Assembly (NCBI RefSeq): GCF_964199755.1
Contig: NC_133901.1
Span: 21,919,583-21,983,582 of the forward strand
Length of the DNA: 64,000 nucleotides
Direction of reading: 5' to 3'
From: Larus michahellis
Lineage: Eukaryota; Chordata; Aves; Charadriiformes; Laridae
Made by a program: the position numbers and the translations under genes. Position 1 is the stretch's first letter; every line of letters begins with the position of its first letter. Below are positions 1-64,000 of the stretch, in pieces. The notes under the pieces were generated by a model that saw only the letters and a list, made by a program, of their open reading frames with translations, made no database searches and had not been told where the DNA came from.

Positions 1-3000
1 TGAAATGTACAGCTCAATAGGTGAAATGTGCATCTAACCTAGGAATACAGTACATCTATTTTCAGGTGCCACACAACACATGTTCATCAAGAAAACTATT
101 AAAAAATTCATTTCCTCAGGACATCAGCATTAGACTATTGAGGAGATCCAGTACTGGATAATGAATTGCACAGGCAGAAAAGCGTGCGCTATAAAAGGTG
201 AGGTACAAGGCAAAGTCATTTTCTTAGGAAAAAGGCAAATGTCCCGACAGTCTTGGTGTAGGATAACTGAATTTTATTCTATCTTCAAAGTTTGATATGT
301 AAAGTATGTATTTTTAAAAGGTCACATCCTTTATATATTTATAAAATAGTCTGCTGCTTTTGGCTGCTACTTTGGAAAGGAGCTATAGCACAGGAGTTAA
401 TTTTTAAAAATAACCACAATCCAAAGGTGAAGTCCCACTTTTTTTTTCAATCCTGGATATTTTAGCTGTAGGAACTGGTCAGCAAGAACTTTATCAGCAA
501 TGAAATAGACTCAGCATTTATAATGAAGATGATTAAGCCAGGCTTCCTGAGTCATGCACTGAGCTGAGCCAGGAGGGTGGTAGATGGAAGGAAAGGAAGC
601 TACACAACCTGATTAACAAATGAGTTAGCCAAGAAAGCAACCACCGAGGTGTCAGCTCAAAGAGAGCAGGCTCCCCCAAGCCTGAGTTTGCCCAGAGGAG
701 CCAGGCTCCGCGGCACTCCTGCTGGCCTGCACGCAGTCGCCAGCCCAGTTCCCCCAACAACTCCATCAGCATGGCCAGGCTGCCGGCTACCATTGACCTT
801 CTGTGGCAGGTGGTGGTAGCCAAGTGGTGGCATGGGAGACCTCCCCAGCCACATTCATTGCCTGGCTTTGGAGAGCACTTCAGTGAGCATCCAGGATTAA
901 GTTAAACATGTAAATGTTGCCTTCAGCCAGGTTACTGAAATAAAGCTAATCTGATTTTCTGGCTCGTCCACTTGTAGATCGGATGGATGGGAAAATGCGC
1001 TTGAACACAATATTGATTATATTGATTGTACTTCAGAATTTTCTTGGAAGGTTGTTGTCAAAATATCGTTCCTCAGGGACTTGGTCTGCCTTCCACGGTT
1101 TATCTTAGCATATTTTTAATGTCCAAACTACTTATCATCCCCTCCATTCTCATCTCTGCTTGAACAGAGTTTTGTATTTTCGGAGTTGGTACTTCAGCCT
1201 GTTTGGAAGGCAGGCGGGGAGGGCTGAGGAGGACCCATAAATAGCATCTTACTTTGGAGCCAGGAGATTTGGAGTCTGATGTGGCCATCTATGCGTGAAG
1301 CAGCAATCAGCTCCACAGAGGGCACGTTGAGCTAACCTTAAAGGAACTTCGTGGCCAAAACAACGTTGAAGAAAATCAGACTTGCTCTGTGGCTCCCTGT
1401 GCAAAGTGGGGTTTTAGCTACATGTTAAACTATATGCTTTAGCGACACGTTTGTTGGTGTGTCTCAAAGTATTTACAGTGGTGTCCCTGATTTCCCCCAC
1501 ACTAGGGAGGGGGAGATGGGGCTGCAAAGGTGGCATTGAACATCGGTCTGTCCGTGGTGGAGTCTGGGCTTCCGATTCCTGTCCCCACAACCTCCTCTGG
1601 GCTGGGGCTGAGCTCCAGCTTAAGTATGGCCTTGTTATGTGGCGTATCGCAAAATTTACTGGCATAGGAACACATAGCGCTATAGAGTAGAGGACTATGT
1701 GAAGTTGCTAGATTCGCCTGCATTGTGTCAGATATAAATAAAACTGATGTAAAACATGTTGCCAAATTGGGAAGCAGCCAGTAGCTTTGAACTTTTGCAT
1801 AGGATCAGCAAAGCACAATATGCTGTCTCTAACGAGTAAGAAAGGCATTATGAAGTTTGAGGACTTGATAAATTTCCTTTCAATTTTTTTAAGTTGTTCA
1901 TAGTTGTGACATTTTCAACAGTAATTTTTTTCTAGAATAAAAATATCCACGAGTTCTTCCCAGCAGTTAGAGCTCCTTTGTCGCGAGGGGGAGGCTCAGT
2001 TGTGCAGAAGACAGAACCTTGTGGACATCGAAGCGACCACTGTGCCCCAGCCATCCCTAAAAGTTTGTGTGACTGTGGTGGCACCAGCTGCAGACCACGC
2101 GTGCTGGTGAGGAGAGGACCCAGGCCCGGGGAGGGGCGGGGGGGGGCGGGCGGGGAGTCGTGCTGGCATTTTTTAAATAGAAATTAGAAAGCCAAAAATA
2201 TGTGTAAACAAAGTTCAAGCTGACTGTTGCTTCTAGGGAGGCAAAGTCCAGGGCCACGTGTGAGACTAAAGGACTTGTAAGTTCGTACAGTAACAACATT
2301 TCTAAATTAACAACTGGAATATGATGGTAGTTACAGACTTACATACAGAATAAAATTTTCACATTTATTTTTTTTCTTAGCCTCCTTCAGTGTGCTAGTC
2401 ACTAGCACAAAGTTTCTACCTTGTTGCACTTGTGTTCGTAAGAAGAAAATCTATTGATTGCATGTTGGATCTAAGTAAATTTAACCTTGCGGAAAACAGT
2501 TTTCTTGTCAGGTTACGTTTGTATCCCAAAACTTACTTGCAGGGATTTAACACATCTCCCCTTGTTATGCCACGTGAATGACAAGCAAGGGAGGTTGGCT
2601 TTATCCCCTTTGATGATTTGTCTTTATTTTTATATTTTCTGTGTCTGTACATAGTGTTCCTGACATGGCTCTTACATACTTAATACGGGAGTACAAGTAC
2701 TAAGACTAAGTGGTCTGTCGCTCTGCTGTGACATTTATTAGCAGGTGACAAAGCGCGTAGCCATGGTAGAAAATGTGTTCCTTGCAGAAATTATATGTTA
2801 CATCTCATCCAAACAGTCTGACACTTTCTTTTAGGTCAAAGAGGAAAGAGAAAAGTGGGGATGGGAGGGGTTTTTTTTGCATTTAGGGGCAACAGTTTTA
2901 CAATGTGGATCTAAATGGAATCTAAAATTTGAGCTGGAAAAAAAGATCCACTTAAATGAAGTGTGGGTTTGGAAAGAGGTTTAATAGACAATAAAGAATG

Positions 3001-4438
3001 ACCATGTGTTTCACTTGGAGATCTCAACAGACAGGCACAGTGTACCTCCTCTTTTGTGTGGTGGCGTGAGCTTAGAGCAAGAGGAAAATAACCCAAAAAG
3101 GCATTACCGAGGTGACCCTGAGCAAAGTTGTGGCAGGGGTGGATCCCACCCTCTCCAGTAGATGAGGCGCCCCAGTGGTGTGGCTGCAGTAAGCAGATCA
3201 GCAGGAGAACTGCCCTGATGTGGGTCACCCACTTGAAAAATACACGCTCAAATTTGCATAAATGCTCAGTTCTCATTGAAGCTTTTAAATGGAGTGGTAC
3301 AAAATGCACCCCACAGCTACGCCAGAAGAGATTTACTCCAACTTAAGCATGAAGCCAAACAAAGCTGGTGGACTCAGATTTGGTGTCATAATCAGGGAGC
3401 CACAAAGGAGGTTTAAAAGCTCATTATTTCCTTTAGAGCCTGTCCTGGATGCTGCCCGTCCCACCCAGAGAACTTGTCTGCTTTGTAGCTGCCCCACCGA
3501 GCCTCGCCAGAGCCCGGCTTTTCTGCCAGGATAAAGCCAGGGCCACTGTTCTTAGGCAGATGCCAGGAAGGCTTTTTTTGGAAGCAGCAATCGCAGGAGC
3601 TGGGGAGTTGCCAAATAACCATTTTCCATCTCTCGTCCCCCAGGCACGTAAGACCTGCGTGGCTCATTGTCTGCTGGTTTTCGTCTTAGCAGAGGAAGGC
3701 AGAGCCCTCTGCGTTGGACCGCTAGTCAGTACGTAGCAGATCTGCTGAATGGCTGTGGCAAATTTAAAATAATCGTACTATAGTTATTCACCAGCGTACT
3801 GATTAGGAATCAGAGGTTGCTTTTTTTTTCTTTACAAGGGGAAAACATTGTAAGTGAACCCGTAATTTTGAGTACGCTAATTCCAAGACATATGCAGATA
3901 TTGAGTGGTTTCCTGGAATAACAGCCTCTCTCAAGAGAAACGTCAAATGCATTTAATCAGCCACATTTAGAGCTCTGTAACATCTGCAAATGAATTATTA
4001 ACGATCTCAAATGTTTTTGAATGATCCAAAAGTCAGGAATAATGTGGCCCTTCAGCTAATCAGCTCTGATTCAGGGCTTCTCCTTTCCGCTTTATACACT
4101 GGAGGCTCTGCACCTGCCTGCTGCTGCGGCTGGAGCTCCTTGCGGCTTGGATGAACCTCTCCGGAGGCACTTGGGGGGCTGAACAAATGCAAAGTGCAGC
4201 TGGCATCCAGCTGTGTCTGCACAGATTTAGGCATCGTGTAGTAAATAACCACTGACCAGTGTCGTGGGGGGTGGTAAGGGATGCTCCAGGGGACGCGGAT
4301 CCCACACAGCAATCATCACTGCACGTGGCTCTTGTCCACAGAAGTTCTCCACCATGCTACGTTTGACCTGAAGTGACGGAAGATTGGTCTGGGTGTGGTT
4401 TGCCTGGAGAAGCAGGTTTGAGTCATGAATCTTCTCGT
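1..4438. other. Intergenic flank, no gene recognised
   Basis: No frame here resembles a protein family I recognise. Open frames are short, overlap on both strands and lack splice-linked partners. The DNA is mixed in composition. The only distinctive element is the G-rich run near 2.13 kb, listed separately. By synteny this is the far 3' side of SCG2. Confidence 0.6.
2126..2157 (+). other. G-rich run, possible G-quadruplex
   Basis: Several runs of three or more G follow one another within about 30 bases, including one run of nine, separated mostly by single C or A bases. This is a classic G-quadruplex pattern and also contains GGGCGG boxes of the Sp1/KLF type. No transcript or CpG island is evident next to it, so a function is not shown. 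Confidence 0.5.
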
Positions 4439-4500
4439 TATCATAGAATGGTTTGGGTTGGAAGGGACCTTAAATATCATCTAGCCCCAACCCCCCGTGT
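4439..4500 (-). mobile_element. CR1 LINE 3' fragment, antisense
   Basis: The segment starts with ATCATAGAATGG and continues with GGTTGGAAGGGACC and a CATCTAG motif. This is the reverse complement of the 3' end of avian CR1 elements. Only about 60 bp remain, so it is a severely 5'-truncated or eroded copy on the minus strand. Confidence 0.85.
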
Positions 4501-7500
4501 TATCTAGCAACAGCAAGAGTGGCAGAATAAAGCTGTGAAGCAAAGCACGGCTCGGGACACCCGGGTCCCAGCCTTGGCTTGCCCTTTGCCATGTTAAGAA
4601 AATCATAGATGGTTCGTGTCACTTTGCCTGCAAAACAAGGAATCTTCTAAAGGGCTTTGAGAAATACTAATGACTGTCATATGCAACTCAAACCCCTTCC
4701 ACTGCAATGTGGAAGTACCCTTTTAGAAAAAAATAATCGCAACAATCTAATTTCTTCAGATGAGGTAATGTGGTTACATTAATTTTTCAGTCAACAAATG
4801 TTCTCATTTAAGAGCCCCAGCTGACAAAATAATGGAGCCATCAAGATGCAGATGTAAACAAAACACTTGCAGTACCATGTGAATTAAGGCAAAACCGAAA
4901 AGGTATTAACTCTTGTGGGTACCAATACAATGAATTCTGGTACATGTTCAAAGAAGAACTCCCTCAGGTCTTGAGGAAGGTGTTCAGCAGCTTGTTATGT
5001 TCAGACCAAATGCAGAATTTCTCCTCAATCTGCTTCTTGGGGGAGGACCTTAAATACGAGGACACAACGAAGCTTACTGCAGGTTTTAAGAGGAAGATGA
5101 TGTGAGCAGAAACATTTTTCTTTGCTGGACAAAAGCCACTGATAAACAGAGAGTACAAACCAGCTGCATCTGGGATGCTGTCAAGTCGTCGCACAAAAGA
5201 GGAATTAAAAATCTACCCCTTCCTTTGCCTGAGTAAAAATTGCAGGGTGGTCACTTTCTTTTGTATATAATTATACTAATAAGCTTGCTAGTGTATTTGT
5301 TATGGATTATGTATTCTGTGTGCATTATTAACAACATGACTGTTTGTCCCACTGCACTCATAAGGAAAACATAAAACCCAGACAAATGAAAGCAGAAGCG
5401 GCTGTGGCTATTAAGAACAATTAAGCGCTACACAGCCTCTCTGCCGGGGGCCGCTCTGGAGTGGTTTAATGGAGCAGATCTCACGTTATGATGTACATTT
5501 TGATAACGTTGTCTTGCATAGTCAGGTATAACTATCTGCTCTTCTGCAGGAGCTTTGGTTGCACAGCAAGAAACAGCTATAGCTACCAAGAGGGTGCTGC
5601 CTATTTAATATCTGCTCATTTCATTTCATTTCAAAATGGAGCTGGAGATTCATTTGTTAGAAATAAAGTACTTCACGGGGAGATGAGCTATCTATTTTCT
5701 GTGGCTAGAAGAGGAAAGGATATTGACGTCACCTTTTAGCTTGAAATCAGCTTGAAATTTCCACGTAGTTCTGTTATACAATGTGCAGTTCTTTTATTTC
5801 AAGCTCAAAGTCCCTCCTTTTGTTTATGAAGATGAATCACAAACAATATGGCTTGCACACCCCGTAAGTGAGATGGTCTTCTAAAAAGTGACATATTTAC
5901 TCATACCAGGGTTTGGATTTTCCAGAGCTTATTTTCTTCTTGTACAGAGTCTCTGAAAGAACCTGTCCTCTTATACATAGGTTTGTATCTCTATCTCCTT
6001 AGATCCGAAAACATTCTTGCGTCCAATATTTTCATGGAGTGCTCCTTGAATAAGATCCTGTCGGCAACGTTTGTGCCAAACAGCTCCCCGGGGCTTTGGT
6101 CAGCTCGGGAGCCTGGGTAGCCCAGGGGAAGGGAGTGCTACAGGCTGTGGTAGGAGGGGAATGAAACTCAGGAAGTTAAACCTACCACCAGTCATGCTTG
6201 AGCGTGTTTGTTTTGTGTGGCATCTTTTCTAGGTCCTCTGCATGCCTTGTAAATTAGGTCTGTTATTGCCTGGTAGTATATTCAAGGAATAATGGTTGAA
6301 ACAGGCACCTGTGAACCTCTGTCCCTTTGCTAGAATCATTATTTCAGAAAAATGAGATCAGCTAAAGAGGTAGTAGTAATAATAGCATGCTAAATTAATA
6401 TATATGTTGTAAAACTTCATTGTTTTGACAGTCAGACAGTTACGTTGACTTTAAAAAAACCCCAAACCCGTCAAACCATAAACCCTACAGCCCGATGGTT
6501 TCAATTTCCACTTGAAGAAAATATCTAATACCCTCTGAAACAGGTCCCTTAGGAAGGCTCTCAGGTCTGGGGACCTACGGGAGCATTAGGGAAACTGTGG
6601 TGCCACAGGTATCAGCACAAGGGAAAGAGGAGCATTGAGCCTGCTCGCTGTGTGGGGCCGGCTGTGCGGCAGAGGCCATCCGAGCACAAGTTTCAGGGCA
6701 AAGCAGAAGCGAAGGTTGGAACTTCAAAGCATGTTCGTCTTCCTTTCCTTGGCCCTGCGATGAGCTGCTGGGATGTGGAATGGCTGCCTCCCGGCTGCCA
6801 TAGCAACGTGTTGCTCAGCCCTGCATCGCAGGGGCGAGGGAGATGCTCCTCAGAGCCTGTGGCTCAGCAGCCGCTGAGGGGGAATGGAAAAGCTCTTTTT
6901 TAAAGCACCATTGTATGTCATCATTGAAGGAAAGGCAGGCAGCTAAAGGAGAAAAAAAGATTACTGTTGTCTTCACTGAGCTTTGCCCAATCCCTGCTAA
7001 AGGTATTTTTAATTATTTGGTCTGGTGTCACAATGGTGTTTATCAAGTGTGTTGAACAGTGTGTTTGCAACCACCTCCATCCAAGCTGTGAGTGCCCAAG
7101 GCCCCGCACAACCTCTGGCTGGCCCACATGGCAGCCCCATGCCGCAGCACGCAGGTTGTAGCCCTGGCCAGGAGACGAGATCCTCGTGCCTGGGAGGCTG
7201 CAGGAGCACAAATCCTCCTGCGTGGTGCTTCCCCCAGTACAACCCCTCTGAGATGTTATCTCAGAGCCCTCAGTCCCCCGCCAAGCTCCTCAGTCCCCCT
7301 CCAAGCTCAGCCCCAGGACAGCAGGATGCTCCCAAGGGAGCCAGCCTTTCCAAAAAACCTCTTCTTCTGGGAAAGATGTTTTGCAGTGATAAACAAACCA
7401 CTCCTCACCTGATGTGTGAGGGGAAGACCTGAAGTGGTGGGAGGATGGCCTGGCTACAGCCCGGAGAGCCAGAGGTGTGCACAGCCAGCTGTGACACTGT

Positions 7501-8735
7501 CTGCTGGAGCCTTTCCCGGCATCTCTCCTCTGTGGCACAACACCTGTGTCTGGCGGGACACATGGCCTTGGGCTTCTCTTGCTGCCCGTTATCTCTTTGT
7601 ATGAAAATACTGATGTGAGTTAATTCTTTTTTTCCCATAAGAAAGGAGAAAAAAAAAAAAGGCATTTAACTACAGCCCTGGTAAAAGCAGAGTCTAGCAA
7701 GTCGGCTACAGAGTTAGGCTTTGGTACTCTGTGTGTGCGTGTGAATAAGGGCAATAAATAAAGTCTCCTGTTAAAATATGACCTTGGAAGGCAAATATAA
7801 AGCTCCGAAACTTGCTCACTGAAAACAGCAAATATTAATTTAATTTTCAGTACTCTTGTTTTTATTACTCTTCCCCAGTTTTGTCTATTACGTATTTAAT
7901 TATTAAATGTTACTGATTTAACCAAAAGAAAATTTTCTGGACTGCGAGAATTGCCGGAGCACTATTAGGATCAAGGAGAAAAATAGTATTAGGAATCAAG
8001 GTGATAAAAATAGTTATTTTTTTTAAGAGCACAATTTTGTTTTGAATAAAATACGGTGGTTCCAAGCTACCAGTGGCACAAGTAAGTGCATCACAAATGG
8101 CAACAGGTTTGTCCTAGTTTAGAGTAAGGAAGTGAATTTAACTCTGGTATTTTTTCAATTGCATGTTTAATGTTTCGACTCATCCAAGTAACGGGAAACG
8201 GAAGGCGTTTGCTGTGTCCCAAAGCAAGAGCTCTGACTGGACATCTATAGTCTGTGATTGCTCAGGGTAATGGTGACACTGAAGAAGTCTTATTTCTGCA
8301 GCCTTTGTACTTTGCTTCATTAGACATTGCCTCGCCAAAAAACATCCCCACCCCACTTAGCAGAGATGAGTTGCTGGAGAATGCCACAGGGAAAACCACT
8401 TTTAAACTATAATCCTGGAAATGCTTATGCCTGAGCTGTCCTGGTGACGACCATGTCTGACTCACAGAGTTACACAAGCACATTTTGTTCTGTAAAAGAG
8501 CCGTAGCTTTTCCAGAACATCCACTGCAGGTCTTAACGGGAGCACAAGAGATGTTTCAAATGTTGAGGCAATGTAGTGAATAATAAAGATTCTGTGTACA
8601 TGTATGTATACATGTAAAGGACATTTCGTGAAATGGGAAATAATATTTTTATTAGGAAAAAAAGTGATGTCACCTACAGGGTGAGTTCTCTGCTTGCCTT
8701 GCCTGGGAGCCTGTCTCTTTCTTCGTGGTAGCCAT
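4501..8735. other. Intergenic flank, no gene recognised
   Basis: No coding exon, RNA gene or long repeat is recognised. A GC-richer patch at about 7.08 to 7.55 kb gives overlapping chance open frames on both strands. A perfect CRE palindrome at 5724 is listed separately. AT-rich non-repetitive blocks near 5.3 and 7.8 to 8.0 kb could be conserved noncoding DNA, but sequence alone cannot show that. Confidence 0.55.
5724..5731. promoter_or_regulatory. Perfect CRE palindrome (distal)
   Basis: The eight bases TGACGTCA match the full cAMP response element bound by CREB/ATF dimers. It lies about 3.5 kb beyond the presumed end of the SCG2 transcript. No core promoter is seen beside it, so it could be part of a distal enhancer or a chance match. 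Confidence 0.35.
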
Positions 8736-8743
8736 CATGACAG

Positions 8744-9055
8744 ATGGCAAGGAACCCACCTACTTCTCATCAACTTCATCAGAACTTCCCAGAACTGCTG
8801 CTGCTCACATACAAAGGTTCAATTTTTGAGCGCTTCCCCATAGAGTCTGCCTTAGCTGGACAGACCATTTATCTTCCTCCCACTGCCAAGAGATCTATAA
8901 CCATTAACTGCAGGGGGGGAGCAATTTTCAAAAAAGTTAATGGAGTTACTGCCCTGGTTGACTTGAGCAAGCTCTTCAGGTATGCACAGCCCTTAACGAT
9001 GCCAGTCGGTGTTCTTCCAGCCCAGAAAAAAAGCTACCAACTTACTCTGCAGTAA
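8744..9055 (+). other. Unrecognised 103-codon open frame
   Basis: A frame of 103 codons opens at an ATG and ends TAA on the strand opposite SCG2, just past the SCG2 transcript end. It has no signal peptide, membrane segment or motif I can name. The other frames across it contain stops, so it does not read as a broken copy of a known gene. It is probably a chance frame. I list it only because it is uninterrupted and stands apart from repeats. No function is proposed. Confidence 0.12.
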
Positions 9056-9166
9056 AATAATAGACTTCAGAAGAATTCTCTGTAGAAGTAAAACATATAT
9101 ACTGTTTCAAATTACTATAACTTTATCAACTGCCACAAAGAAACACAGTCTCTTGTCCAGAAATAA

Positions 9167-9172
9167 TTTATT
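9167..9172 (-). promoter_or_regulatory. SCG2: Polyadenylation signal, distal candidate
   Basis: The plus strand reads TTTATT, that is AATAAA on the coding strand, about 440 nt after the SCG2 stop codon. It is the last canonical hexamer before the sequence changes character, so cleavage near 9150 is inferred. Confidence 0.45.
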
Positions 9173-9231
9173 CATCAACAATAAAACACTGAATAGAAAA
9201 AGCCTTTTAAATAAAACTATATATATAATGC

Positions 9232-9246
9232 TTTATTTTTTTTATT
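9232..9246 (-). promoter_or_regulatory. SCG2: Two adjacent polyadenylation signals
   Basis: Two AATAAA hexamers lie on the coding strand at 9241..9246 and 9232..9237, about 370 nt past the stop codon. They could direct an alternative, slightly shorter 3' end than the hexamer at 9167. Confidence 0.4.
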
Positions 9247-9340
9247 CGGTACTCCACAAAAACCACTACAGACAGTAACAAAATAATCAAATTAATCTTA
9301 AAAATTTCAAATGATAATTGTCATTCTTCATTTATCATGT

Positions 9341-9346
9341 TTTATT
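9341..9346 (-). promoter_or_regulatory. SCG2: Polyadenylation signal, proximal candidate
   Basis: AATAAA on the coding strand about 265 nt past the SCG2 stop codon. If used, it would give the shortest 3'UTR of the candidates here. Confidence 0.3.
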
Positions 9347-9611
9347 AACAATGCAAAGGTCATTTGTTTACATATTATAGTTTTACTTGATTTCATTAAA
9401 TTCTTAAAACACTCGAAGCAATTTGTTGTTTGCCCCGTAATTTATAACATATATTATATCAATAAACAATATAACAGCTCTGAGAAAGATATGCAGACTG
9501 TTCAATGGTAAGTGGTCTACCATAGGTTGTTTAGTGGGAGAGCGGGAAGAAATCACAACTGAATTGGGATAGAAGTCAACACATTGAAGAGAAATAATAG
9601 TTGGGGAACAA

Positions 9612-11495
9612 TTACATATTTTCCATTGCCCGTTTAGTAATGTGATCTCTTTCAAGCTCTGATTTCTCCTGTTTTAGGTACTCTAGCACCTTTGCTAGCA
9701 TATCCTCATCCGGATACTGCCTGTTTTGCGTGTCATCAGTTTCCCCAGCCATGGAAAGCCTTTTGCTGAGCGAAGTCAACTTCGCGGCCTCTTGTGGTCC
9801 CAGCTGGCTTAGGTGCTCCCTGATGGCCTGCTCCAGCCGGTCATCTTCCTGCAAGTCGCTTTCAGAAGCTGGAACTGGGACTCGTTTCATCTGGTTCGTA
9901 TTGATAACTTCAGGATATTTTGCCAACACCTTTGCCAAGTAATCGGCCAGCTCTTCATCCTTCTCGTTCAGTTTCTCATACTCCATTTGTCGCCTTTCCA
10001 AATCATTCATCCAGGCAGCTTTAGGAAACGGGTGTCCTTTCAATCTTCTGGGAATGTAAGACAGTCTTGGCAAATCATTTTCTTGATTAAGACGATTTAG
10101 TAAGTAGGAGGGATTCTGATTAGCTAAATTGTCAGTTCCCAGAAGACTGACAATGTCTTCAATATTGAGGTCTTCAGGTAGATTTTCTGGAATAACGTTA
10201 AGGGGCTGCTTCATGTACCCGTTTTTAGAGTTTACATTACTTTTAAATATATCGCTCTGTCCTAGATTAGTTTCAGCGATCTCGTTGAGGTCTTCTGGGA
10301 ATTCCGCTTCCTGCTCAGCTTCCAACCTTTCACTCTGAAGCTGCTTTTTTTCTCCAGCTTTCAACATGTCTATTAAATCCTCAGGAGGAATTTGTAAATT
10401 CCTTGAGATTTCTATCAGCTGAGCTATAGACTGAGGATCGAGTTGCTTATCCAAAAACGTGGGTGCTCTTTTTTCCTCAAGTTCTCCTCCAGTCCTTAAT
10501 TTCCTATTTGCAGCACCGCCCATCAGCCTCTTCAGGTAAAAATTCATTAGCTTTGAAACGTCCTCTGACATTTGATCTTTATTGTCTCTTCTTATTTCAT
10601 CCTCAAGGAAGCTGAGTTTCCCTGATCTTTTCATTTCGTCATCAATCTCCTCTTCATGTTTATCAATTTCCTCTTTGCTATCTTTTATCTCTTCCTGGGT
10701 TTGACTTTCCACTTTTTCCTCTATGGGATTCCAGTCTTCTCCTCCAACCACATCTTCATAGGCAATGTTATTCACTTTATATACATCATCTTCATCATCT
10801 GTATACAATTTCTGGTCCTCATCCAGCCTTTCTTTCTTGTGGTTACTAGGTCCTGCCATCTTCCCCAACTCCTGAAACACGGACTCCAATGTAGCAAGGC
10901 TTTGGGGTGTGTATTGCTCTTCCACTATTTCATTAGTACGCTTGAAAGGACTGTCTCGTGAACTGTCTTCATAGTGCCCAAGTGGCATTTTGAGATATTT
11001 TTGCCACCTCTCAGGCCACTTGTAAGCCTCATAATCTTCAGTTACTCCAGCTGGAAAGCTGTTATCTGAACTCAGACCGTAAGGTTTATTCTCCTTCGGG
11101 CCAACTTTTGACTCTTTCTCAGCTTGCCGCAAAGCTTCCAACATTACCTTAACCCATTGGGACTCATCTTCAGTCAAAGAATCCCTTACATTATCTGGGA
11201 GGCGAACCTGATCTTTGCTTTCTTTCTGGTGCAGGAGATACGGGACACCTTGATAAGAGTTGTAATCAGGGCTACTTTCTCCCTTGTTCGTTTGCTTCCG
11301 AAGATCTTCTATGTATTCCAAAGCTTTGATCATGTCAGGATTTGGGAATCGTTGTAAGTTTTTCATTACATAGTCTGGGTCTTTCTGAAGCAGCTGATGC
11401 TGCTGGAAGGAAGCTGCATCAACCCAACAGATCAGGACAAAGAAAAAGGTGAGAGCACAGGCTGCTTCAAGCTGGAAGGTTTTAGTTTCTGCCAT
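9612..11495 (-). CDS. SCG2: Secretogranin II (chromogranin C) precursor
   Basis: This is a complete 627-codon CDS in one exon; mammalian SCG2 is about 617 residues. The product is an acidic granin packed into dense-core granules of neurons and endocrine cells, where prohormone convertases cut it at dibasic sites. Residues 1-27 form a signal peptide ending VDA. The frame matches human SCG2 throughout, including the start MAETKT, the block NRQYPDEDML near the end and the C-terminus KRAMENM. Dibasic sites include 185-186, 220-221, 289-290, 322-323, 342-343, 483-484, 501-502, 537-538, 578-579 and 621-622. The only cysteines (13 and 23) lie in the signal peptide, so the mature protein has none. 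I start at 11495 because the frame upstream to 11642 crosses a splice acceptor (AG at 11510-11511) and would bury the signal peptide. The CDS is intact and the identification is very secure. Confidence 0.97.
   Translation of the reverse strand: MAETKTFQLEAACALTFFFVLICWVDAASFQQHQLLQKDPDYVMKNLQRFPNPDMIKALEYIEDLRKQTNKGESSPDYNSYQGVPYLLHQKESKDQVRLPDNVRDSLTEDESQWVKVMLEALRQAEKESKVGPKENKPYGLSSDNSFPAGVTEDYEAYKWPERWQKYLKMPLGHYEDSSRDSPFKRTNEIVEEQYTPQSLATLESVFQELGKMAGPSNHKKERLDEDQKLYTDDEDDVYKVNNIAYEDVVGGEDWNPIEEKVESQTQEEIKDSKEEIDKHEEEIDDEMKRSGKLSFLEDEIRRDNKDQMSEDVSKLMNFYLKRLMGGAANRKLRTGGELEEKRAPTFLDKQLDPQSIAQLIEISRNLQIPPEDLIDMLKAGEKKQLQSERLEAEQEAEFPEDLNEIAETNLGQSDIFKSNVNSKNGYMKQPLNVIPENLPEDLNIEDIVSLLGTDNLANQNPSYLLNRLNQENDLPRLSYIPRRLKGHPFPKAAWMNDLERRQMEYEKLNEKDEELADYLAKVLAKYPEVINTNQMKRVPVPASESDLQEDDRLEQAIREHLSQLGPQEAAKLTSLSKRLSMAGETDDTQNRQYPDEDMLAKVLEYLKQEKSELERDHITKRAMENM
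9765..9881 (-). other. SCG2: Manserin-type peptide (residues 539-577)
   Basis: This segment lies between KR (537-538) and KR (578-579), begins VPVPASESDLQ and ends LTSLS. It occupies the position of mammalian manserin, which is 40 residues; here it is 39. Both processing sites are preserved. Confidence 0.75.
10632..10832 (-). other. SCG2: EM66-type peptide (residues 222-288)
   Basis: This stretch lies between KK (220-221) and KR (289-290). It starts ERLDEDQKLYTDDEDD and ends DDEM, like the mammalian EM66 peptide. It is 67 residues here, one more than the mammalian name implies. It is very acidic, which suits calcium-driven aggregation in granules. Cleavage is inferred from the flanking basic pairs. 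Confidence 0.75.
10839..10937 (-). other. SCG2: Secretoneurin peptide (residues 187-219)
   Basis: A 33-residue segment lies between KR (185-186) and KK (220-221). It begins TNEIVEEQYTPQ and ends GKMAGPSNH. Its first 26 residues appear identical to human secretoneurin as I remember it, with substitutions only in the last seven. Secretoneurin is a neuropeptide with chemotactic, angiogenic and reproductive hormone effects in vertebrates. The strict conservation contrasts with the drift in the rest of the precursor. Confidence 0.93.
11415..11495 (-). other. SCG2: SCG2 signal peptide
   Basis: Residues 1-27 consist of a short polar start with one lysine, a hydrophobic core rich in F, L and V, and an end of VDA before AASF. 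Human SCG2 is annotated with a signal peptide of the same length. It directs the precursor into the endoplasmic reticulum. Confidence 0.85.
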
Positions 11496-13831
11496 ATTTA
11501 AAATATTTCCTTGAAATAAAGAAGGAGAAGGAAAAAAGAAGCAGTTAACATATGGAGACAGAATTAGCAAACTGAGAAGCAAAACAGAGATTGTTATTTT
11601 AAACTGGAACTCATCATGAAGAATACCACCAGTGCTACACATGTTTTTATTAATTACGGAAAACTAATATAACTCATACATGGCAGACATGTAGTTTGGT
11701 GGAAATATGAGATTTTTCTGAACCTTTCCCATGATTCCTCAGTTTACTGGAAACTACTGGTTTCCTACGCTAGCAATTTCTTATCTCTATGCTCAGTGTA
11801 CTTTATGAACATCAGTTTTCCCATGGCAGCACCAAAGTATAAAATACAAATCCTATACAGCTCATGAACTGCCCTCAGAGGAATCTAGATGTCATTTTGA
11901 TTATGAAAATGGAGGCTTCAAATGGTAAAATCAGTATATCCATATATTTAAATGCCACTCAAAAAATTAATATTAAAACTGCATACAGAATTATTTTGTG
12001 AGATTGTTCCATAGGGTATCTAATTTCATGCCAGGGTAATACCACTGAATGGTGCTAGACTGCAATAAAATTCATGTAATGAAGTGGAGAACATAGCATA
12101 TAAATGAGTTTCGGGTTTATTTCTGTCATTACTGTTAGCGTTATTACTTCCTTTTTCACTATTTCATTTTTAAAAATATTATTTATATTACAGGTGAGTT
12201 TTAGTTAAAAGGCTCTGTGAGCAAACCATTTTCCTATGGGCAATGATCCTCTATATGAAGGACAAACTATAATTTATCCTCTAGGGACAATATAATTTTA
12301 CTGAATCTTTTAAAGCCCATCTCAGAAATGAGCTCGAGTAGGTAGGTCCTGAGTGGTGATTTCATTCATTCATTCACTGCAGCAGAAATTGAATCAGGTC
12401 CCAGGACAGGCAGGAACGTGACCGTTGGCAAAGGTGAGCAAAATTCAGTTAGAATAGATCCATATTGTCTAGTCAGTGTGCCCAGCTTACACCAGCCAAC
12501 AATAAACCCTGGAAAAGAAGTGGCAAAAATATGCATCCATCCGAATTAACAAGATTACCCACTGCTGCGTATGAGGATAGAGCTGCAGAAGCCCAGCCCT
12601 GCGGGGAGCTGAGCACCCTCCACCCAGCGAAGGGAAAAATTGCCATCACTTTTTTCCTGGGAGATGCTCAGGCACTGATACGCTGGGGCCGTGAGGCAGA
12701 TTAGACTCTTTTCTGATCCAGTTACATTGGCAAATAAAGCACAACAATGAGAAAGAAACGATAAAGATAGAAACCACTTTAATTGACCTATTTTGGTGCC
12801 TTTGGTTTTTGGCTCAGTAAAAGCATCCTGTTGAGACGTTGGTGATTAATGACAGACTGAAAGAGCTAAGTATACCACTATTTACCGACTGCTGTAAGTA
12901 GAAAGTGAGCGTAAATATGCCTATTTCTGCTCACTTGTAGATTCTTACGCTCAGTTTTTGTTCCTAACATAATGTGACTTAACTAAATAATTAAAGCAGG
13001 ATGAGTTCAGAGAGCTGCTTTTCTCCCCTCAGTATGCCTGACCAAGCTAACAGCTACAAGAGCAAACAATTTCCCCAAACGTTTCTGACTACTCAAGCCT
13101 GGGTAGGACTGACCATTGATTTCACAAAGAATTCGCTCAGAACAGCTGATTAGAAGGTCCCACCCTCAAGACCAGAGTTTGCCCTGAAACAAAGCCAATA
13201 CACAGTTTTGTTGTTTCCTGTCACAGAAAAGGCACTAGTCCTATAGATAAAAATGTGCTTCTCCATGAAAAAAAAAAGCACTTTTCTACCTATTGTAGTA
13301 AATAAATGAAATTAAGACTTTCTTTTCCAGCAGAGAGACTGGTTCTTCACAGAGTTATTTTGACCAGTGCATGAGAAACTCTGTCCTGTCCAAGGGGTGG
13401 GGGAAGGGAGAGTTGTTCCATAATTATCTGCCAGGCACCTCCCACTCACAGAGACCTGGAACTCAACCTCCTCCACTGCACACAATTATGTATTGTCACA
13501 GCCTCTGTAAGAGTTGTCAGCATCCCAATAAAATGAAAATGCGCATAGTCGGGCAAAGTTTACTTTAGTGTTCCACAGGGATGTTGCTCAACTGGATATT
13601 TCCCTTGCAGGAATAACAGGTCATTGGCTCCTCTCTGGATATGTTGGGTATATTTGTCTCTAGATCAATTTTTGCTTCTAGTTTATTGGTATATGATACT
13701 TGAAAGCCTTGTCAAATGGGCTTGGGAATGATTTCTTTTAAAAGCTTTGAGTTCAGGTCATAAAATCTTGTCATTAAATATACTGCATTATCTAGGGTAA
13801 GAGGACTCCTTCACAGTCTTTCAGACTTTGA

Positions 13832-13864
13832 TTCTTCTTCTTTTTTTTTTTTTTTTTTTTTTTT
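13832..13864. repeat. TTC triplets running into T24
   Basis: A short TTC repeat is followed by 24 uninterrupted T residues on the plus strand, so A24 on the SCG2 sense strand within intron 1. Length polymorphism is likely. Confidence 0.9.
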
Positions 13865-14203
13865 GAGAAAACAGAAGACATTTTAGACTATCTTTAGAAT
13901 TTGTATTAACACATTCTCTTCTGTGCCTCTCAAGGGACAATAAGCTAAAATGGCTGGTTTGTCTACAGATGGATAATTGTGAAGCTAGCTTAGATGGGGA
14001 GCATATTTTCTCCTCTATTAGTACCTAACAAGCAGGAAAATCATCTTTTAGGCAACAAAAGTAGAAGTTTCTATCTACAAAATGAGGCGATCGAGTTCAC
14101 AATTTAACATGCACAAAGGCAATGCAGACTGACAGAAGTTCCTGAGAAAACAGGCAAAACAATAAATCTCCTTTCTGGGATGTTTCCATGGTAGCAGTAA
14201 TTT

Positions 14204-14229
14204 TCTCTCTCTCTCTCTCGATCTCTCTC
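14204..14229. repeat. CT dinucleotide microsatellite
   Basis: CT repeats in two blocks separated by CGAT, within SCG2 intron 1. The short repetitive acidic/basic stretch in the opposite-strand open frame over it is a by-product of this repeat. Confidence 0.9.
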
Positions 14230-14972
14230 AGCAGTCATCTCGGATGTGTATGTAATGTTTCCAGTGAAAATCTGCGATGAAAACTCATAAGCTTTCCTAT
14301 AGTCCCTGCCCTGAGAGTCTGTGGGGGAATCCGACAGCCGTTTTCCATAAGGAAAATAAGGAAATATGTCACGCACTCTTCCTCCCTTTTTACTTTTGCA
14401 ATAATTAACAGGACTGCAGTAAATTTGCGCTTTTTTTAAGTATATGTAACACTTCATCCTGTGCAAGGGACTCAAACCGTAAACAAAATAAGAATGAGGT
14501 GAGGAGAAGGAGAAAACTGCAAACCCCAAGCAGTTGTGGATGAATATAATGCCTGTTTGTACACCTGGAGAGTCAGTCAGATTGTGTTTGCGTCCAAGGT
14601 AACCTCTCAGCCTATATTTTGACGCGGCTGTAGTGCCGTGTCGGCGAGCCAGCACAACTGAGCGCAATCGCAAACAGAAACGTTTTGCTTCCCGCCTTCA
14701 GCCACAAACCACGCTGATAATACATATAAAATATATATATAGCAATAGGTCTATGTTTTATAGATATATTTCATTGCAAACAGCTACAACCCCATCAACT
14801 TTCTGCTGTAACTCGCCGTTTCACTTCATCCCCAGCGGGGTTTTTTTGTGGGTTGATCCCCGCCCGGGTGGCAGCCGCGGGAAGGTGGCACAAGGGTCGC
14901 CCGGACCTCCCCGGACCCCACCGTGTCTCCCCCCGGCCGCGGCCGCCCCGCGGAGCCCGGCGCAGCCCCTAC

Positions 14973-15006
14973 CTGCCCGCGCCGCTCCCGCCGCCGCCGC
15001 CGCCGC
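14973..15006 (-). other. SCG2: SCG2 exon 1 (noncoding), inferred
   Basis: Transcription should start about 25 to 30 nt past the TATA box, that is near 15005. A good splice donor, CAG/GTAGGG, occurs at 14971-14972. This gives a first exon of only about 33 nt, largely a CGG repeat, and a spliced 5'UTR of about 47 nt. A weaker alternative donor about 50 nt further downstream cannot be excluded. Confidence 0.5.
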
Positions 15007-15010
15007 CGCC
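14988..15010. repeat. SCG2: CCG/CGG triplet repeat, about 7 units
   Basis: Seven CCG units plus two bases on the plus strand read as CGG on the SCG2 sense strand. The repeat lies in the inferred first exon and touches the RE1 site. CGG repeats in 5'UTRs can vary in length and affect translation, but this copy is short. Confidence 0.9.
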
Positions 15011-15028
15011 AGCACCACGGACAGCGCC
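15008..15028 (+). promoter_or_regulatory. SCG2: RE1/NRSE silencer (REST binding site)
   Basis: The bases AGCACCACGGACAGCGCC (15011..15028) match positions 4-21 of the 21-bp RE1 consensus exactly, and position 3 also matches, for 19 of 21. REST bound to RE1 recruits corepressors and silences neuronal genes in non-neuronal cells, and SCG2 has been reported as a REST target. The site lies between the TATA box and the inferred start of transcription, so occupancy could also block initiation physically. Binding itself is inferred. Confidence 0.88.
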
Positions 15029-15030
15029 CG

Positions 15031-15036
15031 CTTATA
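15031..15036 (-). promoter_or_regulatory. SCG2: TATA box of SCG2
   Basis: The minus strand reads GGTATAAGCGGG inside an otherwise very GC-rich region. It lies 16 bp downstream of the CRE and about 60 bp upstream of the first-exon splice donor, which sets the direction of transcription toward the CDS. Confidence 0.8.
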
Positions 15037-15052
15037 CCGCCCTCGACGCGCC

Positions 15053-15060
15053 TGACGTCA
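15053..15060. promoter_or_regulatory. SCG2: CRE (TGACGTCA) of the SCG2 promoter
   Basis: A perfect cAMP response element palindrome lies just upstream of the TATA box. Granin genes, including mammalian SCG2, are known to use a proximal CRE for basal neuroendocrine and cAMP-induced expression through CREB/ATF factors. The same position here supports conserved control. A half-site GCGTCA lies about 30 bp further upstream. Confidence 0.88.
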
Positions 15061-15186
15061 CCGCGCGGCCACGCCCCGCCCGGGCGGCGTCACCGGGGAC
15101 GGGCCGAGGCGGTGCCGGGCACCCGCACCGCCATCCCCGGGGGGCAGGCTGAGGAACAACCCCCCCATCCTTCCTCCGCATCGCGG

Positions 15187-15565
15187 GGGTGTGCAAATAA
15201 AGAACGGGAGGGGCGGGACACACGAGAAAAAGGGGGAAAAGAAAAGGCAAAAAGAAAAAAAAAGGAAAAAGGGGAGAAAAGGCAAAAAGAAAAAAGGCAA
15301 GAAGAAAGAAGGCAAGAAAAAAAGGAAGAAGATAAAAAAGAAAAAGATAAAAAAAAGAAAAAAGAACAAAGAAAAAGGGGAAAAGACGAAAAGGAAAAAA
15401 GAAAAAAGGTGAAAAGAAAAAAGAAAAAAGACAAAAAGAAGAAAAAAGGAGAAACAGGCAAAAAAAAAACCCCAAAAAAAAGAAAGAAAAAGGAAAAAAG
15501 ATGGGGGGGGAGAAAGAGGGGAAAAGGGGAAGAAAAAAAAAAAAGGAGTAAGAAGAAAATAAAGT
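15187..15565. repeat. Polypurine GA/A-rich tract
   Basis: The plus strand is almost entirely A and G for over 330 bp, mostly GAAAAA and AAGAAAAAGG units with rare C or T. It lies directly upstream of the SCG2 CpG island. Long lysine-rich plus-strand frames and phenylalanine-rich minus-strand frames over it are artefacts of composition. Such tracts can form triplex (H-DNA) structures and vary in length. Confidence 0.92.
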
Positions 15566-17787
15566 AGGCAGACAGGGTACAGTCAGTGCCTTCTGCTTCC
15601 CGGCTCCCACAGTCCAGGGGTGGTGAGGAGCTGGCGGGGAAGGGGGAGCTTCATTAAGCTGACCAATATCTCAGGCTTGTAGGTGACAGCAGAAGCAGCA
15701 GTGGGGGCACACGGCCGGGTCTGTGGGACAGGGAGCAGCTGGGGGCGCACAGGGACAGGATAGGGTGTGAGCCAAACTGGGAGGTTGGTGTGTGTCCCCT
15801 CATGGGGACAGGCCAACTGGAGCATCCTGCTGCAGGCTGGGTGTTCTCGGGGGGAAAAATGACACCCCTCCATTGTATGCCTGAGACAGGCGGAAAAACT
15901 GAAGCACGTTGGGGAGAGATAATGCAGCAGGATCTGTCCGTCCCAGCTCCCCCCCGCCCAGTAGCTCCCTGGACACAAGCATCCCACTCCTGCAGGGCTC
16001 TGCCTCGATGGGCTCCCGGCTTCGACTCCCACTTCCTGGGGTGCGGAGAGAGCCAGAGAAGGGCTGTCCACCTACGGCACTGCTGGCCAGGCCCCAGCTG
16101 CTCCAGCTTCGTTCTCAGCGCTCCATGGGCAAGAAAAAAAGGCCAGCGCTTGCAAGCAAAGCTCACCAGGGTGAGTAAATACCAGCCGGCATAAATCAGA
16201 AAGCATGAGATGTAACACGTGGCTTCAGCTGCTGCTCTGGGGTTTAAGCTCATTCCTTCTGCTTCCTTTCTGTTCCAGAAAGGTTGTTGCACTTTGGCTT
16301 TTAAATCAAGACTCCTTTTCCCCCAAAATAAATCTTTCCTGACAATTTTGACCTTTTACAGCACAAAATGCAAAAAAACCAAAACTAGGATGAATGTACC
16401 TTCCGAGCCAATAAATGTTACAAAATTAAATTGTCGTAAGATCAGCAAGTTAGAAATAATTGCAGCCATGAACACAGACAAAAGGACTATCCTTGCTGCA
16501 TTTGTTGTAGTTGAAACGGAGAGCTGGAAGCCTCTCGTTTCACCTCGCGTAGCTGTATGAGTAAACCAGAGGACCAGTTTTTGTGCTGGAACTCTCGATC
16601 AGCAGCTTTATTCAGGCCCCAGATACAACCCAAAATGTTCTCTTTTTACTGGACCCAGGAAGAAAAGAGCTAAAAGAGAAGTTACGTTATGACCCACAAC
16701 AGCATCCCTGAAGAAGGGAAACGGAAAGGCATCTGCTACAGTAAGCAGAAAGAAAGGTCCAACTCCCGCGGAGCAGCTGGGAACTGTATTGCTGAACACC
16801 AAATCTTTGAATGCCCATAAAACATATAGTCGCAGACAACGTTATTGCTTATACACCTTAGGCCATGGAGAAAAATAGTCATTGTGATCAACACAAAGCC
16901 ACAACAGCGAAAAAAAACAAGACAAAAAACGCTCAATTTGGATTTTCAGGAATTTTCTTGTGCCTCTGGAGGCCATTTCTGACAGACTCTTGTTTTGTGC
17001 TTTCTGCCACCAAACGCCTAACATTTATCTAGCAACTTCTTTCCCGTGAAATCATCACGCTGCCCCCATCCATCTATCCCTGATCTTCAGCATCAGTGCG
17101 TATTTCAGACAGCCCAGATTAATTGGCACATCAGCACGATTCCTTCCTCTGCTCCTTAACTGCCCGCTTGAGATTTACAGCATGTCAAGTCAGGCAGACA
17201 CTTGGCTTAGGTCTCTGCCGCGGCTATTTTGGGTTCAGTGGATAAAATTTACCGAAGGGTATCCACAATTCAGCTGTCAATTTTACTCCACATCAAAAAG
17301 TGTTGTCTGGACTTTGTGCTTATGATTGATTGCATCCGCACAGCCCTGTAAGGAGGGCCTTAGTGAATGTACTATTTTTTTTCCGCCCATATTGAGTGCA
17401 TGGCATTCTTTTCCTCAGCATGAGTCATGCAACAGAAAATTTGATCTGTGCTGTCATTAGAAGTTCCATGGCATTTTATACGAGAGTAAGATCACATCAT
17501 GGCATCTCGGAATTTTAGGAAATTGCATTAGAACTAGCTCAATATCAACTCTTTAACCAGAGGAGCTTGGTAATCTTGTTTTCCTGAGAGCATTTTGACC
17601 ACGCTGCATCCTTTTGTGGATGCTGGGAACGGACCAGTAATAAACATAATGGTTTCTCTGGCCTGCCCCATCACATGCTCTGCCTTACATAGTTGTGCAT
17701 CATGAGACACTAAGAAGTTAATCAATCAATCCCGCATCTTGCATGCTAACTTAAGGGTAAGAAAAGCTTCAGAGATATTTTTTTTTA

Positions 17788-17840
17788 CTTCATTTCATTT
17801 TCATTTCATTTCATTCATTTTTATTTTCATTTCATTTCAA
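17788..17840. repeat. TTTCA-type pentanucleotide repeat
   Basis: An imperfect run of ATTTC/TTTCA units, interrupted by ATTC and ATTTT variants, extends for about 50 bp. It is intergenic here. Confidence 0.85.
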
Positions 17841-20800
17841 GAAACAGAGGCAAGAGGGCCGCAGCCCGCTGTGTTGTGTCATACCCAGCTGGATCATCAT
17901 CCCTCAAGTTAACGGAGAAAGAAAAGTCAGATGACTTGACTTGGGGTGGTGGCAAGGTCTGATGTGGGGCTTGCCGTCGTTGCCCGTGTGCCCAGCCCCC
18001 AGGACAGCATCGTCACTGGTGGGGTGATGGTGGCAAGAACCACCACCGTTCATGGACTGCGGTGTCCCGGGGAAACCTGCCTCCCCCCACGCCTGCCCAG
18101 CTGGCGCAAGAGGGTGAAGCAGTGGTGTTGATGGTACGAGCACCCCAGCAGCAACGCGCGGCACCTTTGTCTGGCTGTTGTGGCTCTCTTCTAAACACCA
18201 AAATAGTTTTGTGCCGTTCCCTTCTGCTCTAGCTCTCTCCTCCTCTAATTGGTGTCACCAAAGATCAGTACTGCTTAAAAATAAAGTGGGGTTGTGTCAA
18301 TATTGATTATTCACACACGCACACCCCTTTTCCTCTGTTTCCAGTGGCAAGTAAAAATAATTTACAATTCATTACAGACATAGCATTTCTTGCAGAATAA
18401 GTGCCATTGTCACATTTAAAATTCAGTCTATATCTGACTTGAATATCTGCATTTATTCTGTATGTAATGAGAAGGGGGAGGTTTTCTTTCCTCCGAAAAA
18501 GTTCCTCTGCCATCACAGATATGGATTCTTTTACACTGTTTTAATTTTAAAGTACTTGAACTCTGCTTGTGTCCAACATTAGACTTGTTATTTTGTGCTC
18601 ATTTTGCACGCTTGAAAGATCAAATGTATTTGTATGCAAATGTTTGTGGCCTCCCTAAATTTAGTACATAATAAATGGCTCAGATTTCATTACCAAAGCT
18701 GTAAGGAGAGGGAAAAATATAACATGGTGAGGAAAAGTGAGGGCTTTGCAGTTTGTACGGTCCTTTAAAAGCATGGACGTCAAGGCAAGCTTCTGGTGGC
18801 CGTAGATCTCTGGGCTTTATTCCACGCTGCAATGAGATTAAGTAGGTTCAACGCCAGCCTGACCGACACGCCTCCCTGGAGGTTTGCTGCTGGCTCCGTA
18901 GGGACATTTCAAGAACAGATTTTGCTGCGAACAACAGTAAAAAATACAAATCCTGACTTTTACCCAACATTTACAGGTTCAGGATTTCATGCTGCCTGTG
19001 TTTAAAAAAATTACATAGAAAAAGGAGCCTTAGGGCAAGACTTGACTGTCACCTCTGAGACGTGGGGGTACGTCCACCTTTGCAACGTGGACACACCAAC
19101 AGCCTTGCGAGTGTCACTATCTCAGCGCAAGCCTCTTGTGCCACTGGTGGGGTGTCCCCTACACACCCTGCACCATCTGAAATCCAGGCTCTCCACACTC
19201 CTGTGGCTTCCGTGGCCTGGGGACGGAGCAACCCCTCTGCAGGAGCCTGGACCAAGGAGGTGGCCGAGGTGGACATGCAGCCTCGCTGAGGGCATCTCGC
19301 AGGCTCTCCCAGAGCCCCCCCTGGTCCGGCTGCTCAGCCTGCAGCACTGCGGCTTACAGACAACTAAAATGGGTGGTGGCTGGTGATGGAAAACCCTGCT
19401 CTGCGCCTGCAGCAGCTCGGCCTGCCTGCGCCAGGGCTGGGGTCACCCACGGCTCAGCTGTGCCATGCCCGCTTGTGAGTCCTGCCCCAGGGCTTTGTCA
19501 CCCCTGGAAGTGCCTCTCGTTCTCTCCAGTGACCGCGGGAGGAGCCCAGACCTGCTGCCTCACCGTTCCCTGCCTCCCTGCCCACGGACCGACACTTACT
19601 AGAGGATGCCTCGAGCTTGGGATAGTTGGGGTCCACCACGTAGCACAGACCCTCTCCTTGTGGCAGGTGGTAGGACTGATCAGCTCAGCTGAGGGTAGAG
19701 GAGGAGAGAAGCCTCCGCTGGAAGGAGCGTGTAAAAGCAGCGGATGAATCAACAGGGAAAGAGTTTACTGTTATCCTTGTTCCAGCGCAGCCTCCAGTTT
19801 GAGTACCATGAACAGGAATAGCAAAACGCCAACAGATTAAGGAATATATGTCTTCTCATATAACCACCGAATTATTTTTATCTCCAGGCCTCCCCCACAT
19901 ATGTACTCACATATTTTCTTCCGTGGAGTTTCAAGGCTCTTCACAAAGCCTGTGACATCTGCTTACCAACATTGGGTGTAAAAATATCAATATCTGCTCT
20001 GCTTAGCTGTTCTGAGTGCTACATTTACCAGCCAGTAAAGATCAAGAGCCTCCTGGGAGCTGGCTGGATCAAACTGTCATGATTTCAGCATTGCTTTGCG
20101 TCAGACAGCAGAATTTAAAGTCAAAACACAGATAGTTTGGGGAGGAAGACAATGCGAAGCCCTGAGTCATACCCTGCTGAGGGTGAGGAGAACAGATTAA
20201 CAGACAGCAAACATGAATGAAAACGAACGGCTCATTTTAGTCATGCGGCTGCTTCTAAAACCTAAAATAGGATTTATTTTTAGGCATTGAGCATGAAAAG
20301 AGGATTTCTTTGCAGCTTGCCAAAGAGAAGTTGAGAAAAGAGTTCTAATTAGCGTGGGGCAGGCTCCCCTTTCCTTGACACCCGGAGGAGCTCGGCAGCG
20401 GGGCTCACTGTGCTCGGGGACGTTTCGTTGCTCACAAGCTGCTTTCCCCATGCGTCACCCACGGGACTTTGCACGACCCGGCAGCTTTTAGCGTCATTTG
20501 GGTACAGAAGATGCAGCTCGTACTCCAGCCCCAGCCAACTTTCCCTTTGCCAAAGTTGAGTTAAAAAAAAAAATAAAAATATGATTGCTTATAACCAGGT
20601 CGCATCTCTTTGAGGAGCTGCGCCGCTCCCCACTGCGGGCTCACGGGGGAAGGAGACAAAGCAAGCACGGCTTCGCCGTTGGAGAAACTCCACAGGTTCA
20701 CCCCAAATCATTGGCGATTACTTAACCTCTGAGCCCTTCAGAGCAGCAGTGGCAACAACCTCCAACAGCAGACAGCAAAACCGGTTTGCCTCTGCTTTCC

Positions 20801-21467
20801 CAGGCAAGCGCCGCCTGCCCGAGTCAAGCTCCTTGGCTGGTGTGAGGGTCCAACCTGGGGTATTGGCCACCTTGGGGTATTCAGGTCAGCCAAGGTTGAC
20901 CTTCAGTGATGTTTTTTCCATGAGAGAAGAATGAAGGTTTTACATGGGAGTGAAAAAAGCTGGCACGCAAATCCGTACACACATCTATGTGATTTTTCGT
21001 TTTAAATAAACGGATAGAAGTGATTTCACAGCTGTATATAAGGTTAGTTACGATACTTGCTCCTCTGCTAAATCAATTCATCAATTCTGCTCTACAGAAA
21101 GTTCATGATCTTGGGGCTAAGCCATCTCTATCCCTTACTTACATTAAAGCCCCATTAATTTTCACATCAATCACTCATAAACATGAAAAAGCTCAGTGAT
21201 TTTGGATCTCCCTGTCTCTGGCAAAAACCCACCATTTTGTTATCTGCTGCCTTGTCTGACAACACAGGACAGGACTCCAGTGGCAAAATCGCCACTCAGA
21301 ATTAACACTCCTGTTCTTACTCCTTTTTTTTTTTGAGAATACAACTATTCTCAAAGCATGCGCTAGCGTGCTTGTGTTCCTTCATGTGGGCAAATGTTCT
21401 TCCATCCCCAAGCCAGTAGGGCAACAGGTGCTTTAGCAACGCAACGTGCGAGAATCCATCCGCTAAA

Positions 21468-21491
21468 GCTAGAAGCCATGCTAGAAGCCAT
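21468..21491. repeat. Exact 12-bp tandem duplication
   Basis: GCTAGAAGCCAT occurs twice back to back. It is a small slippage or duplication event in intergenic DNA. Confidence 0.9.
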
Positions 21492-23750
21492 GCTCTGTTT
21501 CCTTGACATAAAACATTATCACAATTTTCTCTTGCATTGTCTTTGCTAACGTCATTAGTTTCACTGGTGTCATTACAACCTTTTTTGTGGCCATAGGTTT
21601 GTCCTTCTTTGCTTAGTAAGTATGTGCCTACAGAGGTTCCAACCCTATTGCTACAGTAATTTCTATAAATCTGGGTCAAAACCAAATTTAGCATTTGGTC
21701 ATGAATGTGACAAAAATAGAAAAAAAGAGACTCAGTGCAAGGCACAGCACAGAGCCGATGCTACAGAATTTCTTCCTAGAGACAATTTCTACCAAGAAGA
21801 GGGCAAAGAGTTTGACTTTGTAGCTTGTGTGGACAAGGCAGAACCACTTCCTGTCATGCCCTTTTTTTAAAATGTATACTAAATTAAAAGTTAATTCGAC
21901 ATAGAGATGAGTGATTGCATCAACACGAGAGCACAAATCCATATCACCCCATGAGGTTATAGCTAGTAACATTTGTCACATCAGCATTAAAGCAGGGAGC
22001 TTATATTTTTAGAGTTGAACTGTACTCACTTTGAATTCCAGGGAGAGTTGCCTGGATTCAAGGGCAGCTTCGCTGGTTTAGCAGTTGTAGGATCAAGGCA
22101 ATTCCAGAACCTCGGTGCAAAAAGCAGAAGTAGTAGAGGGTTAATCATTTACCCCCCAGCCTGGCACCAGCAGCCGGGCTGTGGTCAGCATGCCCCACGG
22201 CTCCCACAGCCGAGCAGAACTCCAGCACGGACCATTTATCAACTGGCAGAGACACTCCCCGGACAGTGATGATTTAATGCCATCGCCCAGATGTGCAGGA
22301 GGAATATTTTGAACAGCAAGAGATGAGAAATCAAGCAATACGGTCTAAGCAGCAGCGAGCTGCCACCCTACATTAATGCACATGGACAAGCCACCGCGCT
22401 CCATCCAGTATGGGATGGGGTGGGAGCTGGGGGGTGAGTACAGCTGGGGACATGGCACAACGCGTCCATCCACTGAAAAGATTACGAGCTCTGTTAACAG
22501 CTATAATTTGCTCTTTTATATCACTCAATCCTGAAATGGTCTCATGGGCTAGGAAAAAAGTGCGAGGGCAGGCTGCTGCCTTCTCTGACCAAAGGCAAAA
22601 TGTAAGGGGTGACACTGTTTCCCTAAACAGGCTGCAATCTACATGACAACTAGTAACACCTCTGCAAGCTGGGAAGAACATTTCCTTGGGCCTCCAAACT
22701 GTTTTAGATAGTAGTCTCGCATCTCTCAGCTATCAGAGCCCTGACTGGCAAGTAAAATCCATATAATCACGAGACAACGCTGCGATTTCCCCCTGAGGCA
22801 AATACTTTCTGTCCAAAACTCCTTGCTGGTAAGTGCCTGAGACAGGCTGAGAGCCCTTCCCAGCCCCGAGGCTCCTGCTTTGCTCTTCTTCCAAACCCTG
22901 GGCCAGTCCACCCAGCCACCCACCGGCTGGGATGTATGGAAACCCACTCCAGGCTGAGACACCACCACTGGGTCAAGGCAGACGTGTGCCAACCCACTGA
23001 CCAGCTCTTTTTCCAGGTGGGAAAATGGTGTAGGAACAATTAAGTTGGGGAAGGGACAAATACCCAGTGAGAACGCGGCCCACGCGCTGTCTTCCCTGAA
23101 TATTAGTCCAAACAGCTTCTGGCTACAGGCGTCGGGCTGAGCAGTCCCAGCTGAAGCGCAAGATAGGACTGTGTGATGCAAGATCATTTTTTTCTCTGCC
23201 TCAGAGTGAAAGAACTGAGCAAAAAATTGGATACGTGTTGACAAGTAAGACGGAGAGCATAGATTCTCTACTGGCAGAGATAAAATACGCAGCCTCATTT
23301 ATAAAATATTAAACATAAGCTATTTTTCCAATCGAATGAAATGTACGCAGAACAAACCATTTGTATCCAGGGGGCCCTGCAGGCGACAGAAGGCTTCTCA
23401 TGAAAATAGCAGCTTGAGTGCTGGGCTAATAATTCAGATTCAATCAGATTTGAATCTGAAAGTAAACAGACCTGTTATTGTATCTCACCCCAAATCCGCA
23501 GCATCCTTGCTCGGGAAATTTTCTCCCAGATACATTTAAAAATCAAGTGTGAATGCTATAGATACTGTTTGCTCCGGTCTTATCAGCCGGAATCTGCAAC
23601 AGGGCTGTGGCTGCAGGAAACGCGTTTCTCCAGCGGGATGGGACTGACTCATTGGCTTCCATTTGCAAGTGCTCACTCCGAAAAAGCCCTTTAATTTTCA
23701 CGCAGGGCTTTTCAACTGAGTGGGGAACACTGACTTCTGTTGCCACGCGC

Positions 23751-24240
23751 ATCATAGAATCATTTAGGTTGGAAAAGACCCTTGGGATCATTGAGTCCAA
23801 CCGTCATCTCCACTCTACAGAGTTCTCCCTTACAACATATCCCTTAACACCACATCTAAACGAGTCTTAAACACATTCAGGGATGGTGACTCCACCACCT
23901 CCCTGGGCAGCCTATTCCAGTGCCTAACCACTCTTTCTGTGAAGAATTTTTTCCTAATGTCCAGCCTAAACCTACCCTGTTGCAGCTTGAAGCCATTCCC
24001 TCTTGTTCTATCACTAATTACCTGTGAGAAGAGACCAGCGCCAACCTCTCTACAATGTCCTTTCAAGTAGTTGTAGAGTGATGAGGTCTCCCCTCAGCCT
24101 CCTCTTCCTCAAACTAAACAGTCCCAGCTCCTTCAATCGCTCCTCATAAGATTTATTCTCCAGGCCCTTCACCAGCTTCGTTGCCCTCCTCTGCACTCGC
24201 TCCAGCACCTCGATATCTCTCTCATATTGAGGTGAGCATA
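23751..24240 (-). mobile_element. CR1 LINE, antisense, about 490 bp, old copy
   Basis: On the plus strand it opens with ATCATAGAATCATTTAGGTTGG, the reverse complement of a CR1 3' end. On the minus strand, conceptual frames over 23830..24244 read like the C-terminal end of CR1 reverse transcriptase ORF2, with the typical blocks [31 protein letters not shown] and VVRHWNRLP. The reading is split between two frames, so the copy is frameshifted and dead. It differs from the plus-strand copies at 38 to 47 kb and belongs to another CR1 subfamily. Confidence 0.93.
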
Positions 24241-27200
24241 TCACATGAGCATCGTGGCAACTGAGACGATATTATTTTGTCTTTGCCTGATGGCAGCAAC
24301 ATGGGTTGATGTGAGGTTGGCAGTAGCTCCCCCAGCGCTATCCGCATTCCGCAGATGGAGCAGGCTTCCCAGGCGCAGGGACACTGCACAGGGCCAGAGC
24401 CGGTGCTGCTCGTGAGACTCAGGTCCGACCATTTTTACCGTTAACGCTGTTTTTGTACCTCTTCTGTTTCACCACCTTAGCAAACTGTCTGCCTGTCCCT
24501 AAAACCAACCCGATTTTCAGTGATGGTCTCCCCTGTACAAGGCGACGTGGTGGGGGAAGGTCTGGATCAGCATAATACGTTTTCCAGCAGACTTGTAGCT
24601 CTTAACTTTATTTGGAAGCCGTCCTGCTGCTGCACTGCAAACCGTCACCCCGGGGCCACCCCACCAGCAGCAGATCTGCACGCAGAGAAAACTGCAGCCC
24701 TGCAGCTGCTCCCAAATACAAGCTGTGTCCTCCAAGGACTCCGTGGGCATCTTCTGAAAAATGACAGGTATCCTGTCATCTGTATCTACTGCATTCGGCG
24801 TGATGCTGGATCCCATAGAAGTGTTCTCGTTCACCCAAAATAAATCGTTTGAAACTCAAGGCAAAAGCAATTCATTGCAGCTGTTTAAAGTCAGGTCGCA
24901 AGGTACCACAATGAATTACTGTCAGCCTTACCTAGAGTGCGGCTTGCATATGCTCCTGCGTAGATGTGGGGTCAACAGGGAGTTGTTTGGCTGGCTGTGG
25001 TTTTCCACTAGTTTATCTCAAAACTGAATCCAAAGGCCAGAGACTACATCTGGCACTGGAGATCTTGTCTGAAGAACCAAATGGATTACTTGTCCTTGCA
25101 GGGCGGTTTTCACCATCTGTTGCTGATGTAATATTGATGAGGTTCTCAATTTTACATAACTGTTTCACGATATTATTATATGACGAACAAACAAGCAAAC
25201 CCAAACACAGCCCTTCTGGGTTGACATGTCGTGCTTTTAATCAGGAAGTCACAACCGTATGTTTGTTGAAGTGGTATCTTCTCAGCTTCTCCCGACATGC
25301 TGTTGCCTGTTGCAGCGGATGTCCATGGTGCTCCACACAGCACTGTGCTGCCGCTTGGCTTCTCTCTCAGACTACGGCTGCAGAACCTGCCCACCTCAGG
25401 GGCTGTTTGTACAAGCCTCCAATGGCTGGTTTTCACCCTGACCCACCAAGGTCCTTTTCTCATTCCTCTTCCTCTCTTCTGCAAGGACCTGGCAGTGGCT
25501 GGTGGGTACAGACTCGTGTAGAAGCAGTCCTCCTTGAGCTCCTGTGGATTCCTTCCTCACTGCTAGGCGTTGTGAAGGACATCGATTCCCGTCTTATTGT
25601 GTTTTTTTGTATGGAGGTTTTCTGTACAGAACAGGAAGAAATGGGAAGGAAGGACTGTACCATGTGAGAAGACACAGAAGAAATTGGGCAGAGAAAGAAA
25701 GAATTTGGTTGTCAGTGATGCAGCAGCAGCAGGTGAGCCAGCACAGCTGAGAAGATGTGTGCTCCTCTGGAGAGCACGGCCAGGGGCTCTGAGCTGGAAA
25801 GACCAGATGGTACAGGAGCTGAGGCAGGAATATTGAGTCTCCCTTTCAGGGTCTGTGCCAAAGAGGTGGGACCAAAGGGTAATTAGGCTGATGAACAGCA
25901 GTGTTAAATGTAGGAAATGAAGCTTACAAAATAAGAGAAGTCTTAGGAAAAAAGAAGTCGAAGTGAGAAGCATAACAGACCTAATCCCATCACAATTAAC
26001 CTGCGAGGGAAGCAGAAATACAGAACCTGCTTCCTAAAAGTAAATCCGTACATACAACTGCAGCTATGTTCCCTGACTTTTAACCACCAAGTACATATAT
26101 GACTTACAGCCATTTATTTGCTTTAAAAAAAAGCAGTAAAACAATAAAATTGAAAGTATATGCTTTGGTTGTAGTAAGACCGAATACATTTGGAATACGC
26201 ACAAAATTAAAGACATGCCTAAGTGCTTTGAGCAGCAGCCAGTGTTTGCTGAATGAGAGCCCTTAACCATGATTTTTAATTACTACTGACAATTCTTAAT
26301 TCTAAGTTTATGCTGTTAGTTCTCACAGCTGCTTAGCCAGCCAGGGCTCAGAGACCAGCTACCGACAGCCAGCAGCGCCGAGACAGTCTTACCCTGGAAA
26401 ACAAAGAGAACCGCAGAGGCTTTTCTGTGCCAGTGGCATCAGACAAAACCAAACCAAACCAAACAACCTCCCTTTTATAACCATCACAACCAGGTCCGAC
26501 CACTCCTTTTGCCAAACAATGACACTTTAAGAGAAAAGGTCCCAAGAAACAAACAAACAAACAACAATGGTTTTCAGGCAAACAGATCATAAAACAAGCC
26601 TGCAAATTTGGTTGCTGCATGGAAAGCAACATCTACAAAGGGGCCCACAATCCACTGATAAATGCGGTATCTTCCCATATCATCTGAAGACTACTCTGAC
26701 CTCCGAAGTAGCTTTGAATTCATACTTTGCACTGTGCTGATATCTAAGTCCTAAATTCATAAAGCAGCATGAATTTTAATAATGCTGAGCAAGTCTTGCC
26801 TGACACATCAGCTGCATTAGCTTAAAAAAGATGGATCATCAAATACCATAGCGTATACCTACACATGCAGAAAATTATACACACCCCAAAGGGGTTGTTT
26901 TATCAGGTTTTTTAGCCAGAAAAGCAAAGCAATTCGGCTATGTAATTTTCTAAGTCCCTGAATCCTTGGATACTGCAGACAAAAGTTCTGAGACGACCCT
27001 GTCACTCAATGAGGTCTCAAAGTACTTCTAGTGGTGTAAATCATTCCTCTCCAAAACTTATTTTCATGTGTCTTGTGAACGTAGAGCTGTCTTACAAAGC
27101 AGTTGCCATTCCTACACATTCCTTCTGCCTTATTTAGACTCTGCCAACAGCCCTTAAAAAATCTGCAACAGCTGTGATATAAAAACAAATCCAACTCTAA

Positions 27201-30200
27201 AATAGCATCCTAGAAAGAACCAGAAGTCCTTGTTTTGCTTGGTTATAGCAAGTATATCCTCTCCATTGTACAGACAGAGCAGGTAGACATGACTGTAATT
27301 AAGAACAAGTGTAGCACTTGCATGGGAGGGGTAAATTAACATTTCACAGACCACCTTAATGCTGACACTTCCTAACATCTGTTTTCTCTGCAATCTTAGC
27401 TCTCCTTCATCGTGTTTTTGTAGTATTCTCTACTGTGTCTAACAGAATGAAGCCCTGGTTGGGACCAGCAGAATCTGCAGTGAATTATTTATATTCCAGT
27501 ATTGCTGCACAAGGATTAAGCCATTATACTAGTCTGTGGGAATATACATCATCTTTTAGTCTCATTTTCTTCTGGTCTGACTTTGATCAGATTAAAGTAT
27601 AGAACGTACATGCCTGTCCTGCTGGTTCTTTCATTCTGATTTGAAGCATTTACCAGCGTCCTACTACAATATGGCATAAATCTCCTACAGAACGACTTGC
27701 AGAGAAGAAAGAAGAGTAGCTTCCATTGCACTTTTCTTACTGACCTTTCCTTGACCTTCCTGTAGACCTTCTTGTGAGCAGTCCGGGGCATAAGTCAAAG
27801 TCTTGGTGGCCTAGCTGCCAATTAACCATAGCTCTGGGACCGTCCTATTAATATTATAAGAACAAAAGTTCTGTAAGATATTTGCCAATATATTTTACCC
27901 TGAGGTATTTTGAATAGCTGCCTCCTCAGAAAAGTTGCATTACAGATACAGGAACGTTTCCTTGACCAATTGTTTGGTATTCTCTAGAGCAATCCTGAAA
28001 TATTTTAAGGAGGTTTGCTGACAACTCAAGAAAGGGAAAAATAAATAAATAAGAAAAAAGGAAAGATTTTCATCAGAATCAAAGATTTTGCAATCGATGC
28101 AATCGGTGGATATTCACAGTCTCCTGCGCTATTTTAAAGCCTAGATTAAAGGTGCACAAGACAAAGGCAGAAAGACAGCTAACTTACAAGACTGACGAGT
28201 GAAACAGAAGTTTCTAAAACATAAGTGGTTCACTTTTGTACTGACGCATTGGCAGCAGAGCATTAGTCAGACAGGCAGAGAGTTTTCCTCTAATACAGGT
28301 ATATTAGCATGCGGTGCCTGGCCACATTTTGATTTGAAGCTGAGCAAGGCAGGCTCATTCTCTGCAGCAAGTCAGACTGATGCATTCTCCCAAGAATCAT
28401 GCCTTACAGAAAAATAATCATGAAATATTAATCATTTCCTATTTACAGCTACAACTGTCACAAATGATGTAGCGCTCTCGTGTACAATCTCCTGCTGAAA
28501 AAACGCATAAGGAACGCAGAAAATGTTGATGCTTCCCAGGCAGAGATGAAGCCTGGGCTGAAGGAGTGTTGCAGCCCGGCTGCGCCGGTGGCTGCCCGCC
28601 GGAGCAGGGACAGTCCCCAAGACCCGCTGTCATGGCTTGGCTCAACCCACCTGTGATGGCACCGGCAAACCCATACCAAGTCACCCCTTAACCACTACCA
28701 CATTGCCTGTACATTCAACCCCGTCTTCCTGCACCAATGAGCACCTACAACCAAGAAAATGCTGCCAAAAAAGTACTCACAAAGCTGCATCTGAAGACAA
28801 GCAGTTGACTGCCCTACAGATGAGGCAGCACTCCCATTCCTTGCTGGCAATGAACAGACATCGAGAAGAACGTGGTATGGAAGAGGAAAGCACGGCAAAT
28901 GGGTTTTCATCAGGGTTTATGCTCAGAGCAGGCATATGGCCCTATTGCAAGATCATCGTGAAAGCTCCATGTGCATTTCCATGTTCATTCAGGGATCAGA
29001 CTCAATGCCCCGTGACTTGCGAGGCCTGTCATTCAGCCGAAATAGCAAATAATGAGAAATAATTTCTCTGAATAGCTGATAGGCAATCCAGAGCATGAAA
29101 CCTATTTGCATAAAACAGTCATTGTCATTTCACACACGCAGATCTCCGGCAGTCAAAACCTCACAGTGGATCATTGAGGGACTGAGGGAAAGAAATTAAA
29201 TCAGTTGTTTGCTACAAATAACTCATCCAGTTGTATCTGACATGGCACTGCCTCATTACTGGATATTGTCAATGCTCCAAGCTGTGACCGATAGCCAGGA
29301 TCGCAGGACATAAACCCCTGCGCAACATCTTAAGATACACTCTGCCATTACATGCTGCTGCAAATGGGCTGGGAAAATGAAAGGAGGAGAAAAAGCGCTC
29401 CCGAACTAAAGGTAATGCTTATCAGATGGAATTAGGTGGTCCAGATCACAGGAAGTGCACTGAATATCTGTAACTGTGAGACTTTTGGTTTCGATGACCA
29501 TCTTTGTCTACCATCAAATACTTTCAGTGGTATATTTCCTGGGTGTCTTCTGATCTTGCTCAATAATAATAACCTTTTACCTGCAGATAGCCTCCTTCTC
29601 ACCATATAGCATTTGTTATATAGGTACTTTCCCGGAACTATGTGATTCCATAGCATTTTCTCCCTCTTCATACTACAGAAATTAGCTTTTAGACAGAATC
29701 AAAACATTCGGCTATTACCTCTGTTACCATCACCTGGAATTTCTTGGAGCCAGAGGGGGAAGCCTTTTTAATGGAGATGGCTATAGTATCTGTGAAAAGG
29801 TACCTAACTTTCAGTTTTAGTCATGGTTGCAAAACACTATCTTCAACCCTTGCGTTGCAATTCAAGTTTATTGGGCTAGAAAACCTTGAAATAATTGCTA
29901 GGACAAATAGAAGATGCTCTCCAGTGTTTGAAGGCAAAGCATAGAGCTCTTCTCCATCAACACTCACCCGCATCCCAGCCAAGGGATTCAGATTGGATGG
30001 AGATTTTGAAGACACTAAGCAATGATTATAGCCTTTCTGCCTGTGTGCAGTGGCTCTGAGTCTAAGGTCCAACAGACAGTCCTTATTACCTACAACCATC
30101 CTTCCACAGTGATCTACGTCCCAGTGGAAAGAAACACTGCTAAGAGTTGCTTTTAGTAGGTCTCTGCTAACGCTTGGCAGCCTACAAGAGACTAGAGAGA

Positions 30201-33200
30201 AAGCAGGTTCTCCTTTGCAGTACGAAATACAGCAATATGTTTACCCAGTCACTGAAAATAAATCAGATTATGAAGATTTCCAGACATAATGACCGCTTGC
30301 TGTTTCCAAAGTGAGCTTATGACGGGGCTCCAGGTTCTGCTCCTTTTTTTGCCGGCTAGGAGAGCGCAGCAGCAGTCGGTCTGTCATGTTACCACGATGG
30401 CTGCAGAGGCTGCGTGGGCACCCAGAGATCTCCCTGGGTGGAAAAGTTGGTATTCTGTCAGTATTGCACTATATTAAGGCACAGCCGCCCAAAGTTGTGG
30501 CTTTTCTCTTTCCAGAATTTGCTGCATTTTGCTTTGGGGGGAGGGGGGGGCTTGTTCCTGGCAGCAGAGACCCTTCCTTTCAGCAACAGGGATGCGCGAC
30601 ACACAGGTCCAAACAGCCAGTTTGAGAGCAAGGCTGGCCCCGTGGGCTAGCAGGGCAACCAAGAGCATGTCTTACCCCATCGGCCAGGGATTTCCTGCAG
30701 GGACTTCAGCAGCTCACTTTGCCTCCCTCTTCCCCCTTTCTTTCTCTGCAGAACAGACAAGTTTCCCTGCCCATCCATTAGGCATTCAAGACTGTGAGGC
30801 CCCCTTAGTTTGAAAAATATCATAAAATTTTCATTAGGTTTTGAGGGGGGTAGGAAGGGTAACAACTCACAGGATAGAAAACTGCTCAAAAAAACCCAGA
30901 AAAATGAGAATAGCCTCCTGTACTGCGCCTTAAAACAGTTTTCTATGGTTTTGTACGGAAGTTACCTACAAAAATTTCGGTGTTCTACAGCATTGTGGCA
31001 TTAAGGTTCATTCTGGCTCTGAAGCATGATGAATGTAAAGCCATTTAAAAGATGGCAGTTTACAGTCTAACTAAAGAGCTTCTGATAACCTCCTATCACA
31101 GGCTATTTACATTTTAAGCTATACTATTAAACTCAAATGGTGAGAACAAAAAGGCCAGGTTCAGCTATTCAGAGCAGTGAATCTTTTTCTCCTGATGTGC
31201 CATACAGTTAAAGGCATCAGCACCATAACGAATATTAAGAAATCTGTCACGAGCTGTCATCCGCTTGGGAAGAACAAACTCCCCAGGGCTCACTGTTGAC
31301 AGCACTGAAAGAAACAGCCTCACCTGGAACCACATATTAATTCATCCCGGTGAACGCGTCGGTGTGCAGCCCTTCCACTTCAGATATGGTCGACAGGCTA
31401 CTTTCTGCACTAATTAAAGGATGTTAGAACGAGATCAGACACTCCTTATTGCCCGTCTCGCATTTTGCGTTTGCAACTGCATTCAAGAACAGCTAGGGAT
31501 GGCTGAACATTAACGAAGTAAAAGCAAAAAAAAAAAAGAAAAAAGAAAAAAATCAATAATTTCTAGATTAGTTGCCTTTTATTTCCCCATTCTATCAACT
31601 AGAATTTCATGTGCCATTTTTTTATTCACAATTCACATGGCAGAAGCGCCTCTCGACTTAATGAATATCTGCATGTTCAGATTTTTTTCCCCCCCTAAAT
31701 TAAAGAATTTATGTGAATTTGATCCCCATGGGCAGGTACATTGTGTATTTGCCGAGCGACAGATGCAGCACGGTGCTGACACAGCTCTGTGGGTGCTGGA
31801 CCAGAGCAGGTCCACCTACCCTGGAGCGTATGGAGACGGGTTGGGGCAGGTCCCAGCTTGCTCTCCAATGCTGACATCCCCCTCACTCATCACCGGCGTA
31901 TCTGAGCGTTCTCCCCTCGGCAGTACTCCTTCCCTGGTGCAGGAGAGCAGAGGACGTTACTTCACAAATAGCCGTGGCTTCACAGAGACTCTAAGCCCAA
32001 GGTACCTGAGGTGCTCACACGGGATGTCTGCGGGGGACCCAGAACTGATCCTAGTCTGCCCTCGCCCACAGAAGCATCTTAGCCCCTGGACCACCCTTCA
32101 CCCCGAAACTCACCCCCGCCCCCAGGATGCACCATTTACTCTAACGTTTCAGTACCAAAGTAAGGTACAACCTGTCCGGAGCGCAGGCTCTCCTACAGAG
32201 ACAAAACCACACCGCTCCTCAAAATCACGAGCCCTTCAGCTACACACAAAACCCGAATCAGAAAGGTAGAAAAAATCCTCAGCACTCCCCCAGCGGCAAC
32301 CAGATTCATCCACACATATTACGTCGCTACGGCCCTACTGCCCGCAAAAATCCTGGCTTACGTTTGTTTCCCTTAAAAGCACGTTATTAAGTTCCAGCAT
32401 CTCAACACTGTGAAAACTAGAGACACGCCAAGGGGAAGACAGAAACACAGCGTCTGGCCAGGGAAGAGCACGCGGTGTGAAGGCTTGCTGCCCCGCGGGG
32501 TGCCTATCAGTGCTGAGCGGTGCCAGGGGTCTGATTTCCAGCCTTGGTGAGCAGGCAGGGAGAGAGGGGACAAGAGGAGGACATTGCCCCCTCCCCACGG
32601 CTCAGCGGAGACCTTGGGGCACTGGTGCTTCAGCCCCATCCCTCCTTGTCCCCGGGAGCCGTGCTGTGCCTCTTGTTTCTCCTTTGGACCACACACGGCT
32701 GGACTTGTTTTTGTATGTGGCACTTATCTTACAGTTTCCCAGGCTGGTCTCTGCCCAGAAACGAAACTGGAAGCACAGGCGCAGGGTTACTCGCCCATAG
32801 CCGAACCGCCCCAGCTCGCATGATGAACGCGTGCCAGCAGCTAACACCACATGCTGTCCCCACTGCGTGACACTCTGGCTAGCATGAGGGAGGATAAATG
32901 GGCATTTCCTCTGATAGGCGCCAACAGAAATGGCATTTCAGACAAGTCAAACCCATCCATCCTAGAGAAATGCCAAAACGTCCCAGTTTGCAAGCTCCGT
33001 CTCCTTACTTACAGCAGTGAAAGAAACCAGCTCAGATATTGGTGGAACAAGTGGGGTTTTTTTTTGCTGCTGGCGAGTTGAAAAACCGTGTTCAAACCAG
33101 CAGTAAATAATCTGCCTAACAATTCAGAACTCTCTGCTTTGGTTCGTGCCTCTGTTACGGTATTCATCTCCCTTGAGATCTTTCGGTGGCATGGAGACTC

Positions 33201-36200
33201 GTAGGAGAAGCAGTAGTGCAGAACACGACACGGGCTGCTCTCCGGAGCCGAAAGTCTTAAATGCATCAGGAGAAGACATTTGGGAAACAAGATCTCCAGC
33301 CGTTTCTGTACTTGCCTGACAGGAGCACACATAATACTACTGAATAAGGACAGATTAAGAAACATGGGGCCTGCATTCAGATATGTAATGGGGAAGGCTG
33401 TATTAGTGGCAAGTTGTCATCTGGATGGATTCTAACGCCTTACAGGTCTCTGCTAGGGTCACAGAGTCAACCTGCCTGCAAACAAGAGGAGAACACAACC
33501 TCAACGCTGCCAAATACAAAATATTTCTAGCTCAGATAGTTTTCTCTGGTAATGACAGCCGATAGATACACAAAGCTGCTGGGGATGCTGCTGCACAGAG
33601 ATTCATGTGTTCGCAGCGGTGTTCTCAGCAGCCAACAGCCCCCACCTACTCTCAAGCTACCAGAATTGAGGGCCAATAGTTACAGAAACTAATTGCTACT
33701 GCAGGAACAGTGCGAGGGGGAGAGGTGAAACCCAGAGTGTTTTTTTGCTTCAGGGGAATTCTTGCCTTTATTACCAGCTAATTTCACAAAGAGGGGCCAC
33801 TCCAATTTAAAATCCTCTATCTATGCCTTAACCTCTGCTCCCACGTGAGGGTTTTTTCCACCGCTGCAACTGAAGGCCATGTTGCTCTGTCACTGTTACT
33901 AAGCAGCAGCCTGAACACCAGAAAGCCATCCTTGTGGAAATAACGCTCCACCAGGCACCACTAAAACCAGAGGGCTGGCCTCATCTCGCCTAGCGTCCGC
34001 TCGAGGCCGGACTGCAATGGTCTTTCCAGGCTGCTTTCAAGGGGTGGCAAACCCAGGCGGCTCAGCCCACCCAAAGATATGTTCCAGAGATGTAATGAAC
34101 GACCCACCAGAATTCCTCCTCTGGCTCTGACCCTAGATGGCTAGGCTGACTCCACATCTGATTTTTAAGACAGCTCAAGCTGGATGAGGTCAACACCATC
34201 CAAACCGATCACATTTGAAAAATACATCAATCTGAGGGACAGAACATGTTAGTAACACCTTATGAAAAATTTCTGCACTGTAGTACCTGCAAAAGGGCGA
34301 CACCACGTAAACCCAAACGCGGCCACCACACCCACACATTCCTGCCTGTCAGCTCTTGCTGAATTTCAGGCACCTTTTGAAGAAGAAAACTGAAACATTT
34401 CAGCCCATCAACCTCAGAGATTAATTCCATTTTTAATTAAAAGGAGTGTTTTCAGCCTGAAGTGGTCTTTCTAATTTCCCTGTTGCACTGGAAGGAGATG
34501 AGAGGCGAGGAACTTCCCTAACTACTGTTGCTACCAAACCCCACTTTAAGGCACCCTGTGCAAGAGCAATGTCAATACATGGACTCAGTCTTTAAACCTT
34601 GCAGAAGTTTTAGAAATACTTGAGCCCATATGAAGAAATACCGGTAGTAGCGCTAACCACCACCCCCCCCAAATTATTTTTAATTACTTCTTACTCCATC
34701 TTTACTGTAATTATATGATCCTTCCTTTACAATAATTGCATGTCATACTATGGAAGAATGACTTTTTATTAAGCGATCTCCTTCACTAACTAATGGCAAG
34801 ATTAAGATGGTCCTTCATTTGACGTTAATGATGAATAAATCAATACATCCAGTAGCTAGAGATATTAGAGTCGTTTCTTCATATTCAATTATTGTCCCGA
34901 AAGATGCCTCGGGAGGGCTTCCGCACAAATATTGGGCAGCACTGGGAAAGGGTTAGTTATCTTTCATGAGTCGCTAAGCAACAGGACTCTGCTCTTATAG
35001 CACTTTTTTCCAGCCAGAGCTGTGGCAATGATGCAACCTTTCTGCATCTTACCCACAGAGTTTTCTGAAAACTTGTCTGCAAGAAGAGCAAACCCCCAGG
35101 CTGCTCGCGGACTGAAATTTAGCTCCTGATAGCTATTAGTTTTCAAATTGCTTTGGAACATTTGATTTTCTGATACAAAACATACATTGTATTTTAATAT
35201 GGTTTAAATGATGGAAAAGACAACTAAAACGCAGCTAAAGAACTAAAACCAAATGAAGAAGCCCCAATATTCAGCAATATTCAACACCCCACTACTAAGT
35301 TGCTTCATGACGCATCTCAAATACAACCAATAAAAGCAAACTTAAAAGAGTGCAGAAATTCAGAAGCCAGGTTCAGACCCCAGGGATGGTCCTTCTCCCT
35401 CCCAGAGGGAAGGAGAGACGCAAGGAGGGTACAGACAGCTCCAAGCGGCTGCAGTGGAGATACCACACAAACCACACCAAGACTGCATCAATCACCAGGG
35501 GCTACTGAGGTCCGGTAACTCATAAACCAATCTCATTTATATGTGCTTTTCTGACTGTACATATCTCAAACTTCTTAATCAGGAGAGAAGGATGCATCCT
35601 ATAATGAGCAAAGCCAAATAACAGCGATTTGAATATCTATGAGCTCTGGGGAAACGTATCTGAAAGCTAATTTTCAGGGACTTGCTTCTGCAAAGACTTT
35701 GAGGACATTTAAACTCGCACACGAACATCAAGATCGTTTTGGACAGAGCAGATGTAAATCAAGCACACACATCAGTCCTTGCTCAGGTTCTGTCATTTAA
35801 TCTCAGACAATCTCTATGAAACAACACAAATAAAATCTTTGTGTTGCCAGCATTTTCTAGCAAAATCTACTAAACAGACTTTATGAAGCCAGGTTTTGCT
35901 TTGTTTTCCCCTAATTTTTTAGCTGTCTCACATAATGGGCCTACTTATGGTAATAATCTGGTCTGTGTGTTTATTCCAGGGGGGATGTAGCAATTTACAG
36001 GGGTGAACGACGGCCTCAGCCCAAGCTCCTGGTTGCTGCCACAATCCGCCACAGCTGTGCATAGCTTAGACACGAGCACCAGGAGTACAGATCTAGCAGA
36101 AGGCAGCAGCTCTACAGCAGGTCCAACTCTCTTTTGGTCACTTCAAATGTTTGCCAGATCGTAAAAAAGTCAAAAGAAACTATTCTGGACTAACAGTTGG

Positions 36201-37642
36201 GTTGATGAACACTGCCAAGTCAACAGGTCAACAACTCGCATGACTGGGGTCATTTTTACTTGGGAGCAGAGAGGACATCTACATAAAGGTCTCTCTACAG
36301 TGAGTTTGCCTTCTGGCAGGTTGCTCTAAGCAGGTTGGGAGGTCTCCTTTGGAACTACTGGCACGAAATACAAGGTCTGAGTGAAGCAATGTTACATCAT
36401 ATCACATCACCACACAATGATTACATTAGATAACCAAAACACAAGAAAAAGGATGAAAATATGTGAATTTGGGGGGTTGGCTAGCCTAAGTTTACGGAAA
36501 AATACATGATGCATGGTCTTCATGAATCCCAGGAAACAAATACTATGAAGACATGAAGTTCATGTTCCCTTCAGTCTGTTAATGCTTATGCTGGTATTGG
36601 TTCCCTGGGATTTATGAAGAGGTTTAAACAAGCGAGCTATTTTTATCAGCATACTGGGATTTATTGTGTTAAATTAGTTTCCATCTCAAAAGAGAAAAAT
36701 CTGAATTTCTTAAAACAGGATGACTTTAATACCGATAAAAAAGTCCTTTGATTGAAGGAAGAAAAATAATCCTTAAAATAAACAGAAGTGTTTTGTTTCA
36801 GAAAACTCACTGTTTTGTAATAAACTGGGTTTGCTTTTAAAACACCTTGGATCCCTTGCCAGGAGTGGATTGGCTTACGTGGGCCAGCAGGAGAGGCTGA
36901 GCAGTCCTAAGGCCACCTCAGCTTCTGGGCTTTACACAAAGGCATGTAAACCATGGCTAGGCACAGCTGGGAGATGTAGGTCAAGGTCCTTGGTTGACTG
37001 TACACTTGAACTTGGTACTTGATTTACAAGACTGGGGGTATTCTAAATCCAGATCTGAGTTCTGGTCTGCTCTGGAAACAAGTCCAAGCTATAAAACAGA
37101 ATTTCAGCTCTAGCCTAGATTTGAACCCCTTTGACGTCCTTGTATTTGTGTTTCAGTCCTTTTCTAGTGATGGTCTACCAGCCAAAGAAAACCTGTACAT
37201 TTTAAAGCCAGGCTTTCAAACACACTTGCTAAATCTCGATTTCAACACAGTTTTTGGTGTTTTGGAGGGGGCGACAAACCCCCGTGTCTTAAGTGCCTCC
37301 TTCTCCATCTAAAGTTAGATAAAACACCAAATGCCCGGGAATCCATTCAGATTTTTTCAGGTAGTTTTTAGCAACAAGAATGGACAGTGACTCAGTGGCC
37401 GAGGAGAGGAAATGAGTCACGAAGCAGCATCTCTCGTTACTGAGCTGGAGTGTCCTAGGCTGAGCCAGGGGCCTCGGAACGCCAAACTGATTGGATTATA
37501 TTTATTCTGTATTTTCTGAAAAGAGCTAATGAGACAAACCTGGAGAGGAGAGCTCCGAATGCCACCCTTGGAAGGGCAGGGCTCTCCGCAGGCTGCCAGG
37601 ACGACCCTTTCGCACAGGGGTAAATAGCCACCAGCTTTCTTA
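24241..37642. other. Intergenic region, no gene recognised
   Basis: About 13 kb with no exon matching a known family and no RNA gene seen. Simple sequence includes CCAAA/AACC repeats near 26.45 kb, AAAC repeats near 26.55 kb and an A-rich run at 31.52 to 31.55 kb. Two longer open frames, 233 codons at 24966..25667 and 210 codons at 31637..32269 (both plus strand), have no recognisable motif and are treated as probable chance frames. Confidence 0.55.
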
Positions 37643-37712
37643 AAGCTATAGAAAATAGAGCTGGAATGGGCCTCTGGAGGTCATATGGTCCTCCTCCCTC
37701 CTGCACAATATT
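37643..37712 (-). mobile_element. Degraded CR1-like fragment, antisense
   Basis: The stretch TAGAGCTGGAATGGGCCTCT followed by GGAGGTCATATGGTCC resembles the reverse complement of an old CR1 3' end, with many mismatches. It is short and diverged. Confidence 0.55.
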
Positions 37713-38697
37713 CTTTGAAATAATTAAATAATATCATCTAAATTATTTCTTTAGGACCAGGAAAAGCATGCAGACATCCGAAAAACACAGGAAATCTCAA
37801 ATAACGCGCTCTCGCACAAGGCATGTAGGTCACTCCCCCCACCCCCTGCCAGGCATGTTGTAATACAGACAGACAAGAATTTGGGGCACAATCCTATATT
37901 CTGAAAAAAAAACCCAAGCAAAATTGACAACGGCACGCATTTACTCTGGAACACGAAGTTAGTCATTCTGTGTCCAATTAATCCACCTGTAGTCTTTGTA
38001 GCCTCCTTACCCCTGCTTCACAGTCAGCCTCGTGATTTAGCATCCAGATCAGATCTGGTTTAGCTCACATTTCCACAAAACCCAACAAAACCTCTCTCCG
38101 CTGGGGGAGATGGCTCAGAATATATCAAGCTCTTCTTGTGCAGTTGCTTCCAGTCATCTTCCACTGAAAACCTTCCCCAGCAGGGACTGGGATAACCTGT
38201 CACCTGCCAGCTTAGCTTAGTTTAAAGGGTGACTATTGAAGATAAAGAAAACTAGTTACTTAAAATGCTGACTGATTTTTTGGAAAAAAAATTGGTAATT
38301 TTTTCAGCAGCTCTAAATTCTCCTAATCCTATACTTTGTTACTATGCTTATCAATCCACATATAGCCACATTTGATATTTTTATGTATAGTCAGGCTCCA
38401 TTTAGCCAGGGAAATGCCGCTACATGGAAGGAAGCCATCTGTTCCAAAACAATCAGGTTGACCTTGTTTTCCAGTAGGCTGCTATCTAAAAGAAAGACAC
38501 GTCTGTGTCTCTCTGAGGAGACAAAGTGCCGTGCTCTCAAAATGCAGAACAGCTTCACGGGGACACTCAGAATCCCTGCCGCAACACACGGAGGGATGCT
38601 GCTCGTGACAGGCGAGAGCAGGCTGCCAGAGCTGGGGGTGCAGCAAGTATTTCCCTCTTTACGAGCATCAACTCGAGCTGTGACCAATTCTGAGAAT
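37713..38697. other. Intergenic, nothing recognised
   Basis: No exon, RNA gene or repeat recognised between two CR1 fragments. The 122-codon plus-strand frame at 38344..38712 runs into the next CR1 and has no known motif. Confidence 0.5.
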
Positions 38698-38883
38698 GCA
38701 CCTCTGCTATGAGGATGTCTGAGAGAGTTGGGATTGTTCAACCTGGAGAAGAAAAGGCTCCAGGGAGACCTTAGAGCCCCTTCCAGTCCCTAAAGGGGGC
38801 CTACAGGAAAGATGGGGAGGGGCTGGATGAGGCTTTGAGCAGCCTGGTCTAGTGGTCCCTTCCAACCCAAACCATTCTATGAT
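38698..38883 (+). mobile_element. CR1 LINE 3' fragment with internal deletions
   Basis: It reads CCTCTGCTATGAGGA, then GAGAGAGTTGGGATTGTTC and CTGGAGAAGAAAAGGCTCC, and ends CCAACCCAAACCATTCTATGAT, all typical of the CR1 3' region. Compared with the copies at 42 and 44 kb, about 180 bp are missing at GGGGCTGGATGAGG and about 55 bp more at AGTGGTCCC. Both junctions show a few bases of shared sequence. Confidence 0.9.
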
Positions 38884-41800
38884 GCCTGCTAGCCCCTTTT
38901 GAGAATGGGGTAGTAGTGAATAACTGCACCTTCTCTTCTGCCTTTGATACCGTACCTGTGAGAACAGCTCGTGGCTGATGCGTTGGAGTCATCTGATGTG
39001 TTGGCTTACACAGAGCCCATGTCATGGTGTCGGATCACGGATGGAAGCTGGAAGAGAAACTTGTTCCTGACCTTAGAAGAAAACAAACCTATCCTTCAGG
39101 CATGGGAGAGCAGGCATCTTTTTTAAGTTTTAAACTTGTTAATTTAACTTTAGAAACTATTCTTTTTGTTATAAAAGAAACAAAGAACAGAAATGTCACG
39201 ATCCAATCGTTGAGTGCTCTGTCAATAATTAATAATGACACATCTAACGTAATAGGCTATGGCATTACAAGAACTCCCTAATGCTTTGCCATGTGAGTAA
39301 GACATTGACTGCAGCCTTAGAGCCGGCAGGTTCAAGCAGTAGACGAGCTCTCCCAAGCACAAATCGAGAGGCCACAAGCAAGGGAATAAATCTGATTATT
39401 TGACCAGCAACCAGTTGTGCTTTTTCCTACCCCACAAGACTGTGATCGCTAACGAGCACCAAGGCAGGCAAGCAGAGAGGCTTGCGCTCTGATGAGAGCC
39501 TGAGGGAGGGAATGCCCACCCTTTAATGTCACAGAGCTGACACTGACCCCTGGACACTGGCCTGAGAACAATATTTATGTCAAAACCCACTGGACGATCT
39601 CTGGGTACTGTTGGCCTAGGCTGGTGAAAGGTTCCAGAGCCCACCGTTTAATTGCAGATGGCTTTGGTCCCTTGTGTTAATCTTTCTCCAATTATTATTT
39701 TCCCAGACAAACTCACACTTTTTTGCTGGGTACAGAGAGCAAGAGATTAAATGGCTGGCTGAATCAGTTTGGTTTTGTTTTTTGTTTTTGGTTTGGTTTT
39801 TTTTTTAAAAAAACCAAAACACCCTATACTTGCTTTGCAATTAGGAGAAAAAAAATGTGTCTGGAGAATAGGGAAAATTTTCAGACTTGTTTTTAAACCT
39901 TCCAGCCGTAGAAATGCCAGAGCAAAGGCCATCAGCTGTCTTCATCCACATAGCGAGGCCTCCAGGAGAGGGAGATCAGAGGCTCCCAGGTGCTCAGGAT
40001 TACGTGCAGCCTTAGGCTTTCATGTCCCAGAAGATTTCTTGTTGTTGATGGCTTCTCTGTTTTGTAATACACCCCACATGGCCAGTTTCTCTGGGTGGCT
40101 TTTAATAACCTCTTCAGGCTTCACTGCTTTCTTGCATCCACATCTTTCCGGAAATCCTTTTCTTTTTTAATATGATATTTGACTACACAATGCATCTGAT
40201 CTCTCAGGGAACAATAACTCTTCAGTAGGACCCTTTTTAATGAGCAACTGAAAAAAAGCATCTTTTGTAGAATCAACATTTGACATGAGGCCTCAGAAAC
40301 AGTGTTCTTTTTAGATTTTAACCACTTCCCTCCTTTTGATTTTGTTATATTCTCATACTTTATAAGTTCCTGTTTGATTTCCTCTATCTTCGGTATTCCT
40401 CAACTTTTCAATGGCAACTTTGCTATGACCTTCATCGTTATTGTACACCACACAAAATAGGCTCCATCTGCAAGCAACACAATTTGCTTTGCTGATACCT
40501 TTTCCCCTGCTGATATAAATAACCATCCTAAGCTGTGATATTCAAACTGGGCTCTATTCCACATCCCAGACTCAGTGGCTCCTGACACCGAAGAATTAAA
40601 ATCTCACAATATCTGGAGTTGTTAGTAAAGCTAGGTATACTTATAATGTTATTAATTAATTAGAATCACAGCGTTCAATATTTAAGTTTCTCCAGGCCTT
40701 AAAATTAATAGGAACTCAAACATAGGAATCTCAAAGGCTCAGAAGTCAAACAAGAAGAGCTCCAGGAAGGATGTTCCGCAGGACCAAAGTTACAAATCAG
40801 CCATCCTTGGGCATCCTTTTTCTCAGGCTGTGGTCCTGTGGGTGTACCTGCCCAGGGAATGTGGTCAGCTCCTCTGAAAGGGTCCAGACTGGCCATCGTA
40901 TCTACAGATGGAGAAGTGGGTTCTGGAAATCATCTCATTGCAGAAGTGGCAAACCATAAGCTATTGCATTTACAGGACAACTCTCTCTTCCCAGTGATAT
41001 TATCTTGTTTCAGCTATCAACGTTTTTTTCCGTTAAGAATAGTGCAGCCCATTGAATAAGCGCATTTTACTGTGGTAAGAAGCTTTAGAATTTGGGGCTA
41101 ACATGGGTATGGAGAAGTTGATATGATTTCTACTAATGAATTCAAAAAAGAAAATCCACAGTAAATTGGCCACAGTGCTGAAAGAAGAAAAACATATTCC
41201 ATTTTCAACAAATTATTTAAAAGTTTGCTCTTTCAGTGCCTGTAGCTAATTAAGTTCTGCCTACACATTGGTGGGATATCACAAATCCATGAAAACAAAG
41301 CCCAAAGACAGAAAGTTTCTTCAGACTCAAATGGTTTCATAGTGTGGGGTTTTTTTTTCTCATTATTCCTCTGTCAGCCAGAATAACAACTTTCTACTTA
41401 CGTTGTATAGATAATTAAAGTAAATGTTTGTGAGCCATCCTACTCCCCTAACGGCGCCAGCATTCCAACTGTGTAGGTGAAGCTGAATCTACTATTTTGC
41501 CAAAGCCGGGTGGCAAGCTTCTCTTCTAAGGCAGCTTCAACTGGCCACTGAGGGGATGGGCTTGCTTTGGGAGTAAAACTGCCCATCTAACTCTACCTGT
41601 GGGTAAAAGGCAGCAGCTCTTGTCTTGCTTAAGACACTTGAACAACCTAGAAGAGGAAGAGTTGAGCACTGAATAGTTCACTATGTAGGAAGTTGGGACC
41701 TTCACTGAAATAACAGTCCCACTCATCCAAAGCAGAATCTAATGAACTCTCTGATCATTGCATGTCGGCAACTGAAGTTTAAAGCTCATCACAACAAGGA

Positions 41801-41962
41801 TGAATGCAACATATCTTGCCAAGATCCAATTCAGCATTAACTCAAAATGATGGAGTCATCCTCAGAAGAAAGGTGTTTATGACCAGCAGAACCATCAGTG
41901 AACAAACCTGGACAACTCTGCTTCCTTTGAGAATACATGACTTTAGGTGATGATGCTGATGA
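38884..41962. other. Intergenic, no gene recognised
   Basis: No coding or RNA gene is recognised. A T-rich then A-rich inverted repeat lies at 39787..39820. A TTAATTAATTAG homeodomain-like cluster near 40.66 kb is noted without evidence of use. Confidence 0.5.
39787..39820. repeat. Imperfect inverted repeat (T-run/A-run hairpin)
   Basis: GGTTTGG followed by ten T, then seven A followed by CCAAAAC, can fold as an imperfect hairpin with almost no loop. It is AT-rich simple sequence and no precursor RNA is implied. Confidence 0.6.
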
Positions 41963-42456
41963 TCTGGAGTCCTCAGCACAAGAAGGACATGGATGTGTTG
42001 GAGAGGGTCCAGTAGAGGGCCACAAAGGTGATCAGAGGGCTGGAGCACCTCTCCTATGGGGACAGGCTGAGAGAGTTGGGGTTGTTCAGCCTGGAGAAGA
42101 GAAGGCTCCAGGGAGACCTTATAGCAGCCTTTCAGTACTTAACGGCACTACAGGAGAGATGGAGAGGGACTCTTTATCAGGGAGTGGAGCGATAGGACAA
42201 GGGGTAACGGTTTTAAACTGAAAGAGGGGAGATTTAGATTAGATATTAGGAAGGAATTCTTTACTGGGTGGTGAGGCACTGGAACAGGTTGCCCAGAGAA
42301 GCTGTGGATGCCCCATCCCTGGAGGTGTTCCAGGCCAGGCTGGATGGGGCTTTGAGCAGCCTGGTCTAGTAGGAGGTGTCCCTGCCCAGGGCAGGGGGGT
42401 GGAACTAGGTGATCTTTAAGGTCCCTTCTAATCTGAACCATTCTATCATTCTATGA
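41963..42456 (+). mobile_element. CR1 LINE, 5'-truncated, about 490 bp
   Basis: It begins CTGGAGTCCTCAGCACAAG and contains the CR1 block GGGCCACAAAGGTGATC. It runs through the pol C-terminus and 3'UTR to end with CCATTCTATCATTCTATGA. Short frames on both strands over it derive from the element. Confidence 0.95.
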
Positions 42457-44206
42457 ATGCCAGATCTTCAGCCTTTCAGTAAAATCCATGTCTTGCCCTA
42501 TCAAGGGCATTTGCTTTCCCGAGACCTTTTTCTAGAGAAGATGGGTATGGCTGAAGTGGTTGCAGCCAGTGAGACGTAGCTGACAGTCAGAGCTATATTA
42601 CATAAGCTTTGCATGAAATTGTTAAATCATGTATATGCTGGGCTGACACCAATGACTTTCCAAAAGCTATTTACAGTGGTATCAATAAATCGATGAGATC
42701 ACTGTCCTTCTCCCTCACTTCCCAGTACCTGGATTCTACCAGATCCAGGTAAATCAACTGCGTCTTCATAATGAAAACAGAAATTTAATTATTCACAAGC
42801 ATTCCCCTTGAGCTTTCTCTGGGCTTTTTGTGAATGATTAACAGAGCAGCTGCTCCAGACAGCACTCTCAATCCCTGCTTGCTGGCCTGTTAAAAGCAGT
42901 GACTCATCAGCACATGACGTCAAACCCTCCTCTCCTCTGAAATGGCAGGAAGGAGGTTTCATTAAAAAGATAAAAAAAGGTATCAACATAACAGCCTGAA
43001 CTTCCTCCCAAACGCACGGGGGTTTGGTCAGGGGTCATCTCTGCCGCTGCTGCCGCCCAAAGAGTTACACCGCGTGTACGCACCGACGGCTCCTTCACAG
43101 GGTAAACTTTTCTGTTGAACACTAAAAAACAGGAAACGTACTTCCTCGGGCAAGCTGATTTTTTTTGGATACTGACTCAAAAGTCAAGCTGAAAGCAAAC
43201 TGAAGCCCCTCGTGCATCTTGCAGGAGCGCCTCCCTGCTCAGCGGGGCGGTGAACGGGCGCATCTCCACTCTCCCCACCTGCATCGCCTCACAAGATGTT
43301 TGCACAACCCAAAGTAGCTGTTAAGAGCTCCTTGAAACTGCCCCAGTAACACTTCCCAGTAACACCTGATAAGGGTGCCCAAACAGACACGCAGACAAGC
43401 AGCAACAAGTCCAGTGCTGCCAAATTCAAGACCCGTCCCCCCCTTGCCTCCCTGCCTTGCTAAGGTTGCGCTGAAATGTGCAGATGGGAAAAAAAATGGA
43501 TTCGAACGCAGCCATGATTCCCTATCTTTGTGAAGAAACGTGGGCCCAGCACCATGAAAGTTAGAAGCAAAAGAAGTGTTCTAGGGAGGGGCTGCTTCTC
43601 TGTAGTTAAAATTCAGATTTTTACTCCAGATGGCAAGTCCTGCTGTCACACGGACAACAGCATTTCACCCAGAAAATCTGCAAAGCAACAGAGAGGGGAG
43701 CAAGCCGGCTAATTTGAGATTTAGCCCTTACATGGGATTAATTACTGACGTCTGTGATACTTTTATTTCCTCTGCTAGCTTTGGGCTGCAAAGCCAAGCC
43801 TCAGCCTCCTTGGAACATCCCAGCTCGGCTCTCGGTCTGGGCTGGGCGGTGGCAGGGGACAGGAGATGCATTTGGCTCCCTGGAGGGCAGCATCGCTTAC
43901 AGCCTGCCGCTCCTGACTGCCCCCAGCGCGGAGCTGGGAGCAGAAACACGACTCTTAGCTCTTCCCCTTCATCAATGGCAGTCGATTAGGGAGTTAAATG
44001 GAGGTTTGGAAAGAGACCATGGCACCATGGGGGCTGCTCGGGCACATGGGGCTAGTGCCAGAGCTGGGGAACGCTGCTGGGGCACGGGCGTTCCCACCTG
44101 CACTGCTGTCCCTGTGAGGCGGTCAGGCCATGGTATGATATGAAAGCCCCAAGCTGACTGAAACGACTGACCAAACATACACCACATCTCTTGATCTGGC
44201 CGGCAG
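42457..44206. other. Intergenic, no gene recognised
   Basis: No exon recognised. A perfect CRE palindrome at 42915 is listed separately. A GC-rich patch at about 43.75 to 44.1 kb yields overlapping chance frames on both strands. Confidence 0.5.
42915..42922. promoter_or_regulatory. Perfect CRE palindrome (distal)
   Basis: TGACGTCA occurs in AT-balanced intergenic DNA about 28 kb upstream of SCG2 and 11.5 kb beyond the 3' end of the AP1S3 CDS. No core promoter is seen next to it. A role as an enhancer CRE is possible but unproven. Confidence 0.3.
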
Positions 44207-44766
44207 ACCCAGAGAGGTGATTCTCCCCCTCTGCTCTGCTCTCGTGAGACCCCACCTGGAGTACTGCATCCAGCTCTCAGCGCAAGAGGGACGTGGACCT
44301 GTTGGAGCAGGTCCAGAGGAGGGCCACAAAGATGATCCGAGGGCTGGAGCACCTCTGCTATGAGGAAAGGCTGAGGGAGCTGGGGTTGTTGAGCCTGGAG
44401 AAGAGAAGGCTCTGAGGAGACCTTACAGCAGCCTTCCAGTACCTGAAGGGGGCCTACGGGAAGGATGGGGAGGGGCTGTTTGCAAGGGCATGTAGCGATA
44501 GGACGAGGGACAATGGTTTAAACTAGAGCAGGGTAGGTTTAGATTAGACATTAGGAAGAAGTTCTTTACACTGAGGGTGGTGAGACACTGGAACAGGTTG
44601 CCCAGAGAGGTGGTGGAGGCCCCATCCCTGGAGACATTCAAGGCCAGGCTGGATGAGGCTCTGAGCAACCTGATCTAGTTGCAGATGTCCCTGCTGACTG
44701 CAGGGGGGTTGGACTAGATGGCCTTTAAAGGTCCCTTCCGACCCAACACCTTCTATGATTCTATGA
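44207..44766 (+). mobile_element. CR1 LINE, 5'-truncated, about 560 bp
   Basis: The longest CR1 copy in the window. It runs from TTCTCCCCCTCTGCTCTGCT and GAGACCCCACCTGGAGTACTG through the reverse transcriptase C-terminal region to the 3'UTR, and ends CTTCTATGATTCTATGA. The 5' boundary is approximate and may extend slightly left. The coding frame is broken. Confidence 0.95.
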
Positions 44767-46962
44767 ACATAAAAAGTGCAGAAAAAAGGGTGATACACAC
44801 AGGCCGAGAGTTCCCATGTCATGAGCCTCTGCCCAACACACTTTTCTATTAAAAATAAATAAATAAATAAAAAAAATCAACATTACCTTGATGTCACTTT
44901 GCAGAAATGAGTTTACTGTCTGACCTTCTGCCTCTGTGAGCATTCTTAGCCTCCACTCGGTTTGACTGCTTATTTGTCTATGGGGGTCTCTGTCTTTCTG
45001 CAGTCGGGGTCAGAATTTGTTTTCTCAAGTAGATGTGCAGCAGAGAGATGGAAGGTCCACAGCAAAGGTGGCATCTGGGCGTCCAAGCTAACTCCAGACA
45101 ACAGAGCACTCTAAAATGGGAATGAAAATTATTATTCCTTGTCTTTCTAGAATACTTATTATTGCAACTCTTATTGCTTATCTTTCTGGAATCTATTAGC
45201 AATGAAGTGCTAGCAGACTTAAATTTTGCACATGCCTCATCATCTCAAGTGTAGGCCCTAAACAAGATTTCAGTGTGAAGAAGCGCCGAGCTGCCGCCCT
45301 CTCCAGTGGCAGCCAGGCACACGGAGCCTCCCTGCGCTGCAAAACGCACCCCAGTAACTCCCGCTACTGCAGAAGGAGAAACGGGGAACACAATACCAGA
45401 AATGCAGGCATTCCTCAAACGAAGGTTTCTAAAAGAATTTGCATTCTTGGCCGAAACAATCAGAGACAGGAGAAGAGAGGAAACGGTGGAAGAAGCGCCA
45501 GCAGGGTACAGCTCCTGGGCTCTCCCTGCCCTGGTGAGGCAGAGCCTTCATCCCCGCCATGGAGAGTCAGTGCAAAGCCAGTGGAGAAGGGAAGGGATGG
45601 GATATGAAGGGGAGTTTATGTTAGAGCAGACAGCAGGAAAAGGAAAGGGAGGAAAACGAGGTTGGAGAAAACAGGGAAGGGTTGTAAAAAAGTGATAATG
45701 AGAATAGCGGGGTGTCAGCCCACGCAGAAATGGAAAGCTGTGCATAACACTAATGAAACTGTGCCTCTCCAGACGGTGTGGAGACAGCATCTGGAAGAAC
45801 CTCTTTCTTATTCCTCCCTCTTGCACAAACTCTCTCCTGCCCGTAGGGTGGCTCACCCTCTCCTTGCCCTGCTCCCTGCTCCAGCAGGGATGCTGGATGC
45901 AGGAGAGGCTGCCATCCCTCCCACCGCCAGCTGGCACTGGGGACTTCTAAAATGCTCTTGGCATCCATCCCTGACCGAGAGATCTCCTGCCTCCCCAAGC
46001 TGTGCAAAGAGGGAGCTGCCTGCCAGAGCCCTGGAGGACATCCCTCCTTCTCCTGGCCAGGATCACCTTGGAGCAGAAAGGGAGCAGCAAGCACTTTCAC
46101 TCCTGTTCACTTGTGCCATACTGGTACTGCTTGGCCTCGCGTATTCTGCAGTCATTATTAATGTCATTATTAAAAAGAATGAGCAAAAAACCCCAACAAC
46201 CACATATTTGTCATCAGTACCTTCTTTTAAGCAAATACAGTTCTTGCATTTTCATTAAGAAACACCACTCCTTTTTCCAAGCGACCGAGTTCACTCACAA
46301 AGCTGAGGGAAGATACAGCATCTTCTGGAAACGCCGTTCCACACCTGGCCCACAAGCCCTTATTCAAAGATGTCCTCATCTTTTCCATGTTTCCTGGGAT
46401 TTATAGCAATTCAGAGAGGATGACATCTATTTATTAAGTCTGAAGGTCTTCTCATACCTTCCTGTTCTAGACTAATCTTAATTTTTAAAAAATAAACAAA
46501 AGGAAAACTGAGGCTCTCCTCCCTCTCTAAGCACCCCTTTTTCTTTTTACCTGAGTAATCTGTGAATATTTGTGATCACAGATTTTTCCCATTCTTTAGG
46601 GGACAACTGGATGTTCCAACTTGGCTATAATGTTTGGGGCAACCTTATGAGCACAGGACGCACAGGCTGCTCTGCTCGTTAGCCCATGGCAGGACAAGTC
46701 AACCACCAGCAAACCCTTGTGTCTCCCAGCCCGCTCCTCCTGGCCTCCCAAAGGGCTCCGTCTCCCACTTCTTCTGGAAGCCATCGCAGTGGTTTAGGGC
46801 ACTGTCTGGGTGCTCGTATGCCAAACAGGACTATCCCGACCACCACGCTCTCTCAGAGATCAGGTGTCCACGTGTTTTCTTAGGCCTTTCCGTAGTGAAA
46901 TGCTGACAATTTAGAGTAAAAGCATTTTAAGTAGATACACTTTTTCAAAGATGAGTCCTACC
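44767..46962. other. Intergenic, no gene recognised
   Basis: It holds an AAAT repeat near 44.85 kb and a purine-rich stretch at about 45.6 to 45.7 kb. Overlapping open frames at 45.27 to 46.4 kb on both strands (up to 198 codons) have no known motif and shadow one another. Confidence 0.5.
44851..44875. repeat. AAAT tetranucleotide repeat
   Basis: Several AAAT units end in an A run, about 85 bp beyond the 3' end of the CR1 copy at 44207..44766. Confidence 0.85.
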
Positions 46963-47174
46963 CAGAAAAAATTTTTCATTCTGAGGGTGCTGAGGCACAG
47001 AAACAGGTTGCCCAGAGAAGCTGTGGATGCCCCATCCCTGGAGGTGTTCCAGGCCAGGCTGGATGGGGCTTTGAGCAGCCTGGTCTAGTGGGAGGTGCCC
47101 CTGCCCAGGGCAGGGGGGTGGAACTTGATGGTCTTTAAGGTCCCTTCCAACCCGCACCGTTCTATGATCCTATG
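46963..47174 (+). mobile_element. CR1 LINE 3' fragment, about 210 bp
   Basis: It begins in the element's TTCATTCTGAGGGTGCTGAGG block and includes CAGGTTGCCCAGAGAAGCTG. It ends CGTTCTATGATCCTATGG. It is close in sequence to the copy at 41963..42456. Confidence 0.95.
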
Positions 47175-50100
47175 GAGCACGGCCATGCCTTATGAAACCA
47201 CACCTCTGCCCGCAGGGACAGCTGTGCCCAGCTGTGCCCGCTCCAGCACGGACGCAGCACATCACCACCTGCCCAGCCCGGCTTCCAGCCCCCAGCGCCC
47301 CACAGAGAAGCTGGGCAAGGCAGAAATCATCCCTTTTGTAACGTCTCACTTCCCTGTTTGCCTTGGCTTCACAACATACCCAGTTTCACATTTTGACCTC
47401 CCCTCCTCCTCCGGAAGAGCCCTGCCTGTCGGAGGTGAGGTCTTCTGCTGCTTTCCAGATGGAAAACGATGTGCAGGAACCTCTCTCCCACAGCCATCAC
47501 CTGTTAGTATTTAAACAACCTTTATTTCTCATTGATTTTATTTTAAAGCATGAGTGCAAGAACTGTAAGAGTGAAGAGAACTCCCTCTTTCTACATCTGA
47601 AAAGAAACAGCTGTTTCCACGGCACGGAGCCAGCGAGACAGGGGGTTTCCTTCAAACCTCAAAAATGCAGGTGGCCCCATTAAAGCAGCCTGAGCTCTTT
47701 CTTCCATGCTTGTAACAGGGGACACCCCAAAGTACTTTGCTGAATCCAGGCCTCATGCACGGCTGCTACAAGCGGTTACACAGTGTAAGAAAACAGGAGG
47801 AAGAGAAAGGAATTGTGCTCCTGCTTTTCTTCAATATAGTTGTTATTTAAATTTTCTGACCAGCTACCCATGAGCCACAACTGAATACGATTCACACAAC
47901 AGAATCAAGGTTAAAACCACCCAATATCCCTAAACTGAAGGCACGGCCATCCTTGCACTCCACTGCTCCCTAAGCATTACCTGGGAGTTAGACAGAACAG
48001 AGAACCCCTTAAAAGGCTGCTGCAAAGAGAAAGGTAATAAAAGGGATTTCTGTATTGATGCTTGATATCACAGGTAGCGCTGGGCTTAAGTCGCGGTAAA
48101 GGAGCTGGCATTAGGACGAGCATTTCAGCTGAGAGGGGGCGTTTAGTTTCAGGGCAGACTGTCCAAGAACCTTTTGGGATCTGCAGCATAGGCGGATTTG
48201 AAGAAGTCAGAGAAACCTCACTCAGAACGATACAAGTGCAGCTGACCTTGCCTGGGACTGAAGGATGAGCAGTATGATTTCTTGAGGCCCTAGTCTTTCC
48301 ATTTTTATACCAGATTTAAACATAAATACACTACTACGTAACATTTTTGACATACTAATTATTTTCATCATCATTCAGACAGAACTGTCATGCTAAATGT
48401 TGCGGTTTTCCCCATATTAACCCAACCAGAATGAATCAATGTTTTATTATCATATTTAAAAATAATTTATAATATTTCATTGCCCTCTGCGATACCTTTT
48501 TTGCCAGCAGAACATTCTTGTCACTGCCAACATAACACTCTGTGTCAGTGCTTGCCAAACAAGAACTGATTGCCCAAGCCAGTTTTCCCTCTGAGAACAA
48601 GGACCACCTTGTCACTGACAACAGACACCAGAAAAAAAACCCTCCTTCGCCCCAAATGCAGCTGTCAGCTTACAAATCCAGCCAGTTTTTTCTTCTTTTT
48701 CCCCAGAATATTCCTTTCTTGCCACGTTGTCAGACTGTTCTTTCAGAGCCGTTATCCAGCATAATATTCACTGAGGACCACTTCCCAAGCCCTCCTGAGA
48801 AATGAAAAAGAACATATTCTTTCACCTGAAACTTCTGTGAAGATGTTCCTCTGTGATTTGTCATTGTCGGCTCCGCTCAGCTGCGGCTGACTTCTCGCTG
48901 TTGGCTTCCAGAAGGACCCTGAATCGTGATCTCCACAAGGCAGGGAGACTTACCCAGCTGCTGGCAATTTATTCATGCAAGATCCTGGTCCAGAGAGCAG
49001 CTGAGATCCGCAGCAAGCTATAATGAATTTGTCACCCTGTGTAACTAGGGATTCTATACTCGGCATTGGTTTTTTTACGACACACAAAATTCACCTTTGC
49101 AGGGAAAAAAAACATCGTCATTTAGGAGACCGTAGCAAGTTCCTATTCTCCGCTGCAGAATCTGGTGTGTAGTGATGCGTATTGGGTTTGGAGCAAGAAG
49201 CTCCAGAAGAGAGGAGAATTCTCACCGGGAATTTTAGAAGGAAATGACGGAGGGGCAAAGTAAACTTTAAGATACCTTCTATATGTTCCCCCCACCAAGT
49301 TTCCTTTTGGCATCAGAGAGCAGCAATCTTACCCCACTGATACACAGGGGTAAGCAGATTTTTCAACGTGGATATGTACACCAAAATGTTCCGTACCCCA
49401 TATACATGGACTGTCTTTAAAACTAACAGCTACAACCAAAGGCAAAAATCCTCAGCTAAACTGCTGATAAACTATCCCCTGGCTTACAGGACATTCCAGA
49501 CCAGACACAAGTTTGTTTTCAGTCTGTCCTTTCCACAAAAGTTGGGCAAATACTGTAGTGTACTGGGAAAGAGGAATGCAAATAAGATGCTATTTGTTTC
49601 TAGATGGCCAAGAGATTAGTTTTTAACTGCTTTATAGTGTTCTTTGTATTAAAACATCCGGTTACAAGAGCTGTTAAGTAAGTAAACAAAAAGATAAGGT
49701 TAAGTGGACTAGGCAATGGAACTTGAAATAACTATAATTAAAGATAATGTATATTGCTGGACTTCCTTAGGGCTCGCTGAGCAATAATTTCAAGAATAGC
49801 TTCTTCCTTTCCCTTAGCCTGGGTCTCATTAGTCATGTTCCAAGGCAACAGGTTTCCATGACAGCAAACATTAAGTCTCTTGCAGCACAGCCCATTATTT
49901 CTGCTACAAACGCTAAGCTTTCTCTACTATACTTCACGCTAGAGCCGCTGTCTTCAGGAAAAGAAATCCCTGAAAAATCCTAATAGACATGTAAATCAAC
50001 AGCTATATTTTATTTGTATTATGCTCATGCTAAGGAACACACACTCTATTGAATTCAGTGAGAACGCCTTCAGATTCCCCAGAAGGACGCTTTTACCTGG

Positions 50101-53081
50101 TCTGAGCTCACAAGTTCTTGGCAACTTGCCTAAAACAAAAATATAACGATGTAAGTGATGATGCAGACCCCACGCTCATAACGGCGTCAGATTAAGTTAA
50201 TGAAAATCCCACCGTAGGGATTAACGGCAGAATTGAGACCTTTGGGTTTAGTCATTTTCTGCAGGGTGAGAGCAACGTCCCCCACACAGGAGCTGTGCTG
50301 AAACGCATTTTCAATGGAGCAGAACATCACGAACAGACAGGGATAGGAGTTTTCTCTCTTTATGCACTGTGTTGAGCCATGTTATTTTGAGGGGACCGTT
50401 GATTGAATGTCTCTGGGTATCTTTGAAAGCCTCACTCACACTGTTAAACTCCTCTAATCTTTCCCTATAAACCGGTCCCTCCTGACCCCTAATGTACTGT
50501 TACTGCATGCTGTATTCCTCCAACGCAGCACAGTGCTAAGCCGAGGATAAAAAAAAAAAGTGTTATCTATTGGAAGGACTGTGAAATAAATGAAAAAATA
50601 GTAATTCATCCTTTCATAAGTACAGCATTACTCGGTCCAACATAAACTCAGACACAGAACCATACCTAAACTGCACAGTAAGTTCCCCACCTGGGTTTCT
50701 GAAAGCACAGGGTTTTTTTGTGGGAGCAGCTGGGGGGAGGCGTTGAAGATTCACTTTCAGCGGCTTTCTGTTAAACAAAGGCTGATAGGAGGTAACCTAA
50801 ACGCCAGTTTTCCTACAGTTATTTGTAAGAGTTGACACCTTTTAATGAGCCACAACACTCAGAAAAAAGAAACAGAAATTATAAGGATTCATGAATCCTG
50901 TGAGATCCTGACACTCTCGCTTCTCACTCATGATGATTTGTCATAGTTTTAATATTCCTATTGACATTACTACACTTATTTTTATCCCAGTCTAACGTCT
51001 GTCTCTCTCTTTTTAATTGCCATGATATGTTCAAAGATGTCACAACTCATGAGTTGCAAACAGTTGCATGACAGAGAACCAGCCCTGTCACAACTGGGAA
51101 GCAGTAAGATCACAGTAAGAATCCTCCGGGCAGAGATGCTAATAAGAAAATTAAGTAGCTTTTTGTTAGATGCAGGCAGCGAAAGCAAGGAAGGGAATCT
51201 AGGCTAGCAAGACAACTGTGATTAATGGTTGTTTTAGTAAATGTAATTTTGCAAACTAGGACATAGGGGCTTGAAGCTTCTCAGCAAGGTGAGAGTTTGG
51301 ATAACCGCAAAATATGTTAGTGAGATTGGGAAAACTGTTAAGGAAGCTGCTTTCTAATACTTTTTTTGATAACAATTTCATAAAGTAATCTCAGGAAACT
51401 TTACATTGATCATTTGCTAGAATAGTCAGGCAGGTTGGAGAGAGAAACATCAACAGCAAACACGAATGAAACGGGCAACGCCTCAGAGAGATTTATGAAT
51501 ATATACAAAGATATACGTATCTTCTGCTTTAAGAAAAAATCAAAGAACTAAGATACCAAGAGAAACAAATCTTCTGATGAGCTGTACTCCACAGTGTGCT
51601 AATGTATGTAGAGTCCTGTTGATGGCAATGGAGTTCCACAAAGACGGATGCATTTTGACACGGTGACCTAAAGGTAACCTGCCAACAACTGGGTGTCATT
51701 TGGGCTTTTTCCCTTTGGAGAAAGAGTTGTGTTGAGCTGAATGCTATTGTAACACCACTGAGGTGAGTGACTCCTTTCTTACTGAAGGTTATAAATAGTA
51801 GAAATACAAGTTTTAAGAACAAATTGATTTGAAACCTAAGTATGCTATACATAGAGGCTGACACTTGCAAAAGTCACATTAGGTACGGCTCACTTGCCTA
51901 CTTTGGGTAGCCCATCTCCAGGCAAAGGCAACAGGAATCTGTAGATGTTTCTTAAAGCACAAATATAAGTCAGCAGTTCTTTAGGGTGCTTAACGCATAC
52001 TTTCCATCCAACTTTGTAGCACAAAGGCAGCTGGTACAACAGGCACACCACCTTCCAATGACCTTTTGCACTAGGGCAAGGAAACCACACTAATTCCTTC
52101 ACGCTTCTGAAGCTGACACTGGATACATCAGCTTGGCAATGCTATTTATTTCAGATGCTATATTGATATGGCTGGCATAAGTACCCCTAGCTAATGTATT
52201 ATTTTTTTCCAGAAGGAATTCTTCTTCATTTGAAAAGAGAGAAAGACGTCCTACAGCTCTTCTTAGAATGATTGAAAAGACAGGCTTATGATGTCCTTAT
52301 TCATACCAAGAAATCTTCTTTTTGGAACTCCTGTTTTGATACCCTCCAGAATTCAAGCAACATGACCGTTTTAATAAGAGTCAGCGACTCACAGCATGGC
52401 TCCAAAAAAGAGTAAAAGCAAAAGAGTAAAAGCTAATGATTTCACTGAACAGAAGTCACTTATAAAAGTAAAGAGCGGAAAGAGACTCTTTGCACATTCT
52501 GAAGTGGCTTCTTAATCAATTAAACACTCTACTTTAAAAAACTTCATTTCAAACCATGAGAAAATAATATACAACTCATACAATTTCATTAATTTACTAT
52601 TAAATTGCATGTCTTCAGAGCTATTAAAAGCCCTTCAAGCAATTTTACTGTTTTTTCAATGCTGAAAGTATGCCTTTGACATCAATACAGAGCAAACAGA
52701 TGGATAAGGTAATTATAAAAAGAGCAGCATGACGCTACGAACCAGCTTGTCACAGTTTTACTAACAGACTAAATAACACAGGCAGAAAAGTGGGTTGACA
52801 ATTAGCAAAGTTGTCATGTTCTGTCAAAGTGCTCCCAACCTCCCCCAAAAAGACCCAAACCAAACCCAAACCCCTCCCCAGGAAGATACAAACAGACTGG
52901 GAAGGAAGAAGCGATAAAAATAATAGAATAAGTACGCAGGACATTTAAAGATTAGAAAAATCCCTGAAGGAAAATACTGACTGTACATCCCAGAAATAAA
53001 AGAAAATATATGTTAAAGGGAAATGTGAATCAATGCTTGGATCGTTCTGGCATATTTGTCTGATAACTTACCTAATTTTTG
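47175..53081. other. Intergenic, no gene recognised
   Basis: About 5.9 kb without recognisable exons, RNA genes or repeats beyond short A runs. Longest open frames are about 110 to 140 codons and show no family motif. The right half is AT-rich. Confidence 0.55.
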
Positions 53082-53151
53082 TCATAGAGTCACAGAATGT
53101 GTTGGGTTGGAAGGGAGCTTTAAAGGTCATCTAGTCCAACCCCCTGCAGTA
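53082..53151 (-). mobile_element. CR1 LINE 3' fragment, antisense
   Basis: GTCATAGAGTCACAGAATG followed by GTTGGGTTGGAAGGGAGC and CATCTAGTCCAACCCCCTGC is the reverse complement of a CR1 3' end. About 70 bp are kept. Confidence 0.9.
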
Positions 53152-54435
53152 AGTAAGTTTTTGTATGGGATGATTTCATGATTTGACAGAGACAAAATAT
53201 GTAGCTACGAGTTATGGGCTAAGATGAACAGAATTTCTCTAAGCTTTAAATTCTGTTAAGGGAGGAAATAATCTCTCTAAGGAAGCCAGTTCAAACAGTT
53301 CATAGAGTCCAAATTGCAGAAAGACAGGCGAGTTAACACACAGCTACAGCGTTTTATAACACACAGCAAGATGCCTAGCCCAGCTGATTCTTCTCGTCTC
53401 TACTACCTTACCCCTTTTCCCTTTGTGCAGGTTGCAAAGTTATAAAAGGTTGATTAAATTGTCCAGCCTTCACAAAAATGGGTCATGCTCAACTACTAGA
53501 AAGCTGATCATCCCCATAGGTGTGTGAATTGCAGACAGGAAAACTCTGCTGGCAAAGATGGTTATCGGTGTATAAAGAGTCAAAAGATGGATGAGATGAC
53601 CTTCACCCTAAAATCCCAAAGACTAATTTCTTCTCTTCAAGATATCTCTTACTGTCAAGCTGCACACTTCCAAGGGCTGGAGCCTTTGTCCAGGTCCAGG
53701 GGATCTAGGAAGGGGATAGGAAAATGAGGAGAAAGGCAGAAACAGGCCATCCGCATGCAGCAGCGACAAGGATTCATTAAACCTGGGAGAAGCCTACCTC
53801 GAGTCAGCACAGTCTTCCAGATTAAAGGGAGGTGTGGAGCGTGCTCTAATAGCAGTTGGAGCAGTCTTATTAGCAGACTAGAGCCGAAAATAGACAGAAA
53901 ATAGTGAAAGAAAGGGACACATACTTCTTAAACTAGACGGATTAATCTTTTCAGAAGAAGCTTGTGAAAACAGGGCCCACAACAATTTGGCTTTTAGAAA
54001 AAAAATTATTATTAGAGCAGAATAATCATTACATTCAAAATAATGGACATTTGTACAAAAGTAGAGTCATACGGTCAGCAGTGGACCAAAACTAGTAAAA
54101 ATACCTCTTCAAAGTACTGTCAGAGTAACATTTAATGATGGCAAAACCCATAGCTAAAAGACATGATACAAAACAAGTGTTTAGTCCAGCAATGAAAAGA
54201 GAAACTAGATCAAGGGTAATAACAATTCTGAGAAACTCATTTGCAGAGTAATGCAAATACAGAATTGTTAAACCCTGTGCTACATTAGCTGACCTTCATC
54301 TTCACCATTATACAAACAAACCCCTTTAGTCATTGGTTTTTGGTATTTCTCTGAGGATCTGGCACATTGGGAAGCAATTTCAGGAAGTGCATTTTACAGG
54401 TGCATAGAGCAGGTCCTCTCCAGGTAGTTTTAATG
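53152..54435 (-). other. AP1S3: Downstream of AP1S3 stop; 3'UTR, extent unknown
   Basis: The AP1S3 3'UTR must begin at 54435 and run leftwards on the minus strand. Its end is not certain. ATTAAA variants lie on the minus strand at 54428..54433 (too close to the stop to be likely) and 54131..54136. No canonical AATAAA was found in the first kilobase. The CR1 scrap at 53082 may or may not be within the transcript. Confidence 0.35.
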
Positions 54436-54471
54436 TTAAAATGCAGGCTTGTTCATGTACTCTTCTACTGT
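54436..54471 (-). CDS. AP1S3: AP1S3 last coding exon
   Basis: This exon encodes the 11 residues [11 protein letters not shown] and a TAA stop. It is too short to be found as an open frame alone. It joins in frame to the preceding exon (LQE, then TVEEY). The acceptor reads CTCCTCCAG, preceded by 22 consecutive T residues on the minus strand. From memory, mammalian AP1S3 has alternative C-termini, and one resembles this tail. Confidence 0.88.
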   Translation of the reverse strand, partial: TVEEYMNKPAF

Positions 54472-57400
54472 CTGGAGGAGAAAAAAAAAAAAAAAAAAAA
54501 AAGAAAAAGAAAGAAACGATGCATTATGGAGTGGTACAGTAATATTCAAACAAACCCTCTTCTCCTCTTTGAAGACAGTTGTAGTTTTGCATGGAATTAG
54601 ATCAGATTAATTAAAACGTAGAAATAATTCTGCTTTAAAAACCTGTAATGGCCTTTTAGAATCTGATCTTCAAATCATGACATACCACGGTTGTGGCTAA
54701 ACTCATCACATCTAGCTTTGTCCATAACTGGCCTAGTTTCATGCACAAATGCCAGACCACTGTGAAAACCTGTCTGACTTGCATAGCGTGCCCATAGCAC
54801 GCTGGTAGGACTAGCTGTTTCCTTCGGTGTTAGGACGGATCTTTCACCAGCTAGGAAAAAATTAAATAAATCCATCACATTCAACTGTTTTTGCCATTCC
54901 TGGCTCAACAGTACAAGTTACAGAAGAGAATTCCTGCAGCGTTCTGAATAAAGGTTACGTATCTGCGCCCTGCAGGAAAACGTAGGTTTCACATCTGTGC
55001 CCTGTGTTTACGAATGGAAGCGGAGTTTGCCAGCACACACTCTTGCCAATCTTAACTGTTAATAGTCGGTCATCTGTTCCAATGTATTAGTGAAACAGAA
55101 CGGATTTTTCTCTATTTATATTTGTATACATAAAATATAATCTTAAATTATGTTCTTATATTATATAAATATCTTAGACTTGTCTTATACTTTTTATGAA
55201 TGTAATATCTGAGAAACTCTAGCAGTTAAACTGCAAGAGAAGAATAGCAGTATATAAAGAGCCTCCAGATGATTCCACAAGATGCAAGAGGGTTGAATTG
55301 AAAGCCTATGTAACCGCATTGTTGTACTTATCAAAACTGAAGTTAAGACACATTTGGATAATTAAGTACCGGAAGTGCTTAGCTGTATTTTAAGCTTGTG
55401 TCAAACAAGGAAGATGTAGGAAGATGTGGTGTTTGCCTTTTGTCTTCCTCTGCCTTACCTCCTGCAACATGTCAGAGTCTTCCATGGCTTTCACTGCAGA
55501 CCTCTTTGAAGTTTCTTGTACTTCTCCACCAATTATAAACTCATCAAGAATAAAATAAGCTTTTTCAAAATTAAAGATGATATCCAGCTCACACACCTGC
55601 CAGAACAAAAGAACACGCAACATTTAAATGACTTCTACAGCATTATAAGCACTACTGTGCCAGAAGTTAAGATGATCAAATGTATTCAACATATGCACTC
55701 TTGTGGCAGGTAGCAGGGGGAAGAAAGATACTACAAATCAGTAATACTGCAGCTTCTGCACATATTCTCTCTCTATATATAGCCTAGACTTATAGCAAAG
55801 ATATTCTACTTACTGTATTTTATATGATACAGTACTTTCATACTAGTTTTCAGAGAACAAAGCTAACTTCCTAGCCTACTAACCTTATAAGAGGTCTTAT
55901 GTAGCACTTGTAATATGGGTTACATGTGTTCACGCAGTTTCACAGAGCCAGACAAATCCCCTGTCCTAGTGACCTTGCAGTCACCAACTGCTTTTTTGTT
56001 TTGAGGTGGTACAAATGCGAGTCATGGCACAGTGATTTAAATAAGAGATGAATTAAAGTAGTGGGGACAATTTAAAAAATAGTCATAGAAAAGGTGGGTC
56101 TCTTGTAGTCTTTAAAGACTTACTGAAAGACTTATTTGGACCTTCTTCAGGTATTTTCTTAAGAACCCAACACTTTATCTTCTTCCTCTTTATATGTCAT
56201 TATTATGAAACAAACAAAATCACTATATCTGAAGATGTCCGGAGGGAGAATTAAAGAAATGTCACCGGGGGGGTGGGTTTAAGTAATTTTCCTCAAGCTT
56301 TCCCCTTGAAATCTGTTCTGACAAAGATACACAAAACATCAAGATTAATTCTGGGAGGAAAAATGGATGGAAAAATATCTTATGATAGTCTCAGCACTAT
56401 TTCTTAAAATATTTTAATAATGAATTTCACTCTGGATGGAGAGAATCTATGGGGCAAGTAGGGCAGATGGAAACATGAAGCAAAACAGCTACAGGTAACT
56501 TTGTTTATCAGACAGCCAGGAGTGCAGTTCATGGGAGAAAGTAAAACCTACGTTTCCAAAGTATCTGTCCAGAAGCTCTACATATCGATGAACGACCTCT
56601 AGTGTCAGGAGCTCGTTATCCTGGTCTTCTATTGCACAACAGAAATACAAACTAGCATACCTACAAAAACAAAGGCAAAAACGCGAGAGTGAACAGCTGG
56701 ATCCTCAGTGCTCTGCTTGTCTCTTAAAAGTTATGCAAATCACAGTTAATATCTATCTTGTCTCTAAAATAATAATTTTCTTTCATTCTCATAGTGTCCC
56801 AGAGAACACTTAAAAAAAATAAATCACATAATTTCAACAAATTATTAATTTAGTTAGAAAAACAAACCGCACCCTTGGCAAAGTGGGATACCCGCATCGC
56901 TGGTCTAAATAAAACAAACAGTAAATCAATAGTACTTTAAAAGTCTTCCTCACCTGCTGCAATAGCACGACAGTAAGTGGAGTTAGTTAAACTGTAGAAT
57001 GAGTTACTCCTCTTTATCAAAAAATAAAAATAAAGGCAAAAATAAAGGTGGAAGGAGTTACATCTCAGCAAGCCTGCTGGCTCTCAGAGGACTGACAGTG
57101 TTTCACATAGGGCCAGAAAGCATGAAACTGCTTGGGCCAAACAATCTTCATAACTTGCAGCAAAACTTTATGTTTAAATCAACCCAAGATGGGAGTTAAC
57201 AATCTACCTCAAGTCTCTGGTGCTGTGGGCAGAGCCCCAACTTGTCACAGCATCTGGTCGGATGTTTACATCCGTCACTTCACAGCAAGGGACTCCATTT
57301 TTGCTAAATGGGAGATGCCGCTTAATACAGTGCGCTATACCTTAAAGGCTACTTTTTGTTTGCTACAACTTTACAAAAACTAAAAGGCAGTTAATGCTAA

Positions 57401-58071
57401 GCATCACGTAACTGGGGACCAGTGATTTGTTCGGAAAAGGAAGTGGGAATTAACACTTTCCAGAGCAAAAAATATTTCAAAGACAAAATTGGACAAAATG
57501 TTGAAGGAGCCTCAGAACAGTTCCTGCAGCCTCCTGAAAAGCCTGATAAAGCCCAGCACACGTTTCAGCAGGCCACCCTGGGGAATTAGAAGGAGCAGTG
57601 AAGCCTAAAGCCTTCTAACAGAATTTCAACCACTAATACTTATTAGGTTACTCCCATTTTTCTCATTTGACAGATTGTACAAGTATTTTTCACCCCGCAA
57701 TTTACCCTGCTGGTTTGTGCAGGGACACTGTGCTGTTAGACACTGTTAGATTGCTGATGGCAGGCTCCTACCAGCTTAGTCTAGCACGTAGGGTTTGTTT
57801 GGTGTTTTTCTTAGTGAGCCTTTATTTTTCCTCTTCTAGCATGTGTTATTTATATGAATAGTAATTACATGTTCTCATAAAGTTACTCACACCTTTTGTA
57901 AACAAGCTTGAGGTCTTTCCAGTCAACAAAACTACTTGTTTTTTGATTGCGAGACAAAATAATCTGAACAATTTCTCGAATGATCTTTTTCTTCTCTTTA
58001 TCAGGTAGCGTCGTGTACCATTTCTGAAGCCTTAATTTCCCCTGCCGACTGAAGAGCAGTATGAAGTGTAT
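54436..58071 (-). CDS. AP1S3: AP-1 complex subunit sigma-3 (sigma-1C), spliced, 5' partial
   Basis: Four spliced exons (58071..57893, 56660..56552, 55596..55459, 54471..54436) encode residues 2-154 of a 154-residue sigma adaptin, the family's usual length. The protein is the small subunit of the AP-1 clathrin adaptor. It pairs with gamma-adaptin at the trans-Golgi network and endosomes and helps bind acidic dileucine signals in cargo. The hallmark [13 protein letters not shown] sits at residues 8-20, [12 protein letters not shown] near 49-60, the [10 protein letters not shown] core strand next, and [18 protein letters not shown] in the fourth exon. All joins keep frame and use GT-AG ends. The opening IHFILLF and the end [11 protein letters not shown] point to the sigma-1C paralogue rather than AP1S1 or AP1S2. 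The start codon lies in an upstream exon, probably outside the window. No lesion is seen. Confidence 0.95.
54472..55458 (-). other. AP1S3: AP1S3 intron before the last exon
   Basis: A 987-bp GT-AG intron. Its 5' end is GAG/GTAAGG and its 3' end is the T22 tract plus CTCCTCCAG. No other gene or repeat is seen inside. Confidence 0.85.
54481..54502. repeat. AP1S3: A22 homopolymer (T22 on sense strand)
   Basis: Twenty-two A residues lie on the plus strand, 9 bases from the exon boundary. On the AP1S3 sense strand this is the polypyrimidine tract of the last exon's acceptor, extended upstream by further T/C-rich sequence. Confidence 0.92.
55459..55596 (-). CDS. AP1S3: AP1S3 coding exon 4 (residues 98-143)
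   Basis: A 138-nt exon in phase 0 at both ends. It begins [15 protein letters not shown] and ends EDSDMLQE, matching the human exon closely. The acceptor is TTCTGGCAG and the donor is GAG/GTAAGG. Reading past the donor would add 22 residues and stop at 55390. Confidence 0.96.
55597..56551 (-). other. AP1S3: AP1S3 intron 3
   Basis: A 955-bp GT-AG intron between residues 97 and 98. Its donor is AAC/GTAGGT. It is AT-rich and no embedded gene is seen. Confidence 0.9.
56552..56660 (-). CDS. AP1S3: AP1S3 coding exon 3 (residues 61-97)
   Basis: A 109-nt exon that completes the split arginine codon 61 with one G. It then encodes [18 protein letters not shown] and on to [12 protein letters not shown]. 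The acceptor is TTTTTGTAG. The length and phase are those expected of sigma-1 adaptin genes. Confidence 0.96.
56661..57892 (-). other. AP1S3: AP1S3 intron 2
   Basis: A 1232-bp GT-AG intron interrupting codon 61 after two bases. Its donor is AAAAG/GTGTGAGT. No repeat or second gene is recognised in it. Confidence 0.9.
57893..58071 (-). CDS. AP1S3: AP1S3 coding exon 2 (residues 2-61)
   Basis: A 179-nt exon. It begins directly after TTACTTTAG with the codon for isoleucine ([19 protein letters not shown]) and ends LKLVYK plus two bases of arginine 61. Beginning at residue 2 means the initiator ATG is the last codon of exon 1, the known sigma-1 gene arrangement. Confidence 0.96.
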
Positions 58072-61000
58072 CTAAAGTAAACAAAACGACATGGTTAACG
58101 CCGGGGCCACGGCCAGAGAAGAGCGTTCCTGTGCCTGACGCCAAAAACTTGTAAGATCTTGGTGAAGGCATCTCCAGCCCTGGTGGGATGTTCAGAGGTG
58201 GCATCCGTGAGGTCTGGGGAGGCTGAGCATGGCAGCAGAGATACTCCCCCTCTCCTGTTTCTTCCCCCAGCAGCTCTCCCCTCCCTGTGGGACCTCTCCC
58301 CTGGACATCCCCTTTGCATCCTCTCCCACCCGCCATCCCCTAACTTGGGCAAACAGCAGCTTTGCTTCCTGTTATCCCACTTCCCTGGGGAACAGGAGGA
58401 GCTTCACCACTCGCGGTGGTGAGGAGAGGGCCCCAGCCCCTCCTCCAGCAAGATTGGACACCTTAGTGAAGTAAAGACTTACATAGAACAGGGCTAGGGA
58501 GACCAAGGATGCAGTGTGGCACAAGAATAGAAGTATGAATACTTAGATAGAAATCATAATCACCAACGGTTCTGGTATTGCACCGTTTCAGGTCACAAAC
58601 AAAGCAGCGTGTTCCGAGAAGAGGCTATAAGGAACAGAAGAAACCAACTACTTGGGAAAGGGAGCTTGACTATTTTACTAAAGAAATCACCAGGTTATGA
58701 AACACAGATGACTGTGATGACGAAGGACAGACCTCAGTGACCGAGGATTTACATTAAATAAAGCATGATACATACACCGTTCTAAAATTTCAATTTTAAA
58801 GCTAGTCAAAATTTTACATGGTTTGACCCATGATTTTTTCATGCTTAGCATTAGCAGTACTATTGAAATACAGAAGTGCTAGCTTTTAAATGCCAGTGGG
58901 CCTTTGGGAGAAAAGTATCAATTCACATTTATACAAATACTTTTACTAGCAGATTAAAATAACTGACCATACTAACTCTTTAAGCAGTACAGTAAGGCAT
59001 CTACCCACAGCACGGAAATGGCTTTAAGAATGCAGGAAATCTATTTGGGGATGACATCCATCTCAATGGGATGTCCTCTGCTAAATGGGAAAAAAAAAAA
59101 GAACCTAGGAGGGACAGAGACGCTTCCAATGGCTTAAGACACTGCAAACAACGTTCTTGACAGGCATCCCCATCGCTTTTCTAACCAGTACCAGCGCTTG
59201 AAGGCCAGGGACTTGCAGGAAGGGCGTCTCCCTCTTGTTTTCTATCGCAGTTTATTGCTGTACCTATATTTCACCCTCACTCCATCTCCCCAGTGAGGAC
59301 TAAAGTTAATGTTCACAATTACGATCAAGATTACAACGCTGATTTCTGTAAAGACCTTCTATGCTCCGGTGAAGTCCAAGCAGAGAAGTGCACCAGAGAA
59401 GTTTCTACCCAAAAGACATTAAAAAAACCCCTCAAAACCAAACAAAAAAACCGCTACTGGATTTTAAACAAAGCATTCATTCATAATTCAGAACCATTCT
59501 TGAGCTATTAAACCACATAGTTGTTGAGTAATCCAGAGATAAGAGTTCTGACTATATTGAGAAAGATTTCAAATGTGGGATCATTTTAGGGAAAGATGGA
59601 CTGTTTTATTCATATGTGCCTGTGGCAGGATCTACTGCTGGAAACATGGCTCTTACCATCATTAGTCTAATGTGCTTGATAAAATTACAAGGATTTTGTA
59701 GCTGCCTTGCGTTGAGTCCTGTAATACTCTCCAGATGAGCTTGCTAAATAAAAACAATTATGCTGCTGGCAGTACACATGGCCTGATTACAGTGAAGATC
59801 AAAGCACCATGTTCTTGCCTTTCTCAGTCCATATTACCAGCTGGGTTTTGACATGGTAATATTCCAGCTGTCAGGGCTACCCCTTCCCAGCAGATGAAGG
59901 GACAATACTTACTGTCCATATGCTTGTCCACTGAGAGGAGCTGGAGGAATGAAAGACTATTTTGCCTGCTGCGCCGCACGTTAATTCCAAAGACTTTGCA
60001 AAGATGAGCGTGTTCCAAAAAGCAGAGCGTATGTTCTGCAGATAAGCGCAGCAGGTCAGCAGGCGTCCATTTAGAAGCAATCAGGCACAGGTAGCAGCTA
60101 CTTCACAAACAAATTTCTAAGAATATGTTGAATCAGACGGGAAAGGATGATCAGATTTGATTGAAAATGCAGGGAACTAGTCAATGAATCCCTAGCAAAA
60201 GCCGACAGCATGTGCAGCGTACCAAGATCATGCTGCCCAAGACATCCTCAGGAAGAAATATGTTTGCCTGCAGCGCTTCAGCAGGGGCAGACAATGAAAG
60301 GGTGTTCTGGTTTAAGTTCAGCTGTTGGACCCAAAGGACCTTAAATCTAAGTGCCTGCAAGTAATACATGTATCTCCAGGACAGCAACCTTACGCCTCTA
60401 AAAGGTTAAATACCGATGAGCCAGGGAATTACTGTGAATATTATTACTATTTTCTGCTGCTTAGTTTACTTCAGTACGTTATGCTTCACCCATAGGAAAG
60501 TGAGCTGCTCTCCATTTAAAATTCCTTTGAAACTCCACTGTTTCTTATACAGACGGCAGCTGATGTTTCACCACCACTTTCATGAGTAAAGGGAACATTC
60601 TTTGCAATCAGAAAATACACACTAATGCTCTTAAATGTATCAAGATTCATACACAAGCTTCAAAAATCCTGTCTTTTGCGTCTCCTATCCGACGCTATTT
60701 CAAATGCAGAATATAACTGCATACCTCATAAGGCAATTTTACTATTATAGAAATATATACAGCTAGAAAATAGATAAGAGCCTCTGCTGTAGTACATTTC
60801 TAATTTTACACTCTGCAACAAAATAGCATACCCTCAAGCCTAGGTACGTATTACTGGCCAGCTGAGAGCTCCTGGAACAAAACAACATATTGGAAAGCTG
60901 CAGATACTTAAAAGAGAAAATATCGTGTGGTGGTTTTTAGTTTTTTTCTCTTTTGATTCTCCTTCCTTTTTCTAATTTCTAAAGCCCATTCTATCTGGGG

Positions 61001-64000
61001 AACTCTCTACGGGGTAAATAATATTTCATTCTCAAGAGATTAAATGGCTTAATTCCTGTAAGCGTAACCATCAAATTGCTGTAGAGGTGGTTTCGTTCAG
61101 TTCAGCTTTGCTCTGCCCAACCAAACTGACATGATACAACACATTCCTCACTCTCATAGCTCTGCTCATTACGGCTCACTGGAAAGATTTCGATGCATCA
61201 GTAAACCTGGAAATGTTGAAGTACTGCACAAACACAAATCTAAGCGCTCATCTGCTCTTTGCTCCTTGACTGTGAAAACATATTTGCTTTCCTATAGTGC
61301 TAATGACAAGATGGATGTTGATTAAGGAATTTTTAGTGGGTTTCCAGCAGCCAAACTACCAATCGAGGTAGATTATCCTGCAATGTTTTACTCATCTTCA
61401 AAAATTCCAGAGGAAAACAAAGGCAAATGACTTGCTTCAAGCAAAATACCTTTGAACCAGGGGTGCTTGGTTTCCTTTCCTACCCTTCTGGGGTGTGCTG
61501 GCTGTGACTAACAATCGCCAGACCCAGGGGCGACGTCAGAGGGAATGTTTGGGTCCAAGCCTGAGTGGGTCAGGATGAGGAGTGCAGTTCCCATGAGAGA
61601 ATCAGCTGCCTTCATATGCAGAGTCTGCAGGAGACACGTTTTGGTCTGGGAGCTGAGTGTAATTTTATTAGCTTGTTTTACTGAATCAGACCCAACCACC
61701 TACACCATGGTGCAAAATGATCTCCATAAACATCAGTAAGTAGCCTAAATGACTCCACGTTATACTTGTAGGCCATTATTTTCTAGTTGGAAAAATAGGA
61801 TTTTTTTAAAATCAAGCATTCAAACTAGATTTCTAAACCTGAACTCTAGCCCCTTCTTATGCATCTCGGAATCAATTGCAGCTGTAAGTTATATAGCGGG
61901 CTGGAAAGTTACAGGGCCTTCTGTTTTATAGAGATCTACAGAAATGTACCAGGGTAACAAACACCAACCCGAGCTTCAGGGCTACAAAAAAAAAAAAAAT
62001 CAAATGGTAGGCTTTGACATAAAATAATTCAACAACAAATAGAACAGACATCAAAAATGCAAAATACAGAAGGTCTACATGTTTACAAACAGCAGATGTA
62101 AATAAAATATGTAAAACTAACACACATTGTGATTTTTCTCCACCTTCCTTGGGAGACCTTTCCCTCCTTTTGCTAATGGTCTGTCACGATCTGATAAGCA
62201 GCTCACTAAGCTCGTCTCCTGGACTGCTCCCGGCCAAGACTGGAGGTCCCCTTCGGCGCAGCCTTCCCCTGTATTTGGCATTTCACACTCCAGACCGATC
62301 AAACACTTTACGGTTGGCTCACTCATTTCAAACTTGGATCACATGTAACTTTTACAGAGGTTTTAAAACTTAACTTAACCTGTGCTGCAACGTTTAGTAC
62401 GACTGTCTAAAGGACTGCAGACTATATTCTACAACATACAGAACAAACCACCTGTAGGGATATCCAATAAAGACGACTACAGGGGAAGACAAAGTGGCTT
62501 TCCTGACTGCCAGGGTCATTTCTCCAGTTTACCGTCCAATGACATACACACATAAAAGATGCCACATTTCTTCCTGCGAGGTGAACTCCAGGGTCAATGC
62601 AGCGAGGCTCTAATTCACCCCTCCATGAGAATAACATGCGCTAGAAATGCTTCTCTTCCTCCTGTAACTCAACCTGCTGACTGCTTTCAAACCTGTTCTG
62701 TGGCATGTGGCTGCTCCAGGTCCCTTGGTGGGAAAGGAGGACAGGGAGGAGGACTCCAAGAAGCCTAAGGGGACGGAAGGCAGAAGAGGAGACGGCGGCT
62801 GGAAGACTGGGAAAAGCAAGCACCCTCCTCTTTCCTGGGTGCTTGGTTTGGGCAAGGATTTGCTCGGCTAGGCAGCTCTGCCGCTCCAGCAGCACTGGGT
62901 TTAGATTCTGCTTCAGCTATAACCTTTCCGAATTCGGTTAAGAGCCCTCCCAAATCAAACCTTTATAAAACAGAAAGATTCCTGAAATTCACAAGTTAGA
63001 TAAAATTTGCAAATTAGGAATTACTATCCTAAAACAGACAGCTTGGCAGAACTTGGAACTTTCCACTTAAGCCTGCTGCTGCCAGTAGGGTAACAGGCAA
63101 AATATGAGACGCTAATGAAGAAAAACTCATGGACCACATAAAAAGGGAAGTGGGATGAAAAAAGCCACACCTTCAGCTGCGGACAGAAGCCTGGGGAAAA
63201 CCAGGCTGACTGGCTGTACCTGGTGGAGAGGAAGCCACTTTTCATCATAACGTTCTCTTTTAACTTATTCTGGCTCCCTTGAAGTCTCTTTGATCTTCTG
63301 GCACTGTTTTAGTCTAGTTGAGTCCATATTCTGCTTATCTTTTACTATTTTTCATTCTTTCCTCTGATATGAAAGAATGTATTTCCCAACACAGACAGCT
63401 GTCCAGAATTTTACATCACATCTGAAAATGAACAAAATCTACTTTCATTAAGTTGTTTCTTTTAAAAAGTATGAACATCCAAATTACTCCAGCCATTAGC
63501 TGATTTTTTTTTCTCCAAAACATTTGAAGACTAAAATATTTCTCTTTTAGTTTTTGCTTTGTTTAGTGCCTTTTTTTGGAGGGAGGGACGTAAATACTGA
63601 ATTTTTCCCACCAAAATGAATAGCTATAGTGTGAACAGACATACGGTTTGGAATGCTAGACATTTAGGGTGAAATGAGAAAGACATAATAAATGGACAAG
63701 TATTGACCTAATGTATTAACAACCTAGCCACATCAGGAAGAGACAGAATAATAACAGTCTGAAGCATAGGTATTTTGGTATTCTGCTGTGGCATGGAGTC
63801 TCCACCTGGCTACTGACCTTTAATATATACACATTGGAGTTTTAGGGACTTTTAAAACAATTATGTAAAATCCAAAACAGGCTACTGTATTAAAAATCTT
63901 GATTTCCTTACTTGTTTACTCTGTTACTAAAACTGTTACTCACAGCAGCGCAGAAGCTGACAGATAAGTTTGTTAAATACTGTAGAATTTCAGCTTTAAA
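58072..64000 (-). other. AP1S3: AP1S3 intron 1 (partial), no other gene seen
   Basis: No CpG island suitable for the AP1S3 promoter occurs here, so the stretch is taken as the 3' part of intron 1. One sequence on the minus strand at about 59654, AATGATG/GTAAGAG, has the ATG-plus-donor arrangement needed for exon 1. It lies in AT-rich DNA without promoter features and is only a weak candidate. A 14-base A run lies near 61986. A GC-richer patch at 58.1 to 58.45 kb gives overlapping chance frames. Confidence 0.55.

Follow-up and report, generated by a model that had tools for sequence, protein, structure and literature searches.

Results

Organisation of the probable SCG2 locus

The stretch of DNA analysed here, referred to below as the window, comprises 64,000 nucleotides of the genome of the gull Larus michahellis. 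Its minus strand carries an open reading frame (11495-9612) which begins with an ATG at 11495, encodes 627 amino acids and closes with a stop codon ending at 9612. The product matches the Pfam Granin profile along its entire length (profile positions 1-585 of 585, E 4.3e-128), and it is a Granin family protein whose coding sequence is contained in one exon. We provisionally take this reading frame to be SCG2, a name given from its apparent resemblance to human SCG2/secretoneurin and from the match of a mouse Scg2 primer at the exon 2 boundary (see below), and the gene is, judging from its sequence, the probable SCG2 orthologue. The protein gave 4 pattern matches in viral_contigs and 46 in genome_contigs, none of which was confirmed; the lack of a relative in these two collections is expected, since this is a vertebrate gene.

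The predicted gene model, on the minus strand, consists of a non-coding exon 1 (14973..15007, 32-35 nt according to the presumed start), an intron 1 of 3463 bp (11510..14972) and an exon 2, which up to the stop codon (9612..11509) holds a 14-nt leader and the whole SCG2 coding sequence. Exon 1 would end at the donor CAG|GTAGGG, which matches seven of the nine positions of the donor consensus and is the best donor from about 15010 to 14700, the runner-up reaching six. A mouse Scg2 primer reported in PMC1802832 agrees with the acceptor and the 14-nt leader at 19 of 27 positions, an uncontrolled count made by hand. The predicted 5' UTR would measure 47 nt from a start at 15005 and 49 nt from one at 15007. 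In its 35-nt form the predicted exon 1 folds no better than its own shuffles (z 0.48), and its length of only 32-35 nt raises a mild doubt about the position of the start.

Elements of the core promoter

A cAMP response element (CRE), a TATA box and an RE1 site are located within 53 bases (15008..15060) at the start region of the minus-strand SCG2 gene. The order along the gene strand is TGACGTCA (15060-15053), TATAAG (15036-15031) and GGCGCTGTCCGTGGTGCTGGC (15028-15008), the last being the RE1 in reverse complement. The first-pass annotation had reported a perfect CRE, a TATAAG box and a 19-of-21 RE1 inside 53 bp, and each of the three was found exactly where it had been placed. The surrounding region (14860-15180) has a GC content of 0.81 and an observed/expected CpG ratio of 1.01. 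Further upstream on the gene strand, a GC-box/KLF-like cluster (CCGCCC, GGGCGG, GGCGTG; 15070..15087) and a CRE half-site, TGACG (15088..15092), were recognised from sequence alone, the former by known motifs. A scan of the window against Rfam at the gathering threshold returned no matches.

A degenerate purine-rich tract of approximately 330 bp (window positions 15237-15563), composed of AAAAGAA-like units, begins some 180 bp upstream of the CRE, and A and G account for 93% of positions 15201-15560 on the plus strand. Such a tract might fold into a non-standard DNA structure or delimit the promoter.

The CRE (15053..15060, minus strand) is the full palindromic consensus TGACGTCA, located in the proximal promoter with its centre around 50 bp upstream of the putative start. 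This octamer arose in 11 of 20,000 dinucleotide shuffles of 14860-15180. In the whole window it is observed three times against 0.31 expected, and at least three copies were found in 1 of 100 shuffles; the element is therefore persuasive by its position rather than by its presence. The two other perfect copies, at 5724-5731 and 42915-42922, are away from the SCG2 promoter and were set aside after inspection of about 130 bp around each. The TATA box (15031..15036, minus strand) is the only place on the gene strand between 15300 and 14763 where any of the scanned TATA-type patterns matches, and a minus-strand TATAAG arose in 18 of the 20,000 shuffles of the same local region.

The RE1/NRSE (15008..15028) lies on the plus strand, antisense to the gene, and was scored against the 21-base canonical consensus. 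It agrees at 19 of 21 positions and features both half-sites at the canonical spacing; the two misses are the first two bases (GC for TT, 15008-15009), outermost in the left half-site. This is the best RE1 of the whole window, with 2 mismatches against 6 for the runner-up. When the local 321 bp (14860-15180) were shuffled 20,000 times with dinucleotide counts preserved, no shuffle contained an RE1 with three or fewer mismatches, and the best shuffled site, with four, appeared in 5 shuffles. With a looser RE1 pattern applied to the whole window, a site with at most 3 mismatches was present in 4 of 100 shuffles. When a looser 17-mer is used, the promoter RE1 scores 16/17, but this pattern is unspecific when taken alone because a minus-strand site at 44649 obtains the same 16/17; 23 further RE1-like sites with two misses to the 17-mer occur in the window.

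The RE1-like site at 44649 was set aside, as it sits in a CR1-like repeat. The 3' ends of CR1-like LINEs, identified by two query pieces with 6 and 4 matches, are distributed across the window at 38823-38868, 42340-42434, 44649-44744 and 47059-47153, and also at 4455-4471 and 53104-53120; their presence is in keeping with a bird genome, though not proof of one.

Putative start site and promoter geometry

Transcription would begin near 15007-15004 on the minus strand, as suggested by the spacing from the TATA box. Two pyrimidine-purine steps, 15008/15007 and 15005/15004, fall in this zone (15004..15007), 29 and 32 bp away from the leading T of the TATA box (15036). The RE1 would then span -21 to -1 for a start at 15007, or -24 to -4 for a start at 15004, with the centre of the CRE near -50. 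Since the TATA spacing sets the start near 15007-15004, the RE1 would fill the stretch from about -24 to -1, which bears out the earlier proposal that it occupies the gap between the TATA box and the start, for a start positioned by TATA spacing.

A (GGC)7 tract (14990..15010, minus strand) covers the putative start and overlaps three bases of the RE1, and both RE1 mismatches fall inside this overlap. A parsimonious view would be that the repeat has expanded into a margin of the element under little constraint. Moreover, the position of (GGC)7 at the putative SCG2 start makes it a possible source of length polymorphism in the 5' UTR.

Discussion

Known control of SCG2 in mammals

Both types of regulation suggested by this promoter have been reported for mammalian SCG2. 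According to PMC4055426, REST occupies SCG2 in all 16 of the human cell types studied, neurons included, and the group of 15 known REST targets to which SCG2 belongs has a median FPKM of 0.02-1.1 in non-neuronal cells and of 16.2 in neurons. Scg2 is reported as one of the secretory-function genes that respond to dominant-negative REST in mouse neural stem cells (PMC2573930), and its strong repression, with a listed value of -10.21, is described for PC12 cells with high REST (PMC4639699). A functional CRE in mammalian SCG2 was described by Cibelli in 1996, as cited in PMC548273, where ATF2 and CREB are presented as being in competition at this element. Given these CRE and REST reports, there is good ground for opposed inputs from CREB/ATF and from REST at mammalian SCG2, and the sequence found here contains the elements which both require. 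Furthermore, the promoter found here is the expected orthologous one, because the mammalian gene is a known REST target with a functional CRE. The first-pass annotation had suggested cAMP/CREB activation set against REST silencing; the mammalian reports support this pair of inputs, while their use in this bird would hold by analogy. By the same analogy, REST silencing of SCG2 outside neurons is likely.

Among the literature matches listed, as represented by their titles and abstract openings, the CRE-TATA-RE1 order at SCG2 is not described, which constitutes a weak negative. Under the terms used, SCG2 or secretogranin is not named in the retrieved parts of PMC1794552, PMC9903721 and PMC3320604.

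A proposed mechanism and its alternatives

We consider it highly probable that the 53 bases constitute the SCG2 core promoter, in which a TATA-directed start is driven by CREB/ATF and silenced by REST through the RE1. In neurons and endocrine cells, CREB/ATF bound to the CRE would drive initiation from the TATA box, whereas in REST-rich cells REST bound to the RE1, between the TATA box and the start, would recruit corepressors and keep the gene off. REST is a recruiter of corepressors, and TFIIB and the polymerase make contact with core promoter DNA. The RE1 covers DNA needed for these contacts, and REST bound there may in addition impede the formation of the initiation complex. This additional steric step, also raised in the first-pass annotation, fits the geometry and goes further than the evidence, and we hold it as a tentative proposal, somewhat more likely to be wrong than right.

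The most serious alternative shares the promoter and REST reading and denies just the steric step: REST would silence SCG2 by corepressor recruitment alone, and the position of the RE1 between the TATA box and the start would carry no mechanistic weight. We give this an even chance, and its odds overlap with those of the best explanation. It is favoured by the report that histone marks and chromatin are perturbed much alike at promoter RE1s and at RE1s far from promoters (PMC2687797). The persistence of REST on SCG2 in human neurons (PMC4055426) points in the same direction, and a simple steric block is hard to square with it, because, taken together, the known targets show expression in these cells. 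What speaks against corepressor recruitment alone is the very stretch which the RE1 occupies, from the TATA box to the putative start, together with a published direct interaction of NRSF with TBP, accompanied by core promoter repression, according to the title of a reference in PMC4596026.

It has also been reported that, in nine human cell types, REST summits less than 50 bp from starts are associated with expression above that of unbound candidates, significantly so in seven (PMC4055426), which weighs against the steric step. Such a pattern would suit an RE1 with a dual role, a silencer outside neurons and an activator or neutral element within them, as in the NRSE of a nicotinic receptor gene, for which Bessis 1997, cited in the same article, described activation in neuronal cells when REST lies within 50 bp of the TATA box. 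The strong repression of Scg2 in high-REST PC12, a neural line (PMC4639699), argues against this, and we judge a dual role at SCG2 unlikely. In addition, peaks with an RE1 motif are 2.6 times likelier than RE1-free peaks to be found at an unexpressed gene (PMC4055426), and since RE1-bearing peaks go with unexpressed genes, silencing is favoured at a site like that of SCG2. That the RE1 might be a fortuitous, unused match beside the GGC tract is suggested by the location of both mismatches in that tract and by a region which is 81% GC; this explanation is very improbable, as none of the 20,000 local shuffles reached three mismatches and mammalian SCG2 is a known REST target (PMC4055426). A bolder extension of the CREB/ATF and REST reading, according to which the core promoter would act as a mutually exclusive switch, with either REST or the initiation complex taking the 21 bp of the RE1, and with (GGC)7 length tuning the competition between lineages, is offered as a long shot.

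Significance and comparison with known systems

The arrangement is real and correctly read, and it is largely expected, both kinds of control being already known for mammalian SCG2. Its interest is confined to the placement of the RE1 at the start site, and no new mechanism is claimed. Should this geometry prove common to amniotes, SCG2 would offer a clean natural experiment on whether REST represses by occupying a core promoter besides modifying chromatin; otherwise, the find would extend to another lineage the control already known in mammals for a granule gene.

The promoter of mammalian SCG2 is the closest known counterpart, alike in its functional CRE (PMC548273) and in being targeted by REST (PMC4055426). 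For other granin genes of the secretory granule, namely ChgA, ChgB, Scg3 and Scg5, strong repression is likewise reported in PC12 cells with high REST (PMC4639699). The nicotinic receptor gene NRSE (Bessis 1997, as cited in PMC4055426) resembles the SCG2 element in being no more than 50 bp away from a TATA box, but it belongs to another gene and is reported to act there both as an enhancer and as a silencer.
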